This document shows, piece by piece, positions 1 to 64,000 of a stretch of 64,000 nucleotides of DNA. Position 1 is the stretch's first letter. The number at the start of each line of letters is the position of its first letter. Source of the DNA: Micromonospora echinospora. GTDB taxonomy: Bacteria > Actinomycetota > Actinomycetes > Mycobacteriales > Micromonosporaceae. The notes beneath the pieces are model-generated. The model worked only from the letters and a program-made list of their open reading frames with translations, was not told the DNA's origin and did not search any database. Location: positions 3,870,001-3,934,000 of the forward strand of contig NZ_JACHJC010000001.1 in NCBI RefSeq assembly GCF_014203425.1. The letters are read 5' to 3'. The translations under genes were made by a program, and so were the position numbers.

Positions 1-1850
1 AGCTGCGCTACCACGAGCACCGCTTCCCGGTCGCCGACGGCACCGGCGACGGGACGCCCCGCCAGGTGCACGACCGGCAGCACTACGAGCTGGTGAACTG
101 GCGGCGCGGCGACGCCGAGCTGACGTACCGCCGGTTCTTTGCCGTCTCCGACCTGGCCGGCCTGCGGGTGGAGGACCCGGAGGTGTTCGACGCCACCCAC
201 GCGGAGATCCTGCGCTGGGTCGACGCGGGTGAGGTCGACGGCATCCGGGTCGACCACCCGGACGGGCTGCGCGACCCGGCCGGCTACCTGACCCGGTTGC
301 GCGCCGCCGCGCCGGAGCGCTGGCTCGTGGTGGAGAAGATCCTGGAGTACGGCGAGGACCTGCCGGACTGGCCGGTCGACGGCACCACCGGCTACGACGC
401 GCTGGCCGCCGTGTCCGGGCTGTTCGTCGACCCGGACGCCGAGGCGGACTTCACCGCGCTGGACGGCCGGCTCACCGGGCGGCACACGTCCTGGGAGGAC
501 CTGACGCACGCCACCAAGCTGGAGGCCGCCACCCGGCTGCTCGCCGCCGAGCTGACCCGGCTGTCCGCGCTCGTGCCCGAGCTGCCCGGCGAGCAGGTCC
601 GCGCCGCCCTGGCCGAGCTGGCCGCCTGCTTCCCGGTCTACCGCGGCTACCCGCCCTCCGGCGCCCGGCACCTGGCCGCCGCCCGCAGCGAGGCCGGTCG
701 CCGCCGTCCCGACCTGACCGGCGTGCTCGACCAGGTCACCGCGAGGCTGCGCGATCCCGGCCACGAGCTGGCCGCCCGGTTCCCGCAGCTGACCGGCGCG
801 GTGATGGCCAAGGGCGTGGAGGACACCGCGTACTACCGGTGGAGCCGGTTCGTCGCGCTCAACGAGGTCGGCGGCAGCCCGGCCCACTTCGGCGTACCAG
901 CGGCCGAGCTGCACCGCTTCGCCGCCGCCCGGCAGGTGCGCTGGCCGGCGAGCATGACCACGCTGTCCACCCACGACACCAAGCGCGGCGAGGACGTCCG
1001 CGCCCGGCTCGCGGTGCTGTCCGAGCTGCCGGGCCGCTGGGCCGAGCGGGTCGCCGACTGGATGTCGCGCGCGCCGCTGGCCGACCCCGCGCTGGCCCAC
1101 CTGCTCTGGCAGACCGCCGTCGGGGCCTGGCCGATCGAACGGGAGAGACTGCACGGGTACGCCGAGAAGGCCGCCCGGGAGGCGTCGGTCGCCACCAGCT
1201 GGGCCGACCCGGATCCGACCTTCGAGCACGAGCTGCGCGCCCTGGTCGACCGGATGTACGACGACCCGGAACTGCACGCCCAGATCACCGCGTTCGCCGC
1301 CGAGATCACCCCGCCCGGCTGGTCCAACGCGCTCGGGCAGAAGCTGGTCCAGCTCGCCATGCCTGGCGTGCCCGACGTCTACCAGGGCACCGAGCTGTGG
1401 GAGAACTCGCTCGTCGACCCGGACAACCGGCGGCCTGTCGACTTCGCCGTACGCCGGGACCTGCTGGCCCGGCTCGACGCCGGCCGGCGGCCCGCGGTGG
1501 CCGGCGACGGCGCGGCCAAGCTGCTCGTGGTGTCCCGGACGCTGCGGTTGCGCCGCGACCGCCCGGACCTGTTCGGCGGCTACCGGCCGGTGCCGGCGCG
1601 CGGCCCGGCCGCCGCGCACGCGGTGGCCTTCGACAGGGGTGGCGCGGTGGCGGTGGCGACCCGGCTGCCGCTGCGGCTGGCCCGCTCCGGCGGCTGGCGG
1701 GACACGGCCCTGTCACTTCCCGTTCACGAGCGCACCGACTTGTTCACCGGACGGGTCTACAGTGGTTCTGAGCTGCTCCTCGATGATCTGCTGAGCACCT
1801 ATCCCGTCGCCCTCCTCGCACCCACCGACTCTGTGGAGGCCGCCGCATGA
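1..1850 (+). CDS. treY: Malto-oligosyltrehalose synthase (TreY), 5'-truncated by window edge
   Basis: Isomerises the reducing-end alpha-1,4 bond of malto-oligosaccharides to the alpha,alpha-1,1 trehalosyl bond; cytosolic, first step of the TreY-TreZ route. The frame is open from base 3, before any start codon, so only the C-terminal 616 or so residues are present. GH13 landmarks visible: GIRVDHPDGL (nucleophile Asp region), LVVEKILEYGEDLP (acid/base Glu) and STHDTKRGEDVRARL (third catalytic Asp), plus the typical C-terminal PGVPDVYQGTEL stretch. The stop overlaps the treZ start (ATGA), so the two are translationally coupled. The glycogen debranching gene treX often lies upstream but is outside the window. 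Very secure identification. Confidence 0.96.
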   Translation, partial: LRYHEHRFPVADGTGDGTPRQVHDRQHYELVNWRRGDAELTYRRFFAVSDLAGLRVEDPEVFDATHAEILRWVDAGEVDGIRVDHPDGLRDPAGYLTRLRAAAPERWLVVEKILEYGEDLPDWPVDGTTGYDALAAVSGLFVDPDAEADFTALDGRLTGRHTSWEDLTHATKLEAATRLLAAELTRLSALVPELPGEQVRAALAELAACFPVYRGYPPSGARHLAAARSEAGRRRPDLTGVLDQVTARLRDPGHELAARFPQLTGAVMAKGVEDTAYYRWSRFVALNEVGGSPAHFGVPAAELHRFAAARQVRWPASMTTLSTHDTKRGEDVRARLAVLSELPGRWAERVADWMSRAPLADPALAHLLWQTAVGAWPIERERLHGYAEKAAREASVATSWADPDPTFEHELRALVDRMYDDPELHAQITAFAAEITPPGWSNALGQKLVQLAMPGVPDVYQGTELWENSLVDPDNRRPVDFAVRRDLLARLDAGRRPAVAGDGAAKLLVVSRTLRLRRDRPDLFGGYRPVPARGPAAAHAVAFDRGGAVAVATRLPLRLARSGGWRDTALSLPVHERTDLFTGRVYSGSELLLDDLLSTYPVALLAPTDSVEAAA

Positions 1851-3580
1851 CCGAGTTCACGGTGTGGGCGCCCGAGGCCGCCCGGGTGCGGCTGCGCCTG
1901 CCCGGCGCCGCCGACCACGCGATGCGTCAGGGCCCGGACGGCTGGTGGCGGGTCGAGGTGCCCGGCACCGGGCCGGGCACCGACTACGCGTTCCTGCTCG
2001 ACGACGACGAGCAGGCCCTGCCCGACCCCCGCTCGGCCTGGCAGCCGGCCGGGGTGCACGGGGCCAGCCGGCTCTACGACCACGCCGCGTTCGGCTGGAC
2101 CGACTCCGCGTGGACCGGCCGGCAGCTGCCCGGCAGCGTGCTGTACGAGCTGCACATCGGCACGTTCACCCCGGAAGGCACGTTCGACGCGGCGATCGCC
2201 CGGCTCGACCACCTCGTCGACCTCGGCGTGGACATGGTCGAGCTGCTGCCTGTGAACGCGTTCAACGGCGAGTACAACTGGGGCTACGACGGCGTCTGCT
2301 GGTTCGCCCCGCACGAGCCGTACGGCGGCCCGGACGGCCTGAAACGGTTCGTCGACGCCGCCCACGCCAAGGGCCTGGGGGTGATCCTCGACGTCGTCTA
2401 CAACCATTTCGGGCCCTCCGGGGCCTACGCGCCGCGGTTCGCGCCGTACCTCACCGAGCAGAGCAACACCTGGGGCCGCACCGTCAACCTGGACGGCCCG
2501 CACTCCGACGGGGTGCGCCGCTACATCGCCGACAGCGTGCTGGGCTGGCTGCGTGACTACCACGTCGACGGGCTGCGGCTGGACGCCGTGCACGCCATGC
2601 CGGACGGCCGGGCCGTGCACTGGCTGGAGGAGGTCGCCGCCGAGGTGGAGGCGCTGTCCACGCACCTCGGCCGGCCGCTGTCGCTGATCGCCGAGAGCGA
2701 CCTCAACGACCCACGCCTGATCACACCGCGGGAGGCGGGCGGGTACGGCCTGCACGCGCAGTGGAACGACGACGCCCACCACGCGCTGCACACGCTGCTC
2801 ACCGGCGAACGGCAGGGCTACTACGGCGACTTCGGCTCGCTGGAGTGCCTCACCGACGTGCTGACCGGCGGGTTCTTCCACGCCGGCACCTGGTCCAGCT
2901 TCCGCGGCCGCAGCCACGGCCGTCCGGTCGACAGGCAGCGCACGCCCGGCCACCGCTTCGTGGCGTACCTGCAGAACCACGACCAGATCGGCAACCGGGC
3001 CACCGGCGACCGGATCTCCGCCACGCTGTCGCCCGGGCTGCTGCGCGTCGGCGCGACGCTGCTGATGACAGCGCCGTTCACGCCGATGCTGTTCATGGGG
3101 GAGGAGTGGGCGGCCACCACGCCGTGGCAGTTCTTCACCAGCCATCCCGAGCCGGAACTGGCGACGGCTGTCGCCACCGGCCGCCGGCGGGAGTTCGCCG
3201 GCCACGGGTGGGCCACCGACGACGTGCCCGACCCGCAGGACCCGCAGACGTTCCTGCGGTCCCGGCTGGACTGGGCCGAGCTGGACAAGCCGGAGCACCG
3301 CGAGACGTACGACCTCTACCGGCGGCTGATCGAGCTGCGCCGCTCGCGGGCCGACCTGTCCGACCCCCGGCTGGACCGGGTCGACGTCCGCCACGGCGAC
3401 CGGTTCCTGGTGATGCGGCGCGGCGACACGCTCGTGGTGGCGAACCTGGCCGACCGGGCGCAGCGGATAAACCTGCCCGGGGTGGTACGCCGGGTGCTGC
3501 TCGCCACGTCCGAGGGCGTCACGGTGATGCGCGACGGCATCGAGCTGCCGCCGGAGTCGGCGGCGATCGCGGCGCTCTGA
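1847..3580 (+). CDS. treZ: Malto-oligosyltrehalose trehalohydrolase (TreZ)
   Basis: Releases free trehalose from maltooligosyl-trehalose made by TreY. 577 aa, normal for the family. Residues 1-100 form the N-terminal E-set/CBM48-like domain, followed by a GH13 barrel with DGLRLDAVHAM (nucleophile Asp), LIAESDLNDPR (acid/base Glu) and YLQNHDQIGNRA (third Asp), and a short C-terminal beta domain. The ATG overlaps the treY stop by 4 bp. Convergent with the SARP-type gene that ends 4 bp downstream; no terminator hairpin fits in that gap, so read-through antisense to the regulator is possible. Confidence 0.96.
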   Translation: MTEFTVWAPEAARVRLRLPGAADHAMRQGPDGWWRVEVPGTGPGTDYAFLLDDDEQALPDPRSAWQPAGVHGASRLYDHAAFGWTDSAWTGRQLPGSVLYELHIGTFTPEGTFDAAIARLDHLVDLGVDMVELLPVNAFNGEYNWGYDGVCWFAPHEPYGGPDGLKRFVDAAHAKGLGVILDVVYNHFGPSGAYAPRFAPYLTEQSNTWGRTVNLDGPHSDGVRRYIADSVLGWLRDYHVDGLRLDAVHAMPDGRAVHWLEEVAAEVEALSTHLGRPLSLIAESDLNDPRLITPREAGGYGLHAQWNDDAHHALHTLLTGERQGYYGDFGSLECLTDVLTGGFFHAGTWSSFRGRSHGRPVDRQRTPGHRFVAYLQNHDQIGNRATGDRISATLSPGLLRVGATLLMTAPFTPMLFMGEEWAATTPWQFFTSHPEPELATAVATGRRREFAGHGWATDDVPDPQDPQTFLRSRLDWAELDKPEHRETYDLYRRLIELRRSRADLSDPRLDRVDVRHGDRFLVMRRGDTLVVANLADRAQRINLPGVVRRVLLATSEGVTVMRDGIELPPESAAIAAL

Positions 3581-3584
3581 CCGC

Positions 3585-6413
3585 TCACCGGTGAAGTTTG
3601 CGCCGTACCGCCTCGGCGTCGGCGTGACCGAGCTCCTCGTACAGCGCGAGTGACCGCCGCCAGGCGTCCCGGGCGGCGTCCGCCCGCCCGGCCGCGGCCC
3701 ACGTGTCGCCGAGGTGGTCCAGCACGATGCCTTCGGCGTGCCGGTCACCGATCTCGGCGAACAGGGCGAGGGCCTGCTGGAAGCAGTCGACGGCCTGCTC
3801 GTACTCGCCCAGGTGGTGGTGGGCGAAGCCGATGCTGTCCCATGTGTTCGCCTGCCCGTACGCGCTCCCGGCCTGCTCGGACAGGGCGAGCGCGCGGCGG
3901 CAGAAGGTGATCGCGTCGTGGTGCTCGCCGAGTTGCGAGTGGTACCAGCCGATCGCGTTGAGCGCGACCGCCTGCTTGAGCGGGCTCCCGACCCGTTCGT
4001 AAAGGGCGAGGCTCTGCCGCGCGTGCGGCAGAGCCTCCCGGGGCTGCCGCTGCCGGTCGTGCAGCATGCTGAGGTCGAAGTGGGTGTGCGCCCGCCCCTC
4101 GTCGTCGCCCAGCGCGGCGAACAGGTCCAGCGCGGCGAGCAGGTTGCGCTGCGCCTCGGCGTGCCGGCCGAGGTTCGAGCAGGCCCCGGCCAGGAGCCGG
4201 TGCGCCTGCGCCTGCGCCGGGCGGTCGCCCGAGCGCCCGGTCGCCTCGACCGCCCGGCGGGCCACAGCGGCCCAGTCGTGCCAGTGGCCCTGCCTGTCGA
4301 AGTAGGTGGCCAGGGTCCACGAGAGCTGCCCGGTGGCGACGTCGAGGCCGTTGCCGGCGGCGTACTCGATGATCGCGAGGAGCACCTGGTGCTCGCCGGT
4401 GAACCAGGCCAGCGCCGCAGCCAGGTCGTCGAGCCGTTCGGCGGTCACCCACGGCGCGGCGGGCGCCAGGGTCAGCGGGTCGCGCTGCGGGGACAGCAGC
4501 AGCGCGGCCGCGTGCGCGGTGTGCAGATGATGGTCGACCAGCCGGCGCAACGCGGACCGGGAACCGGCCGGGTCACCGCTCGCCCGCTCGACCGCGAAGC
4601 TCCGGACCAGGTCGTGCATGCGGTACCGGCCCGCGACGTGTTGCTGCACCAGGTGCGCGTCGACCAGTTCGCGCAGCGGCGGGCGCAGCTCGTCCGGCGT
4701 ACGGGCGGTCATGCTGGCGGCCGCGGCCCGGCCGATGTCCGGGCCCGGGGCGAGGCCGAGCAGCGCGAAGACCTCCGCCGCGGCCGGGGTGAGCGCCGCC
4801 AGCGAGCGGGACAGCACCACCCGTAGGTTCGTCGTCACCTCGTCGCCGGCCAGCGCGTCCAGCGGGCTGACCGCTGAGGTCAGCTCGGCCGCGACGGACG
4901 ACAGGGCCAGTTCGGGGTTGAGCGCGGCGCGGGCCGCCACGATCCCGAGAGCCAGCGGCAGGCCCCCGCAGAACCCCAGGATGTCCGCGACGGCGTCCGG
5001 CTGTCCCGCCACCCGCGCGGCGCCCACCTGCCGGACGATCAGCTCGCGGGCCTCGTCGTCGGGCAGCACGTCCAGCGGCAGCGGTCGCGCGCCGTGGGTG
5101 GTGACGAGACCGGCCAGCTGCCGGCGGCTGGTCACCAGGACCGCGCTCGTGGGGGTGCCCGGCAGCAGCGGTATCACTGTGGCGGCGTCGCGGGCGTCGT
5201 CGAGGACCACCAGCAGCCGGCGGCCGGCGACGAGCGTGCGGTACAGCGACGCCTGGGCCTCCGGGTCGGCCGGGACGCGCGCCGGTTCGACGCCGAGCGC
5301 TTCGAGGAAGCCGCGCACCGCGACCGGCCATTTCACCGGTTCCGAGGCCGGGTCGAAGCCGCGCAGGTTGACGTAGAGCTGCCCGTCGGGGAAGCGATCG
5401 GTGTTGGCGTGCGCCCACCGTAGAGCGAGCCATGTCTTGCCGACGCCACCGCCGCCACCGATGGACGAGATCACCACCGGCGGCCCGGCGCCGTCCGGGC
5501 GTCCCGCGTCGCCGAGTTGTTCGTCGAGGCGCGCGAGCTGGGCGGTCCGGCCGGCGAAGACGCCGGGCGACGCGGGCAGCTGCCGGGGCACGGCGCCCGC
5601 GTCCCGTGCCCCGCCCGGCGACGGGCCGGTGGCCGCCGCTGCCGGTTCCCCCTCTTCCGGGAACTGCGGCGGCGCGACCGCCGCGTCGGCGGTGAGGATC
5701 TGCTGGTAGAGCTGTGCCAGCGGCGGGCTGGGGTCGGCGCCGATCTCGGCGGCCAGCCGGCGGCGCAGCCGGTGGAAGTGCTCCAGGGCGTCCGCCTGCC
5801 GCCCGCACCGGTACAACGCGAGCATCGCCTGCGCCGCCAGGCGCTCGTCCCACGGGTACCGGCCGCTCAGATCCAGGACGTCGGGGAGGAGGCGGGCGTG
5901 CGCGCCCCGGCGCATCGCGATGTCGTTGCGGTCCAGCGCCGCCGCGAGCCGCTGCCGGTCGAGGGTCTGCCGGTAGGCCGCCAGCCACGGCGTGGTCAGC
6001 CCGTCGAACGCCTCGCCGCGCCAGAGCCCCAGCGCCCGCTCCAGGCAGCCGATCGCCGTCACGTCGTCCCCGGCGCGCCGGGCCTGCTCGGTCAGCGCGC
6101 GGAAGCGGTGCAGGTCGACGCGGTCCGGGTCGACGGCGAGCAGGTAGCCGGGATGGCGCCGGACGATACGGACCTCGTCCGCGCCGGCCAGCGCCTGCCG
6201 GAGCCGGGACAGGTAGCCACGCAGGGTGGCGGCGGCCCCGTCCGGCACCTCGTCGCCCCAGACCCGGCTGATGAGCTGCCCGGCCGCGACGACCCGGTTG
6301 GGCTCGACCAGCAGAGCGGCGAGGACGCACTGCTGACGGGCGTGACCGATCCGGACCGCCCGGCCGTCGACCCGGACGTCCAGGTCGCCGAGCACCCGGA
6401 ACTCCACCGCCAC
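3585..6413 (-). CDS. SARP/AfsR-family transcriptional regulator (wHTH-BTAD-NB-ARC-TPR)
   Basis: 942 aa. Residues 1-95 are an OmpR-type winged helix (VLGDLDVRVDGR...LRGYLSRLRQAL), about 97-240 a bacterial transcriptional activation domain, about 285-600 a STAND NB-ARC ATPase with P-loop GGGGVGKTW (about 318-326) and MHD motif RYRMHDLVRSF (about 598), and about 690-940 tetratricopeptide repeats. This is the AfsR layout, which normally activates secondary metabolism or differentiation genes in response to a ligand or protein bound by the TPRs. GTG start; TACCGT at 6429-6424 could be a -10 giving an almost leaderless mRNA. No biosynthetic cluster lies nearby, so the target is unknown. Confidence 0.93.
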   Translation of the reverse strand: MAVEFRVLGDLDVRVDGRAVRIGHARQQCVLAALLVEPNRVVAAGQLISRVWGDEVPDGAAATLRGYLSRLRQALAGADEVRIVRRHPGYLLAVDPDRVDLHRFRALTEQARRAGDDVTAIGCLERALGLWRGEAFDGLTTPWLAAYRQTLDRQRLAAALDRNDIAMRRGAHARLLPDVLDLSGRYPWDERLAAQAMLALYRCGRQADALEHFHRLRRRLAAEIGADPSPPLAQLYQQILTADAAVAPPQFPEEGEPAAAATGPSPGGARDAGAVPRQLPASPGVFAGRTAQLARLDEQLGDAGRPDGAGPPVVISSIGGGGGVGKTWLALRWAHANTDRFPDGQLYVNLRGFDPASEPVKWPVAVRGFLEALGVEPARVPADPEAQASLYRTLVAGRRLLVVLDDARDAATVIPLLPGTPTSAVLVTSRRQLAGLVTTHGARPLPLDVLPDDEARELIVRQVGAARVAGQPDAVADILGFCGGLPLALGIVAARAALNPELALSSVAAELTSAVSPLDALAGDEVTTNLRVVLSRSLAALTPAAAEVFALLGLAPGPDIGRAAAASMTARTPDELRPPLRELVDAHLVQQHVAGRYRMHDLVRSFAVERASGDPAGSRSALRRLVDHHLHTAHAAALLLSPQRDPLTLAPAAPWVTAERLDDLAAALAWFTGEHQVLLAIIEYAAGNGLDVATGQLSWTLATYFDRQGHWHDWAAVARRAVEATGRSGDRPAQAQAHRLLAGACSNLGRHAEAQRNLLAALDLFAALGDDEGRAHTHFDLSMLHDRQRQPREALPHARQSLALYERVGSPLKQAVALNAIGWYHSQLGEHHDAITFCRRALALSEQAGSAYGQANTWDSIGFAHHHLGEYEQAVDCFQQALALFAEIGDRHAEGIVLDHLGDTWAAAGRADAARDAWRRSLALYEELGHADAEAVRRKLHR

Positions 6414-6533
6414 GGACTGTCACGGTAGCCGCGGACGGTGCTGGTTGGAGCGGCCTGACGACGATCCGACAGGCGGCAGCGCGACGGTCCGCGTTCCCGG
6501 TCTCCCGGTGCGCGGACCGCCGTGCCGGCGGGA

Positions 6534-7154
6534 TCACGGGCAGTTGGTCGGGAGATCCACTGTGGGCCGGAAATCGTCGATCACCGCGTCCGGGCCGCAG
6601 TCACCCTCGTCCCAGCCGGGGCCGCCGACCAGGGTGTCCACGCCCTTGTCGCCGAAGAGGTAGTCGTCGTTGCTGCCGCCGTCCACGCGGTCGTTGCCGT
6701 CCAGGGCGCTGGGTCCGATGAAGCGGTCCCCGTGGATGGTGTCGACGCCACCGTCGCCGTGGAGGTTGTCGTTGCCCAGGTCGCCCCAGATGTCGTCGCC
6801 GTGAAAGCCGCCGTAGACGATGTCGTCGCCGCTGTTGGCCTGGATGTTGTCGCTGCCGGCGAGCCCGCAGATCACGTCGTCGTAGACGCTTCCGACGATG
6901 ACGTCGGAACCGGTTGTGCCGATGATGAACTCCGGGCCGTTGTTGTTGGTGCTGGTGTAGAGCCCGCCGACGGGCACGTACTGCGGGTCGTATCCGAACG
7001 GCACCGGTGCTCCGGAGTAGGGGCCGCAGTCGGCGGGGACGATGTAGGCCGCCGACGCCGGGGCGGCGCCGCCGGCCAGGCCCGCGGCGGCCAGGACGAG
7101 CGCCCCGACCATCGAGGCGGTGGTACGGGCGGTGGAGAGGTACCTGTGTGACAT
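6534..7154 (-). CDS. Secreted calcium-binding RTX-like protein
   Basis: 206 aa with a Sec signal peptide at about residues 1-34 (hydrophobic SMVGALVLAAAGLAGGA, cleavage after APASA). The mature part is a run of degenerate RTX nonapeptides (GSDVIVGSVYDD, GNDNLHGDGGVD, GVDTLVGGPGWD) of the GGxGxDxUx kind that fold into a Ca2+-binding parallel beta-roll. Four or so cysteines (CG at the mature N terminus, VICGL, GDCGPD, final NCP) could form disulfides outside the cell. No enzymatic domain is present; such short RTX-only proteins are common in Micromonosporaceae and have no fixed function. GGGAG lies 8 nt before the ATG. Confidence 0.85.
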   Translation of the reverse strand: MSHRYLSTARTTASMVGALVLAAAGLAGGAAPASAAYIVPADCGPYSGAPVPFGYDPQYVPVGGLYTSTNNNGPEFIIGTTGSDVIVGSVYDDVICGLAGSDNIQANSGDDIVYGGFHGDDIWGDLGNDNLHGDGGVDTIHGDRFIGPSALDGNDRVDGGSNDDYLFGDKGVDTLVGGPGWDEGDCGPDAVIDDFRPTVDLPTNCP

Positions 7155-7247
7155 GACGCTTCTCCCTTGCGGTTGATGTGTGCGAGAAGCGTCATCGGCG
7201 AGCGTTCAGCGGACGTGCAGCAAACGTGCAGCCCTCGCCCTCAGCGT

Positions 7248-7327
7248 CGATCTTGGAGTTGTGGCGCCTCGAAGGTCGCACAAGTCCGGTTCGTGAACCA
7301 CCACAACTCCAAGATCGGCGGGCGGGG
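7248..7327. repeat. Intergenic inverted repeat A (GATCTTG type)
   Basis: Arms CGATCTTGGAGTTGTGG (7248-7264) and its exact reverse complement (7311-7327) are separated by 46 bp. It lies in the divergent gap between the RTX gene and the MDMPI-type gene. The right flank GGCGGGCGGG matches the flank of repeat B at 18588. The loop is too long for a typical intrinsic terminator and there is no T-tract. One of eight such elements in the window. Confidence 0.8.
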
Positions 7328-7387
7328 AGCGGTGAGTTCGTCCAGGCAGCGCGGTCCTACCTCCGACGGCCCGACCCTGGAGGTTTC

Positions 7388-8035
7388 ATGTCCGACACGC
7401 TGACCCGCCGTGAGCTGTGGGCGCTCGCGCACACCGAGCGCGCCGCCCTGGCCGACGACCTCGCCGGTCTCGACGCGGCGCAGTGGGCGCGGCGCTCGCT
7501 GTGCGGCCGGTGGACGGTGCAGGAGGTGGTCGCGCACCTCACTGCGGCGGCGAGTGTCGGCCGCGCCCGCTGGGTCGCCAGCGTGCTCGGCGCCCGGTTC
7601 GACTTCGACCTGCACAACGACCGCCGGCTGGCCGAGCACCGGGGCGCCGACCCGGGGGAGACGCTCGACCGGTTCCGCCGGATCATCGGCAGCACCACGT
7701 CGACGTTCGGGCCGACCGAGGCGTGGCTCGGTGAGGTGGTCGTGCACGCCCAGGACATCCGGCGTCCGCTCGGCCTGGCACGGACGCCGTCGGTCGAGGC
7801 GATGACGCCGGTCGCCCGGTTCTACGCCGGGCGGGACTTCACGGTCGCCGGGCGCAGCGCCATCGACGGCCTGCGGGTGGAGGCGACCGACGGGCCGTTC
7901 ACCGCCGGCGACGGCCCGCTGGTCAGCGGCACCACTGTGGCGCTGATGATGGCGATGGCCGGGCGGGCCGCGTACTGCGACGACCTCACCGGGCCCGGCG
8001 TCCCCACGCTGCGGGAGCGGTGCGCGGCCGCGTGA
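7388..8035 (+). CDS. MDMPI/DinB-like metalloenzyme (maleylpyruvate isomerase family)
   Basis: 215 aa. N-terminal four-helix DinB-like fold with putative metal ligands in VVAHLTAA and GEVVVHAQDIRRPLG (HxxD), as in mycothiol-dependent maleylpyruvate isomerase and the TIGR03083 family; the C-terminal third (ARFYAGRDFTVAGRSAIDGL...) resembles the SCP2-like extension. Family members are mostly thiol-dependent isomerases or transferases; the substrate here cannot be read. I chose ATG 7388 because GGAGG sits 8 nt upstream and the frame above it is the inverted repeat. Confidence 0.8.
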   Translation: MSDTLTRRELWALAHTERAALADDLAGLDAAQWARRSLCGRWTVQEVVAHLTAAASVGRARWVASVLGARFDFDLHNDRRLAEHRGADPGETLDRFRRIIGSTTSTFGPTEAWLGEVVVHAQDIRRPLGLARTPSVEAMTPVARFYAGRDFTVAGRSAIDGLRVEATDGPFTAGDGPLVSGTTVALMMAMAGRAAYCDDLTGPGVPTLRERCAAA

Positions 8036-8059
8036 CCAGGGCCCCCGGCCGGGCCCGGG

Positions 8060-8833
8060 TCACGACCTCGGCAGCGTCAGGATCTCCGCGCCGTCGTCGG
8101 TGATGGCGATGGTGTGCTCGCTGTGCGCGGTACGGCAGCCGGTCGCGCTGCGCAGCGTCCACCCGTCGGCGTCGGTGACGAGCGTGGCGGTGTCCGCCAT
8201 CACCCACGGCTCCAGCGCCAGCAGCAGCCCGGGGCGCAACGTGTAACCGCGCCCGGGCCGGCCGGTGTTCGACACGTGCGGGTCCTGGTGCATCGTCGAC
8301 CCGACGCCGTGGCCGCCGAACTCGGTGTTCACCGAGTATCCGGCCGCGGTGAGGACCGATCCGATGGCGTGCGAGAGGTCGCCGACGCGGGCGCCGGGAC
8401 CGGCAGCGGCGATCCCGGCGCGCAACGCGCGCTCCGTCGCGTCGATCAGCGCGACGCTCTCCGGAGGCCGGGCGTCGCCGACGAGGAAGCTGATCGCGGA
8501 GTCGGCCACCACCCCGCCGAGGCTGACGGCCAGGTCGAGACTCAGCAGGTCACCGTCGGCGAGCGCGTAGTCGTGCGGCAGCCCGTGCAGCACCGCGTCG
8601 TTGACCGACGTGCAGATGTAGTGGCCGAACGGCCCGCGCCCGAAGGACGGCTCGTAGTCGACGTAGCAGGACTGCGCCCCGGCCTCGACGATCATGCGCT
8701 GGGCCTGCCTGTCGATGTCGAGCAGGTTGGTGCCGACAGTGGTGCGGCTGCGAAGCGTCTGAAGGATGTGGGCGACCAGGGCGCCGGTGTCCCGCGCCCG
8801 CCGTACGTCGGTGGGGCTCAGGATCTCGATCAT
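8060..8833 (-). CDS. map: Type I methionine aminopeptidase
   Basis: 257 aa; removes N-terminal Met from nascent proteins in the cytosol. The pita-bread fold residues are readable: HGLPHDY (substrate His), SLDLAVS (metal Asp), GHGVGSTMHQDP (metal His) and LALEPW (metal Glu). It is not in a ribosomal-protein operon, so it is likely an accessory paralogue of the housekeeping enzyme. Convergent with the MDMPI-type gene and divergent from the XRE regulator at 8900 with 66 bp between them, which contains two TATCCCGGT repeats. Confidence 0.93.
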   Translation of the reverse strand: MIEILSPTDVRRARDTGALVAHILQTLRSRTTVGTNLLDIDRQAQRMIVEAGAQSCYVDYEPSFGRGPFGHYICTSVNDAVLHGLPHDYALADGDLLSLDLAVSLGGVVADSAISFLVGDARPPESVALIDATERALRAGIAAAGPGARVGDLSHAIGSVLTAAGYSVNTEFGGHGVGSTMHQDPHVSNTGRPGRGYTLRPGLLLALEPWVMADTATLVTDADGWTLRSATGCRTAHSEHTIAITDDGAEILTLPRS

Positions 8834-8862
8834 GCAGGCGCCTTCCTCGCGCGACCAATAAG

Positions 8863-8885
8863 TATCCCGGTCATGTTATCCCGGT
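8863..8885. promoter_or_regulatory. Direct repeats TATCCCGGT in divergent map/XRE gap
   Basis: TATCCCGGT occurs at 8863-8871 and 8877-8885, 14 bp apart start to start, immediately upstream of the -10 of the XRE gene. The spacing is a little over one helical turn. A candidate operator, possibly for the XRE protein itself; nothing beyond position and repetition supports this. Confidence 0.4.
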
Positions 8886-8887
8886 AT

Positions 8888-8893
8888 TAGAAT
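8888..8893 (+). promoter_or_regulatory. -10 element TAGAAT of XRE gene (leaderless start)
   Basis: TAGAAT ends 6 bp before the ATG at 8900, so the predicted transcription start coincides with the A of the start codon. No Shine-Dalgarno is present. This fits a leaderless mRNA, which is common in actinobacteria. No good -35 is visible. Confidence 0.5.
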
Positions 8894-8899
8894 CTCGGC

Positions 8900-9190
8900 A
8901 TGGTCCGGTTGCCCCTCACCCCCGCCGAGGTCGAGCGCGGGCAGCGCCTCGGCGCGCTCCTGCGTCGCGCCCGGGGCGAGCGATCCATGCTGCTCACCGC
9001 GCTCGACGCGGGTGTCTCCCCGGAGACGCTCCGGAAGATCGAGTCCGGCCGGGTAGCCACCCCGGCGTTCCCCACCATCGCCGCGATCGCCGACGTCCTC
9101 GGCCTCTCCCTCGACGCGGTGTGGTCGGAGATCAACCACTCCGACGACGCGGTGCGTCTCGCGCCGTCCGAGCGGCGCCTCGCCTCGTAG
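8900..9190 (+). CDS. XRE-family helix-turn-helix regulator
   Basis: 96 aa, a single Cro/CI-type HTH: GQRLGALLRRARGERSMLLTALDAGVSPETLRKIESGRVATPAFPTIAAIADVLGLSLD, with the ETLRKIESGR recognition region. No sensor domain. It probably binds as a dimer near its own promoter or that of map. Start supported by the -10 box six bases upstream (leaderless). Confidence 0.88.
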   Translation: MVRLPLTPAEVERGQRLGALLRRARGERSMLLTALDAGVSPETLRKIESGRVATPAFPTIAAIADVLGLSLDAVWSEINHSDDAVRLAPSERRLAS

Positions 9191-9239
9191 GGCCGCCGTG
9201 TCGACGAGGAGAGCATACCGAGTATGTAAGCTCGCATGC

Positions 9240-9848
9240 ATGCCACCCTCGCGTCGCGCCGTCGCGTTTGTCGTACCCGTCGCCGGATTCCTGCTCGGCT
9301 TCCTGGACTTCGTCTGGATCAAGCGGGTGCCGTTCCCGTTCGCCGAACTGGGCAACTCCACAGCCACCTGGGCGGTGGCCGCGTTCGCGCTGGGCTGGTG
9401 GATCAGGTCGGGCGCGGTGCGCGCCGCCGTGGCCGCCAGCGTGCTGCTGATCGTCGCGGTGCCCAGCTACTACCTGGCGGCCACGCTGCTCCAGGGCGAC
9501 GACCTCGCCGTGATCTGGGCGGTCACCTCGTTCGTCTGGATGGCGTTCGGCGTGGTGGCGGGCGTGGTGTTCGGTGTCGCCGGAATCTGGGCGCGGACCG
9601 ACGGATGGCGGCGCGTCGTGGGGACCGCGCTGCCGGTGGCCGTGTTCGTCGAGGAGGCGCTGCGGTTCGCGCTGAAGTCGCGGTCGGACTATCCCGGCGT
9701 GTGGTGGAACGTCGCCATCGACCTCGGGCTCGCCGCGCTGCTTGTGGTGCTGGTCGGCCGGTCCGCCCGGGTGCGGCTGCTGGCCGCCGCGGTGGCGCTG
9801 CCGCTGGCCGCGGCGGGCGCTGTCACGTTCGCCGCCGTCGCGGGCTGA
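9240..9848 (+). CDS. Polytopic membrane protein, function unknown
   Basis: 202 aa with about six hydrophobic segments (for example [52 protein letters not shown]), resembling small DUF6518-type actinobacterial membrane proteins; that label is tentative. ATG 9240 begins just ahead of the first membrane segment; TATGTA at 9223-9228 would place transcription initiation near the ATG, so this gene may also be leaderless. GCATAC/GTATGT around 9213-9228 forms a short dyad. Confidence 0.7.
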
Positions 9849-9872
9849 CCTGCCCCGCCGGCCGGCGGGCCA

Positions 9873-9997
9873 CCGGCCGAGGCGGCGGCCGCAGGGGCGG
9901 CCAAGGCGGCGCGCCGCAGCGCCGGCCAAGGCGGCGCGCCGCAGCGCCGGCCGAGGCGGCGAGCCACAGCGCCGCCGAGGCGGCGGACCACCGGCCC
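9873..9997. repeat. Five imperfect 25-bp GC-rich tandem repeats
   Basis: Units based on GGCCAAGGCGGCGCGCCGCA (first 20 of 25 bases): two identical copies at 9899-9923 and 9924-9948, diverged copies before and after. They fill most of the 209-bp gap between the membrane-protein gene and the beta-lactamase gene. No spacers, so not CRISPR. The repeat lies in the open frame upstream of the beta-lactamase but is not thought to be coding. Confidence 0.75.
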
Positions 9998-10057
9998 GAC
10001 GGGATCGGCGACAATGATCCGAGAACGGCGTGGTCCGGACGAAAGGGGAGGAAACGG

Positions 10058-10984
10058 GTGATCCGACGGCAGGTGCTCGCGGCGGCGATGCTCACGGCGA
10101 CGGCCCTGGTGGCCGGCTGCACAAAGGACCAGCCCGAAGCGGCACCGTCCACCAGCGCCCCGACCGCATCCACGCCGAACGCCACACCGAGCGCCGAGCC
10201 GGTACCCGCGCCGGCCGAGCTGGCGGCGCTGGAGCGGCGCTTCGGCGCCCGCATCGGCGTCTACGCCGTCGACACCGGCACCGGGCGCACCCTCGCCCAC
10301 CGGGCCGACGAGCGGTTCGCGTACGCCTCGACGTGCAAGGCGCTCGCCGCGGGCGCGGTGCTGGCCGCCACGTCCGACGCCGACCGGGACCGCGTGCTCC
10401 GATACCGGCGCGCCGACCTGGTGGCGCACTCACCGGTGACCGAACGACACGTGGACACCGGGATCGCGCTGCGGGATGCCGCCGAGGCGGCGGTGCGGCA
10501 CAGCGACAACACCGCCGGCAACCTGCTGTTCGACGCGCTCGGCGGCCCGGCCGGCTTCGAGCGGGCGCTGCGGGACGTCGGCGACCGGGTCACCCGGCCG
10601 GTCCGCACCGAGCCGGAACTCAACGCGGCCACACCCGGTGACACGCGCGACACCAGCACGCCCCGCGCGCTCGTCGGCTCGCTGCGGGCGTACACGCTGG
10701 GTGAGGCCCTGCCGCCCGCGGACCGTGACCTGCTGCTGGGCTGGATGCGGGCCAGCACCACCGGCAGCGGCCTGGTCCGGGCCGGCGTGCCGGCCGGGTG
10801 GCAGGTGGCCGACAAGTCGGGCACCGGCGGGTACGGCACCCGCAACGACATCGCCGTGGTGTGGCCCCCGGACGGGGCGCCGATCGTGCTCGCCGTCCTG
10901 ACCAGCCGCGACAGCCGCGACGCGAAGCCCGACGACGCGCTGGTCGCCCAGGCCGCGCGGGCGACGGTGACCGCTTTGCGCTGA
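10058..10984 (+). CDS. Class A (serine) beta-lactamase, lipoprotein
   Basis: 308 aa. Signal peptide with lipobox LVAGC (Cys21), a Ser/Thr/Pro/Ala-rich linker to about residue 52, then the penicillin-binding fold: S91-T-C-K94 (SxxK), S149-D-N151, E185-P-E-L-N189 (omega-loop ExxLN) and K253-S-G (KTG position). All catalytic residues are present, so an active hydrolase tethered outside the membrane is expected. GTG 10058 with GGGGAGGAA upstream is chosen over a long in-frame extension through the tandem repeats. No BlaR/AmpR regulator is adjacent. It may confer intrinsic resistance or act in wall turnover. Confidence 0.92.
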
Positions 10985-10997
10985 CGGGAGGCCCGGC

Positions 10998-12476
10998 TCA
11001 GGGGATGGGCCACTCGTGCACGGGCCGGTTGCTGTGCATCAGATCGACGTAGTGGCGGACCACCTCGCGCAGCGCCGCCGGCCGGTCCAGGTGATCGGCC
11101 GACTCCAGCCGGTGCAGCGTCTCCACCTGCCAGGTCGCGCCGTTACGGCTGGTCAGGCAGCGCTGCTCGACGATGCCGAGCAGCCGGTCCCGTTCGGCCG
11201 GGTCCACGCCCCACCGGTCCAGCCCGTGGTGGGCCAGCGGCAGCAACCGGCGCAGCACCAGCTCGGTCACCGGCAGGTAGCCCAGCCCGGGCCAGTACAC
11301 CTGGGCGTCGATGCCGTGCCGGGCGCAGGCCTGGAAGTTCTCCTCGGCCGCGCTGAACGACATCTGCGACCACAGCGGACGGTCGGACTCGGCGAGCGCC
11401 CGTACCAGGCCGAAGTAGAACGCGCCGTTGGCGACCGTGTCCAGCACCGTCGGCCCGGCCGGCAGCACCCGGTTCTCCACCCGCAGGTGCGGGCGGCCCT
11501 TCAGCACGTCGTAGACCGGCCGGTTCCACCGGTAGATGGTGCCGTTGTGCAGGCGCAGCTCGGCCAGCTTCGGCACCCCGCCGCTGTGCAGCGTGGTGGC
11601 CGGGTCCTCCGGGTCGCAGACCGGCAGCAGCGCCGGGAAGTAGCGCACGTTCTCCTCGAACAGGTCGAATACCGAGGTGATCCAGCGTTCCCCGAACCAC
11701 ACCCGCGGGCGTACCCCCTGGGCCTTGATCTCCTCCGCCCGGGTGTCGGTGGCCTGCTGGAACAGCGGCACCCGGGTCTCGCGCCACAGCTCCCGGCCGA
11801 AGAACAGCGGCGAGTTCGCGCCGAGCGCCACCTGGATGCCGGCGATCGCCTGGGCCGCGTTCCAGTAGTCGGCGAACTGCGCCGGGCTGACCTGGAGGTG
11901 GAACTGGGTGCTGGTGCAGGCCGCCTCCGGCGTGATGGTGTCGGCGGTGGTGGCCAGCCGCTCCACCCCGCTGATCGCGATCGGCAGGTCCTCGCCCCGG
12001 GCGGCGAAGATCTGCTCGTTCAGCAGCGCGTACCGGGGATTGGCCGACAGCGTCTCGGCGGTCAGGTGCTCCGGGCGCAGCGTCGGCAGGATGCCGACCA
12101 TGACCATGTGCGCGCCCACCGTGCGGGCCTTGGACTCGGCGGCGTTCAGGCTGGCCCGCACGTGCTCCTCGAAGGCGGCCGTGCCGGTCCCGGCCAGCCG
12201 CCGCGGCTCGACGTTGATCTCGACGTTGAACTGGCCCAGCTCCGTCTGGAACGCCGGATCGGCGATCGCCTCCAGCACGTCGGCGTTGCGCATGGCCGGG
12301 TCGAAGTCGTCGTCGACCAGGTTCAGCTCGATCTCCAGGCCGGTCATCGGCCGTTCCACGTCGAACCGGGACTCACGCAGCATCTCGGCGAAGACGTCCA
12401 GGCACCGCCGGACCTTCTCGCGATAGCGGGCCCGGTCCTCCCGGCTGAAGGTACGCACGCCGACGTCCTCGCCCAT
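10998..12476 (-). CDS. GCS2-family glutamate-cysteine ligase-like enzyme
   Basis: 492 aa. Conserved blocks MTGLEIELNLVD, FNVEINVEPR, TSTQFHLQVSP-like and NSPLFFGRELWRETR fit the carboxylate-amine/glutamate-cysteine ligase 2 superfamily, which joins glutamate to cysteine or another amine with ATP. Mycothiol producers carry several such proteins; the ergothioneine enzyme EgtA is one, but no egt genes surround this one and it is longer, so the product is uncertain. ATG at 12476 is preferred over an upstream extension lacking conserved sequence. Convergent with the beta-lactamase (13-bp gap). Confidence 0.8.
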   Translation of the reverse strand: MGEDVGVRTFSREDRARYREKVRRCLDVFAEMLRESRFDVERPMTGLEIELNLVDDDFDPAMRNADVLEAIADPAFQTELGQFNVEINVEPRRLAGTGTAAFEEHVRASLNAAESKARTVGAHMVMVGILPTLRPEHLTAETLSANPRYALLNEQIFAARGEDLPIAISGVERLATTADTITPEAACTSTQFHLQVSPAQFADYWNAAQAIAGIQVALGANSPLFFGRELWRETRVPLFQQATDTRAEEIKAQGVRPRVWFGERWITSVFDLFEENVRYFPALLPVCDPEDPATTLHSGGVPKLAELRLHNGTIYRWNRPVYDVLKGRPHLRVENRVLPAGPTVLDTVANGAFYFGLVRALAESDRPLWSQMSFSAAEENFQACARHGIDAQVYWPGLGYLPVTELVLRRLLPLAHHGLDRWGVDPAERDRLLGIVEQRCLTSRNGATWQVETLHRLESADHLDRPAALREVVRHYVDLMHSNRPVHEWPIP

Positions 12477-12662
12477 GGTCACCACCCTGTCACCGTTGGT
12501 TCTTCCCAACCTCGCACGGAGCGGCGGGTCAGGAAAGGCCCGGAGGACCTTTTCTGTACCCCGTGGCGGCCCTGGTGATCCCCGTCGCGGGCCCGTGGGT
12601 TCCGTCCGGGCAGCCCGGACACGGCGGCTAACATGGCCGCCGACGGCGAAGGGGAGTGGCTG

Positions 12663-13004
12663 ATGCGCGACGGGTGGATCCGGGCGTTCGTGGTGGCGGC
12701 GTTCGCCGAGGCCTGCTCGTGGGCGGCGCTGCTGGCCGGCATGGCGGTCAAGTACGGCCCGCCCGGAAACGAGATCGGTGTGAAGATCTTCGGCCCGATC
12801 CACGGCGCGTTGTTCGTGGTCTACGGCCTGCTCACGCTCGTCGTCGCCCTGCGGCGTCGCTGGACGCTCGTGCAGGCCGGGCTGGCCCTGGTCAGCGCGG
12901 TGCCGCCGTTCGCCACGGTGCTGTTCGAGCGCTGGGCGCGCCGCCGGGGCCTGCTCGACGCGCCGGCCCCGGCCGAGCGGCCGCTCACCCCCGCCGGTCG
13001 CTGA
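12663..13004 (+). CDS. DUF3817-type small membrane protein
   Basis: 113 aa with three membrane segments (FVVAAFAEACSWAALLAGMAV, GALFVVYGLLTLVVAL, GLALVSAVPPFATVLFERW). The KYG...G-PIHG loop and the PPFATVLFERW C-terminal block are typical of DUF3817 integral membrane proteins; function unknown. GGGGAG 8 nt upstream of ATG 12663. Its last 20 bp overlap the end of the convergent hydrolase gene. Confidence 0.75.
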   Translation: MRDGWIRAFVVAAFAEACSWAALLAGMAVKYGPPGNEIGVKIFGPIHGALFVVYGLLTLVVALRRRWTLVQAGLALVSAVPPFATVLFERWARRRGLLDAPAPAERPLTPAGR

Positions 13005-13875
13005 GCGCGGCGAGGTCCTCCGCGAGGAAGCCGGCCAGCACGTCGGTCAGCTCGTGCGGCGCCTCCTCGGCCATGTGGTGCCCGGACGGGATCGAGGCGG
13101 TCCGCACGTCGTCGGCCCAGTCCCGCCAGATGGCGGCCGGGTCGCCGTACAGGTCGATCATGTCGTCGCGCTCGGACCAGGCGAACAGCACCGGGCAGGC
13201 GATCCGGCGCCCGGCGGCCCGGTCCGCGTCGTCCGCCGCCCGGTCCGGCCCGAGCCCGGCGCGGTAGTCCTCGCACATGGCGTGCACTGTCGCCGGATCA
13301 CCGATGGCCCGCCGGTAGTCGGCGTACGCCTGCTCGCCCATCTCCTCCGGTGAGCCGCCGTACCAGGCGTCCGGATCGGCGTTGATCACCCGCTCGGCCG
13401 GCTTGGCGAGCTGACCGAGGAAGAACCAGTGCCACCAGCGGGCGGCGAACCGGGCGTCGCAGCGGGCCAGCGCCTCGCCGATCGGCACCCCGTCCAGCAC
13501 CCCGAGGCGGCTCACCCGGTCCGGGTGGTCCAGGGCGGTCCGCATGGCCACGTACGCCCCGCGGTCGTGACCGATCACGGCGGCCCGGCGGTGGCCGAGC
13601 GCGTCGAGCAGCGCCACCACGTCGGCGGCCATCGCCCGCTTCGAGTAGACCGTGTGCTCCGGGTCGCTCGGCGGCTTCGACGAGCCGCCGTAACCGCGCA
13701 GGTCCGGGCAGATCACCGTGTGCCGCGCGGCCAGCCGCGGCGCCACCCGGTGCCAGGTCGCATGGGTACGCGGGTGCCCGTGCAGCAGCACCACCGGCGG
13801 CCCGGCGCCGCCGTGGCGCACGCGCAGGCGTACCGGCCCCACGTCGATCTCGGTGAGCGTGAATCCTGCGAACAT
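12985..13875 (-). CDS. Alpha/beta hydrolase, haloacetate dehalogenase/epoxide hydrolase-like
   Basis: 296 aa. Oxyanion motif LLHGHPRTHATW, nucleophile elbow GHDRGAYVA (Asp nucleophile, as in haloalkane/haloacetate dehalogenases and epoxide hydrolases), cap domain with WYG/WHWFF residues, acid near WSERDDM and a C-terminal GHHMAEEAP His. The Asp at the elbow separates it from serine esterases. Substrate unknown. ATG 13875 (MFAGFTL) chosen because homologues of this type begin just before the first strand. Confidence 0.88.
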   Translation of the reverse strand: MFAGFTLTEIDVGPVRLRVRHGGAGPPVVLLHGHPRTHATWHRVAPRLAARHTVICPDLRGYGGSSKPPSDPEHTVYSKRAMAADVVALLDALGHRRAAVIGHDRGAYVAMRTALDHPDRVSRLGVLDGVPIGEALARCDARFAARWWHWFFLGQLAKPAERVINADPDAWYGGSPEEMGEQAYADYRRAIGDPATVHAMCEDYRAGLGPDRAADDADRAAGRRIACPVLFAWSERDDMIDLYGDPAAIWRDWADDVRTASIPSGHHMAEEAPHELTDVLAGFLAEDLAALSDRRG

Positions 13876-13911
13876 GGCCGCAGCGGTGCCCACCGCCGAC
13901 GACGGGGAAAC

Positions 13912-14451
13912 CTAGGTCAGCGCCGAGCAGGCGGCCACGCCGAACAGCAGCACGGCGCCCAGCATGGCCTGCAACAGCAGCGCCGGACCCAGGTGCGACC
14001 AGAGTGTGGCGGTACGCGGGCGCAGCAGCTGACCGGTGGTCAGGTTGACGATCCGCTCGATGCGGGGCGCCAGGTCCGCGTCGCGCTGGGCCCGCAGCGT
14101 GAGCTGGACGTGATCGCCGGGGTGCAGCGCGCTCTGCGGCAGGTGGCCGTGCAGCTCGACCTCGACCAGCCGGCCGCTCGCCTCGCGAACCCGGACCGGG
14201 GTGACCAGGAACTCCGGGCCCTTCTTCAGCTCCTTGAAGCTGCGCCGGGCCCCGCCGCCACCGCTGCTGAGCAACGCGCGCACCACCTTGAGCAGCAGCC
14301 CCACCACCCCCGCGGCGGTCAGCACCGCGACCAGCGCCGGCTGCGCGACACGTACCTCCCGGGCGTAGCCCTCCATCAACCGGACCAGACGGCCGGTGAC
14401 GACGCGCTCCGCCGGGTGGACGACGCGTCGGGTGTGCAGCTCCGTGTCCAT
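13912..14451 (-). CDS. Conserved-type membrane protein of unknown function
   Basis: 179 aa. One membrane segment near residues 38-58 (ALVAVLTAAGVVGLLLKVV), a central soluble beta-rich part (EFLVTPVRVREASGRLVEVELHG... residues about 80-145) and a C-terminal membrane segment (GPALLLQAMLGAVLLFGVAACSAL). I do not recognise the family. Divergent from the baeRF2-type gene across 151 bp. ATG 14451 picked because the frame above it is low-complexity intergenic sequence. Confidence 0.6.
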   Translation of the reverse strand: MDTELHTRRVVHPAERVVTGRLVRLMEGYAREVRVAQPALVAVLTAAGVVGLLLKVVRALLSSGGGGARRSFKELKKGPEFLVTPVRVREASGRLVEVELHGHLPQSALHPGDHVQLTLRAQRDADLAPRIERIVNLTTGQLLRPRTATLWSHLGPALLLQAMLGAVLLFGVAACSALT

Positions 14452-14602
14452 GTTCACCACCGAGAGTTCCGATCCGTGCACAGATGGTATCGACCCGTGG
14501 AGTTGAACGACGTGAATGAACACTGGTCACGCCCGGGAAGCCGGCAGGTGAACTCCGCCGGGGCGCGGGTATGCGTGCGGCCGAGCCGGAAAGGGGTCGA
14601 GC

Positions 14603-15727
14603 ATGCAGCTGTCCTTCCTGCGCCCGGTCTACAACCGTCCCGGGCCCTGGTGCTCGGTGTACCTGGACGCCTCCCGCGACACCCAGGACGCGCGAGCGCA
14701 GGTCGACCTGCGCTGGCGGGCCCTCAAGGGCGACCTGCTGAGCCAGGGCGCCGACCCGGTCACCGTCGAGGCGGTGGAGGAGGTCGTCCGCCGGCACCAG
14801 CCGATGCCCGGCGACTACGGCATCGCCGTCTTCGCCACCCGGGGCCGCGTGGTGCTCACCGAGTACCTGTCCGCGCCGCCGCTGCGTGACCTGGCGAGCT
14901 GGTCGGCGCTGCCGCACACCATGCCGCTCGTCGCCCAGCGCGGCGAGCAGGTGGCCTGGGTGCGGGTGCTTGCCGACCGCACCGGCGCGGACGCGATGGC
15001 GGTGAGCGCCGGCGGCGTGCCCCGCCGCGCCCACGTCACGGGCGCGCAGAGCCGGCAGCTGCGGCGCGTGCAGCCGGGCGGCTGGTCGCAGTCGCGCTAC
15101 CAGCGCGCCGCCATGGAGGCGTGGCATCAGAACGCCGGTGACGCCGCCGCGGCCACCGCCGACCTTGCCGAGCGGGTCGGCGCGGACGTGGTGGTGGTGG
15201 CCGGGGACATCCGGGCCACCGGGATGATCGCCGCCCAGCTGCCGGAACGGTGGCAGGACGTGCTGGTCCGCACCGACGCCGGCGCCCGCGACGTCGGCGC
15301 GGACGACACGCTGATGGACGACATCACGGCGCAGACCGTCGCCGAGGTCGCCGACCGGCGCGTCACCGCCGCCCTGGACCGCTTCGGCGTGCAGGAGGAC
15401 GTCGGCGCCGGCCTCGACGCCGTGGTCTCCGCGCTGCAACGCAACCAGGTCGACACCATGCTCATCGTGGACGACCCGTCCGCCGACGGCGAGCTGTGGG
15501 TGGGCCCCGAGCCGACCGAGATCGCCACCGACCCGGGCCAGCTGGCGGACATGTCCGTGGCCGACCCGCAGCGGGTACGCGCCGATGCCGCGCTGCTGCG
15601 CGCGCTGATCGGCACCGACGCGGACCTGACAGTGCTCGCGCCGGAGGAGGCGCCGGAGCTGACCGACGGGGTCGGCGCGGTGCTGCGCTACGTCGACGCG
15701 AGCACGCCAGGGCGGGGTAATGGCTGA
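14603..15727 (+). CDS. eRF1/Pelota-like ribosome-binding protein (Rv2629/Balon-type, baeRF2 family)
   Basis: 374 aa, the same length as M. tuberculosis Rv2629. N-terminal block FLRPVYNRPGPWCSVYLDASRDT, central Rossmann-like aRF1 domain-2 (VADRTGADAMAVSAGG... VVVVAGDIRATGMIAAQLPE) and C-terminal domain 3 (VDTMLIVDDPSADGELWVG) match the Vms1/baeRF branch of archaeo-eukaryotic release-factor homologues. Established knowledge: Balon and mycobacterial relatives occupy the ribosomal A site and act in hibernation, lacking the GGQ needed for hydrolysis. I see no GGQ here. GGGTAT at 14567-14572 upstream lacks a clear -35. Eight-bp overlap with the downstream ThDP gene implies coupling. Confidence 0.75.
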   Translation: MQLSFLRPVYNRPGPWCSVYLDASRDTQDARAQVDLRWRALKGDLLSQGADPVTVEAVEEVVRRHQPMPGDYGIAVFATRGRVVLTEYLSAPPLRDLASWSALPHTMPLVAQRGEQVAWVRVLADRTGADAMAVSAGGVPRRAHVTGAQSRQLRRVQPGGWSQSRYQRAAMEAWHQNAGDAAAATADLAERVGADVVVVAGDIRATGMIAAQLPERWQDVLVRTDAGARDVGADDTLMDDITAQTVAEVADRRVTAALDRFGVQEDVGAGLDAVVSALQRNQVDTMLIVDDPSADGELWVGPEPTEIATDPGQLADMSVADPQRVRADAALLRALIGTDADLTVLAPEEAPELTDGVGAVLRYVDASTPGRGNG

Positions 15728-17468
15728 GCGCATCGTCGCCGACCTGGTGGTCGAGCGCCTGCGGGCCTGGCGGGTGCCGCGGGTGTTCGGCTGTCCGGGC
15801 GCGGCGATCGCCCCGCTGGTGGGCGCGCTCGACGACGCGGGCGGGGACCCGGCTTTCGTCCCCGCCCGGCACGAGGAGACCGCCTCGTACATGGCCACCG
15901 GGCACGCGAAGTTCACCGGCGGCGTCGGGGTGTGCCTGGCGACCCAGGGGCCCAGCGCGGTGCACCTGCTCAACGGGCTCTACGACGCCAAGCTCGACAG
16001 CAAGCCGGTGGTCGCGATCATCGGCGAGGACGTCACCGGCCCGCTCGGCGGCGCGCACGAGGAGATCGGGCTGAGCCGGCTGTTCGGCGACGTGTGCAAC
16101 CAGTTCGTCCGCTACGGCCGCCGGCCTGAGCAGGTGCCGGCGCTGCTGGACCAGGCGTTCCGTACCGCGGCCGCGACCCGCAGCCCGACCTGTGTGGTGC
16201 TGCCACGGGTGTTGCAGGTCACCGCCGTACCGGACCTGCTGCCGCAGACCGCCGGCGTGGTCACCGCGACGCCCGGCGAGCCGCTGGCCCGGGTGCTGCC
16301 GCACGACGCCGACCTGGACGCCGCCGCCTCGCTGCTCGGCAACGGGCGGCGGGTGGCGGTGCTGGTCGGTCAGGGCGCGCACGGCGCGGCCGAGGAGATC
16401 GTCGCGCTGGCCGACCGGCTCGGCGCGGGCGTCGCCACGTCGCTGCTCGGCAAGCCGGTGCTCGACGAGCGGCTGCCGTTCCACACCGGCGTGCTCGGCG
16501 AGGTCGGCACCACCGCCGCCGCGCAGCTCATGGGCAGCTGCGACACGCTCCTGATGATCGGCACGAATGACCCGTGGACCGACTGGTTCCCGATGCCGGG
16601 ACAGGTGCGCACCATCCAGATCGACATCGACGGCCGGCGCATCGGCACCCGCTACCCGGTGGACGTGCCGCTGGTCGGCGACGCCGCCGAGACGCTGCGG
16701 GCGCTGCTGACCCGGGTACCCGACCAGCCCCTGCGCGAGTGGCGCGGCATGGTGGAGAAGATGGTGGACCGGTGGCGGGAGACCGCCGCCGAGCGCGCGG
16801 CCGCCCCGGCCGAGCCGGTCAACCCGCAGCTCGTGCTCCGCGAGCTGTCCGCCCGGCTGCCCCGGCACGCCGCGGTCGCCGTCGACGTCGGCTCGGTCAT
16901 CTACTGGTACGCCCGGCACCTGGAGCTGCCGCCGGGGGTGCAGGCGCAGCTGTGCGGCACGCTCGGCTCGATGGGCTGCGCGCTGCCGTACGCGGTCGCG
17001 GCCAAGCTGGCCCGCCCGGACGAGCCGGTGCTCGCGCTGCTCGGCGACGGCGCGATGCAGCTCAACGGCCTGGCCGAGCTGATCACGGTGGCCCACCACT
17101 GGACGCGGTGGCGCGATCCCCGGCTGATCGTGCTGGTGCTGAACAACCGGGACCACTCCGGTGTGGGCGGCGGGCGGACGCCCGGGGGGCGGCGCTCCGA
17201 CGTGCCGTACGCCGGGTGGGCCCGCCTGCTCGGGCTGCACGGCGTCCGGGTGGACCGGCCCGACCTGGTCGGACCCGCCTGGGACGAGGTGCTCGCGGCC
17301 GACCGGCCGGCCGTCCTGGAGGCGGTGGTGGACCCGGCCGTGCCGCTGGAGCCGCCCGAACCGGCGCTGGCCGACCTGCGTGGCCTGGTGACCGACGGGG
17401 ACGCCGCCCGCCGGGTGCGGGAGCGGGTGATCCAGACCGAGGCCATCGCGGCGGACGAGGTCGTTTAG
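15720..17468 (+). CDS. Thiamine diphosphate-dependent enzyme (pyruvate oxidase/acetolactate synthase-like)
   Basis: 582 aa with the three-domain ThDP layout: Pyr domain with catalytic Glu in ARHEETASYMATGHAKFTG (about residue 46), central FAD/nucleotide-type domain (GNGRRVAVLVGQGAHGAAEEI, about 205-320), and PP domain with Mg/ThDP motif GDGAMQLNG...VLNN (about 443-473). The family decarboxylates 2-oxo acids; pyruvate oxidase, ALS and oxalyl-CoA types cannot be told apart by eye. Start codon lies inside the preceding gene. Why it is coupled to a ribosome-binding factor is not known. Confidence 0.9.
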   Translation: MAERIVADLVVERLRAWRVPRVFGCPGAAIAPLVGALDDAGGDPAFVPARHEETASYMATGHAKFTGGVGVCLATQGPSAVHLLNGLYDAKLDSKPVVAIIGEDVTGPLGGAHEEIGLSRLFGDVCNQFVRYGRRPEQVPALLDQAFRTAAATRSPTCVVLPRVLQVTAVPDLLPQTAGVVTATPGEPLARVLPHDADLDAAASLLGNGRRVAVLVGQGAHGAAEEIVALADRLGAGVATSLLGKPVLDERLPFHTGVLGEVGTTAAAQLMGSCDTLLMIGTNDPWTDWFPMPGQVRTIQIDIDGRRIGTRYPVDVPLVGDAAETLRALLTRVPDQPLREWRGMVEKMVDRWRETAAERAAAPAEPVNPQLVLRELSARLPRHAAVAVDVGSVIYWYARHLELPPGVQAQLCGTLGSMGCALPYAVAAKLARPDEPVLALLGDGAMQLNGLAELITVAHHWTRWRDPRLIVLVLNNRDHSGVGGGRTPGGRRSDVPYAGWARLLGLHGVRVDRPDLVGPAWDEVLAADRPAVLEAVVDPAVPLEPPEPALADLRGLVTDGDAARRVRERVIQTEAIAADEVV

Positions 17469-17487
17469 CCGGATCACACCGGGGCAC
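17463..17487 (+). promoter_or_regulatory. Possible variant stress promoter GTTT-N15-GGGCAC
   Basis: GTTT at 17463-17466 (overlapping the stop of the ThDP gene) and GGGCAC at 17482-17487, 15 bp apart; start codon 33 bp downstream. The -10 differs from GGGTAY at one base. The same variant with the same spacing precedes the CDGSH gene at 18960-18936. Confidence 0.3.
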
Positions 17488-17519
17488 TGCGACCAGGCAC
17501 AACAGTCCCGGGAGGTCCC

Positions 17520-18566
17520 ATGTCCGTCGCCGCCGGCCGTCGCTACGGCCCCGCCCCACTGCCCGCCGTCCGCGGCCCGGTCTCCGCCGCGCTGCTCACC
17601 GCGCTGAGCGGGACGCCCGGCGAGCTGCCCGCCGGGCTGGGCGCCGAATTCGGCGCGGTGGCCGCGCCGCTGACCGACGAGGACCTCCAGCTCACCCTGT
17701 TCCTCTGCTACGAGCTGCACTACCGGGGCTGGTCGGGCGTCGACGAGGCGTGGGAGTGGGAGCCGTCGCTGCTGGCGCTGCGCGCCCGCGCCGAGCAGCC
17801 GTTCGAGGCCGCGCTGCGGCAACTGGCCGGCCCGGCGCCGGCGGTGCTGCCGGCCGCCCTGCCGGCGGCGCTCGCCGACGTGGTGACCGCCGACGGCGGC
17901 CCGCCGCTGGCGGCCACGCTGCAACGCCGGGCCGACCTCGACCAGTTCCGCGAGTTCGTGACGCACCGCTCGATCTACCACCTGCGCGAGGCCGACCCGC
18001 ACAGCTGGGCGCTGCCGCGCCTCGGCGGTCCGGCGAAGGCGGCGCTCGTGGAGATCCAGACCGACGAGTACGGCAACGGCCGGCTGGACCGGATGCACGC
18101 CGAGCTGTTCCGCACCACGATGGACCGGCTCGGCCTGGACACCGGGTACGCCGCCCATCTGGACCGGGTCCCGGCGGTGACGCTGGCGACGAACAACCTG
18201 ATGTCGCTGTTCGGACTGCACCGGCGGCTGCGCGGGGCGCTGCTCGGGCACCTGGCCGCTTACGAGATGACCTCGTCGCTGCCGAACCGCCGCTACGGCA
18301 ACGGACTGCGCCGGCTCGGCTTCGACGCGGTGGCCACGCGCTTCTACGACGAACACGTCGAGGCCGACGCCGTGCACGAGCAGATCGCCGCGCACGACAT
18401 GTGCGGCGGGCTGGTTCGGGCCGAGCCGGCGCTCGCGTCCGACGTGCTGTTCGGCGCCGCCGCCGCGCTGGCGGTGGACGGCCTGTTCGCCGCGCACCTC
18501 CTCACCGCCTGGTCGGCCGGGCGGTCGTCGCTGCGCCCACCCCACCACGCCCTCGCGGCAGCCTGA
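17520..18566 (+). CDS. Iron-containing redox enzyme family protein (heme-oxygenase-like fold)
   Basis: 348 aa. The core (about residues 145-300) carries spaced His/Glu ligands in FREFVTHRSIYHLREAD, ALVEIQTDEYGNG, MHAELFRTTMD and FYDEHVEADAVHEQIAAHDM, the pattern of heme-oxygenase-like diiron oxidases. Such proteins oxidise amino-acid or fatty-acid-like substrates; the substrate here is not evident. ATG 17520 has GGGAGG 5 nt upstream. The CDGSH gene follows on the other strand and could supply electrons, which is inference from proximity only. Confidence 0.82.
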   Translation: MSVAAGRRYGPAPLPAVRGPVSAALLTALSGTPGELPAGLGAEFGAVAAPLTDEDLQLTLFLCYELHYRGWSGVDEAWEWEPSLLALRARAEQPFEAALRQLAGPAPAVLPAALPAALADVVTADGGPPLAATLQRRADLDQFREFVTHRSIYHLREADPHSWALPRLGGPAKAALVEIQTDEYGNGRLDRMHAELFRTTMDRLGLDTGYAAHLDRVPAVTLATNNLMSLFGLHRRLRGALLGHLAAYEMTSSLPNRRYGNGLRRLGFDAVATRFYDEHVEADAVHEQIAAHDMCGGLVRAEPALASDVLFGAAAALAVDGLFAAHLLTAWSAGRSSLRPPHHALAAA

Positions 18567-18587
18567 CCCGCGCACCCCCTACTCCCG

Positions 18588-18656
18588 CGATCTTGCAGTT
18601 CGGGCCCCATGAGTGCCCGGTTCGGGAGGTTTTCCGGGTCCCGAAGTGCAAGATCG
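18588..18656. repeat. Intergenic inverted repeat B (GATCTTG type)
   Basis: Arm CGATCTTGCAGTTCGGG (18588-18604) pairs with 18640-18656 with one mismatch; 35 bp between arms. Positioned between the convergent diiron-protein and CDGSH genes, directly before a GGGC run. Ends and right flank match repeat A although the inner arm sequence differs, so the arms have changed together. Confidence 0.75.
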
Positions 18657-18700
18657 GCGGGCGGGCGGGCGGGCGGGCGGGCGGGCGGGGTGGGGTGGGG
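18657..18700. repeat. (GGGC)n / G-tract simple repeat
   Basis: About eight GGGC units run into GGGGTGGGGTGGGG and end at the CDGSH stop codon. The plus strand has many G3-4 tracts with 1-base spacers, a classic potential G-quadruplex at the convergent junction of two genes. Also a likely slippage and sequencing hotspot, so unit number may be unreliable. Confidence 0.8.
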
Positions 18701-18925
18701 TCAGGCCTCGCGGTCGCTGCCGGCCCGGAAACCCGCCACCTTGTGCGTGCCGTCGCAGAACGGCTTGATCGCGCTCTTGCCGCACCGGCACAGCGCCACC
18801 GTGCCCCGGCGCGTCTCGATCGGCGTCCCGTCGGGCGTGACGAGCGCGAAGTCGCCGCGCACCAGCAGTGGTCCGTCCCGGTACGGGGTGATGGTCGCCG
18901 CCGGGGTGCTCTCGTCGTCGGGCAT
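18701..18925 (-). CDS. CDGSH-type iron-sulfur protein
   Basis: 74 aa. Single CDGSH motif: C-R-C-G at about 48-51 followed by FCDGTH about ten residues on gives the 3Cys-1His [2Fe-2S] site. Bacterial single-motif CDGSH proteins are small soluble redox or cluster-transfer proteins. ATG 18925 chosen because the remaining upstream frame is not conserved. The preceding GTTT-N15-GGGCAC would leave only a few bases of leader. The GGGC run starts immediately after the stop. Confidence 0.88.
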   Translation of the reverse strand: MPDDESTPAATITPYRDGPLLVRGDFALVTPDGTPIETRRGTVALCRCGKSAIKPFCDGTHKVAGFRAGSDREA

Positions 18926-18935
18926 GCGCCCTGCA

Positions 18936-18960
18936 GTGCCCGTCCCGGTCCGGCCCAAAC
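18936..18960 (-). promoter_or_regulatory. Possible variant stress promoter GTTT-N15-GGGCAC (CDGSH gene)
   Basis: On the minus strand GTTT (18960-18957), 15 bp, GGGCAC (18941-18936). The predicted start site lies only a few bases before ATG 18925. Identical variant and spacing to the site before the diiron protein gene at 17463. Confidence 0.3.
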
Positions 18961-19113
18961 CCGCGTCCGAGCGCCGTTGCGCCCACGACGGCGGGCGCGC
19001 GGCGCGACGGCGTAGCTGGGTGCCGCGGGCGGTGCGGCCATGGGGCGGGCCTTGGTCCTCACCAGTGGGGAGATGCCCCGTTTAGACCCCAGAGGGACGG
19101 GAAGCCGGGCCGC

Positions 19114-20529
19114 GTGGTGAGCGAACGAGTCGAACGGACGCCGGTCAGCGGCGCCGGGCTGCCCGCGGAGCGGGTGGTGGCGGCCGGCAGCGCCGCCCGG
19201 ATCCTGGTCGCCGTGACCGCCCGGGCGCTGCGCGGCGACGACTGCGGCGACCTGGGCCACCCGCGTGCGCTGTCCCGCCTCACCGGCGCGCCCGAGCCGG
19301 TACGCCGCGCCGCCGCCGTCCGGGCCGCCGGGCGTGCGGCGCTCACCGCCGCCCAGGTCGCCGCCGTGGACGCCGAACGGGTGGCCGGATGGTTCGCCGG
19401 GCAGTACCCGGACCGGCGCTGGCCCGGGGTGGTGCTCGGCTCGCCGCACGGTGCCGCCGCCCACCTCGCGGTGGCGCTCGGCGTGCCCTGGCTGCCGGCC
19501 GGCTTCGAGGTCGCCGCCCAGTGGAGCCGGGGCGCTGTGGACCGCCCGGACGCCGCGTACGACCACGGGGTCCCGCTGGCCGACCGGCTGCTCACCGGCA
19601 ACCCCAGGGTGCACGTACGGCAGGTGCACTGCCCGGCCAGCCGGGGCGCGGCAGCCGGCGCGGTGGTGACGTTCGCGGTCCGCTGGCGCGCGCTGCCCCG
19701 GGCGTACGCGCGTTTCCTGGCCGACCGGCTGGAACCGGCGGCGCCGGTGCTGCTGCTGCACGACGCCCGGACCTGGCCGGTGCGCGACGGCGGCGACGGG
19801 CACAGCTTCCAGGCCGGCTGCCCGGCCGGCGGGCTGGACCCGGTCGACTTCCACCCCGACGCCCGCGCGTTGGGCCAGGTGCTGCGCGCCGCCGGCGGGG
19901 ACGAGGCGCGCTGGGCGGCGCCGGAGGTGACGGTGGCGGGCGCGTTCGCCGAACACGGAGTGGAGTCCGGTTTCGAGCACGACGCCCGCTCCTGGGGCGA
20001 TCGGCACGGGCATCCGCTGTACCGGGTGGTCGTGCCGCAGCCGGACGCGCTGAGCGCGGTGACTGCCGACCTGTACCGGCGCTGGCTGCGGCGGGCCGGT
20101 AAGACCGGGGACCGGCTGGTGGTGGAGTGCGGTCGGCTGCTCGATCCGGGACAGGTGCTGCGGGCCGGTCTGGTGCCCTACTGGTGCGAGAACGCCACCG
20201 CGCGCCGGGTGGCGGGCGTCGAGTGGTGGCTGGCCGGCAGCGAGCCGTTCAGCTCGGTGGACGTGCTGGCCGAGCCGCCCGGCCTGCGCTCGCCCGCGCA
20301 CGCGGGGCTGCCGCAGTGGCTCGCCGTGGCGGGGTTCGGGCGCCGCCGCCGGGCGCTGGACCGGGGTGCCGCGCGCGGGTATCCGGTCGCCTCGGTACCC
20401 ACCCGACGTGCCACGGAGGTGTTGCGCAACCAGCCCTGCGACCTGCCCGCGCCGCCGCCGTTGCGGATGGCCGACGCCCTCGCCGCGCTCCGCGACGCCG
20501 GTGCCCACCAGGGCCTGCTGGTCTGCTGA
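19114..20529 (+). CDS. Conserved-type protein of unknown function, 471 aa
   Basis: Soluble, Ala/Arg/Gly-rich, no membrane segment or P-loop. Segments such as WPGVVLGSPHGAAAHLAVALGVPWLPAGFEV, PVLLLHDARTWPVRDGG, HGHPLYRVVVPQPDALSAVTADLYRRWLRRAG and LVVECGRLLDPGQVLRAGLVPYWCEN look like an ordered alpha/beta enzyme, but I do not recognise the family. GTG 19114 is followed by another GTG, so the start could be three bases later. It sits between the CDGSH gene and the sigma-STAS gene; no operon partner is evident. Confidence 0.7.
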   Translation: MVSERVERTPVSGAGLPAERVVAAGSAARILVAVTARALRGDDCGDLGHPRALSRLTGAPEPVRRAAAVRAAGRAALTAAQVAAVDAERVAGWFAGQYPDRRWPGVVLGSPHGAAAHLAVALGVPWLPAGFEVAAQWSRGAVDRPDAAYDHGVPLADRLLTGNPRVHVRQVHCPASRGAAAGAVVTFAVRWRALPRAYARFLADRLEPAAPVLLLHDARTWPVRDGGDGHSFQAGCPAGGLDPVDFHPDARALGQVLRAAGGDEARWAAPEVTVAGAFAEHGVESGFEHDARSWGDRHGHPLYRVVVPQPDALSAVTADLYRRWLRRAGKTGDRLVVECGRLLDPGQVLRAGLVPYWCENATARRVAGVEWWLAGSEPFSSVDVLAEPPGLRSPAHAGLPQWLAVAGFGRRRRALDRGAARGYPVASVPTRRATEVLRNQPCDLPAPPPLRMADALAALRDAGAHQGLLVC

Positions 20530-20774
20530 CGCGCCCGCCGGTGACGGCGCGCCGGGCATCCTGGCGAAACATCCTCGCGATCCTGCGGTCCGTGATTGAG
20601 TACCTACGGAGCGGGAAGAACGCTCGCCGCGGAACGGCCCACACGCCGTGCGGCGAACGGCCACCGCTTTCGACGTACTCCGTCACGTAACCCAACTTCC
20701 TCACCCGGTGCGTGGTCCGACCACGCGCACGACCGGTTACGACCGGGCGGGGACCTTCGGCGAGGGGGGCGCGG
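20530..20774. other. 245-bp intergenic region upstream of sigma-STAS gene
   Basis: Contains a 7-bp dyad GCGTGGT-CCG-ACCACGC (20710-20726) and a CGACCGG direct repeat (20730s-20740s) within 65 bp of the start codon, candidates for operator sites. I find no GTTT-N15/16-GGGTA promoter here, so the sigma gene does not show obvious autoregulation of that type. Confidence 0.4.
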
Positions 20775-21914
20775 ATGTTCGGACAGACCACCACACCCAG
20801 ACCCACACCACCGACCACCGACCGGGGCCTGGAGGACCTGGACGCCGCGGCGCTCGCGTACGCGGCCCGGATCGAGGGACTGCCACCGGAACGGCGGCAG
20901 GAGGCGCGGGACGACCTGGTCCGGTTCGCGTTGCCGTTCGCCGGCCGGCTGGCCCGGCGCTACCGGGGACGCGGCGAACCGCTGGAGGACCTGGAGCAGG
21001 TGGCCCGTCTCGGGCTGGTCAACGCCGTCGACAGGTACGACCCGGAACGGGGCTCGTTCACCGCGTACGCGGCGATCACCATCGTCGGCGAGATCAAACG
21101 GCACTTCCGCGACCGCACCTGGGGCGTGCACGTGCCGCGCCGGCTGCGGGACCTGATCCTGGAGGTCGGGCAGGCGACGGCGACGCTCACCAGCGAGCTG
21201 TCCCGCGCCCCCACGGTGGCGGAGCTGTCCGCCCGGCTGGAGACGCCGGAGGAGGAGATCCTGGCCGCGCTGGAGTCGGCCGCCGGCTACAGCCCGGCGT
21301 CGCTCAACGCGCCGGTCGGCGGGGAGAGCTCGGCCGAGTTCGGTGACCTGGTCGGCGAGTCCGACCACGCGCTGGAGTCGGTGGACGACCGGGTTACGGT
21401 GAGCGGCCTGCTGCACCGGCTGCCCTGGCGGGAGCGCCGCATCCTGGCGATGCGCTTCTACGGCAACCAGACCCAGGCGGAGATCGCCGCCCGGTTCGGC
21501 ATCTCGCAGATGCACGTGTCCCGGCTGCTGTCGCGGGCGCTGACCTGGCTGCGCCAGGCGATGCTGGCCGAAGCGCCGCCGCCCTGGCAGAACGGCGCCG
21601 CCGAGGCCGAGCCGGCGAAGGCCCGCATCTCGGTGAAACAGAACGGCGACCGGGTGGTCGTCGAGGTCGGCGGCGAGGTCGACCGGGCCGGCGCGGACCA
21701 GCTGCGCCGGGCCGTGCTCAAGGCGGTCACCGGGCAGCCTCGCGAGGTGGTGGTGGACCTGGTGGGGGCGGGTGGCTTCGACGCCGGCGGGATCGCCGCG
21801 CTGATGGCCGGGCGGGACGCCGCCGCGCGTACCGGGGTGCCGCTGCGGCTGACCCGGGTGCAGCCGGCGGTGCGCCGCTCGCTGACCGCTGCCGGACTGC
21901 CGGCCGCCGACTGA
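20775..21914 (+). CDS. Sigma-B/F-type RNA polymerase sigma factor fused to a STAS domain
   Basis: 379 aa. Residues about 35-130 are sigma region 2 (FAGRLARRYRGRGEPLEDLEQVARLGLVNAVDRYD), 135-200 region 3 and 210-265 region 4 with HTH QAEIAARFGISQMHVSRLL, in the SigB/F/G group. After a linker (about 266-290) a STAS domain runs to the end. In STAS anti-anti-sigma factors the switch is Ser in a D-S-S-G-like motif; here it reads D336-A-G-G, so no phospho-acceptor. ATG 20775 preferred (GGGGGGCGCGG ahead); a longer start at 20712 is possible. The fused STAS may bind or shield an anti-sigma factor, which is inference. Confidence 0.9.
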   Translation: MFGQTTTPRPTPPTTDRGLEDLDAAALAYAARIEGLPPERRQEARDDLVRFALPFAGRLARRYRGRGEPLEDLEQVARLGLVNAVDRYDPERGSFTAYAAITIVGEIKRHFRDRTWGVHVPRRLRDLILEVGQATATLTSELSRAPTVAELSARLETPEEEILAALESAAGYSPASLNAPVGGESSAEFGDLVGESDHALESVDDRVTVSGLLHRLPWRERRILAMRFYGNQTQAEIAARFGISQMHVSRLLSRALTWLRQAMLAEAPPPWQNGAAEAEPAKARISVKQNGDRVVVEVGGEVDRAGADQLRRAVLKAVTGQPREVVVDLVGAGGFDAGGIAALMAGRDAAARTGVPLRLTRVQPAVRRSLTAAGLPAAD

Positions 21915-21933
21915 CCCGCCGCACGCACGTACC

Positions 21934-22009
21934 GCGCCGGCTCCCCACGACGGGGAGCCGGCGCGTGGCGTACGACGAGGGCCGGCGCCCGCACGGCGCC
22001 GGCCCTCGT
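21934..22009. terminator. Two back-to-back hairpins between sigma-STAS and ctaD
   Basis: Hairpin 1: 13-bp perfect stem 21934-21946/21952-21964, loop of 5. Hairpin 2: 15-bp perfect stem 21975-21989/21995-22009. They lie between convergent stops (21914 and 22018), one near each gene, and probably serve one direction each. No T-tract, as usual in high-GC actinobacteria. Confidence 0.8.
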
Positions 22010-22017
22010 GCTCCGTC

Positions 22018-24021
22018 TCAGTTCTCCGGGGTGTCCCCGTGCCCGCGCGGGTGCCGCCACCTTTCGTTGGGCTGCTCGTCGCGCTCGGCGTTGAGGGCGC
22101 TGTCCTCCGGCTCGTCGGTCTCCTCGAAGCTGGGCCGGCGCACCTCCTCCGGCGCCGGCACCTCCACCGGCCGGGCGCCGGACTGCGGCGCGGGCTGGTA
22201 GTCCACCGCCTCGGGCGCGCCGTACGCGCCGCCGGCCGACGGCGACTCCGGCGCGTGGTGCTCGTGGTGCAACTCCTCCCGGAACGTCTGCGGCGGCTTC
22301 GTGGTGCGCTGCGGCAGGTCCCGGCCCAGGTCGGAGACGAGCGGACCGTACTTGAGGTCGAACGCCGGGCGCTCGGAGCGGATGCGCGGCATCCGGTCGA
22401 AGTTGCGCAGCGGCGGCGGGCACGTGGTGGCCCACTCCAGCGAGTTGCCGAAGCCCCACGGGTCGTCCACGGTGACCAGCGCGCCGTACCGCCACGACTT
22501 CCAGATGTTCCAGATCACGAACAGGGTGGACGCGCCGAGCACGAACGAGCCGATGCTGGAGATCGTGTTCAGCGTGGTGAAGCCGTCGCCGGGCAGGTAG
22601 TCGGCGTACCGGCGCGGCATGCCCTCGTTGCCCAGCCAGTGCTGCACCAGGAACGTGGCGTGGAAGCCGATGAACATGGTCCAGAAGTGCATCTTGCCCA
22701 GCCGCTCGTCGAGCAGCCGCCCGGTCATCTTCGGGAACCAGAAGTAGAGCCCGCCGAACGCGGCGAACACGATGGTCCCGAACATCACGTAGTGGAAGTG
22801 CGCCACCACGAAGTAGCTGTCGGTGACGTGGAAGTCCAGCGGCGGGCTGGCCAGCAGCACCCCGGTCAGACCGCCGAGCAGGAACGTCACCAGGAAGCCG
22901 ACGGCGAACAGCATCGGCGTCTCGAACGTGATCTGGCCCTTCCACATGGTGCCGATCCAGTTGAAGAACTTCACCCCGGTGGGCACCGCGATCAAGAAGC
23001 TCAGGATGCTGAAGAACGGCAGCAGCACCTGCCCGGTGGCGAACATGTGGTGCGCCCAGACCGTCATCGACAGCACGGTGATGGCGATGGTGGCCAGCAC
23101 CAGGCCGGTGTAGCCGAAGATCGGCTTGCGGGAGAACACCGGGATGATCTCGGTGATGATGCCGAAGAACGGCAGCGCGATGATGTACACCTCGGGGTGA
23201 CCGAAGAACCAGAACAGGTGCTGCCAGAGCATCGGCCCGCCGGTCGTCGCGTCGTACACGTGCGAGTGCAGCAGCCGGTCCGAGGCCAGCGCCAGCAGCG
23301 CGGCGGCCAGCAGCGGGAACACGAAGATCACCAGGACGCTGGTGAGCAGCGCGTTCCAGGTGAAGATCGGCATCCGGAACATCGTCATGCCGGGCGCGCG
23401 CAGCGTCACGATCGTGGTGATCAGGTTGACCGCGCCGAGGATCGTGCCCAGGCCGGACACGGCCAGGCCGACCACCCACAGGTTCGCGCCGACGCCGGGG
23501 GAGTGCTGCGCGGTGCTCAACGGCGTGTACGCGGTCCAGCCGAAGTCCGCCGCGCCGGCCGGGGTGGCGAATCCGCCCACGACCATCAGGGCGCCCAGGA
23601 AGTAGAGCCAGTACGCGAACGCGTTGAGGCGGGGGAACGCCACGTCGGCGGCGCCGATCTGCAGTGGCACCAGGTAGTTGGCGAACCCGAAGAACAGCGG
23701 GGTCGCGAACAGCAGCAGCATCACCGTGCCGTGCATGGTGAACATCTGGTTGTACTGCTCCGGGGAGACCACCTGCATCCCCGGCCGGGCCAGCTCCACC
23801 CGGATGACCAGCGCCAGGATCCCGCCGACGATGAAGTACGCGAACGACGTGATCAGATAGAGCAGGCCGATCTGCTTGGCGTCGGTGGTGCGCAGCAACC
23901 GCCACAGCGCGTTGCCCTTCACCGCTTCCCGTACGGGCCCGGGGAATCCCCCGAACCGGGCCGGCGCGAGGATCGCGGGCCCCCGGTCTCGTGCCGGTTC
24001 CGTGACTACCCGCTTGGGCAT
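22018..24021 (-). CDS. ctaD: Cytochrome c oxidase subunit I (aa3-type)
   Basis: 667 aa, catalytic heme a/a3-CuB subunit of the terminal oxidase, about twelve membrane helices. Hallmarks: [12 protein letters not shown] (low-spin heme His), [17 protein letters not shown] (CuB His with cross-linked Tyr), [13 protein letters not shown] (heme His pair). The C-terminal about 100 residues after [16 protein letters not shown] form a hydrophilic acidic tail. ctaC and ctaE are not adjacent, so this is a stand-alone or second subunit I gene as often seen in actinobacteria. Confidence 0.96.
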
Positions 24022-24061
24022 GGCATCTCACCCCGTGTGACGACAGACAGGACGGGCGGGC

Positions 24062-24086
24062 GTACCCGGCCCCCTGCCCATGTAAC
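24062..24086 (-). promoter_or_regulatory. Possible sigma-B-type promoter before ctaD (GTTA-N15-GGGTAC)
   Basis: Minus strand GTTA (24086-24083), 15 bp, GGGTAC (24067-24062), 40 bp upstream of the ctaD ATG. The -35 has GTTA rather than GTTT, so weaker than the other sites; read as GGTT it has a 16-bp spacer. Confidence 0.4.
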
Positions 24087-24108
24087 CAGGCGAGAGCGGA
24101 GAATTCGG

Positions 24109-24840
24109 TCAATTAGCTGGGAGCATGGCCCAGACGACCTTGCCGGCGCCGACCGGAGTGCTGCCCCAGCGCTGGGTCAGCTCCCGCACCAGCATCAGCC
24201 CGCGGCCCCCCTCCTCGCGCGGGTCGCGGCTGCTCGCGGCGCGGGCGTCGGCCGGGCTGCCGTCCATCACCGCCACCCGCAGGTACGGCCGGCGCAGCGT
24301 CAGCGTCACCTGCATCGGGGTGCCGGCGTGCCGCACCACGTTGCCGACCAGCTCGCTGAGCACCAGCGAGGCCGGGCCGGCCAGCTCCGGCACGTTCCAC
24401 CTGCCGCACGCCTCGGTGACCATCTCCCGGGCCCGCCGGCAGGCGCCGGCCACCGGCTCCAGCCGGGCCCGCAGCCGGGGCGCCGAGTCCTCGCCGGCCA
24501 GCGCCGCCGCCTCGGCGCAGTCCCGCCGTACCGGCACCACCCGGCAGGCGGTGGTCTCCGCCAGCCAGGCCGCCGTCTCGGCCGGTGGCGCGGCCAGCAC
24601 CATCGGCACCGCCGGCCAGTCGGCCGCCCGGCGCGCCGCGGCGGCGAAGACGGACAGCGCCAGCGGCTCGCCGACCTCGATCTCCTCCAGGTCGACCACC
24701 AGGGCGTCCGGCTGCGCGGCGAGGCACCCGTCCAGCACCTCGTGCACCGCGCGCATCGTGGCCAGGTCGAGCGCGCCGGCCAGCCGTACGACAGTGATCG
24801 GCGACTCGTCGCGGACCTCGCACCTGATCCGGGTCACCAT
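24109..24840 (-). CDS. STAS-HATPase fusion, RsbW/anti-sigma-type regulator
   Basis: 243 aa. Residues about 1-105 are a STAS-like domain (ITVVRLAGALDLATMRAVHEVLD...DALVVDLEEIEVGEPLALSVF) whose switch site reads GEPL, lacking the Ser. Residues about 125-243 are a GHKL ATPase: N box LVLSELVGNVVRHAG, G1 VAVMDGSP, G2 EEGGRGLMLVRELTQRWG, as in RsbW/SpoIIAB anti-sigma kinases. It may bind a sigma factor or phosphorylate another STAS protein. A perfect GTTT-N16-GGGTAC promoter lies 84 bp upstream, suggesting feedback within the stress circuit. Close to, but not in an operon with, the sigma-STAS gene. Confidence 0.85.
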   Translation of the reverse strand: MVTRIRCEVRDESPITVVRLAGALDLATMRAVHEVLDGCLAAQPDALVVDLEEIEVGEPLALSVFAAAARRAADWPAVPMVLAAPPAETAAWLAETTACRVVPVRRDCAEAAALAGEDSAPRLRARLEPVAGACRRAREMVTEACGRWNVPELAGPASLVLSELVGNVVRHAGTPMQVTLTLRRPYLRVAVMDGSPADARAASSRDPREEGGRGLMLVRELTQRWGSTPVGAGKVVWAMLPAN

Positions 24841-24923
24841 CGCCGTCCTCGTTTCCGTTTCGTCGGGGAGGGTCGCCCGGCCGGGACGCTCGTCCGCCTC
24901 CCGCAGCCGGTAGAACTACGGAC

Positions 24924-24949
24924 GTACCCGGGCCCCCGGCCCCCGAAAC
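24924..24949 (-). promoter_or_regulatory. Sigma-B/F-type promoter of STAS-HATPase gene
   Basis: Minus strand GGTTTC with GTTT at 24949-24946, 16-bp spacer, GGGTAC at 24929-24924. Exact fit to the actinobacterial SigB/SigF consensus (GTTT-N15-17-GGGTAY). Predicted leader about 75 nt. Confidence 0.65.
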
Positions 24950-24976
24950 CGGGCATCCAGGTCACCGGGGCGCAGG

Positions 24977-25440
24977 TCAGCCGCGGTTCCCGCGCCGCGC
25001 CGCGAGCAGGCCCAGGACCAGCATGACGGCGCCCAGCAGCAGGTGCAGCCAGGCGTCCGCGCGGTTGACCGCCAGCACGTTCGCCGCGTCGCGCCGGTCG
25101 ATTCCCAGACCGGCCAGCCACAGCACCAGGTAGATCGCCCCGGCGCCGATCAGGAACGCGCGGGCCCCGGCCACGCTGCGCGCCAGCGCCAGCCCGGCCA
25201 CCCGAGGACCAGGTGCACCAGGTTGTGCACGACCGAGACCTGGAACAGCCCCAGCAGCCGGGCGCCCGACCCCGGCCCGGCGAAGCGCAGGTCCGCGTAG
25301 TCGCTGGTGATGCCGGGCACGAAGCCCAGCGCGCCGAGCAGCAGCAGGAGCACGGCGAACCCCGAGGCGATCCGACGCACCGGCGCCCGGCCGTCGGCCG
25401 GGTTGCGGCGCGCCCGGGAGTGCGCCATCGAGTTCGTCAC
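24977..25440 (-). pseudogene. DUF4383 membrane protein gene split by a one-base frameshift
   Basis: The 5' part (from GTG 25440 or ATG 25428) encodes VRRIASGFAVLLLLLGALGFVPGI...GLFQVSVVHNLVHLVLG, a DUF4383 N-terminal half; its frame then runs into WPGWRW and stops at 25150. The remaining half (VAGLALARSVAGARAFLIGAGAIYLVLWLAGLGIDRRDAANVL...NRADAWLHLLLGAVMLVLGLL) continues in the next frame to a stop at 24977. The shift lies near 25201-25206, where one missing base (GGCGTGG expected, GGGTGG read on the minus strand) restores the four-helix family protein. Either a recent mutation or a sequencing error. Confidence 0.8.
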
Positions 25441-25497
25441 GCCGGCCTCCTCGCCACGCGGGGCAGCGACGGTTTCCCGGGCCGGGCGCGGACAAAC

Positions 25498-25530
25498 GCC
25501 GGCCCGGCCACGCGGGGTGGCCGGGCCGGC
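25498..25530. terminator. Hairpin terminator downstream of the GT4 gene
   Basis: Perfect 14-bp GC stem 25498-25511/25517-25530 with loop GCGGG, 18 bp past the stop of the glycosyltransferase gene on the minus strand. Ends the gpgS-GT4 transcript. Confidence 0.75.
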
Positions 25531-25548
25531 GCCGGGTTCGCGACCGGA

Positions 25549-26703
25549 TCAGGCGGGCTGCAACGGCTGCGCCGCGCCCTGGCGGACCCGCTCGTACAGC
25601 TCCAGATAGCGCTGCGCCATCCGGGCCGGGGTGAACCGGCGGGCCGCCTCGCGCCGGCACTCGTCCGGCTCCAGGCCGCCGGCGGCGAGGACCATCTCGC
25701 CCAGCTCCTCCTCGTCGCCGGTGAGCAGGCCGGTGCGGCCGTGCTCGATCAGCTCCGGCAGGCAGCCCCGGGCCGTCGCCACCACCGGCGTGCCCAGCGA
25801 CAGCGACTCGACCACCGCGGTGCCGCCCGGCTCCTCCCAGCGCAGCGGGAACAGCGAGGCCCGCGCCGAGGCCACCAGGTCGTCGCGGTCCCGCCCGGCC
25901 ACCGTGCCGACCCAGCGCACCCGGTCCCCGTCGACGTACGGCGCGACGTGGTCGTGGAAGAAGCGCACGTCCGGGTTCTGCCGGGCCTCGTCGCCGGCCG
26001 CGGCGAGATCCTCCGGCCGGTGGTACGGGCCGACCGGCCCGGCCAGCACCAGCGGGAAACCGGCCTCGTGGGCGAGCCGCGCGCCCAGGTCCTGCCCCTT
26101 GCCCGGGTTGATCCGGCCGAGGATCACCACGTGGTCGCCCTTGGGCACGGGCGCGTGCCGGTCCGCGCCCACCGCGAGCGGGGTGGACAGGTGCACGTGA
26201 CCCACCGAGTGCGCCCGCAGCGCCTCCGGCGCGCGGGCCAGCTGCGACGCGGACACCCCGTTGACCCGTACCCGGTCGCCGCCGTCGAGGTTGCCGTACA
26301 GCTCGGGGTGCTTGGCCAGGTCCCAGTGCAGCGTGTGCAGCACCGGCGGGGCGTCCGGGCCCATCGCCGCGAGCGTGGCCAGCCCGACCGCCTCCACGTG
26401 GTCGTGCACCAGGTCGATGTCGTCGCGGGCGTACAGCGCCCGCACCACCCCGGACAGGTGCGCCTGGGACACGCCGCACACCTGGTTGTACGGCCGTTGC
26501 AGCGCGTGGAACTGGCCGTCCGGGAAGACCGCGATCTTCTCGTCCACCGGCAGCGTGCTGCTCTCCACCGAGGCCAGCACCACCCGTACGCCCAGCCGGC
26601 GCAGCTCCGGCACCAGCGTGGCCACCACGTTCTCGATCCCGCCGTAGCCGGGCGGCGGCACGGACAGCCACGGACCGGCGTTCATCAGCACGGTGAGCGT
26701 CAT
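25549..26703 (-). CDS. GT4-family glycosyltransferase
   Basis: 384 aa, GT-B fold. N-terminal acceptor domain begins MNAGPWLSVPPPGYGGIENVVATLVPELRRLG (GGIE loop); the C-terminal donor domain has VILGRINPGKGQDLGARLA and the EPGGTAVVESLSLGTPVVATARG E-x7-E nucleotide-sugar motif at about 285-310. Nineteen bp downstream of gpgS on the same strand, so a likely operon. A role in glucosylglycerate, methylglucose-polysaccharide or other glucan synthesis is suggested by context; sugar donor and acceptor are not readable. Confidence 0.88.
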   Translation of the reverse strand: MTLTVLMNAGPWLSVPPPGYGGIENVVATLVPELRRLGVRVVLASVESSTLPVDEKIAVFPDGQFHALQRPYNQVCGVSQAHLSGVVRALYARDDIDLVHDHVEAVGLATLAAMGPDAPPVLHTLHWDLAKHPELYGNLDGGDRVRVNGVSASQLARAPEALRAHSVGHVHLSTPLAVGADRHAPVPKGDHVVILGRINPGKGQDLGARLAHEAGFPLVLAGPVGPYHRPEDLAAAGDEARQNPDVRFFHDHVAPYVDGDRVRWVGTVAGRDRDDLVASARASLFPLRWEEPGGTAVVESLSLGTPVVATARGCLPELIEHGRTGLLTGDEEELGEMVLAAGGLEPDECRREAARRFTPARMAQRYLELYERVRQGAAQPLQPA

Positions 26704-26722
26704 GCGTTGCTCCTCCTCGCGC

Positions 26723-27754
26723 TCACGCGGCCGCGACCCGGCGGCGGCGCGGGATGCGGTGCCGCAACTGCGCCAACGGCGGGCGCTCCTGCACCGACAC
26801 GTCGTTGACCACGATCTCGCGGTCCAGGTTGGGCAGCGCCTCCGAGCCGCCGCGGCGGAACTGGGTCAGCAGCGCGCCCGGCGAGACCCCGGGCGCCGCC
26901 CAGCCGCGCCGTTGCAGCCGTGACCAGGCGGTCAGCATGATCTGCGCGGACATCCGGCCCAGCGCCGCGGTGTCCTGGTGCCGGTGCTTGCGCTCGCCCA
27001 GGTCGACCTGGGCCAGCGCGTCCAGCCCGACCATCTCCAGCAGGTCGATGAGCATGGCCGTCTCCACCCCGTACCCGGTGACGAACGGCACCCGCTCCAG
27101 CACCTGGCGGCGGCCGGCGTACTCGCCCGCGAGCGGCTGCACGAAGCCGGCCAGCTCCGGCCAGAACAGGTTGAGCAGCGGCCGGGCCATCAGCTCCGTC
27201 ACCCGCCCGCCGCCGTCGGGCTCCACGCTCGTCGCGCCGACCAGCGGCCGGTGGTAGAAGCCCTTCACGAAGTCCACGCCCGGATCGGTGAGCAACGGCC
27301 CGAGCAGTCCGGTGACGAAGTGCGGCCGGAACTCGCGCAGGTCGGCGTCGATGAACGCGACCACGTCCCCCTCGGCCGCGGCCAGCCCGGCCCAGAGCGC
27401 GTCGCCCTTGCCGGTCAGCCGGGGCAGCCCGCGCGTCATGGCGTCCTGGCTGACCACCTCGGCGCCGGCCGCGCGCGCCACCTGCGCGGTCCGGTCGGTG
27501 GAGCGGGAGTCGACCACGATCAGTTCGTCGACCAGCGGCACCCGGTCCATCAGGTGCTCCCGGACCGTCGACACGATCGCGCCGACCGTCGCCTCCTCGT
27601 CGCGCGCCGGCAGCACCACGCTGACCCGGCTGTTTCCCTTGGCCCGCACCAGTCGCTGCGCCGGCCAGTCGGCGGCGGTGCTGGTGCGGTACGTGGCCCA
27701 CGCCTCAACCACTGGTGAGACTGTCGAATCTGCTTCCCGCACAGGCACCCCCAT
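26723..27754 (-). CDS. gpgS: Glucosyl-3-phosphoglycerate synthase
   Basis: 343 aa, GT-A retaining glycosyltransferase of family GT81. Transfers glucose from UDP/ADP-glucose to 3-phosphoglycerate, the first step to glucosylglycerate and methylglucose lipopolysaccharide. Motifs: SVVLPARDEEATVGAIV (about 45-61), VVDSRSTDRTA (about 79-90), GKGDALWAG, metal-binding FIDADLREF (about 134-142) and GYGVETAMLIDLLE. The typical partner phosphatase GpgP is not adjacent. First gene of a two-gene operon with the GT4 gene. Confidence 0.9.
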   Translation of the reverse strand: MGVPVREADSTVSPVVEAWATYRTSTAADWPAQRLVRAKGNSRVSVVLPARDEEATVGAIVSTVREHLMDRVPLVDELIVVDSRSTDRTAQVARAAGAEVVSQDAMTRGLPRLTGKGDALWAGLAAAEGDVVAFIDADLREFRPHFVTGLLGPLLTDPGVDFVKGFYHRPLVGATSVEPDGGGRVTELMARPLLNLFWPELAGFVQPLAGEYAGRRQVLERVPFVTGYGVETAMLIDLLEMVGLDALAQVDLGERKHRHQDTAALGRMSAQIMLTAWSRLQRRGWAAPGVSPGALLTQFRRGGSEALPNLDREIVVNDVSVQERPPLAQLRHRIPRRRRVAAA

Positions 27755-27956
27755 CGACGGTGGACTAGCGGATCTGGTTTTCCCAATCCCGCATCCGCGC
27801 TAACCGGATCTTGCCCAACATCCTGATCACCTGCCGCGTACCGGGAGGTTCCGGGCGCATGAACGTTGCGTTGCGCACCTCGGCGGAGTTTGGCGCGACG
27901 CCGCCGGGGGGAGTGGTGTCCGCAGTTTCTCCAGTCGTGGCGAGAGGGTTGGTCGG

Positions 27957-28979
27957 ATGCGTGCCTGCCGGGTGGGACTTGTCGGAGCCGGCGGGGTGGC
28001 GCAACGCCACGCCCGGGTGCTCAGGGGCTTCGAGGACGTGGAACTGCTCGGCGTGACAGACGTCGCGCCGGACGCGGCGGGCGCACTCGCCGGCACGTAC
28101 GGCGGCCGGGTGTTCCGTGACGTGGACGAGCTGCTCGGGGCCGGCCCGGACGCGGTGTACGTCTGCGTGCCGCCGTTCGCGCACGGCCCGGTCGAGGAGG
28201 CGGTGGTCGCCGCCGGGGTGCCGATGTTCGTGGAGAAGCCGGTGGCGCTGGACCTGGAGACCGCCGAGCGGGTCGCGGCGCTGGTGCAGCGGCGCGGGCT
28301 GCTCACCGGCGTCGGGCACCACTGGCGCTACCTGCACGTGGTCGAGGAGGCCCGGCGGCTGCTCGCCGGCCGTCCGGTGCGGATGGTCAACGGCGCCTGG
28401 CTGGACAAGGTGCCGCCGGTGGCCTGGTGGGCACGGCGGGACCGCTCCGGCGGCCCGGTGGTCGAGCAGGCCGCGCACGTGCTCGACCTGGTGCGGCTGC
28501 TGGCCGGCGAGGCGGTCGAGGTGAGCGCGTACGGCGACGGCAGCCCGCCGCCGGTCGACGGCGCCGACATCGACTCGGTGACCGCGGCGACGCTGCGCTT
28601 CGGCTCCGGCGCGGTCGGCACGCTCGCCGCGTCGTGCGTGCTGGGCTGGAAGCACCGGGCCGGCGTGGAGATCCTCGCCGACGGCCTGGCGTTGTGGCTG
28701 GCCGAGGACGGCCTGACGATCCGCGACGGCGACGGCGAGCGGCACCTGCCCGCCGACCCGGACGCCGCTCGTGTCGCCGTCGACCGGGCCTTCGTCGACG
28801 CCGTGTGCGGCCTCGGCGACGACGTCCGGGTTCCGTACGCCGAGGCGCTGCGCACCCACCGCCTCGCGCTCGCGGTGGCCGAGTCGGCGCGGACCGGCCG
28901 GCCGGTGGCGCTGCCGACCGGGCCGGCGTCGCGGCTCACCGTGCCGGTCGCGGACGCGGGGGTGAGCGTCGATGCGTGA
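27957..28979 (+). CDS. Gfo/Idh/MocA-family NAD(P)-dependent oxidoreductase
   Basis: 340 aa. N-terminal Rossmann fold VGLVGAGGVAQRHARVLRGF (GxGxxA-type), EKPVALDLETAE (catalytic Lys of the EKP motif, about residue 98), and C-terminal beta-sheet domain with SGGPVVEQAAHVLDLVRLLAG (family GxxxDxxxH-like site, here EQAAHVLD). Acts on a sugar or inositol-type substrate. Overlaps the MDR gene by 8 bp (ATGCGTGA), so they form a coupled pair. Confidence 0.88.
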   Translation: MRACRVGLVGAGGVAQRHARVLRGFEDVELLGVTDVAPDAAGALAGTYGGRVFRDVDELLGAGPDAVYVCVPPFAHGPVEEAVVAAGVPMFVEKPVALDLETAERVAALVQRRGLLTGVGHHWRYLHVVEEARRLLAGRPVRMVNGAWLDKVPPVAWWARRDRSGGPVVEQAAHVLDLVRLLAGEAVEVSAYGDGSPPPVDGADIDSVTAATLRFGSGAVGTLAASCVLGWKHRAGVEILADGLALWLAEDGLTIRDGDGERHLPADPDAARVAVDRAFVDAVCGLGDDVRVPYAEALRTHRLALAVAESARTGRPVALPTGPASRLTVPVADAGVSVDA

Positions 28980-30060
28980 CCGCGTGGTGGTGGTCGCCGG
29001 CCCCGGCCGGGTCGAGCTGGCCGAACTGGACGCGCCGGAGCTGCGCGAGGGCACGTTCCGGGTGGAGACGCTCTACAGCGGCGTCTCGGCCGGCACCGAG
29101 CTGAGCTTCGTCAAGGGCACCAACCCGTACCTGCACGTCACCTGGGACGCCGGGCTCGGACTGTTCCGGCCCGGGGAGGCGAGCACGCCGTACCCGGTGA
29201 CCCGGCTCGGCTACATGCAGGTCGGGCGCGTGGTGGAGAGCCGCACCCCGGCCGTCGCGGTGGGCGAGGTCGGCGCCATGACGTACGGACACCGCAGCGG
29301 CTGGGTCGCCGACCCGCTGACCGAGCGTTTCGTGCCGCTGCCCGACGACCTCGACCCGCTGCTCGGCGTCTACGTCGCGCACATGGGCCCGATCTGCGCC
29401 AACGGGCTGCTGCACGCCGCCGCCGACCTGTGCGGCGCCGACGTGCGCTCGCTCGGCGACGGCGTACGCGGGCGCCGGGTGGCGGTTGTCGGCGGCGGCG
29501 TGGTCGCGTTGCTCACCGCGCTGTTCGCCCGCCGCCACGGCGCCGCCTCGGTGGTGGTGGTCGATCCGACGCCGGCCCGCCGACAGGTGGCCGAGGCGCT
29601 CGGGCTGGACACGCTCGACCCGGACGCGGACGACCCGGCCGTGTTGCTCAAGACCCGGTGGAACCACGCGGCGGGGGACCGGGGCGCGGACGTGGTCTTC
29701 CAGTGCCGCGGCCAGGACTGGGCGTTGCAGCTCGCGCTGCGCCTGCTGCGCCCCCAGGGCACGGTGATCGACCTGGCGTTCTACCAGGCCGGCGCGGACG
29801 CGGTCCGGCTCGGCGAGGAGTTCCACCACAACGGGCTGTCGCTGCGCTGCGCGCAGATCGGCCGGGTGCCGCGCGGCCTGACCCCGACCTGGGACCGCGA
29901 GCGGCTGTCCGCGGAGACGGTGGAGCTGCTGCGCCAGTACGGCGACGTGATCCGCAAGCACCTGATCTCGGCCGTGGTCCCGCTGGACGAGGCCCCGGCC
30001 CTGCTGACCGACCTGGCCGAGCGCCGCCGCTCCGAACTCCAGGTGGTCCTCACCCCCTGA
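28972..30060 (+). CDS. Medium-chain dehydrogenase/reductase, zinc-binding dehydrogenase-like
   Basis: 362 aa. GroES-like N-terminal half (TLYSGVSAGTELSFVKGTNPY) and Rossmann half with RVAVVGGGVVALLTALFARRHGAASVVVVD (about 166-196). No clear structural four-Cys zinc cluster; the GVSAGTEL opening resembles bacteriochlorophyllide/threonine-dehydrogenase-like MDR proteins. Paired with the Gfo/Idh/MocA gene, a combination often found in deoxysugar, cyclitol or nucleoside pathways. Substrate unknown. Confidence 0.85.
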   Translation: MRDRVVVVAGPGRVELAELDAPELREGTFRVETLYSGVSAGTELSFVKGTNPYLHVTWDAGLGLFRPGEASTPYPVTRLGYMQVGRVVESRTPAVAVGEVGAMTYGHRSGWVADPLTERFVPLPDDLDPLLGVYVAHMGPICANGLLHAAADLCGADVRSLGDGVRGRRVAVVGGGVVALLTALFARRHGAASVVVVDPTPARRQVAEALGLDTLDPDADDPAVLLKTRWNHAAGDRGADVVFQCRGQDWALQLALRLLRPQGTVIDLAFYQAGADAVRLGEEFHHNGLSLRCAQIGRVPRGLTPTWDRERLSAETVELLRQYGDVIRKHLISAVVPLDEAPALLTDLAERRRSELQVVLTP

Positions 30061-30079
30061 CCCGCCCTCTTTCCAGGGC

Positions 30080-30140
30080 GTCGATCATGAGGTTGGCGGC
30101 GACAAAACGGACGCCGAACGCCGCCAACCTCATGATCGAC
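30080..30140. repeat. Intergenic inverted repeat C (GATCATGA type), best-preserved copy
   Basis: Arms 30080-30101 and 30119-30140 are perfectly complementary over 22 bp (outer sequence GTCGATCATGAGGTTGGCGG) around a 17-nt loop. It lies 20 bp after the MDR stop and 80 bp before secA2. Could act as a terminator for the MDR transcript, but the same ends occur in repeats D, F and H in a non-terminator setting. Confidence 0.85.
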
Positions 30141-30221
30141 CGAAGCGGACGCGAAGGGCGGAACCCGGCGCGCGGCGGGCGGGGGTCACAATCGGCTCCG
30201 GTTCGCGTACCGTTGCCGCTC

Positions 30222-32516
30222 ATGGGTGTGTCGCAACGGTTGAAGACCAGGTTCCGCCGGTTCCTCCAGCGCCCGGGGACGACTGTCGACCTGGCTCCGC
30301 TGGAGAAGCTGCTGCCGGCGATCGAGGCGCGCGAGGCTGACCTGGAGAATCTCTCCGACGCCGAGCTGACCGAGGCCGCCGGCCAGGCGTCGGGATACGA
30401 GGAGATCTGCGCGATCGGTCGCGAGGCGGCCCGGCGCGGGCTCGACCAGCGCCCCTACGACGTGCAGCTGCTCGGCGCGATGGCGCTGCTGTCCGGCAAG
30501 GTCGCCGAGATGGCCACCGGTGAGGGCAAGACGCTCACCGCGACCGTCGCCGCGTACGGGCACGTGCGGCTGGGCAACGGCCCGGTGCACGTGCTCACCG
30601 TCAACGACTACCTGGCCCGCCGCGACGCCGAGTGGATGACGCCGGTCTACGACCTGCTCGGGCTGACCGTCGGCTGGGTCAACGAGGCGTCCACGCCCGA
30701 CGAGCGGCGCGCCGCGTACGCCTGCGACGTCACCTACGTCTCGGTCAGCGAGGCCGGCTTCGACTTCCTGCGCGACCAGCTCGTCACCGACCTGGCCGAC
30801 CGGGTGCAGCCGCCGCTGAAGACCGCGATCGTGGACGAGGCCGACTCGATCCTGATCGACGAGGCCCGGGTGCCGATGGTGCTGGCCGGCGCGGTCGGCG
30901 GCGAGCAGGACCCGGCGCACGCCGCCGCCGCGCTCGTGCGCGGGCTGCGCAAGGGCAAGCACTACACAGTCGCCGAGGACGGCCGCAGCGTCGCCTTCAC
31001 CTCGGTCGGCCTGGCCACCGTCGAGGCCAAGCTCGGCGGCATCGACCTGTACGACGAGGAGCACGTCGGGCAGCTCTCCGCGGTGAACGTGGCGCTGCAC
31101 GCGCACGCCCTGCTGCACCGCGACGTTGACTACATCGTCCGGGACGACTCGGTCGAGCTGATCGACGAGATGCGCGGCCGGGTCGCGCAGCGCCGCCGCT
31201 GGCCCGACGGGTTGCAGGCCGCGGTCGAGGCGAAGGAAGGGCTGGACGCCACCGCCGAGGGCGAGGTGCTGGGCACGGTCACCGTGCAGGCGTACATCGC
31301 GCTCTACCCGACGGTCTGCGGGATGACAGCGACCGCGGTGCTCGTCGGCGACCAGCTCCGCGAGTTCTTCGGCCTCGAGGTGGCGGTGATCCCGCCGAAC
31401 ACCCCGTGCGTGCGCGAGGACGAGTCGGACCGCATCTACGCCACCCGCGCCGAGAAGGAGGAGGCGCTGGTCGACGAGATCACGCGCTGCCACCAGGCGG
31501 GGCGGCCGGTGCTCGTGGGCACGCTCGACGTCAAGGAGTCCGAGGGACTGGCCGCCGCGCTGAACGCCGCGGGCGTGTCGTGCGTGGTGCTCAACGCCAA
31601 GAACGACGACGAGGAGGCCGGGATCATCGCGGAGGCCGGCGCGTACGGCGCGGTGACGGTCTCCACGCAGATGGCCGGCCGGGGCGTCGACATCCGGCTG
31701 GGCGGCAGCGACCAGGCCGACCGCGAGCGGGTGGCGGAGCTGGGCGGCCTGTACGTGATCGGCAGCGGCCGGCACGACAGCCGCCGGGTCGACGACCAGC
31801 TCCGCGGCCGGGCCGGCCGGCAGGGCGACCCGGGCGGCTCGGTGTTCTTCGTCAGCCTGGAGGACGACCTGGTCGTCCGGCACGCCGGCGACACCGTCCC
31901 GGCCTCGCCCCGGATGAACGCCGACGGCCTGGTCACCGACCCGCAGGTCGACTACGCGGTCGAGCACGCCCAGCGCGTCGCCGAGGGCGTCAACCACGAG
32001 ATCCACCGCAACACGTGGCGCTACAGCCAGGTGATCGAGCAGCAGCGCAAGGCGCTCGCCGAGCGCCGGGAGCGGCTGCTGACCAGCGACATCGCCGCGC
32101 TGATGCTGCTGGAGCGGGTGCCGGAGAAGGCCGGCGAGATGGACGAGGACCTGCTCGCCGACGTGGCCCGCAAGATCGCCCTCTATCACCTGGACCGGCT
32201 CTGGGCCGACCACCTGGCCGAGCTGTCCGAGGTGCGCGAGGGCGTGCACCTGCGGGCGCTGGGCCGGCTCGACCCGCTCGACGAGTTCCACCGCAGCGCG
32301 GTGCCGGCGTTCAACGCGCTGGTGCCCGAGATCGAGACGCGGACCGTGGCCACGTTCGAGGAGACCGAGTTCGACGAGGGCTGGGAGCCGGACTCCGCCA
32401 AGCTGGTGCGGCCGAGCGCCACCTGGACGTACCTCGTGCACGACAACCCGTTCGGCTCGGAGCTGGACCGGCTGATCGCCTCGGTGGGGCGGCGGCTCAT
32501 CTCCGGGTCGCGCTGA
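30222..32516 (+). CDS. secA2: Accessory Sec translocase ATPase SecA2
   Basis: 764 aa, shorter than housekeeping SecA (about 900+) and lacking the C-terminal zinc-binding tail, as expected for SecA2. Walker A MATGEGKTLTATVAAYG (about 96-112), DEAD box IVDEADSILIDEARVP (about 205-220), preprotein cross-linking domain, then NBD2 with STQMAGRGVDIRLGGSD and DQLRGRAGRQGDPG, and the helical wing/scaffold. Drives export of a subset of proteins through SecYEG. Start ATG 30222; a long upstream open frame is rejected as shadow. Followed by a strong terminator. Confidence 0.93.
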   Translation: MGVSQRLKTRFRRFLQRPGTTVDLAPLEKLLPAIEAREADLENLSDAELTEAAGQASGYEEICAIGREAARRGLDQRPYDVQLLGAMALLSGKVAEMATGEGKTLTATVAAYGHVRLGNGPVHVLTVNDYLARRDAEWMTPVYDLLGLTVGWVNEASTPDERRAAYACDVTYVSVSEAGFDFLRDQLVTDLADRVQPPLKTAIVDEADSILIDEARVPMVLAGAVGGEQDPAHAAAALVRGLRKGKHYTVAEDGRSVAFTSVGLATVEAKLGGIDLYDEEHVGQLSAVNVALHAHALLHRDVDYIVRDDSVELIDEMRGRVAQRRRWPDGLQAAVEAKEGLDATAEGEVLGTVTVQAYIALYPTVCGMTATAVLVGDQLREFFGLEVAVIPPNTPCVREDESDRIYATRAEKEEALVDEITRCHQAGRPVLVGTLDVKESEGLAAALNAAGVSCVVLNAKNDDEEAGIIAEAGAYGAVTVSTQMAGRGVDIRLGGSDQADRERVAELGGLYVIGSGRHDSRRVDDQLRGRAGRQGDPGGSVFFVSLEDDLVVRHAGDTVPASPRMNADGLVTDPQVDYAVEHAQRVAEGVNHEIHRNTWRYSQVIEQQRKALAERRERLLTSDIAALMLLERVPEKAGEMDEDLLADVARKIALYHLDRLWADHLAELSEVREGVHLRALGRLDPLDEFHRSAVPAFNALVPEIETRTVATFEETEFDEGWEPDSAKLVRPSATWTYLVHDNPFGSELDRLIASVGRRLISGSR

Positions 32517-32525
32517 CCCGCGCGG

Positions 32526-32563
32526 AAAGGCCCCTTCCGGCGCGACCGGGAGGGGCCCTTTTT
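32526..32563 (+). terminator. Intrinsic terminator of secA2
   Basis: AAAGGCCCCTTCCGG / CCGGGAGGGGCCCTTT stem with one bulge and one mismatch, ending in a T-run (TTTTT at about 32559-32563), ten bases after the secA2 stop. The only terminator in the window with a real U-tract. Confidence 0.85.
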
Positions 32564-32568
32564 GCGCG

Positions 32569-32594
32569 GTTTCGCCCGCGGTCTGGGAGGGTAG
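32569..32594 (+). promoter_or_regulatory. Sigma-B/F-type promoter of GAF-ANTAR gene
   Basis: GGTTTC with GTTT at 32569-32572, 16-bp spacer, GGGTAG at 32589-32594. Predicted leader about 85 nt to GTG 32686. Confidence 0.6.
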
Positions 32595-32685
32595 TAGGCC
32601 GAGGCCCGGCCACAGGAGGGACGGACATGGGACAGGCAACGACGCCGAGCGGGAACATCGGGTGGACGGTGGAGGCCACGGCCCG

Positions 32686-33426
32686 GTGAACCTCGACACG
32701 CGCCAACCCATGATCGACAACCTTGGTGTGCTGGAGACCGCCGCGTTGCTGCGCGAGCTGACCGCCGGACTGATCGGCGCGGCCGGGTTCGACGAGGCGC
32801 TCGACCGCCTGGTCCGCATCGCCCGCGACGCCGTGCCGGCAGTGGACTCCTGCGGCTTCACCGCGCTGCGTGCCGGTGAGCCCGCCGGGGTGGCCGCCTC
32901 CGACCCGGACCGGGCCGAGCTGGACGACCTGCGGCACTGCCCGGACACGCCGGCGATGACCGCGATCCGCCGCCGGGAGATGATCACCGCGGGCGGGCTG
33001 TCCGGCGACACGCGCTGGCCGGTCTGGAGCGAGCGGGCCCGCGCCCTGGGGGTGCACGGGGTGATCTCCGCGCCGGTCGACATCGACGAGCAGGTCATCG
33101 GCGCGATCAACCTCTACGCCGACTCGCCCGACGCGCTGACGCCCCGGCACCAGCTCACCGCGATGCTCCTGGCCGAGCACGCCGGGCTGCTGCTCGCCGC
33201 CGCGCGCGACCGCGAGCGGGCGGCCACCCGGGCCGGTCAGCTCGACGACGCGCTGCTGGCCGAGGGGGTGGTCGGGCAGGCCGTCGGCGTGATCATGACG
33301 CAGCGCGGCTGCCCCGCCCCGGAGGCGCTGCGGGTGCTGCGCAGCGCGGCCTCCTCGTTGGACATCCCGCTGCGCGAGGTGGCCGAGCGGCTCGTGCTGA
33401 CCGTCTCCCGGCCCCGGGACAACTGA
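32686..33426 (+). CDS. GAF-ANTAR RNA-binding antitermination regulator
   Basis: 246 aa. GAF sensor at about 25-165 (FDEALDRLVRIARDAVPAVDSCGFTAL ... VHGVISAPVDIDEQVIGAINLYA) and C-terminal ANTAR at about 185-240 (ALLAEGVVGQAVGVIMTQRGCPAPEALRVLRSAASSLDIPLREVAERLV). ANTAR domains bind paired hexanucleotide-loop RNA hairpins to prevent termination. GTG 32686 has GGAGG 10 nt upstream; ATG 32710 is an alternative. Preceded by a sigma-B-type promoter, consistent with a stress role. Bases 32701-32718 match an arm of inverted repeat D. Confidence 0.87.
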   Translation: MNLDTRQPMIDNLGVLETAALLRELTAGLIGAAGFDEALDRLVRIARDAVPAVDSCGFTALRAGEPAGVAASDPDRAELDDLRHCPDTPAMTAIRRREMITAGGLSGDTRWPVWSERARALGVHGVISAPVDIDEQVIGAINLYADSPDALTPRHQLTAMLLAEHAGLLLAAARDRERAATRAGQLDDALLAEGVVGQAVGVIMTQRGCPAPEALRVLRSAASSLDIPLREVAERLVLTVSRPRDN

Positions 33427-33435
33427 GCGACAGTC

Positions 33436-33461
33436 GTTTCGCCTCGCGGCGCCTCGGGTAG
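33436..33461 (+). promoter_or_regulatory. Sigma-B/F-type promoter of DUF2231 gene
   Basis: GTTT at 33436-33439, 16-bp spacer, GGGTAG at 33456-33461; start codon 42 bp further. Good consensus fit. Confidence 0.6.
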
Positions 33462-33502
33462 CACTCTGGACTGGTGAGCTGCGCCGACCTGGGGAGGAAG
33501 CG

Positions 33503-34006
33503 ATGCAGAGCCGGCTGCGGGTGCAGGGGCACCCCATCCAACCGATGCTGGTGACGTTTCCGTTCGGCCTGTTCGTCTGTGCCGCGGTCTTCGACCTGGC
33601 CGACGTGGCGGGCGGTCCGGCGTTCCTCGGTGAGGTGGGCTACTGGACGGCGGTGGCCGCGCTCGTCGCGGCCGGGCTCACCACTGTCGCCGGGATGGTC
33701 GACCTGTGGGACGTGCGGGCCGGCCGGACCAGCCGTACGGTGCTGATGTTCAACCTCGTCAACGCCGTGATGGCGGCGCTGTTCCTGCTCTCCTGCCTGA
33801 TCCGGGCGAGCGCGCCGCAGCGGGGCGCGAACGGTGTCCTGCTCGCCGCCGAAATCGTCGCGCTGGGCGTCGGTGCGGTCGGGGTGGCCCTGGGCGCGCG
33901 GCTGATGCAGCAGTTCGACCGGGTCACCGAGCCGGCCGGGTTCGAGCCGTTCGCCGACGTGCCCGCCGGGTCCACCGTCGAGATCGCCCGTCCGCGCCCG
34001 TACTGA
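33503..34006 (+). CDS. DUF2231 membrane protein
   Basis: 167 aa with four membrane helices (MLVTFPFGLFVCAAVFDLADV, AALVAAGLTTVAGMVDLWDV, VLMFNLVNAVMAALFLLSCLI, GVLLAAEIVALGVGAVGVALG). The opening LRVQGHPIQPMLVTFPFGLF and conserved D/H residues are typical of DUF2231, a predicted redox or heme-associated membrane family of unknown function. AGGAAG before the ATG. Driven by a sigma-B-type promoter. Confidence 0.85.
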   Translation: MQSRLRVQGHPIQPMLVTFPFGLFVCAAVFDLADVAGGPAFLGEVGYWTAVAALVAAGLTTVAGMVDLWDVRAGRTSRTVLMFNLVNAVMAALFLLSCLIRASAPQRGANGVLLAAEIVALGVGAVGVALGARLMQQFDRVTEPAGFEPFADVPAGSTVEIARPRPY

Positions 34007-34058
34007 CGCCGGCCGAAATCCGTTGCCGCGCTCGGCGCGGAGCGGCAGGCTCGCGGGC

Positions 34059-34811
34059 ATGGTCAGGACGTTCGAGGAACTCGTCGCCGAAGCCGAGGCA
34101 GCGCCGGTCGAGGGCTGGGGTTTCGACTGGCTGCGCGACCGGGCCACCGAGGAGCGCCCGTCCTGGGGGTACGCGCGCCTCGTCGGCGACCGGATGGCCG
34201 CCGTGAAGGCGGCGCTCGACATCGACACCGGCGGGGGAGAGGTGCTCGCCGAGGTGCCCGTGCCGCCGCCGCTGCTGGTCGCCACCGAGGCGTGGCCGCC
34301 GAACGTGCCGGTGGCCCGGCGCAACCTTCTCCCGCTCGGCGCGACAGTGGTGCGGGTGGCCGACCGCCCGCCGCTGCCGTTCCGGGACGCCACGTTCGAC
34401 CTGGTGGTGAGCCGTCACCCGGTGCACACCTGGTGGGACGAGGTGGCCCGGGTGCTGCGGCCCGGCGGCGCCTACCTGTCCCAGCAGATCGGCCCCGGCA
34501 CGGTGCGGGAGCTGAGCGAGGCGATCCTCGGGCCGCTGCCGCCGCCGGAGCACCGCCACCCGGAGGTGGCTGTCGCCGACGCGCGGGCCGCCGGGCTGAC
34601 AGTCGTCGACCTGCGCGAGGCCACGCTGTGCACCGTCTTCCACGACGTCGGCGCGGTGGTCTGGTTCCTGCGCAAGGTGGTCTGGACGGTGCCCGGCTTC
34701 ACTGTGGGCCGCTACCGGGACGAGTTGCGCCGCCTGGACGAGCGGATCCGGTCCGAGGGGCCGTTCGTCGCGTACGCCCGCCGGTTCCTCATCGAGGCGC
34801 GCCGGGACTGA
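34059..34811 (+). CDS. Class I SAM-dependent methyltransferase-like protein
   Basis: 250 aa. Motif I region reads GGGEVLAEVPVPPPLLVATEAWPPNV, then FRDATFDLVVSRHPVHTWWDEVARVLRPGGAYLSQQIG (motifs IV-V of class I methyltransferases). The glycine-rich SAM loop is GGGE, close to but shorter than E/DxGxGxG, so activity is likely but not assured. Substrate unknown. Its last 23 bp overlap the end of the convergent DUF3500 gene. Confidence 0.78.
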   Translation: MVRTFEELVAEAEAAPVEGWGFDWLRDRATEERPSWGYARLVGDRMAAVKAALDIDTGGGEVLAEVPVPPPLLVATEAWPPNVPVARRNLLPLGATVVRVADRPPLPFRDATFDLVVSRHPVHTWWDEVARVLRPGGAYLSQQIGPGTVRELSEAILGPLPPPEHRHPEVAVADARAAGLTVVDLREATLCTVFHDVGAVVWFLRKVVWTVPGFTVGRYRDELRRLDERIRSEGPFVAYARRFLIEARRD

Positions 34812-35745
34812 GCGGGCCGGGCCGGTGGGCGGCGGCGTGGTGCGCGGCCAGCACGTCGGCGCCGAAGTCCCCGGCCGGGCGGCGCAGCACGGTGTGCGCG
34901 TGGTTGCCGTCGTCGGTGGTGTTGTCGTACTCGATGAGCAGGTCCTCGCCCTGCACGCGGTAGTAGTGCCGCCGGCCCGGCTCGACCGGGCCGGCCCAGG
35001 CGAAGTGCAGCTCGCCGTCGTCGAGCCGGGCGGCCTCCCGGGCCGCCAGCTCCGGCGGGAGCCGGTCCAGGTAGAGGGCGACCAGCCGGTCGAGCAGCGC
35101 CCGGCCGGTCGCTCCGAGCCGCCCCCGGGGTACGCCGAGCGGGTCGAGCCGGCCGGGCGCGGTGGCCCGGGTCGCGCTGATGATGTCGGCGGGCGCCTCG
35201 TCGGCGACGATCGCGGCGGACCGGCCGCCCGGACCGAGCGCGTCGAGCAGCTCCCGGGCCAGGTCCTCCTCCGGGCCGAGCGGCCGGGTCACCGGGCGGC
35301 CGGCGTGCCGGACGGTGGCCGGGTTGGCGCCGAGGAAGACCGGCGCGGGGGAGACCTGGTCGTCGGCGACTGTCATGCTCACCGACAGGTGGTGTCCCTC
35401 GAACCGCCAGGCCCAGCTGTCGTCGCGGTCCGGGTCGCCGAAGACGGCCACCCAGTAGTCGCCGCTGTGCCGCCCGCGCCGCCACCCCTCGGCCCGGTCG
35501 AGCACCTCTTCCAGGGCCATCACGGTCATGGCCTGCGCGTACGCGGCCGGGCTGAGCGCGGTGGCGAGCAGCCGGTGTGCGGCCTTGCGCGCGGTGACGT
35601 CCAGGCCGTCGAGCGCGACGCCGGGCCGGGGCCGCGGCCGGTACTCCAGCCACCGCCGGGCCGGCTCGTCGTCGAAGGCGTGCCGGGCGGCGTCGCGGGC
35701 GGGCTCGTCCAGCGCGGCCAGGAACGCCGCCGCGGCCGTGCGCAT
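34789..35745 (-). CDS. DUF3500 family protein
   Basis: 318 aa. AAAFLAALDEPARDAARHAFDDEPARRWLEYRPRPRPGVALDGL, SGDYWVAVFGDPDRDDSWAWRFEGHHLSVSMTV and GQ-like HYYRVQGEDLLIEYDNTTDDGNHAHTVLR are the conserved blocks of DUF3500, a widespread family without a proven function. The His-rich GHHLS and NHAHTV segments could bind metal. ATG 35745 and GTG 35769 are both possible starts; neither has a strong Shine-Dalgarno. Confidence 0.82.
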   Translation of the reverse strand: MRTAAAAFLAALDEPARDAARHAFDDEPARRWLEYRPRPRPGVALDGLDVTARKAAHRLLATALSPAAYAQAMTVMALEEVLDRAEGWRRGRHSGDYWVAVFGDPDRDDSWAWRFEGHHLSVSMTVADDQVSPAPVFLGANPATVRHAGRPVTRPLGPEEDLARELLDALGPGGRSAAIVADEAPADIISATRATAPGRLDPLGVPRGRLGATGRALLDRLVALYLDRLPPELAAREAARLDDGELHFAWAGPVEPGRRHYYRVQGEDLLIEYDNTTDDGNHAHTVLRRPAGDFGADVLAAHHAAAHRPGPLSPGAPR

Positions 35746-35792
35746 CCGCTCGGGTGCGGGATCCTCCACCGTCTCTGTATACCGCCTGGGGC

Positions 35793-36185
35793 TCACTCGC
35801 GGCCGAGCAGCGCCAGCATGTCGGGCAGTTCGAAGAACCGGGCGGTCTCGACAGCCGACGGGCCGCCGTGGTCCGGGTCGGCGCCGGCGTGCAGCAGCGC
35901 GCGGACCGCAGCCTCCTGGCGCCGGAACACCGCCGCGGCGAGCGCGGTCTGCCCCCTGTCGTTCACCCGGGCGGGGTCGGCGCCCCGGGCGAGCAGCGCG
36001 GTCACGGTGTCCGGGTGGGCGTGGTACGCGGCGAGGATCAGCAGCGTGTCGCCCTTGGCGTTGGTGAGGTTGACCGGCAGCCCGGCGTCCACGTTGGCCG
36101 CCAGTTCCTCGGTGGCGCCGGCCCGGGCCAGGTCGAACATCCGGTGGGCGAAGGCGATGGTCTCGTCGTCGAGTTCGTCGGGCAT
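35793..36185 (-). CDS. Ankyrin-repeat protein
   Basis: 130 aa, about three ankyrin repeats: GLPVNLTNAKGDTLLILAAYHAHPDTVTALLARGAD, PARVNDRGQTALAAAVFRRQEAAVRALLHAGAD, PDHGGPSAVETARFFELPDMLALLG. Protein-interaction module, cytosolic, no signal peptide. Similar small ankyrin proteins are common single genes in actinobacteria. Partner unknown. Confidence 0.88.
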   Translation of the reverse strand: MPDELDDETIAFAHRMFDLARAGATEELAANVDAGLPVNLTNAKGDTLLILAAYHAHPDTVTALLARGADPARVNDRGQTALAAAVFRRQEAAVRALLHAGADPDHGGPSAVETARFFELPDMLALLGRE

Positions 36186-36255
36186 CCGCCCAGGCTATGG
36201 CGTCGTGGCCGGACGCGCCTGGTAGCTTGCGCAGCCGGGCACGGGAGGCGCGCAC

Positions 36256-36633
36256 ATGGACGATCGGGTGTACGTCGGCAACGCGGCGGTGGACGGCGCG
36301 ACCGACGCGGGCTGGCTGCTGGGCCACTTCAAGCCGGCCGGCGACGTGCGGCACAGCACCGACGTGGAGGTGAAGTGGGGCGTGCACCCGGCGGGGGAGA
36401 GCCGGTCCCGGTGGGCCACCGGTGAGCGGCGTACCGCCCTGCTGGTGCTGATCAGCGGGGCGTTCCGGATCGAGCTGCCGGATCGCACGGTGGTGCTGCG
36501 CGCGCCCGGCGACTACGTGGTGTGGGGCCGGGGCGTGGACCACTCCTGGTACGCGGAGCGGGAGTCCACGGTGCTCACCGTCCGCTGGCCGTCGGTGCCC
36601 GGGTACCGGGTGGACCCGCCGGTCCGCCGCTGA
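36256..36633 (+). CDS. Cupin-like small protein
   Basis: 125 aa. Single cupin-type barrel: HSTDVEVKWGVHPAGESRSRW... TALLVLISGAFRIELPDRTVVLRAPGDYVVWGRGVDHSWYAERESTVLTVRW. Similar proteins are often labelled signal peptidase I in databases, but there is no membrane anchor or Ser/Lys dyad, so I call it a cupin. His residues in KWGVH and GVDHSW could form a metal site. Role unknown. Confidence 0.75.
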   Translation: MDDRVYVGNAAVDGATDAGWLLGHFKPAGDVRHSTDVEVKWGVHPAGESRSRWATGERRTALLVLISGAFRIELPDRTVVLRAPGDYVVWGRGVDHSWYAERESTVLTVRWPSVPGYRVDPPVRR

Positions 36634-36660
36634 GCCGCGCCCGGCGTCCCAGTATCTGGT

Positions 36661-36703
36661 ATTACCTACTAAACCTATAGGCTTTGCCGTCTAGGCTGGT
36701 GGG
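36661..36703. promoter_or_regulatory. AT-rich candidate operator upstream of cysteine dioxygenase
   Basis: A 25-bp stretch (36655-36683) is unusually AT-rich for this genome and contains CCTACTAAACCTATAGG (36665-36681), with CCTA/TAGG ends and the perfect palindrome CCTATAGG (36674-36681). TAGGCT at 36692-36697 may be the -10. Likely binding site of a sulfur- or cysteine-responsive regulator; the regulator is not identified. Confidence 0.45.
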
Positions 36704-36738
36704 GCACATCCGCTCCGCACCGTGAGGACGCCCCGCCG

Positions 36739-37191
36739 ATGACCAGCACCGTTCCCGCCGATCTGCTCGCTGCTGCCGCCCGCTGGGCCGACCCCGCCCG
36801 CTGGCCGGTGCCGCTGCGCTTCGACGCGTCCGAGCGGTGGTACGCCCGCCTGGACGCCGGCGACGAGCACGAGGTGTGGGCGCTGAGCTGGCTGCCCGGA
36901 CAGGGCACCGGCCTGCACGACCACGGCGGCTGCGCCGGCGCCTTCCTGGTCGTGGCCGGCGTGCTCACCGAGGAGACGGTCAGCGGCGCGCGGCTGCGCC
37001 CGCACCGCCTCGCCGCCGGGACCGGCCGGCGCTTCGGCGCCCGGCACGTGCACCAGGTCACTAACCACGGCGACGAGCCCGCCGTGAGCGTGCACGTGTA
37101 CCGGCCGGCGCTGACCCGGATGACCCGCTACCACCTCGTCGCCGGCCGGCTCCAGGTCGCCGAGGTGGCCGAAGCCGGCGTGGCCTGGTGA
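36739..37191 (+). CDS. Cysteine dioxygenase
   Basis: 150 aa, type I CDO cupin. Oxidises cysteine to cysteine sulfinate with O2 at a mononuclear 3-His iron. Iron-binding HDH at about 56-58 (GTGLHDHGGCAGAFLVVAGVL) and the third His in RHVHQVTNHG (about 101-107) are visible; the Tyr of VHVYRP is also conserved. Overlaps by frame context a rhodanese gene 38 bp downstream, a common actinobacterial CDO-rhodanese pair for sulfur disposal. Confidence 0.9.
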   Translation: MTSTVPADLLAAAARWADPARWPVPLRFDASERWYARLDAGDEHEVWALSWLPGQGTGLHDHGGCAGAFLVVAGVLTEETVSGARLRPHRLAAGTGRRFGARHVHQVTNHGDEPAVSVHVYRPALTRMTRYHLVAGRLQVAEVAEAGVAW

Positions 37192-37229
37192 CCAGCCCCC
37201 GCAACCCCGACGAACGGAAGGACGCCACG

Positions 37230-37724
37230 ATGGCGCAGACCCCCACCACCGCGACCGAGCGCTGTCCGGTCCCGCCGCCCGGCTCGCGGGGCATCGACGA
37301 GATCCTCGCCGCCGCCCGGGCCCGCCTGCGCCGCCTCGACCCGGAACAGGCGCACCTGGCGTGCCGGACCGGCGCGCTGCTGGTGGACATCCGCCCGGCC
37401 GCCCAGCGCGCCGCGCAGGGCACAGTGCCCGGCGCGCTCGTCGTCGAGCGCAACGTGCTGGAGTGGCGCTTCGACCCGCGCTGCGCCGCCCGCCTGCCGC
37501 AGGCGGTCGACTACGACGTCCCGGTGATCGTGCTCTGCCAGGAGGGCTACACCTCGTCGCTGGCCGCCGCCGCGCTCCAGGACATCGGCCTGCGCCGCGC
37601 CACCGACGTCGTCGGCGGCTTCGCCGCCTGGCACATCGCCGGCCTGCCCACGCTCGGTCCCACCCCGCCGACCCGACCCTCGTCCGCCGCGCCCCCGGTC
37701 ACCGCCGGAGGGGCGCTCCGCTGA
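37230..37724 (+). CDS. Rhodanese-like sulfurtransferase
   Basis: 164 aa. Rhodanese fold with ALLVDIRPAAQRAAQGTVPGALVVERNVLEW and active loop LCQEGYTSSLAAAAL (catalytic Cys, CxxGxxS), then VGGFAAWHIAGLP. Moves sulfane sulfur, likely downstream of cysteine oxidation. ATG 37230 chosen for GGAAGG 8 nt upstream; a GTG at 37188 overlapping the CDO stop is an alternative giving 14 more residues. Operon with cysteine dioxygenase. Confidence 0.88.
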   Translation: MAQTPTTATERCPVPPPGSRGIDEILAAARARLRRLDPEQAHLACRTGALLVDIRPAAQRAAQGTVPGALVVERNVLEWRFDPRCAARLPQAVDYDVPVIVLCQEGYTSSLAAAALQDIGLRRATDVVGGFAAWHIAGLPTLGPTPPTRPSSAAPPVTAGGALR

Positions 37725-37776
37725 CCGTCCCGCCACGACCGGCGGGGCGGGGCGACCGCCCGCACAGGAGGCTCCC

Positions 37777-38340
37777 ATGTCCGTCGTCGCCCTCACCACC
37801 CGTCCGGCCCGATCGGGCCGCCCCGACCGGGCAGTGCCGCCCCGGCCGCGTACCGCGCCGACCGTGACCATCACCCTCGACCTGGGCAGCGGCCCGCTGA
37901 CGCCGGGCCTGGCCCGCCTGGCCGAGCTGCTGGACGAACTGGCCGCCTCCGGCGAGGCGGTGGTCGGCCCGGACGAGCACCGGGCCGCCCGTACCGTGCT
38001 CGGCCTGCGCCGCCCCGCCACCGCGTCGCCGCCGGTCGGCGGCCTGCGCATCCTCACCGGCACCCGCCGGGTCCGGCTCGGCGACACCGAGATTACGCTC
38101 ACCCGGATCGAGTACGACCTGCTGCTCTTCCTCGCCGAGCACCCGCGCCGGGTGTTCACCCGGCTGCAACTGCTCGCCAACGTCTGGGGCTACGAGCACG
38201 CGGTGGCGCGCACTGTCGACGTCCACGTCCGCCGGCTGCGGGCCAAGTTCGGGCCGGACACACCGCTGGTCACCACCGTCTACGGCGTCGGCTACCGCCT
38301 CGCCGACGACGCCGCGATCACCGTGGACCGCGACGCCTGA
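37777..38340 (+). CDS. Receiver-less OmpR-type winged-helix regulator, copy 1
   Basis: 187 aa. The C-terminal half (about 90-180) is a Trans_reg_C winged helix (RLGDTEITLTRIEYDLLLFLAEHPRRVFTRLQLLANVWGYEHAVARTVDVHVRRLRAKFG). No receiver domain; instead about 85 residues including TVTITLDLGSGPLTPGLARLAELLDELAASGEAVV precede it. CAGGAGG before ATG. A full-length paralogue follows at 38632. Fifty bp after the rhodanese gene, so possibly co-transcribed with the sulfur genes. Confidence 0.85.
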   Translation: MSVVALTTRPARSGRPDRAVPPRPRTAPTVTITLDLGSGPLTPGLARLAELLDELAASGEAVVGPDEHRAARTVLGLRRPATASPPVGGLRILTGTRRVRLGDTEITLTRIEYDLLLFLAEHPRRVFTRLQLLANVWGYEHAVARTVDVHVRRLRAKFGPDTPLVTTVYGVGYRLADDAAITVDRDA

Positions 38341-38631
38341 CCTGCCTTCGGCCCGCACGCGGCGCACCCGACGACGGGTGCGCCGCGTTCACGTTCAGGA
38401 CGCATCCGCCATTGTGAACCGCCGGGGAGACCCCCCGTACCGTCCCGGAACGGCGCTCTGCTGTAATCAACGGGCCTCGCACGCAGAGCGAGCGCACGGC
38501 TCCGATGTGTTCGTCAAATGTCACATTCATGCAACGCAGCCGCCTCTTGACCCTCGCAGAGACGCCGGGAAGCATCGATGAGGCGGCGTCCCGGGCCGTG
38601 GGGAGATACCCGGACCAGCCCAAGGAGGACC
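38341..38631. other. 291-bp gap between the two wHTH genes
   Basis: Holds the terminator at 38357-38388, then a relatively AT-rich stretch. TGTAAT at 38462-38467 is a fair -10, and TTGACC at 38546-38551 the best -35-like hexamer, but they do not pair with each other. So copy 2 likely has its own promoter, position uncertain. No ORF or RNA gene seen. Confidence 0.4.
38357..38388. terminator. Hairpin terminator after wHTH copy 1
   Basis: Perfect 14-bp stem ACGCGGCGCACCCG (38357-38370) / 38375-38388 with ACGA loop, 17 bp past the stop. Confidence 0.75.
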
Positions 38632-39237
38632 ATGTCGGTCAGCCCCGCCTCGTCGCGCGCCGGATGGCATACGTCCCAACCCGCGGTCCCCGGTCGTCCC
38701 CCCGGCGGCCAGCGTCGTCCCGCCAACACCGCCGCGCCCATGCTCACCGTCACGCTGACCATCCCACTGGCCTGTGAGGAGTCGCTCACCCCGGCCGCGC
38801 GCCGGCTGCTCGACGCCGCCCGCGAGATGCTCGAACGCGGCGACGCGGTGGTCACCGCCGCCGTACCGGCCGAGCGCCGGCCCGACGCCGTACCGTCCGG
38901 CCGCGCGCCGTCCCGGCCGCTGGCCCCGACCATCCCGACCCTGCACATCCTGGCCGCGTCCCGGTCGGTGCTGCGCGACGGCGAGCCGCTGCCGCTGACC
39001 CGCCTGGAGTTCGACCTGCTGCTGCACCTGGTCGCCCACCCGCGCCGGGTGTTCACCCGGCTGCAACTGCTCAACGCGGTCTGGGGGTACGAGCACGCCG
39101 GCGTCCGCACCGTCGACGTGCACGTCCGCCGGCTGCGCGGCAAGGTCGGCGTGGACGTCCCGCTGGTCACCACCGTCTACGGCGTCGGCTACCGGCTCGC
39201 CGACGACGCCCGCGTGACCATCGACCGCACCGGCTGA
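38632..39237 (+). CDS. Receiver-less OmpR-type winged-helix regulator, copy 2
   Basis: 201 aa. Same plan as the gene at 37777: N-terminal basic, Pro-rich tail, MLTVTLTIPLACEESLTPAARRLLDAAREMLERGDAVV block, then a winged helix nearly identical to copy 1 through PRRVFTRLQLL...VWGYEHA, RTVDVHVRRLR and PLVTTVYGVGYRLADDA. Clear tandem paralogues. ATG 38632 chosen for AAGGAGG just upstream (spacing of three is short). No receiver or cognate kinase is visible. Confidence 0.85.
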   Translation: MSVSPASSRAGWHTSQPAVPGRPPGGQRRPANTAAPMLTVTLTIPLACEESLTPAARRLLDAAREMLERGDAVVTAAVPAERRPDAVPSGRAPSRPLAPTIPTLHILAASRSVLRDGEPLPLTRLEFDLLLHLVAHPRRVFTRLQLLNAVWGYEHAGVRTVDVHVRRLRGKVGVDVPLVTTVYGVGYRLADDARVTIDRTG

Positions 39238-39335
39238 CCACCCGGGACACCACGCGCCGATCGCCGCCGGACGGAGCCCCGACCGCCCGGACGATCCATG
39301 TGGTGACCCGCCCGCCCGCGCGGCACGATGGGGCG

Positions 39336-39965
39336 ATGCGTGTCCGCCCGATCAGCCCCGACCGGCTCGTCACCGAGCTGGCCGGGCGTCTCGTCAGCAC
39401 CGGGACGCCCGGCCGGCTGCGGGTCGCCGTCGACGGCCCGCCCGCCGCCGGGCCGGACGCGCTCGCCGAAGCCCTCGTCGACCCGCTGCGCGCCGCCGGC
39501 CGGCCGGTGCTGCACGTACGCGCCGACGACTTCCTCCGCCCCGCCTCGGTCCGGCTGGAGCACGGCCGCACCAACCCCGACGCGTACTACGAAGGCTGGC
39601 TCGACGAGCCCGGGCTGCGCCGCGAGGTGCTCGACCCGGCCGGCCCGGGCGGCTCGGGCCGGCTGCTGCCGTCGCTCTGGGACGCCGCCGCCGACCGGGC
39701 CAGCCGGGCCGCGTACGTGGATCTGCCGCCCGGCGGGGTGGTCCTGGTCAGCGGCGCGCTGCTGCTCGGCGGCGCGTTGCCGTTCGACGTCACGGTCCAT
39801 CTCGCGCTGTCCCCGGCGGCGCTGGCGCGACGTACCGACCCGGCGCTGCGCTGGACGCTGCCCGCCTTCGCCCGCTACGCCGACGAGGTGGTCCCCGCGT
39901 CCTTCGCCGACGTGGTGGTCCGGGCCGACGACCCGCGTCGCCCGGCGCTCGTCGAGGCGGCCTGA
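39336..39965 (+). CDS. Uridine kinase-like protein with degenerate P-loop
   Basis: 209 aa. Overall layout of the uridine kinase/PRK family: LRVAVDGPPAAGPDALAEALV in the Walker A position, VLHVRADDFLRPASVRLEHGRTNPDAYYEGWLDEPGL (substrate region), GGVVLVSGALLLGG and HLALSPAALARRTDPALRWTLPAFARYADEV (lid). The P-loop reads GPPAAGPD: the Lys and Ser/Thr of GxxxxGK[ST] are Pro and Asp. Catalysis by the normal mechanism looks lost; a regulatory or binding role is possible. Actinobacterial relatives are annotated as uridine kinase. Confidence 0.75.
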   Translation: MRVRPISPDRLVTELAGRLVSTGTPGRLRVAVDGPPAAGPDALAEALVDPLRAAGRPVLHVRADDFLRPASVRLEHGRTNPDAYYEGWLDEPGLRREVLDPAGPGGSGRLLPSLWDAAADRASRAAYVDLPPGGVVLVSGALLLGGALPFDVTVHLALSPAALARRTDPALRWTLPAFARYADEVVPASFADVVVRADDPRRPALVEAA

Positions 39966-40007
39966 CCAGCGGTTCCGGACTCACCGGAAACACTCAGGAA
40001 ACAGCCG

Positions 40008-40033
40008 GTTTGGCCTGCCGTGGGCGGGGGTAA
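40008..40033 (+). promoter_or_regulatory. Sigma-B/F-type promoter of DksA/TraR gene
   Basis: GGTTTG with GTTT at 40008-40011, 16-bp spacer, GGGTAA at 40028-40033. Predicted leader about 108 nt, which contains a GC-rich potential hairpin around 40096-40122. Confidence 0.6.
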
Positions 40034-40147
40034 TCGCCCGGCTCACAGAGCACGGGTGATCTCGTCGCCCGCGCTTTCACAGTCGGACCGGGTCCGGGGC
40101 GCTGGCCGCCCCGGTCCGGTATGAGGACGTAGGAAAGGCAGGCAGCG

Positions 40148-40546
40148 ATGCTCGTCCACGACACGACAGCCACCGGCCGCTCCCAGGCGGAGGCCGACCA
40201 GATCCGGCAGTCCCTGCGGTCGCGGTACGACGAGCTGACCGCCGAGTACGAGCAGACGCTGGCGCAGAGCCACGTGCTGCGGCTGGTCGAGGTCGGCGAC
40301 ACCGCCGGCGACGACCAGGCCGACAGCGGCACCAAGACCGCCGAGCGGGACACGGCGCAGTCGCTGCTGCGCACCATCCTGGAACGGCGGGCGCAGTTCG
40401 AGCACGCGCTGACCCGCCTGGACGAGGGCACCTACGGCTTCTGCGAGGGCTGCACCGCCCCGATCCCGGTGGAGCGGCTGGAGATATTCCCGTCCGCCAC
40501 CTCCTGCGTGGCCTGCAAGCAGACCCGGGAGCGGCGGGCGGCCTGA
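40148..40546 (+). CDS. DksA/TraR-family zinc-finger transcription factor
   Basis: 132 aa. N-terminal coiled coil (RQSLRSRYDELTAEYEQTLAQ ... TAQSLLRTILERRAQFEHALTRL) and C-terminal C4 zinc finger GFCEGCTAPIPVERLEIFPSATSCVACKQ (CxxC-x17-CxxC). Members enter the RNA polymerase secondary channel to modulate initiation, often with ppGpp. Acidic tip region DTAGDDQADSG stands where DksA has DxxDxA. Under a sigma-B-type promoter, fitting a stress role. Confidence 0.9.
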   Translation: MLVHDTTATGRSQAEADQIRQSLRSRYDELTAEYEQTLAQSHVLRLVEVGDTAGDDQADSGTKTAERDTAQSLLRTILERRAQFEHALTRLDEGTYGFCEGCTAPIPVERLEIFPSATSCVACKQTRERRAA

Positions 40547-40594
40547 ACGACGATGTGGTTGCCGGTCGGTCCGCCGACGCGATGAACTCCCACC

Positions 40595-41464
40595 ATGGGT
40601 GAGATCAAGGTGGGCACCGCCTCATGGACCGACCGGACGCTGCTCGACTCCGGCTGGTATCCGGACAGCGCCGACACGCCGGAGCGCCGGCTGTCCTACT
40701 ACGCCCGGCAGTTCCCGCTGGTCGAGGTGGACGCCACCTACTACTCGCCGCCGGCCGAGCGCACCGCCCGGCTGTGGGCCGAGCGGACACCGGCCGGGTT
40801 CACCTTCAACGTCAAGGCGTTCAGCCTGCTGACCGGTCATCCCACCCGCGTCTCCGCGCTCTACAAGGACCTGCGCCCGGACACGGACAAGCGCAACGTC
40901 TACCCGGACGACCTGCCCGCGCAGGCGTACGAGGAGGTCTGGACGAGGTTCCTGTCCGCCCTGGACCCGCTCGTCGAGGCGGGCAAGCTGGGCGCGCTGC
41001 TGTTCCAGTTCCCGCCCTGGTTCACCATCAAGCGGGACAACAAGCAGTATCTGCTGGAGGTGGCCCGGCGCTGCGCGCCGCTGCGCCCGGTCTTCGAGTT
41101 CCGGCACGCCTCCTGGTTCGACGGTGACAACGCCGAGGAGACACTGGGTTTCCTGCGCGAGCACGAGCTGCCGTTCGTCTGCGTGGACATGCCGCAGGGA
41201 CACAAGTCGTCCATCCCCCCGGTGCTGGCGGCCACCGCGGACCTCGCGGTGGTGCGCTTCCACGGGCACAGCGACAAGTGGACGAGCAAGGACATCCACG
41301 AGAAGTTCGGCTACGACTATTCCAAGCGCGAGCTGCGCGACTGGGCGCCGAAACTGCGCGAGCTGGCCGGCGAGGCGGAACAGACCCACGTCCTGATGAA
41401 CAATTGCTACCGGGACTACGCCCAACGCAACGCCCGTACGCTCGTCGACCTGCTGGACGCCTGA
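40595..41464 (+). CDS. DUF72 domain protein (TIM-barrel), copy 1
   Basis: 289 aa. IKVGTASWTDRTLLDSGWYP, YYARQFPLVEVDATYYSPP, WAERTPAGFTFNVKAF, FEFRHASWF and VRFHGHSDKW are the conserved DUF72 blocks (YecE-like TIM barrel). Biochemical function unproven. Forty-eight bp after the DksA gene on the same strand, so probably co-transcribed. A second, diverged DUF72 gene lies at 42172 on the other strand. Confidence 0.88.
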   Translation: MGEIKVGTASWTDRTLLDSGWYPDSADTPERRLSYYARQFPLVEVDATYYSPPAERTARLWAERTPAGFTFNVKAFSLLTGHPTRVSALYKDLRPDTDKRNVYPDDLPAQAYEEVWTRFLSALDPLVEAGKLGALLFQFPPWFTIKRDNKQYLLEVARRCAPLRPVFEFRHASWFDGDNAEETLGFLREHELPFVCVDMPQGHKSSIPPVLAATADLAVVRFHGHSDKWTSKDIHEKFGYDYSKRELRDWAPKLRELAGEAEQTHVLMNNCYRDYAQRNARTLVDLLDA

Positions 41465-41570
41465 GCGGCTCACCCGCCGAGGGTGAGGCCGGCTCACCCG
41501 CCCGCGGCACAGCATGAGTGTGGACGCGCTCCGCCGGCCGGGCGGAGGCGCCGCGACGAGGAGGTGGGTC

Positions 41571-41753
41571 ATGACGGTACGGGTGGTGGCGGATCGACGC
41601 CGCGGTGGCGTACTGCACGTGGTCGGCAGCTCCGAGGCGCCTCGGCGGGCCGAACGGCCCGGCCGGTTCAGTCCGACCCGGTTGTGGCGGGGACCCAGCG
41701 GACCGCCGCGCCGTGCCGAAGACCGACGCTGGGAGACCGAAACCCGGGGGTGA
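41571..41753 (+). CDS. Small basic hypothetical protein
   Basis: 60 aa, Arg-rich (VRVVADRRRGGVLHVVGSSEAPRRAERPGRF...). The only support is a strong GAGGAGG 6 nt before ATG 41571 and the 5-bp gap to the DUF2267 start, which suggests translational coupling. No recognisable domain; could instead be a leader region. Confidence 0.4.
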   Translation: MTVRVVADRRRGGVLHVVGSSEAPRRAERPGRFSPTRLWRGPSGPPRRAEDRRWETETRG

Positions 41754-41758
41754 TCCCG

Positions 41759-42187
41759 ATGGCCGAACAGCTGTTGTCCGCGTTCGAGTCCTCGCTGGAC
41801 AAGACGAACGTGATCCTCAAGGAGATCGAGTCCGCGTACGGCTGGCCGAAGGACCAGCGCAACCAGTCCTACGCCGCGCTGCGTACGGTGCTGCACCTGC
41901 TGCGGGACCGGATGCCGGTGCAGGAGAGCGTCGAGTTCGCCCAGCAGTTGCCGGTGCTGGTGCGCGGCATCTACTTCGACGGCTGGCAGCCGGAGAACGT
42001 GCCGATCAAGCTGAACCGCGACGACTTCCTCTACGAGGTGCGCCAGGGCTTCCCGTACGACGTCGAAGGCGGCGCGCAGCGGGTGGTGCAGGTCGTGCTG
42101 GACACGTTGCGCCGGCACGTCACCCAGGGTGAGTGGCAGGACGTGAAGTCCACCATGCCGAAGGATCTGCGTCAGCTCATTCCCTGA
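41759..42187 (+). CDS. DUF2267 protein
   Basis: 142 aa. FESSLDKTNVILKEIESAYGWPKDQRNQSYAALRTVLHLLRDRMPVQESVEFAQQLPVLVRGIYFDGW and DDFLYEVRQGFP...AQRVVQVVLDTLRRHVTQGEWQDVKSTMPKDLRQLI match DUF2267, an all-helical family often encoded with stress genes. Function unknown. Its last 16 bp overlap the end of the convergent DUF72 copy 2. Confidence 0.88.
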   Translation: MAEQLLSAFESSLDKTNVILKEIESAYGWPKDQRNQSYAALRTVLHLLRDRMPVQESVEFAQQLPVLVRGIYFDGWQPENVPIKLNRDDFLYEVRQGFPYDVEGGAQRVVQVVLDTLRRHVTQGEWQDVKSTMPKDLRQLIP

Positions 42188-42981
42188 CCCGGCACCGGCC
42201 CGGTCCGTCCCGCCCCCTCGGCGGGGCGGGCCGTCGGCGTCCGGGACACCGGCAGCCCGGCCCGCCGGGCCAGCCCGGCGAACGCGACGGCGTCCACGAT
42301 CGCCGCGCCGCCCGGGTCGTTGTTGAAGTAGACGTACGCCGGCTCGCCGCCGCCGAACGCCTCGGCCAGCCGGCGCGTCCAGCCGGCCAGCGCGGACCGG
42401 CCGTAGCGCGGCCACGGCCGGGCCCGGCCCTCGTGCAGCCGCAGGTAGCCGAAGTCGGTGGTGCGCCACAGCGGCGTGATCGGCCGGCTGAGCCGGTCGG
42501 CCCAGACCAGCGCGGCCCGGTGCCGTTCCAGCACCCGCCTCGTGTCGTCGGTCCACCACGATGGATGCCGTGGCTCGACCGCCACCCGAACGCCGGCCGG
42601 GAACCGGCGCAGCACGTCGGCGAGCGCGTCCGGGTCGGCGCGCAGCGTCGGCGGCAGCTGCACCAGCACCGGCCCGAGCCGGTCGCCCAGCCCGGACGCC
42701 CGGTCCAGGAACCGGGCCACCGGCTCGGCCGGGTCGCGCAGCCGCTTGACGTGGGTCAGGTAGCGGCTCATCTTCACCGCCACACAGAAGTCGCCGGGCG
42801 TACGTTCCCGCCACGCGACGAACGTGTCCCGCTCGGGCAGCCGGTAGAACGCGTTGTTCACCTCGACTGTGGCGAACCGCGAGGCGAAGTGCTCCAGCCA
42901 GCGCCGCTGCGGCAGCCCGGCCGGATAGAACCGCTCCCGCCAGTCCCGGTACTGCCAGCCCGACGTGCCGACCAGGATCAT
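42172..42981 (-). CDS. DUF72 domain protein, copy 2
   Basis: 269 aa. VGTSGWQYRDWRERFYPAGLPQRRWLEHFASRFATVEVNNAFYRLP, FCVAVKMSRYLTHVKRL, VLVQLPPTLRADPDAL, VAVEPRHPSWW and AYVYFNNDPGGAAI: the canonical YecE/DUF72 form, closer to the E. coli type than copy 1. Sits 9 bp downstream of the PIG-L gene, same strand, probably one operon. Confidence 0.9.
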   Translation of the reverse strand: MILVGTSGWQYRDWRERFYPAGLPQRRWLEHFASRFATVEVNNAFYRLPERDTFVAWRERTPGDFCVAVKMSRYLTHVKRLRDPAEPVARFLDRASGLGDRLGPVLVQLPPTLRADPDALADVLRRFPAGVRVAVEPRHPSWWTDDTRRVLERHRAALVWADRLSRPITPLWRTTDFGYLRLHEGRARPWPRYGRSALAGWTRRLAEAFGGGEPAYVYFNNDPGGAAIVDAVAFAGLARRAGLPVSRTPTARPAEGAGRTGPVPGQGMS

Positions 42982-42990
42982 CGCCGCGCC

Positions 42991-43734
42991 CTACTGAAGG
43001 TTGATCTGGAACACCTCGAACGTGGCGCCGAACCGCGCGCCGAGCCGGCTCCCGGCCGGGCGGGCCATGCCCTCCAGGAACTCCTCGGCGTCGAAACCGC
43101 CGTCGCCGAGCCCGCTCAGGTACGCCCCGTGCGCCCGCAGCGACGCCACGCCCTTGTCGAACGTGTCGGTCACGTCCACCCCGTGCCGAGCTGCCGGCGA
43201 CCCGGCCGCCCACACCTCGCGGACCCGCGACCACGGCTGCGTGCCGTCAGTGAGCTGCTCCGGGAAGATCCACCGGTTGCCGGCGTCGCGGACCGCGTCC
43301 AGCGTGGCCCGGCCGCAGGCGATGTGGTCGGCCTGGTTGAGCGCGTACGCCCCGTCCCAGGTCTCCCGGAAGTTGTTCGTCAGCACCACGTCCGGCCGGT
43401 GCCGGCGCACCACGGCGGCGATGGCCCGGCGCAGCGGCACGCCGTACTCCAGCAGCCCGTCGGGCAGGCCGAGGAACTCGACCACGGGCACCCCGACCAC
43501 GGCGGCGGAGGCACGCTGCTCCTCCTCGCGCACCACCCGGGCGCGCTCCGGCGCCATCCCGTCGATGCCCGCCTCACCGCTGGTCAGCAGGCAGTACACG
43601 ACCTCCTTGCCCTGGGCGGTCCAGCGCGCCACCGCGGCGGCGGCGCCGAACTCCAGGTCGTCGGGGTGCGCCACCACTGCGAGCGCCCGCTGCCAGTCCT
43701 CGGCCAGTGGGGTGAGCGGCTCCGGCTGCGTCAC
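42991..43734 (-). CDS. PIG-L/LmbE-family deacetylase
   Basis: 247 aa. Zinc motif VVAHPDDLEFG (about 22-32) with the catalytic Asp, and the later HIACGRATLDAV His. Family members remove N-acetyl groups from GlcNAc-type substrates (MshB, Mca, GlcNAc-PI). It is not next to msh genes, so the substrate is open. GTG 43734 chosen: GAGGAGG lies 5 nt upstream, better than the ATG at 43776. Confidence 0.88.
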   Translation of the reverse strand: MTQPEPLTPLAEDWQRALAVVAHPDDLEFGAAAAVARWTAQGKEVVYCLLTSGEAGIDGMAPERARVVREEEQRASAAVVGVPVVEFLGLPDGLLEYGVPLRRAIAAVVRRHRPDVVLTNNFRETWDGAYALNQADHIACGRATLDAVRDAGNRWIFPEQLTDGTQPWSRVREVWAAGSPAARHGVDVTDTFDKGVASLRAHGAYLSGLGDGGFDAEEFLEGMARPAGSRLGARFGATFEVFQINLQ

Positions 43735-43837
43735 GTGCGCCTCCTCGCGTCGTCCTCCCGCCATCCTGGCATCCACCCGTCCCGGCCGCTTGCCCCGCGA
43801 ACCGTCCGTACGGCGGCGTCCGGGCGTCTACCGTGTG

Positions 43838-43863
43838 GTTAGAGACGATCGGGCGTGGGGTAC
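43838..43863 (+). promoter_or_regulatory. Sigma-B-type promoter of repeat-peptide/JmjC operon
   Basis: GTTA at 43838-43841, 16-bp spacer, GGGTAC at 43858-43863 (or GGTT with 17). The first -35 base set deviates by one from GTTT. Predicted leader about 50 nt to ATG 43920. Confidence 0.5.
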
Positions 43864-43919
43864 CACCCGCTGCACACGGACCCCGGCACCACGCGGGGCG
43901 GCACACCGAGGGAGCACCC

Positions 43920-44222
43920 ATGGCATTGAACGACGACGACATCCAGAGCAGCGGCGGCAGCGGCCTGGAGGGCCCCGCCGACGGCGGTGCCACCCCGGGT
44001 CAGCACGACGGTGGCGCGGACGGCGGCGCGGAGGGGCCCGCTGACGGCGGCGCGACCCCGGGTCAGCACGACGGTGGCGCGGACGGCGGCGCGGAGGGCC
44101 CCGCTGACGGCGGCGCGACCCCGGGTCAGCACGACGGTGGCGCGGACGGCAGCGCGGAGGGCCCCGCCGACGGCGGCGCGACGCCCGGTCAGCACGACGG
44201 CGGCGCCGACGGCAGCGCCTGA
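43920..44222 (+). CDS. Acidic tandem-repeat peptide (16-aa leader + four 21-aa repeats)
   Basis: 100 aa: MALNDDDIQSSGGSGL followed by four repeats EGPADGGATPGQHDGGADG(G/S)A at nucleotides 43968-44030, 44031-44093, 44094-44156 and 44157-44219, filling the protein to its last residue. No Cys, aromatic, Lys or Arg; one His, one Gln, one Thr and two Pro per unit. Strongly acidic and surely disordered unless it binds metal. GGGAG precedes the ATG. It ends 3 bp before a JmjC hydroxylase gene, so a leader-plus-multicore substrate of that enzyme is the obvious hypothesis; no proof in sequence. Confidence 0.8.
   Translation: MALNDDDIQSSGGSGLEGPADGGATPGQHDGGADGGAEGPADGGATPGQHDGGADGGAEGPADGGATPGQHDGGADGSAEGPADGGATPGQHDGGADGSA
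43968..44219 (+). repeat. Four 63-bp in-frame tandem repeats
   Basis: Exact 63-bp period. Units 1-3 differ at only a few third positions; unit 4 has more synonymous changes (GCCCGGT for CCGGGT-type codons) and the last two units have Ser for Gly at position 20. Differences are mostly synonymous, so the protein repeat is under purifying selection or recent gene conversion. Confidence 0.9.
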
Positions 44223-44225
44223 CAC

Positions 44226-45500
44226 ATGAGCACGCACGTCGACCCGCCGGGTGGCCACGGCCGCCCGGCGGTTCCGCTTTCCGCCACCGAGGCGCTGGCC
44301 CGGTGCGTGGCAGTGGAGCCGGCCAAGTTCGCCGCCGACCACTGGGGGCGCAGCCCGCTGCTGTCCCGCGCCGCGGAGCTGCCCAACGCGTACGGCTTCA
44401 CCGACCTGCTCAGCCCCGCCGACGCCGACGAGCTGCTCAGCCGCCGCGGTCTGCGTACCCCGTTCCTGCGGGTCGCGAAGGACGGCCAGCTGGTGCCGGC
44501 GGCGCGCTACACCGGCGGCGGTGGCGCGGGCGCCGAGATCGGCGACCAGGTCCTCGACGACAAGGTGCTGGCGCTCTACGCCGACGGCGCCACGCTGGTG
44601 TTGCAGGGCCTGCACCGCACCTGGCCGGCGATCGTCGACTTCGCCCGCGACCTGGGCGCCGCGCTGGCCCAGCCGTTGCAGGTGAACGCCTACCTGACCC
44701 CGGCCGGCAGCCAGGGCTTCGCCACCCACTACGACACCCACGACGTGTTCGTGCTCCAGGTCGACGGACGCAAGCACTGGCGCATCCACCCGCCGGTGCT
44801 GGCCGACCCGCTGGAGCGCCAGCCCTGGGGCGGCCGGGCCGACGAGGTCTCCGCCACCGCCGACGGACGCCCCGAGCTGGACGTGGTGCTCGAACCGGGC
44901 GACGCGCTCTACCTGCCGCGCGGCTGGCTGCACAGCGCCCAGGCCCAGGAGTCCAGCTCACTGCACCTGACAGTGGGCATCCGGGCGCTGACCCGGTACA
45001 CGGTGGTCGAGGAACTGCTCGCGCTCGCCGCCGAGGACGCGCGGCTGCGCGCGAGCCTGCCGTTCGGGCTGGACCTGGCCGACCCGGACGCGATCGAGCC
45101 GGAGCTGACCGAGACGGTCGAGGCGCTGCGCGACTGGCTGCTGCGCGCCGACCCGGCGGCGGTGGCCGACCGGCTGCGCGCGCGGGTCTGGCCGGCCGCC
45201 CGGCCGGCGCCGATCCGGCCGCTGGCCCAGGCGCAGGCGCTGGCCCGGCTGAGCGCGGACAGCGAGGTCGCGGTGCGCGGCGGGCTGCGCTGGCAGCTCG
45301 TCCCGGCCGCCGACGGACGGGTGACGCTGCGGATGCCCGACCGGACGCTCACCCTGCCCGGCACCTGCGAGGCGGCGCTGCGCGCCCTGCTCACCGGCGA
45401 GGTGACGAGGGTCGGTGACCTGCCCGGCCTCGACGACGACGCCGACCGCCTGGTGCTGGCCCGCCGCCTCCTCAAGGAGGCGGTCCTCGTCCCCGCCTGA
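44226..45500 (+). CDS. JmjC-domain cupin hydroxylase (ROX/NO66/MINA-like)
   Basis: 424 aa. Fe(II)/2-oxoglutarate JmjC core at about 120-245: NAYLTPAGSQGFATHYDTHDVFVLQVDGRKHWRIH gives H168-x-D170, Lys183 as a likely 2OG contact, and GDALYLPRGWLHSA gives distal H236. C-terminal dimerisation and winged-helix regions (about 250-424) follow, as in bacterial YcfD/RoxA and human NO66/MINA53, which hydroxylate Arg or His of ribosomal proteins. ATG three bases after the repeat-peptide stop. The neighbour suggests a dedicated peptide substrate rather than, or besides, a ribosomal protein. Confidence 0.9.
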   Translation: MSTHVDPPGGHGRPAVPLSATEALARCVAVEPAKFAADHWGRSPLLSRAAELPNAYGFTDLLSPADADELLSRRGLRTPFLRVAKDGQLVPAARYTGGGGAGAEIGDQVLDDKVLALYADGATLVLQGLHRTWPAIVDFARDLGAALAQPLQVNAYLTPAGSQGFATHYDTHDVFVLQVDGRKHWRIHPPVLADPLERQPWGGRADEVSATADGRPELDVVLEPGDALYLPRGWLHSAQAQESSSLHLTVGIRALTRYTVVEELLALAAEDARLRASLPFGLDLADPDAIEPELTETVEALRDWLLRADPAAVADRLRARVWPAARPAPIRPLAQAQALARLSADSEVAVRGGLRWQLVPAADGRVTLRMPDRTLTLPGTCEAALRALLTGEVTRVGDLPGLDDDADRLVLARRLLKEAVLVPA

Positions 45501-45522
45501 CCGGCGCGATCATGAGGCGGAC

Positions 45523-45551
45523 CGGCGGCGCGACGGCGTGTCGCGCCGCCG
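45523..45551. terminator. Bidirectional hairpin terminator between JmjC and FtsK operons
   Basis: Perfect 12-bp stem CGGCGGCGCGAC (45523-45534) / 45540-45551 between convergent stops. The preceding GATCATGAGGCGG (45507-45519) looks like a degenerate half of the GATCATGA repeats. Confidence 0.75.
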
Positions 45552-45555
45552 ACGG

Positions 45556-46227
45556 TCAGCGGGTGTAGGTCACCGTGAGCAGCAGGACGGTCGTGACCAG
45601 GCCGGAGACGGCCACCAGAATCATCGGGCGCGGTGTCAGCACCGCGTGCCGCCGGTCGGCCAGCAGGCGGGCCGGCGCCAGCCCGATCACCGGGCCGAGC
45701 AGCGTCACCACGAGCGCCAGCACCGGCAGGCCCACCGCCAGGTCACCGCTGGAACCGGCCGCGAGGGCCCGCGCCGCCACCCCCAGCGCGTACGCCACCA
45801 GCGCGCCGCCGATCCCGCACGCGACGAGCAGCGGGTTCACCGAACCGGGCAGCTCGCCCGGCGCTCCGGTCCGCTCCAGCAGCTCCCGGACCGCCCGCAG
45901 CAGCGGCACCGGGTCACCGGCGGCGCCGCGAACCGGGCCGGGCGGGTCGCCCAGCCGCCGGGCGCTCATGCCGAGCCGGGCCCGCAACTGCGTCCACAGG
46001 TGAGTGGCCTCGCCGTCGACGCGCTCCACCATCCGGGACGCCTCGGCCACCTCCGCCTCGGCCTGCCGGACCTGCTCGGCCGCCTCGGCCACCGCCCGGT
46101 CGGCGGCGGCCACCTGCTGCGCGTACCAGGTGTGCGCCTCGGCCCGCTGGGCGGACACCCGGGCGGTCAGCTCGGCCAGCCGCCGGATGTGCGCGTGGTA
46201 CGTCTCACTGGTAACCGGTTCGTTCAT
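45556..46227 (-). CDS. Coiled-coil protein with C-terminal membrane helices (FtsK operon gene 4)
   Basis: 223 aa. Residues about 10-75 form a coiled coil (LTARVSAQRAEAHTWYAQQVAAADRAVAEAAEQVRQAEAEVAEASRMVERV); the C-terminal part has three or four membrane segments (SVNPLLVACGIGGALVAYALGVAARAL, VGLPVLALVVTLLGPVIGL, ILVAVSGLVTTVLLLTV). ATG overlaps the FtsK stop (ATGA). Possibly the membrane anchor of the ATPase complex. Family not recognised. Confidence 0.72.
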   Translation of the reverse strand: MNEPVTSETYHAHIRRLAELTARVSAQRAEAHTWYAQQVAAADRAVAEAAEQVRQAEAEVAEASRMVERVDGEATHLWTQLRARLGMSARRLGDPPGPVRGAAGDPVPLLRAVRELLERTGAPGELPGSVNPLLVACGIGGALVAYALGVAARALAAGSSGDLAVGLPVLALVVTLLGPVIGLAPARLLADRRHAVLTPRPMILVAVSGLVTTVLLLTVTYTR

Positions 46228-48896
46228 CGGGAGGGACCATAAGGGATGATCACCTGTCCGGTGCGGTGCACCGCCCGGTCGAAGTAGAGACCGCGCCACG
46301 GCCGGGGATACCAGTCCGGCCCGCCGCTGCCCGGATACAGCGAGGAGCCCAGCTCACCGCCCTGCACGTCGAGCGCCACCCAGGCGCCGATCTGGTCCGT
46401 GCGCGCGCCCGCGCCGCCCAGGTCCACGCGCATCCGGGCCACGCCCCGCCACCACGCCAGCACGTGCGTGCGCCGCTCCGGCCCGTCGTGCAGGATCCGG
46501 CGCAGCTGCTCCAGCCCGGTCCGCGTACCGGCCTTGCCGGCCAGCGCCGCCGCGGCCGCGTCCACCGCGTACAGCAGCAGGAAGTGCGGGGTACGCGACG
46601 CGCCCGGCGCGCCCAGCCCGTCGCCCACCTCGGCCATCAGCTCCGGCACGGTCTCCTCGTCGTACCAGGAGGCGTCCCCGGCCAGATCCTCGTACAGGGC
46701 GCGGGCGGCCGGGTCGGCGTCCGGGTCCAGGCAGGCGATGGAGAAGCGGGCCGCGCCGGGCTGGTACTGCCGGGCCAGCGAGCGGGCGGCGGCGTCCAGC
46801 ACCGCGCACGCCTCGTCCACCCGGGTGCCCAGCACCGCCAGGTTGCGGCCCGGGGCGCGGGGCAGCCGCAGCGACGCCGAACGGGACTGCACGTCGATGA
46901 TCTCGCCGAGCAACGCCACCGGGTTGCGTGGGACGCCCTGCTCGGGCGCGGTCAGCGCGCGGAAGTCCGGCGCGTCGGCCAGCTTCGGGATCGCGTCGCC
47001 GTCGAAGAGCCGGGCCGGCGCGGCGTCCTGCGGGCGCATCCGCCACAGCCGGTGCTGAAGCTCGCTCCACGTCTCCCAGTCGCTCGCCGACGGGATCCGG
47101 GCCACCTCGTTCCCCTCGGCCAGGCCCGACTCGGCGTTGATGACCGCGTGGTGCCGGGGCAGCGACTGCGCCGCGTCGTTGCGCTCGGCCAGGATGCGCA
47201 GCGCCTTCGGCATCGCGATCCGCAGCGTGAACTGGGCGACCAGCGCGGGCCGCCCCCACAGCGCCTCGATGCCGCGCACGTCCTGCGAGGCGAGCACCAG
47301 GTGGATGCCCTGCGACCGGCCCCGCCGGGCCAGGTCCTCCAGCAGGTCGGCGGCCTCGCGGGCGACCACGTCCCGCCCGGCGAGCAGCGCCTGGAACTCG
47401 TCCACCACCGCCACGATGCGCGGCCAGTGCCCGTCCGGGTCCACCGCGCGCAGCTCGGCCAGCTTGGTGACCTCGTGTTTCTTCGCCGCGTCGGCGCGTC
47501 GGCGCAGCTCCTCGGCGAGGAAGCGCAGCAGCGCCAGGCCGAACTCCCGGTCGGTGTTGACGTTGATGCCGACCAGCCGCATGTGCGGCAGCCAGCTCGG
47601 ATCGCGGCGGCCCTGCGCGAACCGGGCGAAGGACACGCCCTCCTTGAAGTCCAGCAGATAGAACTCCAGCTCGGCGGGGGAGTAGCGGGCCGCGAGCGCG
47701 CCGATCCAGGCGAAGATCAGATTGGTCTTGCCGGTGCCGGACGGGCCGCCGATCAACGCGTGCGGCGGGTAGTCGCCGAGCGTGAGCAGCACCTGCCGCC
47801 CGTGCGGGCCCTCGCCGACCGGCGCGCTGAGTCCGTGCGCCGAGTCCTCCCGCCAGTACTCGTCCGGCGGCGGGAGCAGGTCGGTGAAGGGCGTCGGGGG
47901 AGGGCCGGCGGCGACCCGGGAGGCGACAGTACGGCAGGTCTCGGTGACCAGCGCGGGCGGCGGCGGGGCGTCGAGCACGACCGGCAACCCGGCCACCCGG
48001 GCGTCGTCCGGCTCCACCGCGATCCGGACGACCGTCGGGTCGTCGGGCAGCTCGATGCCGCGGACCACCAGATGCACGCCGCACGCCGCGCCGGTGCGTA
48101 CCACCCGGTCGAGCTGGCCGCGCTCGTGCCGGGACAGCTCGTCGCCGCCGAGCAGCACCGCCACCCGCCACGGCTCCGGGCGGCGTCCGGTCGCGGCGGC
48201 CAGCTCGCGCAGCGAGCCGTACTCACCGGCGAGCACCGTGGCGTTGATCCGGCGGATCTGCTCCACCAGGTCGTCCAGCAGCCGGCCCAGGCCACCCGGC
48301 CCGACGAACGTGAGCAGGCCGGCGGTGCCGAGCGGGGCGAACCCGGCCAGACCGCCGCCCAGGTGCTCCGGGTCGTACCCGTACAGCCGCACCGCGCCCG
48401 GGTCGGCGCGGCCGACCGAGCGCAGCAGCAGCGCGGGCACCACAGTGGCCAGCCCGGCACGGTCGCCGCCGGCCAGGTGCGCGTGCCCGGCGTCCAGCAG
48501 CGGGACCAGCGCCGGCACCGGCTCCGCGCCGTCCAGGCGTACCGTGCCCACGCGCAACGCGCCGGGCGGCTCGGCCCGGCCGGCGGGCGTGGCCTGCCAG
48601 CGGTCCCAGGGCGCGGACGCCGCGCCGGGCGCCTCCCGCTGCGCCGCGGCGGCGGCCCGGCGGGCCAGCTCCGCCAGACGGGCGGTGTGCCGGGCGTCGA
48701 TCTCGGCCAGGCGGCGGTCGCGGGCAGTGCCCACCCGGGCGGGCACTGCGGCGGCGGCCCGGCGGGTACGCGCCAGCCGCTCCCGGCTCGCGGTCAGCTC
48801 CGCCTCGGCGGCGGCGAGCCGGGTACGGGTGGCGCCCAGGGCCTCGGAGAGCATCCCCCGGACCCGCGTCACCAGTTGCGTGCGGACGTCAGCCAC
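46224..48896 (-). CDS. FtsK/SpoIIIE-type ATPase with N-terminal coiled coil
   Basis: 890 aa. Residues 1-90 are coiled coil (MLSEALGATRTRLAAAEAELTASRERLART...). An FtsK/SpoIIIE domain has Walker A GGPSGTGKTN (about 379-388) and Walker B RIVAVVDEFQALL (about 487-499), with a sensor-type LVLASQDVRG. The C-terminal third looks like a second, degenerate ATPase domain: NLAVLGTRVDEACAVLDAA in place of a P-loop and HFLLLYAVDAAA in place of Walker B. One active plus degenerate domains recalls EccC of type VII secretion. No membrane helices and no DNA-binding gamma domain. GTG start overlaps the upstream stop. Confidence 0.85.
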   Translation of the reverse strand: MADVRTQLVTRVRGMLSEALGATRTRLAAAEAELTASRERLARTRRAAAAVPARVGTARDRRLAEIDARHTARLAELARRAAAAAQREAPGAASAPWDRWQATPAGRAEPPGALRVGTVRLDGAEPVPALVPLLDAGHAHLAGGDRAGLATVVPALLLRSVGRADPGAVRLYGYDPEHLGGGLAGFAPLGTAGLLTFVGPGGLGRLLDDLVEQIRRINATVLAGEYGSLRELAAATGRRPEPWRVAVLLGGDELSRHERGQLDRVVRTGAACGVHLVVRGIELPDDPTVVRIAVEPDDARVAGLPVVLDAPPPPALVTETCRTVASRVAAGPPPTPFTDLLPPPDEYWREDSAHGLSAPVGEGPHGRQVLLTLGDYPPHALIGGPSGTGKTNLIFAWIGALAARYSPAELEFYLLDFKEGVSFARFAQGRRDPSWLPHMRLVGINVNTDREFGLALLRFLAEELRRRADAAKKHEVTKLAELRAVDPDGHWPRIVAVVDEFQALLAGRDVVAREAADLLEDLARRGRSQGIHLVLASQDVRGIEALWGRPALVAQFTLRIAMPKALRILAERNDAAQSLPRHHAVINAESGLAEGNEVARIPSASDWETWSELQHRLWRMRPQDAAPARLFDGDAIPKLADAPDFRALTAPEQGVPRNPVALLGEIIDVQSRSASLRLPRAPGRNLAVLGTRVDEACAVLDAAARSLARQYQPGAARFSIACLDPDADPAARALYEDLAGDASWYDEETVPELMAEVGDGLGAPGASRTPHFLLLYAVDAAAAALAGKAGTRTGLEQLRRILHDGPERRTHVLAWWRGVARMRVDLGGAGARTDQIGAWVALDVQGGELGSSLYPGSGGPDWYPRPWRGLYFDRAVHRTGQVIIPYGPSR

Positions 48897-49767
48897 GGGA
48901 CGTCTCCCGTTCGTCGGTGTCCTTCGGCAGGTCCCGGCCGAGCCGGTCGAGCAGCACCCCGGTGAGCACGCCGGCGGTGACCGCCGGGTCGGCCGCGTGC
49001 GGCTGCTCCGCGTCGTCGTCGCGGCGCGGCGGGGGCATCCGGCACACCCGGGTCAGCAGCGTGTCCAGCACCGGCCGCGGCAGCCCGGGCAGCAGGTCAC
49101 GGACCCGGGAGTCCAGCGCGCCGCGCAGCCGGGGCAGGTCGTCCGCGCGGGGCGGATGGCCGAGCAGCTCACCGGCCAGCTCGCGCAGCAGCGGCGGGGC
49201 GATCGCGGCCAGCCCCAGCCCGACGTCGGCGTGCGCGGCGCGCAGCTCGCGGTGCAGCCGGTCCCGGTCACCGGAGCGGACCCCGGCGACCACCCGGCGC
49301 AGCAGCTCACGGGAGTCCCCGACGCGCTCCTCCGGCTCGTCCGGCGTCCCCTCCCGGCCGCCGGTCAGCTCCGCCACCCGCACCGCCCACCAGCGCCGTA
49401 CCGCGGGCTGCTCGCCCGGCTCGGGGGTCGCGCCGGGCGCGGGCGGGTCGTCGCCGCGCGGCGTGTCGTGCCGGGGCCGCCGCTCGCCCGGTGGCGGCGG
49501 TGGCGCGCCGTCGGGGGCGAGCCCGATCGCGGCCAGGTACGCGGCGAGCTGCTCCTGCGCCACGCGCAGCGCGTAGCCGGCGGTCTCGGCGTGCTCGGTG
49601 GCCGAGGACAGCTCCGGCACCCCCATCGGGTCGGCCGACTCCTGACGCACCCAGCGCAGCCGCTCCTGCGCCTGGCCGAGCTTCTCCAGCGCGGCGGCGA
49701 GCTGCGCCAGCGGCAGGTCCTCGGTGGCGGCGCGGACCTGCGCGCCGATGTCCTCGACGATGGACAC
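48889..49767 (-). CDS. Hypothetical protein, helical N terminus and Pro-rich linker (FtsK operon gene 2)
   Basis: 292 aa. Residues 1-80 are helical (VRAATEDLPLAQLAAALEKLGQAQERLRWVRQE...ATEHAETAGYALRVAQEQLAAYLAAIGL), then a Pro/Arg/Asp-rich linker (APPPPPGERRPRHDTPRG) and a helical C-terminal domain (about 140-280). I do not recognise the family. GTG 49767 has GAGG 8 nt upstream and lies 8 bp after the small gene's stop; its own stop overlaps the FtsK start (GTGGCTGA). Confidence 0.68.
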   Translation of the reverse strand: MSIVEDIGAQVRAATEDLPLAQLAAALEKLGQAQERLRWVRQESADPMGVPELSSATEHAETAGYALRVAQEQLAAYLAAIGLAPDGAPPPPPGERRPRHDTPRGDDPPAPGATPEPGEQPAVRRWWAVRVAELTGGREGTPDEPEERVGDSRELLRRVVAGVRSGDRDRLHRELRAAHADVGLGLAAIAPPLLRELAGELLGHPPRADDLPRLRGALDSRVRDLLPGLPRPVLDTLLTRVCRMPPPRRDDDAEQPHAADPAVTAGVLTGVLLDRLGRDLPKDTDERETSRG

Positions 49768-49775
49768 GGCCGGCC

Positions 49776-50036
49776 TCAGAGCGTCGCGACGTAGAGCTGT
49801 GCCTGCTCGACCGCGACGAGTGTCGCGGCGAGGCACTCCTCCAGCTCCTGGCTGGCCTGTGTCAGCGAGGCCTGGGCCGCCTCGACCGTCTCGTGGCCGC
49901 TGCCCTCCAGCGCGCCGGCCAGGGTCTGCTGTGCCTCGGCCAGCTTCTCGCCCGCTGCCTGCACCGCTGTCTGGCCGTCACCGATCTGCTGGAGCGCGAC
50001 ATCGATGGCGGCCTTCAGCTCGGCGACGCTCGCCAC
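49776..50036 (-). CDS. WXG100-sized helical-hairpin protein (FtsK operon gene 1)
   Basis: 86 aa, almost wholly helical with a Gly turn in the middle: VAELKAAIDVALQQIGDGQTAVQAAGEKLAEAQQTLAGAL, then EGSGHE, then TVEAAQASLTQASQELEECLAATLVAVEQAQLYVATL. Size and hairpin pattern are those of ESAT-6/WXG100 proteins, but there is no W-x-G at the turn and no C-terminal YxxxD/E. GTG 50036 has AGGAGG 4 nt upstream. Probable partner or substrate of the FtsK-type ATPase. Confidence 0.75.
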   Translation of the reverse strand: MASVAELKAAIDVALQQIGDGQTAVQAAGEKLAEAQQTLAGALEGSGHETVEAAQASLTQASQELEECLAATLVAVEQAQLYVATL

Positions 50037-50210
50037 GGAACCTCCTGGGGGCAAAAGAGATCTCCATTACAACCCATCGGAACGAGTGGACGAACATCCA
50101 CCCTCGCCCCGTTGCGACCCGCGTGTCCGGTTCCCGCCCTGACGTGCGCGAAGACCTCGCCGTCGGTCCCGCCGGCGGGCCCGCCGGTCCCGTGGACGGA
50201 ACCGGATGAT

Positions 50211-50588
50211 CTAGCGGCCCAGCCAGCGCGGGCCGCGTACCTCCGCGCCGAGCGCGGTCACCCGCTCGCGTAGCTCCCGGTCGGCGGTGACCACCACCCG
50301 CCGCCGCTGCGGCGCGGCGGCGACCAGCTCGACCACCGTGTCGTCACCGGAGCCGGGCGCGGACACCACCTCCACCCCGGGCACCGAGGTGACGTGCCGG
50401 GCCGCGCCCTCCACCACCAGCACCACCCGCACCGGCGGGGGCAGCTCCGGCGGCACGCCCGCCTCCCCGACGGACGCCAGCGCGTCGCGCAGCCGCGCCG
50501 CCGCGCCGGCCCGGTCCCGCCACCAGCCGTCCGGGCGCGAGCCCACCACGTTCGCGCCGTCCACGACCAGCAGCGGTCCGCTCTCCAT
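50211..50588 (-). CDS. NYN/PIN-like domain protein
   Basis: 125 aa. PLLVVDGANVVGSRPDGWW at the N terminus (D-x-x-N-V acid motif), VRVVLVVEGAARH, APGSGDDTVVELV and VVVTADRELRERVTALGAEVRG form the metal-acid set of NYN/PIN-like nucleases. Likely an endoribonuclease or RNA-processing protein. Divergent from the ClpC-like gene across 112 bp that holds a sigma-B-type promoter. Confidence 0.85.
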   Translation of the reverse strand: MESGPLLVVDGANVVGSRPDGWWRDRAGAAARLRDALASVGEAGVPPELPPPVRVVLVVEGAARHVTSVPGVEVVSAPGSGDDTVVELVAAAPQRRRVVVTADRELRERVTALGAEVRGPRWLGR

Positions 50589-50612
50589 GCCCCCAGCCTG
50601 CCATCCGGTCGC

Positions 50613-50637
50613 GTTTGTCGCGCCGACCGCCGGGTAG
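50613..50637 (+). promoter_or_regulatory. Sigma-B/F-type promoter of ClpC-like gene
   Basis: GTTT at 50613-50616, 15-bp spacer, GGGTAG at 50632-50637. A further GGGTAC at 50664 has no matching -35. Predicted leader about 57 nt. Confidence 0.6.
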
Positions 50638-50700
50638 CCACCGCCGACCGTGCCGCGCGTGCCGGGTACCGGTCGTGCCGACCGACTGCGGAGGACGATG

Positions 50701-53250
<2,550 letters not shown>

Positions 53251-53257
53251 CCGGTGA

Positions 53258-53283
53258 CGGTCCGTCCCGCACGGGACGGACCG
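53258..53283 (+). terminator. Hairpin after ClpC-like gene
   Basis: Perfect 11-bp stem CGGTCCGTCCC (53258-53268) / 53273-53283, tetraloop GCAC, 8 bp past the stop. The next gene starts 30 bp later, so it could attenuate rather than end transcription. Confidence 0.65.
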
Positions 53284-53312
53284 CCTCGGCACCGAAGGAT
53301 CGGAGGACGGAC

Positions 53313-53480
53313 ATGACCGAACCCGAGGAATCCCGCGACGACACCGCCGCCGGTGAACCGATCGAGGCGGCCCCGACGGCGAACCCGTCCCGGGTCCGGG
53401 TACCGCCGGAGGGCGTGCGGCAGCAGACACCGAACGAGGGCGAGGCGGCACCCGGGCCGCCGCCGGCAGAGGAGGCGTGA
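53313..53480 (+). CDS. Small acidic disordered protein
   Basis: 55 aa, MTEPEESRDDTAAGEPIEAA...PPEGVRQQTPNEGEAAPGPPPAEEA: Glu/Pro/Ala-rich, disordered. GGAGG 7 nt before ATG 53313 and a 1-bp overlap of its TGA with the next ATG support expression. Between a Clp unfoldase and a DUF3140 gene; could be a Clp adaptor or substrate, inference only. Confidence 0.65.
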   Translation: MTEPEESRDDTAAGEPIEAAPTANPSRVRVPPEGVRQQTPNEGEAAPGPPPAEEA

Positions 53481-53830
53481 TGGCACGCGAGGCGCGACTC
53501 GACCCCGAGGTCGAGGTGATCTGGGACGACTTCCACGCCGAGGTGAACGTCGAGTCCGAGACGCTGCGGCAGTGGTTGCTGACCCGCGGGTCGGGCGAGG
53601 AGGCGTTCGGCCCCAATCCGGACCTCGACCTACCCGAACCCGGGCGGCAGATCCTCGCCGTGCTGCGCAAGCGCAAGGTGGACCTCACGCCGGAGGACAT
53701 CGAGGTGATGCAGGAGGCGATCACCCGGATCCGGGAGCTGACCGCCGAGCGGCCACGCCGGGGCAACGCCGACGACGAGTGGCGGCACGCCCTGCTCGAC
53801 CTCGGTCACGACGTGCTGATCGAACGCTGA
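53480..53830 (+). CDS. DUF3140 family protein
   Basis: 116 aa. VIWDDFHAEVNVESETLRQWLLTRGSGEEAFG, GRQILAVLRKRKVDLTPEDIEVMQEAITRIRELTAERP and DDEWRHALLDLGHDVLI follow the DUF3140 pattern (a DNA-binding-like helical family of unknown role). Shares the A of ATG with the previous stop; GGAGG 4 nt upstream. Confidence 0.83.
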   Translation: MAREARLDPEVEVIWDDFHAEVNVESETLRQWLLTRGSGEEAFGPNPDLDLPEPGRQILAVLRKRKVDLTPEDIEVMQEAITRIRELTAERPRRGNADDEWRHALLDLGHDVLIER

Positions 53831-53838
53831 GCCGGTAC

Positions 53839-53875
53839 GCCGGCGCCCGGGCGGATCACCCGCCCGGGCGCCGGC
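53839..53875. terminator. Bidirectional terminator between convergent genes
   Basis: Perfect 16-bp stem GCCGGCGCCCGGGCGG (53839-53854) / 53860-53875 with loop ATCAC, 8 bp after the DUF3140 stop and 2 bp before the stop of the opposing gene. Confidence 0.85.
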
Positions 53876-53877
53876 GT

Positions 53878-54114
53878 CTACTCCGACTCCAGGCTGGGCA
53901 GTCGCAGCCCGGCCGCGTCCGCCGCGGCCAGCAGGTCGTCCCGGGCCCGCTCCGTACGGCTGAGCAGGTTGGCGTACTCGGTGACGTCGGCCGGGTCCGG
54001 CACCTCCGGCAGCCGCCGCAGGAACGCCTCCACCTCGGCGGCGGCGGTGGTGTGCGCGGTGGCCGCCTGACGCAGCAGCTCCCGCTGGTCGGCGGCCGGA
54101 TACAGATCAGTCAT
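53878..54114 (-). CDS. Small helical hypothetical protein
   Basis: 78 aa: MTDLYPAADQRELLRQAATAHTTAAAEVEAFLRRLPEVPDPADVTEYANLLSRTERARDDLLAAADAAGLRLPSLESE. Two predicted helices around a Pro-rich turn. No recognised family. Starts 20 bp after the LysR stop on the same strand, so probably co-transcribed. Confidence 0.6.
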   Translation of the reverse strand: MTDLYPAADQRELLRQAATAHTTAAAEVEAFLRRLPEVPDPADVTEYANLLSRTERARDDLLAAADAAGLRLPSLESE

Positions 54115-54134
54115 GTCGCCGGTGTTACCCGGGT

Positions 54135-55121
54135 TCAGGCGATTCGCACCCCGCCGGTGCCATTCGGCTGCACGCCGAACTCCGGGTGCGCCAGCAGCCA
54201 GCCCAGATAGTCGGGGTGGTTGGCCAGCGCGTCCGTGTACGCCGCCACCGCCGCCGCCAGCACCGGGTCGGCCACCCCGGCGGCCGGCACGTCCGGATGC
54301 CAGCCGAGCAGCAGCCGCCAGCGCAGCGGCGAACCGGCCAGCCGCCGCGTGACCAGCCCGGCGACCGGCCGGAACGTGGCCTGGCACAACGCCACCGCCG
54401 CGCCCGCGTCCACCAGTTCCAGGGCGGCCCGCACGTCCGCCTCGTACACCTTCTTGGGGGTGAAGCCGGCGCGTGCGCACGCGGCGGCGAAGCAGTCGCC
54501 GAAGCAGCCGTCGCCCGGCGCGGCCACCCACCGCTCGTGGCCGAGGTCGACCAGGTCGATCTCGGCGCTACCGGCCAGCGGGTGGGTCTGCGGCAGCAGC
54601 ACGCAGATCGGCTCCACGGCCACCTCCCGCCAGCTCAGCCCGAACCCCGCCGACGGCGTCGAGTCGCCGCACACCCCGGTGAGGGCGAAGTCGAGCCGGC
54701 CGCCGGCCACCATCTGCGCCAGCTCGTCCACCGACCACGAGGAGTACGTGGTGATCTGCGCGTCCGGCCGCTCGGCGGCGAGCCGGTGCACCAGCCGGCC
54801 CATGATCGGGCTGTTCACCCCGCCGAAGCGGTACCGGCGCAGCGGGTCTCCCGCGCCGGCCATCCGGGCCGCCTCGTCCCGCAGGCCCTTCATCGCCGGC
54901 AGCAGCACCCGCGCCCGGTCCAGCACCAGCTCGCCCAGCGCGGTCGGGCGGGCGCCGCGGCGGTCCCGTTCGAACAGTGGCCCGCCCAGCGCCCGTTCGA
55001 TCCGCTGAAGCTGGGCGGTCAACGCCGGCTGGGCCAGGCCGAGCGCCGAGGCGGCCTTGGTCACGCTTCCCGTCTCCGCGATCGCGCAGACCACACGCAG
55101 GTGTCGCAGCTCCAGATCCAT
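54135..55121 (-). CDS. LysR-family transcriptional regulator
   Basis: 328 aa. N-terminal HTH LRHLRVVCAIAETGSVTKAASALGLAQPALTAQLQRIERALGGPLFERD (about 3-55), then a periplasmic-binding-protein-like effector domain. Controls small-molecule responsive genes; no divergent target except the hemerythrin gene end. ATCGAT-centred dyad CCACTAATCGATACGCG just upstream (55137-55153) may be an autoregulatory site. Confidence 0.92.
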   Translation of the reverse strand: MDLELRHLRVVCAIAETGSVTKAASALGLAQPALTAQLQRIERALGGPLFERDRRGARPTALGELVLDRARVLLPAMKGLRDEAARMAGAGDPLRRYRFGGVNSPIMGRLVHRLAAERPDAQITTYSSWSVDELAQMVAGGRLDFALTGVCGDSTPSAGFGLSWREVAVEPICVLLPQTHPLAGSAEIDLVDLGHERWVAAPGDGCFGDCFAAACARAGFTPKKVYEADVRAALELVDAGAAVALCQATFRPVAGLVTRRLAGSPLRWRLLLGWHPDVPAAGVADPVLAAAVAAYTDALANHPDYLGWLLAHPEFGVQPNGTGGVRIA

Positions 55122-55168
55122 ACCGTGACGGTAGGACCACTAATCGATACGCGAAAGGGGCGATCGGC

Positions 55169-55786
55169 TCATGCCTCGCGGCGGTGTTCCAGGTCACTCA
55201 GCCGGGTACGCCGTCCGGTGACCACGTCACGCACCTTGTCCAGCACCCCGACCGCCGGTTCGACGATCTTGTTCCAGGGCGGGGTGGCCGGGGTACCGGG
55301 GTGCGGACGCGTCGGCGCCGCCTCCTCCGCGATCTCCCACCGGTTGCCCAGCCGGATCATCTCGGCGTCGCTTGCCACCTCCCGCAGCGGCGTGACCAGC
55401 GCCGCGACACGACTGACGTGCCGGCGCACCCGCTCGGCCACGTCCGCGACCGCCGGATCGTCAGCGCCGGACAGCCCCTTGAGCGCGGTCAGCAGCCCGG
55501 CGTCGGCCTCGATCTCCCGTTCGACCAGCTCGACGGCGTCCGGCATGGCGGCCCGGGCCGCCGGGAACAGGTACTGCTCCTCGGCCGACAGGTGCCGGGA
55601 CACCGCGGCGGTCAGCACGTCCAGCACGTCGCGCCGCTCGGCCGCCGCCAGCGCCGGGTCGGTGACCCGGTCGGCCAGCCCCAGCAGCGCCCGGTGCTCG
55701 ATGTCCACGAGGTCGGCGACGCTGCGGCCCCCGGGCCGGTACGCGTCGTCGGCGGCGGGCGGCAGCGGCGGCAGGGGGACGGTCAT
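55169..55786 (-). CDS. Hemerythrin HHE-domain protein
   Basis: 205 aa. HHE cation-binding residues in DLVDIEHRALLGLADRV, AAVSRHLSAEEQYLFPAARA (HLxxEExxLFP) and RVRRHVSRVAALV. Binds O2, NO or iron in a four-helix bundle; actinobacterial members respond to oxidative stress. GAGGAGGG before the ATG. A perfect GTTT-N16-GGGTAC promoter lies 50 bp upstream. Confidence 0.88.
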   Translation of the reverse strand: MTVPLPPLPPAADDAYRPGGRSVADLVDIEHRALLGLADRVTDPALAAAERRDVLDVLTAAVSRHLSAEEQYLFPAARAAMPDAVELVEREIEADAGLLTALKGLSGADDPAVADVAERVRRHVSRVAALVTPLREVASDAEMIRLGNRWEIAEEAAPTRPHPGTPATPPWNKIVEPAVGVLDKVRDVVTGRRTRLSDLEHRREA

Positions 55787-55835
55787 GATGCCCTCCTCGT
55801 GACGGCCGGGGTCGATGTCCCGGGCGCCTCCGCCG

Positions 55836-55861
55836 GTACCCGGCCGGGCGATCCACGAAAC
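55836..55861 (-). promoter_or_regulatory. Sigma-B/F-type promoter of hemerythrin gene
   Basis: Minus strand GGTTTC with GTTT at 55861-55858, 16-bp spacer, GGGTAC at 55841-55836. Exact consensus; leader about 43 nt. Confidence 0.65.
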
Positions 55862-55913
55862 CGCGGCGCGCACCGGCGACCGCGACGACCTCGCCTGCTG
55901 ATATAAGGAAGCG

Positions 55914-57242
55914 ATGACGAGCGACGCCCTCCCCGCCCGGCCCGACGCCACCGACGAGGTCGTGGACCTCTGCCGCGACCTGCTGCGCATCGACACCACG
56001 AACACCGGCGACAACGACACGAGCGTGGGGGAGCGGCGCGCCGCCGAGTACGTGGCGGAGAAGCTCGCCGAGGTCGGTGTCGACGCCGAGATCCACGAAT
56101 CCGCCCCCGGCCGGGCGAACCTGGTCGCCCGCATCCCCGGCACCGAGCCGGGCCGCGACGCGCTGCTCGTGCACGGCCACCTCGACGTCGTCCCCGCCGA
56201 CCCGGACGAGTGGTCGGTGCACCCGTTCTCCGGCGAGATCCGCGACGGCTACCTGTGGGGCCGCGGCGCGATCGACATGAAGGACTTCGACGCCATGGTG
56301 CTCGCCGTGGTGCGCGGCTGGCAGCGCGCCGGCGTCCGCCCCCGGCGCGACATCGTGCTCGCGTTCACCGCCGACGAGGAAGCCGGCAGCGACTACGGCG
56401 CGCACTTCCTCACCCAGCGGCACCGCGACCTGTTCGACGGCTGCACCGAGGCGATCGGCGAGGTGGGCGGCTTCTCCTACTCGGTGGACGACCAGCGCCG
56501 GCTCTACCTGATCGAGACCGCCGAGAAGGGCATCGACTGGCTGCGCCTGCACGCCAAGGGCCGGCCCGGCCACGGCTCGATGATGCACGACGACAACGCG
56601 GTCACCGCCTTGGCCGAGGCGGTCGCCCGGATCGGCCGGCACCGCTTCCCGGTGGTGATGACCGACACCGTCCGCGCCTTCCTGGCCGAGGTCTCCGACG
56701 TGCTCGGCATCGAGATCGACCCGGACGACCCGGAGACCGCGATCGCCAAGCTCGGCCCGATCGCCAACATCATCGGCGCGACCATCCGCAACACCGCCAA
56801 CCCGACCCGGCTGGCCGCCGGCTACAAGGACAACGTCATCCCCGGCCGGGCCACCGCCACCATCGACTGCCGCAGCCTGCCCGGGCAGAGCGAGGAGCTG
56901 GAGCGGCAGCTGCGCGAGCTGGTCGGCCCGGACATCGCCATCGAGTACGTCCAGCGCCAGCCGGCCCTGGAGACCACCTTCGACGGTGACCTGGTGGCGG
57001 GCATGTCGGCCGCGCTGCGCGCCGAGGACCCGGGCGCGCACCCGGTGCCGTACATGCTCTCCGGCGGCACCGACGCCAAGGCGTTCACCCAGCTCGGCAT
57101 CCGCTGCTTCGGTTTCGCGCCGCTGCGGCTGCCCGCCGACCTCAATTTCTCCGGCCTGTTCCACGGCATCGACGAGCGGGTTCCGCTGGACGGACTACAG
57201 TTCGGCGTGCGGGTTCTGGACCGCTTCCTGCGTACCTGCTGA
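55914..57242 (+). CDS. M20-family metallopeptidase (DapE/ArgE/dipeptidase-like)
   Basis: 442 aa. Di-zinc M20 motifs: LLVHGHLDVVPADPDEW (His, catalytic Asp), GRGAIDMKDFDA (bridging Asp), TADEEAGSDYG (Glu pair) and SGGTDAKAFTQLGIRCFGFAPLRL (C-terminal His region replaced by the family-type GTDA). Dimerisation domain at about 200-310 (GRPGHGSMMHDDNAV). Mycobacterial relatives such as DapE2 lie in the same uppP-region neighbourhood. Substrate uncertain. GGAAG before the ATG. Confidence 0.9.
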   Translation: MTSDALPARPDATDEVVDLCRDLLRIDTTNTGDNDTSVGERRAAEYVAEKLAEVGVDAEIHESAPGRANLVARIPGTEPGRDALLVHGHLDVVPADPDEWSVHPFSGEIRDGYLWGRGAIDMKDFDAMVLAVVRGWQRAGVRPRRDIVLAFTADEEAGSDYGAHFLTQRHRDLFDGCTEAIGEVGGFSYSVDDQRRLYLIETAEKGIDWLRLHAKGRPGHGSMMHDDNAVTALAEAVARIGRHRFPVVMTDTVRAFLAEVSDVLGIEIDPDDPETAIAKLGPIANIIGATIRNTANPTRLAAGYKDNVIPGRATATIDCRSLPGQSEELERQLRELVGPDIAIEYVQRQPALETTFDGDLVAGMSAALRAEDPGAHPVPYMLSGGTDAKAFTQLGIRCFGFAPLRLPADLNFSGLFHGIDERVPLDGLQFGVRVLDRFLRTC

Positions 57243-57304
57243 CCGCGCCCACAGCGGCGCCGCCGGCGCGGAACCCTCCCCCCATCGCGAAGGGACTGCC
57301 ACAC

Positions 57305-57958
57305 ATGACCGACCAGCACGGTGAGCTGGATGCCGCCCTCGAGCAGGTGATCGACGCCGCTCGTGCCCACCTGGCCGCCGTCCGGGCCGCCCAGGGCCGG
57401 ATCGACGACGACGCCGTCTGGCAGGCGTACGTCGCGTTGAACAACGCCTCGTTCGCCTACGACGAGCAACTGCTCGACGCGTTCGGCGAGGTGACGCCCT
57501 GGGACGTGGAGTCGATCGACCCGGACGAGGCCGACGAGCGCTTCGGCGCCGTCGAGGGCGGCGAGCCCACCGACCCGCACCCGCGGGTCATCTCGGTGCG
57601 GCAGCGGCGCGACTACCGGGTGCCCAGCGTCGCCGCGCTGCTGCGCGCGGCCGAGGCGGCCCGCCGCGACGGCACCCCGGAGGAGGACGAGCCGGCCCCG
57701 GTGGAGGGGGTCGGCGAGGCGGTGCTGGAGCTGCTGCAGAGCGGCGACGGCTCGCTGTCCGCGCTGGACGTGCCGGAGCTGGAACCGCTCGACGGCGTGG
57801 TCATGGTCAGCGAGGTCGGCACCCCTGTCGACCTGGAGTCGTTCGACGACGACGACCCGGTCGGGCCGTTCCAGCCCGCCGCCGACGACCGGCTGGTCGG
57901 CCGGCTCGACGAGCACCCGTTCATGGAGCTCGACGAGGAGCACGACCACGCGCACTAG
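57305..57958 (+). CDS. Acidic conserved-type hypothetical protein
   Basis: 217 aa, very acidic. A helical N-terminal third (ALEQVIDAARAHLAAVRAAQGRIDDDAVWQAYVALNNASFAYDEQLLDAFGEVTPW) looks folded; the rest (DVPELEPLDGVVMVSEVGTPVDLESFDDDD) is disordered, ending DEEHDHAH. No family recognised. Downstream of the M20 gene by 62 bp on the same strand. Confidence 0.7.
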   Translation: MTDQHGELDAALEQVIDAARAHLAAVRAAQGRIDDDAVWQAYVALNNASFAYDEQLLDAFGEVTPWDVESIDPDEADERFGAVEGGEPTDPHPRVISVRQRRDYRVPSVAALLRAAEAARRDGTPEEDEPAPVEGVGEAVLELLQSGDGSLSALDVPELEPLDGVVMVSEVGTPVDLESFDDDDPVGPFQPAADDRLVGRLDEHPFMELDEEHDHAH

Positions 57959-58013
57959 GCCGTGCGCGTCCCCGGGGCCGTGCCGCGTCGCGCGGCCCCG
58001 GCGGACGGGCCCG

Positions 58014-58205
58014 TCAGTACGACAGGCCCGGCTGCGGCTTGTTCACCAGGCGGCGCCGCAGCACCACCTGCCGCGTGCCGTCCCGGTAGAGCCGCACCCG
58101 GGCCAGCTCCCAGCCGGAGAACTCGGCCTGGATCGCCAGCTGCGCCGCGGCGGTCAGCCGATCGACGTTCGAGGGCAACCGCAGCGGCGCGTATTCGTAG
58201 TCCAT
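58014..58205 (-). CDS. DUF5703-type small protein
   Basis: 63 aa: DYEYAPLRLPSNVDRLTAAAQLAIQAEFSGWELARVRLYRDGTRQVVLRRRLVNKPQPGLSY. The YEY-x-P-L-x-LP opening and GWEL-R-R-YxDG-R core match DUF5703, a short conserved actinobacterial protein found near uppP. Start ATG 58205; convergent with the acidic hypothetical gene. Confidence 0.8.
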   Translation of the reverse strand: MDYEYAPLRLPSNVDRLTAAAQLAIQAEFSGWELARVRLYRDGTRQVVLRRRLVNKPQPGLSY

Positions 58206-58275
58206 GCCCCTATGCTGCCCAGGTGGCGGGCCCTCCGCCACCCCCTGACGGTGACCCGGATCGCCCCGCCGCGAC

Positions 58276-59247
58276 TCAGCCGTCGCGCTCCGGATAGCCC
58301 ACCGGCACCGCCGACACGTCGTCGAGCGCCGTGACGATCTCCGCCGGCAGCGTCATCCGCTCCACCTGCAACGCGCCGAGCAGTTGCCCGACGGTGCGGG
58401 CGCCCAAAATCGGCGCGGTCACGCCGGGCCGGTCCCGGACCCAGGCCAGCGCCACCTCCAGCGGCGACACGCCGAGCCCGCCGGCCGCGATGGCGACCGC
58501 CTCCACGATGCTGGAGCAGCGCGGCTCCAGGTAGGTGGCGACGAACCGCTCGAAGTGCGGCGACACCGCCCGGGAGTCGGCCGGGCGGCCGTTGCGGTAC
58601 TTGCCGGTGAGCACGCCCCGGCCCAGCGGCGACCACGGCAGTACGCCCAGCCCCATCCCGGCGCAGGCGGGCAGCACCTCCCGTTCCACGCCGCGCTCCA
58701 GCAGCGAGTACTCCACCTGCGCGGCGACCACCGGCGCCCGCCCCGGCCAGGCGGCCTGCCAGGTTGCGGCGCGGGCGGTCTGCCAGCCGGAGAAGTTCGA
58801 CACGCCGACATAGCGTGCCTTCCCGCTGGACACGGCGTGGTCCAGTGCCGAGAGCGTCTCCTCCAGCGGGGTGTCCGGGTCGTACCCGTGCACCTGCCAG
58901 AGGTCGACGTGGTCGGTGCCGAGCCGGCGCAGCGAGGCGTCGAGCGTACGCAGCAGGTGCCCGCGCGAGCCGTCTCGGCGCCGGCCGCTGCCCGGCCGCA
59001 GCCCCGCCTTGGTGGCGATCAGCAGCTCGTCGCGGTCCACCAGGCTGCCCAGCAGCGAGCCGATCACCGCCTCGGCGTCGCCGTCGGCGTACACGTCGGC
59101 GGTGTCCACGAGGTTGCCGCCCGCGTCGAGGAAACTCTTCAGCTGGGCGGCCGCGTCGTCGGCGTCGGTGTCCCGTCCCCAGGTCATGGTGCCGAGCGCG
59201 AGCCGCGATACCGCCAGCCCGCTTCGGCCGAGCGGTCGCTGTTGCAT
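58276..59247 (-). CDS. Aldo/keto reductase
   Basis: 323 aa, TIM-barrel NADPH oxidoreductase. Opening QRPLGRSGLAVSRLALGTMTWG; catalytic tetrad readable as D-T-A-D-V-Y (Asp and Tyr, about 46-51), ATKAGL (Lys), and VHGYD (His). Cofactor tail PILGARTVGQLLGAL. Same neighbourhood as in other actinobacteria near the LLM/uppP genes. Substrate unknown. Confidence 0.92.
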   Translation of the reverse strand: MQQRPLGRSGLAVSRLALGTMTWGRDTDADDAAAQLKSFLDAGGNLVDTADVYADGDAEAVIGSLLGSLVDRDELLIATKAGLRPGSGRRRDGSRGHLLRTLDASLRRLGTDHVDLWQVHGYDPDTPLEETLSALDHAVSSGKARYVGVSNFSGWQTARAATWQAAWPGRAPVVAAQVEYSLLERGVEREVLPACAGMGLGVLPWSPLGRGVLTGKYRNGRPADSRAVSPHFERFVATYLEPRCSSIVEAVAIAAGGLGVSPLEVALAWVRDRPGVTAPILGARTVGQLLGALQVERMTLPAEIVTALDDVSAVPVGYPERDG

Positions 59248-59410
59248 GCGTGAACCTTATTTCGAACCCGGCGTCACGGATATCCTCGCCGCAGTCAAGT
59301 TCCCGCGCGACATCAGACCGGTGTGACATGTTCGGGTGAGCCGGACGTCGAGTGCGCCACGCTCATTGCGTAACCTGATGCGACCTGTGGTGCGGATGGC
59401 GGGAGGATCA

Positions 59411-60463
59411 GTGCGACTCGGGCTCAACCTCGGATACCAGACGGCGTGGAGCACGCCGTTCGACCACCTGGCATTGGCCCAGGAGGCGGACCGGCTCGGC
59501 TACTCGGTCGTGTGGGCCGCAGAGGCGTACGGCTCGGACTCGCCGAGCATCCTGTCCTGGATCGCCGGGCAGACGGAGCGGATCGACGTCGGGTCGGCGG
59601 TCATGCAGATCCCGGCCCGCTCGCCGGCCATGACCGCGATGACCGCGGCGACCATCGACGCGATCTCCGGCGGCCGGTTCCGGCTCGGCCTGGGCGTGTC
59701 CGGCCCGCAGGTCTCGGAGGGCTGGCACGGCGTCCGGTTCGCCAAGCCGCTGGCCCGCACCCGCGAGTACGTCGACATCGTCAAGCTGGCGGTGGCCCGC
59801 AAGGAGGTCGCGTACGACGGCGAGCACTACACGCTGCCGCTGCCGGACGGCCCGGGCAAGGCGCTGCGGCTGGGCTTCCACCCGCCGCGCGAGCACATCC
59901 CGATCTACCTGGCCGCCGTCGGCCCGAAGAACCTGGAGCTGGCCGGCGAGATCGCCGACGGCTGGCTGGCCGTCTTCTACTCCCCGGAGTTCGCCGAGGA
60001 GCACCTCGCCTCGGTCCGGACCGGCCGCGCCGCCGCCGGCAAGGAACTGGACGGCTTCGACGTGGTGCCGTCCGTGCCGGTCGTGATCGGCGACGACATC
60101 GCCACCTGCGCCGAGCTGGTCCGCTGGTACGCCGCCCTGTACGTCGGCGGCATGGGCAGCCGCAAGCAGAACTTCTACAACCAGCTCGCCACCCGGATGG
60201 GCTACGGCGACGCGGCCCGCGAGGTCCAGGACCTCTACCTGGCCAAGCGGCAGCGCGACGCGGCCGCCGCCGTACCCATGGAGTTCATCGACCGCACCTC
60301 GCTGCTCGGCCCGAAGGAGCGCATCGCCGAGCGCATGCGGGAGTACGCCGCCGCCGGCGTGACCACGCTGTCGGTGTCGCTGTTCGTGGCCGACCGGGAG
60401 AGCGGGGTGCAGACCCTGCGGACCGTAGCCGAGGCGCTGGAGCTGTCCGGAGTCGGCGAGTGA
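59411..60463 (+). CDS. LLM-class F420-dependent oxidoreductase
   Basis: 350 aa, luciferase-like TIM barrel: [86 protein letters not shown]. Actinobacterial proteins of this type use coenzyme F420. GTG 59411 with GGGAGG 5 nt upstream is preferred to upstream in-frame codons. The stop overlaps the uppP start by 4 bp (GTGA). Confidence 0.9.
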
Positions 60464-61296
60464 CCTGGCTCGAAGCCATCGTCCTGGGCCTCGTCCAGGG
60501 ACTGACCGAGTTCCTCCCGGTGTCCTCGTCGGGGCACCTGCGGATCACCTCGGCCATCTTCTTCGGCCGGGACGCGGGCGCGTCGTTCACCGCTGTCACC
60601 CAGCTCGGCACCGAAGCCGCCGTCCTGATCTACTTCGCCAAGGACATCTGGCGGATCGTGCGGACCTGGTGCGTGGGCCTGGTCGACCGCTCGGTGCGCT
60701 CCAGCCTCGACTACCGCATGGGCTGGTACGTCATCGTCGGCACCATCCCGATCGGCATCTTCGGACTGATCTTCAAGGACCAGATCCGCACCGCCGGCCG
60801 GAACCTCTGGCTGATCTCCTGCACACTGATCCTCGGCGCGGTGCTGCTCGCCTTCGCCGAGTACTGGGGCCGCCAGACCCGTACGCTGGAGAACTTCCGG
60901 ATGCGCGACGGCGTGATCATGGGCTTCGCCCAGGCCGCGGCGCTCGTGCCCGGCGTGTCCCGCTCAGGCGGCACGTTGACCGCGGGCCTGCTGCTCAACC
61001 TGACCCGGGAGACCGCGGCCCGCTACTCGTTCCTGCTGGCCATCCCGGCCGTGGTGATCTCCGGTGTGTTCAGCCTTCCGGACGTCTTCGAGCCGTCCGC
61101 GCCCGGCACCGCCGCGCCGAGCGTCGCGCAGATGGTGGTGGCGACGCTCATCGCGTTCGTCGTCGGGTACGCCGCCATCGCCTGGCTGCTGCGCTACGTC
61201 GCACACCACACGCTGTACGTCTTCGTGCTGTACCGGGTGGCGCTCGGCAGTCTGGTCATCTGCCTGCTGGCCACGGGCACGCTCAGCGCGACCTGA
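60460..61296 (+). CDS. uppP: Undecaprenyl-diphosphatase
   Basis: 278 aa, polytopic BacA/UppP. Regenerates undecaprenyl phosphate for cell-wall synthesis by dephosphorylating the pyrophosphate on the outer face of the membrane. Signatures: [17 protein letters not shown] (Glu-rich motif, about 10-26) and [17 protein letters not shown] (about 158-174). About eight membrane helices. GTG overlaps the LLM stop. Ends before a strong bidirectional terminator. Confidence 0.95.
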
Positions 61297-61311
61297 CGCT
61301 GCCCCTGGCAC

Positions 61312-61352
61312 GCGAAAGGCCGGCACCCCGTCTCGGGGTGCCGGCCTTTCGC
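61312..61352. terminator. Bidirectional terminator after uppP
   Basis: Perfect 19-bp stem 61312-61330/61334-61352 with a 3-nt loop and A/T-rich outer ends (GAAAGG/CCTTTC), between the uppP stop and the opposing hydrolase-like gene. Confidence 0.88.
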
Positions 61353-61358
61353 TGTGTA

Positions 61359-61946
61359 TTACTTGTTCCAGTGTTCGGCGACGAGGTCGGCGGCCTGCTG
61401 CTCCCACTGGGCGTAGTGGTCGGGGTAGGCGGAGACCTGCACGGTCTGGGCGGCCTTGGTCAGCGGCATGTCCTGCCAGCCGTCGACCTGCTTCAGACCC
61501 TTCAGGAACGCCGTCGTGGAGTACTCGGGGTCGGTGATCTGCTCGACCGTGCCCCACCCGCTGGAGGGGCGCTGCTGGAACAGGCCCTGCGAGTCGTGGT
61601 CGTTGCGGTCACCGAGGTGGCCGAGGTTCTCCAGCTTCGACTCCTGCAACGCCGTGGCGATGGACACGACGGCGGCGCGCTCGTCCATGCCGGCCTTCTT
61701 GGTGGCCGCGATGATCGCCTTGACGTTGGCGGTCTGCTCGTCGTTCAACTCGATGCGCGACTGGTTGCCCTGCACGCCGTGCGGGATCAGCGCGGCGGTG
61801 TCGAGCTTGCCGGCCGTCTGCGTGGTGACCGCGGCGTCCCGCGCGGTGGGGGTGCTGTCGGTGTGGTTGAGCGGACCGGCGGCCAGACCACCAGCAACGG
61901 TCAGACCGGCGATACCGAGGATGCTCTTGCGCAGAATCGTGTTCAT
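61359..61946 (-). CDS. Exported lysozyme-like (transglycosylase-fold) protein
   Basis: 195 aa. Signal peptide MNTILRKSILGIAGLTVAGGLAAG, linker to about 65, then a compact domain IIAATKKAGMDERAAVVSIATALQESKLENLG...DSQGLFQQRPSSGWGTVEQITDPEYSTTAFLKGL with Glu of QESKL in the place of the goose-lysozyme/SLT catalytic Glu. Similar proteins are common in Micromonospora, probably cell-wall hydrolases or their enhancers. I looked for a ydaO-type leader in the long upstream gap and did not find a convincing one. Confidence 0.75.
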   Translation of the reverse strand: MNTILRKSILGIAGLTVAGGLAAGPLNHTDSTPTARDAAVTTQTAGKLDTAALIPHGVQGNQSRIELNDEQTANVKAIIAATKKAGMDERAAVVSIATALQESKLENLGHLGDRNDHDSQGLFQQRPSSGWGTVEQITDPEYSTTAFLKGLKQVDGWQDMPLTKAAQTVQVSAYPDHYAQWEQQAADLVAEHWNK

Positions 61947-62307
61947 GGGGGCTCCATTCGGGGGTCGACGCACACCCACAGGGGATGGGATGCGCGGGCA
62001 CCGTCAGGCGCTCAAGAAAGTCTTCGGGGATTTCCGGCTCGCTGCTCGTGGTGCGGGGGCCGGAGGCATGTGCAACGACCGCCGCCCCGCGTTCATTCCG
62101 GGGCCCGCCATCGGCCCCGCGGGGGTGCGGGGAATGCTGCTGCGGTCGTTCACCAGGTATAACGCCCCGGCCCCGCCCACGATTCCGCCACCAGGGTGTC
62201 CCCGACCACCCCGAAACCCGACACCCCAGCCCACTCCCGGACACCGACCCCGGACCGCCCGCCCCAGCTCGACTCCAGGCCAGCCCGGGCCCAGGTCGCC
62301 CTTGTTG

Positions 62308-62370
62308 CCGTCGATGATGAAGTTGACGGCACCTGACGTCCGGCTCTCACCGCCAACCCATGATCAACGG
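62308..62370. repeat. Intergenic inverted repeat D (GATCATGA type, decayed)
   Basis: Arm CCGTCGATGATGAAGTTGAC at 62308-62327 against 62352-62370 (GCCAACCCATGATCAACGG) with several transition mismatches. Same arms as repeat C but diverged. Confidence 0.65.
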
Positions 62371-62393
62371 CCGACGCCTGCCCCCGCCTTTCA

Positions 62394-62447
62394 GGAGAAC
62401 TTGGAAGGAAACGGCCCTTATGCGGGCGCATAGCTTCCAAGATCTCC
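62394..62447. repeat. Intergenic inverted repeat E (GATCTTG-related)
   Basis: GGAGAACTTGGAAG (62394-62407) pairs with CTTCCAAGATCTCC (62434-62447), one mismatch, 26-bp loop. Confidence 0.7.
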
Positions 62448-62582
62448 CGCGCGGGCCGCAAGCCACGCTCAGAGAGCGCCGAAGACTGGCGACCGGGCAC
62501 CTCAGCAAACCCGCACGCCTCACCTCCCCGAGCCACCCGGACCGCCCGCCGCTTCCCACTCCACCCCTGTCGCCGGCCCGAC

Positions 62583-62645
62583 CGTCGATCATGACGTTAA
62601 CGGCATCCGGTGTCCGGTTTGTCGCCGTCAATGTCATGATCGATG
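62583..62645. repeat. Intergenic inverted repeat F (GATCATGA type)
   Basis: CGTCGATCATGACGTTAACG (from 62583) pairs with 62624-62645, three mismatches in 22 bp, 19-bp loop. Confidence 0.75.
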
Positions 62646-62696
62646 CAAACCTGCGGACAGCAGACGGCGGGCTGGTCGGCGTGCCCCACCTGCGAG

Positions 62697-62748
62697 GAGA
62701 TCTTGGTACGGAGCGACCCCCACGAGGGCGATTCCGTACCAAGATCTC
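62697..62748. repeat. Intergenic inverted repeat G (GATCTTG type)
   Basis: GAGATCTTGGTACGGA (62697-62712) and exact reverse complement 62733-62748 with a 20-bp loop. Confidence 0.8.
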
Positions 62749-62769
62749 GATCGCGGGCGCCGTGCGGCG

Positions 62770-62834
62770 CCGTTGACCATGAGGTTGGCGGGTTCTGCTG
62801 CCCGTTATGTCCCGGTCAACTTCATGATCGACGG
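62770..62834. repeat. Intergenic inverted repeat H (GATCATGA type, decayed)
   Basis: CCGTTGACCATGAGGTTGGC (from 62770) against 62811-62834 with four or so mismatches and one indel; right arm CTTCATGATCGACGG keeps the consensus end. Confidence 0.65.
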
Positions 62835-62934
62835 GGCAGGGTGGGGCAAGGCGGAGCAGAGCAGGGCGGGCGGGGGAAGGCGGGGGTCGTGGCGGGACGA
62901 TCACCTTCGGGGCGTACCGCCTAGGGTGGTCAGC

Positions 62935-63639
62935 GTGGCGACCCTTCTGCTTCTGCGACACGGCCGGACCACCGCGAACGCCGACGGCGGCCTGGCCGGG
63001 CGGCAGCCGGTCGAGCTGGACGACACCGGCCGGGCGCAGGCGACGGCGGTGGGCGCACGGCTCGCCGGGCTGCCGCTCGCGGCGGTGGTGACCAGCCCGC
63101 TGATCCGCTGCCGGCAGACCCTGGAACTGGCGCTGCCGGACGCCGAGCCGGTGGTCGACGAAGGGCTGATCGAGTGCGGGTACGGCGACTGGGAGGGACA
63201 GTCGCTGAAGAAGCTGGCGAAGGAGCCGCTGTGGCCGGTGGTCCAGCAGCACCCGAGCGCCGCCGCGTTCCCGCAGGGGGAGTCGATGGCGGCGATGTCC
63301 GCGCGCGCGGTGGCCGCGGTACGGGCGTGGGACGCGCGGGTGTCCGCCGAGCACGGGCCGGAGGCGGTCTGGCTGGCGTGCAGCCACGGCGACGTGATCA
63401 AGGCGATCGTGGCGGACGCGCTCGGCGTACACCTTGATCTTTTCCAGCGGATCGTGGCCGACCCGGCGTCGGTGACGGCGATCCGCTACACCCCGTTGCG
63501 GCCGTTCCTGGTCCGCCTCAACGACACCGGCGGCGATCTGTCGGCGCTGGTCCCGCCGCCGCGTAAGCGGCGCCGGCGCGCGGCACGGCCGGCCGAGTCG
63601 GACGCGGCGGTCGGCGGGGGCGCGGGCGCGGCCGGATAG
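62935..63639 (+). CDS. Histidine phosphatase family protein (MSMEG_4193-type)
   Basis: 234 aa. VATLLLLRHGRTTANADGGLAGRQ carries the RHG catalytic motif near the N terminus; GLIECGYGDWEGQSLKKL and WLACSHGDVIKAIVADALG (second catalytic His) complete the phosphoglycerate-mutase-like site. C-terminal tail is Arg/Ala/Gly-rich. GTG 62935 has TAGGGT (62922-62927) seven bases upstream as a -10, so it may be leaderless. Followed by DUF3090, the usual actinobacterial order on the way to mshC. Confidence 0.9.
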   Translation: MATLLLLRHGRTTANADGGLAGRQPVELDDTGRAQATAVGARLAGLPLAAVVTSPLIRCRQTLELALPDAEPVVDEGLIECGYGDWEGQSLKKLAKEPLWPVVQQHPSAAAFPQGESMAAMSARAVAAVRAWDARVSAEHGPEAVWLACSHGDVIKAIVADALGVHLDLFQRIVADPASVTAIRYTPLRPFLVRLNDTGGDLSALVPPPRKRRRRAARPAESDAAVGGGAGAAG

Positions 63640-63725
63640 CCGGCCCGTCACGGCGCGTTCGCTCTGGGCGGATTCGGCGTCGGTGGGCTGCGCGGCACTT
63701 CCACGCGCCGGATAGGGTCGTGGGT

Positions 63726-64000
63726 ATGACGCACCAGGTGCACGCCTTCGAGCCGCCCGAGCGGTTCGTCGCCGGTACGGTCGGCCCGCCGGGGGAGCGT
63801 ACGTTCTTCCTCCAGGCGCGCGGCGGCGGCCGGCTGGTCAGCGTGTCGCTGGAGAAGGTCCAGGTGTCGTTGCTCGCCGAGAAGCTCGAAGAGCTGCTCG
63901 CCGAGGCGCAGCGCCGCTTCGGCGTGCAGCTGCCGGAGGCCGCGCCGACGACGGGCGGCGACAACGAGCCGCTCGACACCCCGGTGGACGAGGAGTTCCG
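63726..64000 (+). CDS. DUF3090 family protein, 3'-truncated by window edge
   Basis: First 91 residues: MTHQVHAFEPPERFVAGTVGPPGERTFFLQARGGGRLVSVSLEKVQVSLLAEKLEELLAEAQRRFG... The FVAGTVG-PGxRTFFLQA opening and SLEKxQV...LAExLEELL are typical of DUF3090 (Rv2134c-type). In other actinobacteria the next genes are an SCO1664-type protein and mycothiol ligase mshC; they would lie just beyond the window. Confidence 0.9.
   Translation, partial: MTHQVHAFEPPERFVAGTVGPPGERTFFLQARGGGRLVSVSLEKVQVSLLAEKLEELLAEAQRRFGVQLPEAAPTTGGDNEPLDTPVDEEF

Follow-up and report, generated by a model that had tools for sequence, protein, structure and literature searches.

Organisation of the locus

The window, a stretch of 64,000 nucleotides, belongs to the 7.1 Mb, single-contig genome of Micromonospora echinospora. 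On its forward strand, a gene for a repeat peptide of 100 amino acids, a putative precursor, ends with a TGA codon (43920..44222) and is followed by the gene of a JmjC 2OG-Fe(II) oxygenase of 424 amino acids (44226..45500). The two are separated by 3 bp (TGA-CAC-ATG) and are read in the same frame. The open reading frames thereby confirm the arrangement on which the original prediction was built, a leader and four repeat units directly in front of a JmjC enzyme. GAGGGAG at 43908..43914 (forward strand) is likely the ribosome-binding site of the peptide gene, as read from the sequence; a promoter or terminator consensus was looked for at the pair and none was found.

The peptide starts with a 16-residue leader, MALNDDDIQSSGGSGL (43920..43967), which carries a recognition-like DDDI motif that recurs in relatives; AF2 models the leader as ordered only if the C-terminal domain of the JmjC enzyme is present. 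It continues with four units of 21 residues, all on the forward strand: unit 1, EGPADGGATPGQHDGGADGGA (43968..44030), unit 2 (44031..44093), unit 3 (44094..44156) and unit 4 (44157..44219). The unit follows the pattern EGPADGGATPGQHDGGADG[G/S]A, with a GGA end in units 1 and 2 and a GSA end in units 3 and 4, and the stop codon comes directly after the last residue of unit 4. Tandem Repeats Finder reports a period of 63 with 4.1 copies, 93% matches and a score of 427. Summed over the six pairs of the window's four units, 28 synonymous differences stand against 4 non-synonymous ones (pN/pS 0.05), and comparison of the window peptide with 11 relatives gives pN/pS values of 0.03-0.22. Such low ratios indicate purifying selection on the amino acids, beyond the DNA repeat alone; the repeat peptide is selected as a protein and is more than a chance repeat. 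The number of units in Micromonospora peptides varies from 2 to 6. None of the NCBIfam models matched the peptide at E 1, and none of the Pfam models at E 0.1.

Conservation of the gene pair

GTDB species genomes were scanned for relatives of the JmjC enzyme, of which at least 555 were found, and the best 80 were taken. The window's best-matching loci are those of Micromonospora; the genera among the best 80 include Micromonospora, Salinispora, Actinoplanes, Asanoa and Phytohabitans, and further Catellatospora, Modestobacter, Blastococcus, Pseudonocardia and Actinokineospora. A peptide gene or its remnant lies directly upstream of the JmjC gene in all 80 loci. In 75 of them the upstream Asp-rich open reading frame passes a composition filter, which only 3 of 7021 other open reading frames of the same loci pass, and five were judged by eye: L097 has a whole peptide, those of L119 and L120 are frameshifted, and in L076 and L140 a contig end truncates the peptide but leaves its tail visible. 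The original prediction had named JmjC homologues that regularly lack the repeat gene as what would count against it; in the close clade none were found among these 80 loci, and homologues without the repeat peptide are distant ones only (15 of 74 loci in a second set).

This second set was collected across the phylum and overlaps the first in part, some contigs being identical. An Asp-rich peptide is present in 58 of its loci, as judged by a laxer filter without control and with L048 and L148 doubtful, and L154 is cut. The 15 distant JmjCs, all at 142 bits or less, are without this type of peptide; one of them, L165, passes the laxer filter with a different peptide. In a tree of the JmjC sequences (72 rows, with L148, L150 and L154 dropped as cut by contig ends) the 25 rows with DGGA-type peptides form, together with the doubtful L048, a single starred clade of 26 rows. 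There is evidence against a clean split between JmjCs with Asp-rich peptides and other JmjCs. The deep branch between them is weak (75/96), the 'other' rows L159, L175 and L177, two of them on very long branches, lie on the Asp-rich side, L175 stands beside L155 (98/88), and the label of the distant Asp-rich type requires 6 changes on the tree. The bit scores of the classes also meet, with 140 bits for L173 (Asp-rich) and 142 bits for L159 (other).

The pair is conserved in the opposite direction as well, when the search starts from the peptide. With a DGGA-type peptide profile, to which 4 of the matched genomes had contributed rows, matches are found in 18 of the 396 phylum genomes; 19/19 matches adjoin a JmjC gene. 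For the distant-type profile, with rows from 10 of the matched genomes, matches occur in 16/396 genomes, 16 of the 17 beside a JmjC gene and one at a contig start; G117, a row donor of this profile, has no match to it. Both searches scored at most 13-14 candidates per genome, so that an orphan peptide may have escaped them. In 41 near relatives, for which all candidates were scored, 28 genomes contain 30 matches, of which three are without JmjC (G003:C9, G010 and G022), all at contig ends. At E 1e-6 the DGGA profile misses G025, G029, G038 and G039, in which the JmjC gene is present and the peptide is visible by eye; G037, with broken JmjC matches, stands outside this count by eye. The repeat gene is often situated at contig ends of draft genomes (G003:C9, G010:C692, G022:C27, L076, L140). 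Assemblies may break at the repeat, with the consequence that pairs may be undercounted.

Sixteen neighbourhoods were compared beyond the pair, in a table that is rough since the JmjC gene itself escaped the simple gene caller in L125, L133 and L139. The JmjC gene is common to 12 other loci. The next most common neighbours, an FtsK-like gene and the gene beside it, are found in 5 of the 16 loci, all of Micromonosporaceae. In the window these two genes occupy 46224-49836 on the reverse strand and code for an FtsK/SpoIIIE-like ATPase (890 amino acids) and a neighbour without Pfam match; they also accompany the pair in Salinispora, Phytohabitans, Paractinoplanes and Pseudosporangium.

An acidic, low-complexity sequence and a linkage known from genes alone would also suit an acidic protein with a structural or metal-binding function, next to which the JmjC gene lies by coincidence or is merely co-transcribed. 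We consider this explanation very improbable, because peptide-profile matches away from a JmjC gene occur at contig ends only and because other neighbours are common to at most 5 of the 16 loci.

A wider gene cluster was rejected, as other genes are shared within close synteny only. No third gene, for instance for a protease or a transporter, accompanies the pair outside closely syntenic loci (5 of 16 neighbourhoods at most), which agrees with the earlier remark that neither is adjacent; the product may thus stay intact. A gene for leader removal or export, which is usual but not universal in RiPP clusters, was accordingly not found among the shared neighbours of the 16 loci. Other hallmarks of RiPPs are present: a short precursor gene adjoins a modifying enzyme and is conserved with it as a pair, and the leader motif is kept while core unit and repeat number vary. 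The description of peptide and JmjC enzyme as a conserved pair with leader and multicore, proposed from the window's sequence, thus extends to its relatives.

Constant residues of leader and core

Repeat units of 64 loci were compared (209 units, selected for EG at the start and a GG in one of two places). Asp is near-invariant at three positions of the unit (209/209, 204/209 and 204/209), whereas the position of the single His, which had been put forward as the hydroxylation target, holds His in 110 of the 209 units, Gln in 61 and Arg in 21. No His at all is found in 14 of 75 DGGA-type peptides (L131 left out). The final 60 residues are free of His in 23 of 34 distant cores and contain 7 or more Asp in every one of the 34. 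His as the target was rejected on these grounds. Since Asp is constant across the units and the distant cores, conservation makes it the likely residue modified in the repeats.

With JmjCs at about 32-45% identity, the leader still resembles L[ST]D[DE][DE]I and the core is Asp-rich. These cores contain DADAADAD, DGDATDGDA or DTTDTD, in which Asp is kept and Gly, Pro and His are replaced. On a plasmid of Streptomyces clavuligerus, a hypothetical protein of 48 amino acids (L208:3772-3918) is encoded immediately upstream of a cupin/JmjC gene, whose match has 39% identity and spans 55% of the query; its leader LEPDEIEV is followed by the Asp-rich half-repeats DNDPSDP and DPDPFDP.

In the DGGA type, Gly-Gly and Ala after Asp are conserved nearly as well as Asp itself, and these residues could equally be target or spacer. 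The JmjC enzyme might then modify the peptide otherwise, by hydroxylation of Pro, Gly or another residue or by formation of a cross-link or a change of the backbone. This reading can point to BipG and PbsQ, JmjC-type hydroxylases of biphenomycin-type RiPPs, of which the passages compared describe BipG as an ornithine hydroxylase and PbsQ as hydroxylating only with arginase present (PMC12707348, PMC12257519). In the distant cores, however, Gly, Ala and Pro give way to Asp, Ser, Thr or Val and Asp stays, and a modification other than Asp hydroxylation appears unlikely to us.

The JmjC enzyme and its C-terminal domain

The enzyme matches JmjC_2 of Pfam (PF08007, E 1.2e-30). Its JmjC domain (residues 151-256; 44676..44993, forward strand) contains the metal ligands H168, D170 and H236, which had been described as intact and are invariant in 20 aligned sequences, those of the window and of 19 relatives. 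The best PDB matches, both by sequence and by fold, are the ribosomal oxygenases (NO66/MINA/YcfD); PF08007, the HxD...H motif and a fold shared over the whole chain assign the enzyme to the JmjC_2/ribosomal oxygenase fold. The kinship to NO66/MINA/YcfD stated in the original prediction is therefore right by sequence and fold, but the substrate is not told by it.

These top matches would also be expected if the enzyme were a ribosomal-protein oxygenase of the NO66/MINA/YcfD type and the acidic peptide its regulator, inhibitor or chaperone and not its substrate. A regulator, however, presumably has no need for a variable number of repeats (2 to 6 units) around a constant residue, and the distribution of JmjC relatives, found at E 1e-10 in at least 62 of 396 phylum genomes (with at most 4 candidates scored per genome), seems patchier than would be expected of a ribosome enzyme. 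We thus hold this assignment to be quite improbable. In contrast to NO66, MINA53 and YcfD (PF08007), the window's JmjC is encoded beside a repeat peptide of its own; structural alignment gives about 28% identity between them, and the evidence for ribosomal substrates concerns NO66, MINA53 and YcfD.

The C-terminal domain (residues 345-424; 45258..45497, forward strand) is RRE-like and a putative site of leader docking. DSSP of the AF2 fusion model described below yields the bbb-aaa topology of the RRE type with one strand above the minimum (E449-452, E459-462, E467-471, E475-480, H481-490, (498-500) and H507-519 in fusion numbering). Comparison of 59 JmjC C-termini with 16 PqqD sequences by hhalign gave a probability of 0.4%, and PF05402 is absent among the Pfam matches of the JmjC protein; an identification of the domain as an RRE at the sequence level failed in this comparison. 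A domain at the corresponding position is also present in NO66 and YcfD, which act on ribosomal substrates, as the fold match reaches the chain end.

AF2 model A3 represents an artificial read-through fusion of peptide and JmjC enzyme and was built from 68 alignment rows, 14 of them fused. Residues 1-10 are modelled with a mean pLDDT of 87 and a strand is formed at residues 9-12, and residues 14-117 have pLDDT values below 50. In a fusion without residues 447-526 (JmjC 345-424) the pLDDT of residues 1-10 is 30 and the strand is gone. In silico, the order of the leader is dependent on the C-terminal domain. Its loss upon removal of the domain points to JmjC residues 345-424 as a putative leader-binding site in the manner of RREs, with a surface that is deduced from the deletion alone.

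Mechanistic model and related systems

We propose, with a probability of roughly 60%, that the two genes form a stand-alone RiPP-like cassette in which a JmjC enzyme of NO66 fold holds the leader by its RRE-like C-terminal domain and oxidises Asp residues of the repeats. The small gene would provide the precursor, with a short acidic leader of the LxDDDI type in front of a core of Asp-rich tandem repeats. The leader would be bound by the winged-helix/RRE-like domain at the C-terminus of the JmjC enzyme, probably as an added beta strand, and the disordered core would be held near the 2OG-Fe(II) site. The enzyme could then work along the repeats and oxidise Asp, most likely to beta-hydroxy-Asp, of which up to 12 may be formed in the window's core. 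The product would be a polyanionic, possibly metal-binding peptide that either remains whole or is processed by a protease whose gene lies elsewhere. We infer this chemistry, with moderate confidence, and the role of the cassette, with the peptide as substrate of the JmjC enzyme and Asp as the modified residue; a metal-binding polyanion as the product is our guess.

Substrates of FIH (factor inhibiting HIF), a JmjC oxygenase, are ankyrin-repeat proteins. A structure shows FIH in complex with an Asp-substrate peptide (2xum, by title), a precedent for Asp chemistry by a JmjC enzyme. Among RiPPs, BipG and PbsQ are precedents for hydroxylases of the JmjC type, and SmaO and PesHI for beta-hydroxylation of Asp by enzymes of other kinds. 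The window's JmjC matches FIH weakly by sequence (E 0.4), and the fold match is confined to the JmjC core (model 129-359). SmaO, PesHI and PflD convert Asp to beta-hydroxy-Asp in RiPP precursor peptides (PMC13097080, PMC13060819). PesHI and PflD are MNIO enzymes, whereas the window's enzyme is a JmjC, and an Asp-repeat multicore such as that of the window peptide is not among the passages compared for these three systems. Like the window pair, in which the substrate is putative, BipG and PbsQ combine a JmjC-type enzyme with a ribosomal precursor peptide. In the passages compared, however, each is one tailoring enzyme of a large cluster (MNIO, B12-rSAM, arginase, peptidase), in contrast to two genes in the window, and the multicore Asp repeat is present in the window only.

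RRE-like folds fused to PF08007 were described by Bregman et al. 2025 (PMC12710340), with fish and algal fusions, and the window's enzyme resembles these proteins in combining the two. One sentence of that paper places bacterial homologues 'in RiPP-like genomic contexts'; bacterial precursor, core and chemistry are not given in its section 6. We found no description of the peptide-JmjC pair in the open-access literature searched, although an account in Xia et al. 2025 or Kim et al. 2025 (JACS) is possible. The string 'DGGADGG' does not occur in the open-access literature searched, and the 2020 RRE-Finder text contains none of the terms JmjC, cupin, dioxygenase and hydroxylase. Within the literature searched, and as far as the passages compared reach, the nearest mention is this one sentence on RiPP-like contexts of RRE-JmjC homologues.

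If the proposed cassette is correct, JmjC enzymes of the ribosomal-oxygenase fold would gain a dedicated, genetically linked substrate, and the role of the C-terminal winged-helix domain would become testable, with leader binding as in RREs. A common RiPP-like class would be defined whose precursor has no match in NCBIfam (E 1) or Pfam (E 0.1), and iterative Asp oxidation along an encoded repeat would offer a handle for hydroxylated polyanionic peptides of chosen length. More tentatively, and with confidence short of even, we envisage a widespread actinobacterial group of minimal two-gene RiPPs, in which the JmjC enzyme brings its own leader-binding domain and makes a poly-(beta-hydroxy-aspartyl) polymer. 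This polymer might remain whole in or on the cell and serve as a buffer of metals (Ca, Fe) or as a polyanion that binds minerals or surfaces, for which leader motif and Asp would be constant and the spacers free.

Distant relatives and other upstream peptides

Distant JmjC relatives also occur on plasmids. They were found in 114 plasmid records, 0 of which cover 80% of the query, and 25 Escherichia plasmid records contain a distant relative at E 1e-10. Upstream of the JmjC genes of L157 and L173, a DNDIT leader precedes a duplicated PTEDDENLDAPGEHS[QK]DTGDE, another type of core. A different short upstream peptide accompanies the distant JmjCs of L165, L167, L172 and L178 (28-36% identity; family code f18, same class); its last letters resemble GGRSDGND in L165, L167 and L172. 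These four loci possibly represent a second JmjC-peptide pairing with another type of precursor.
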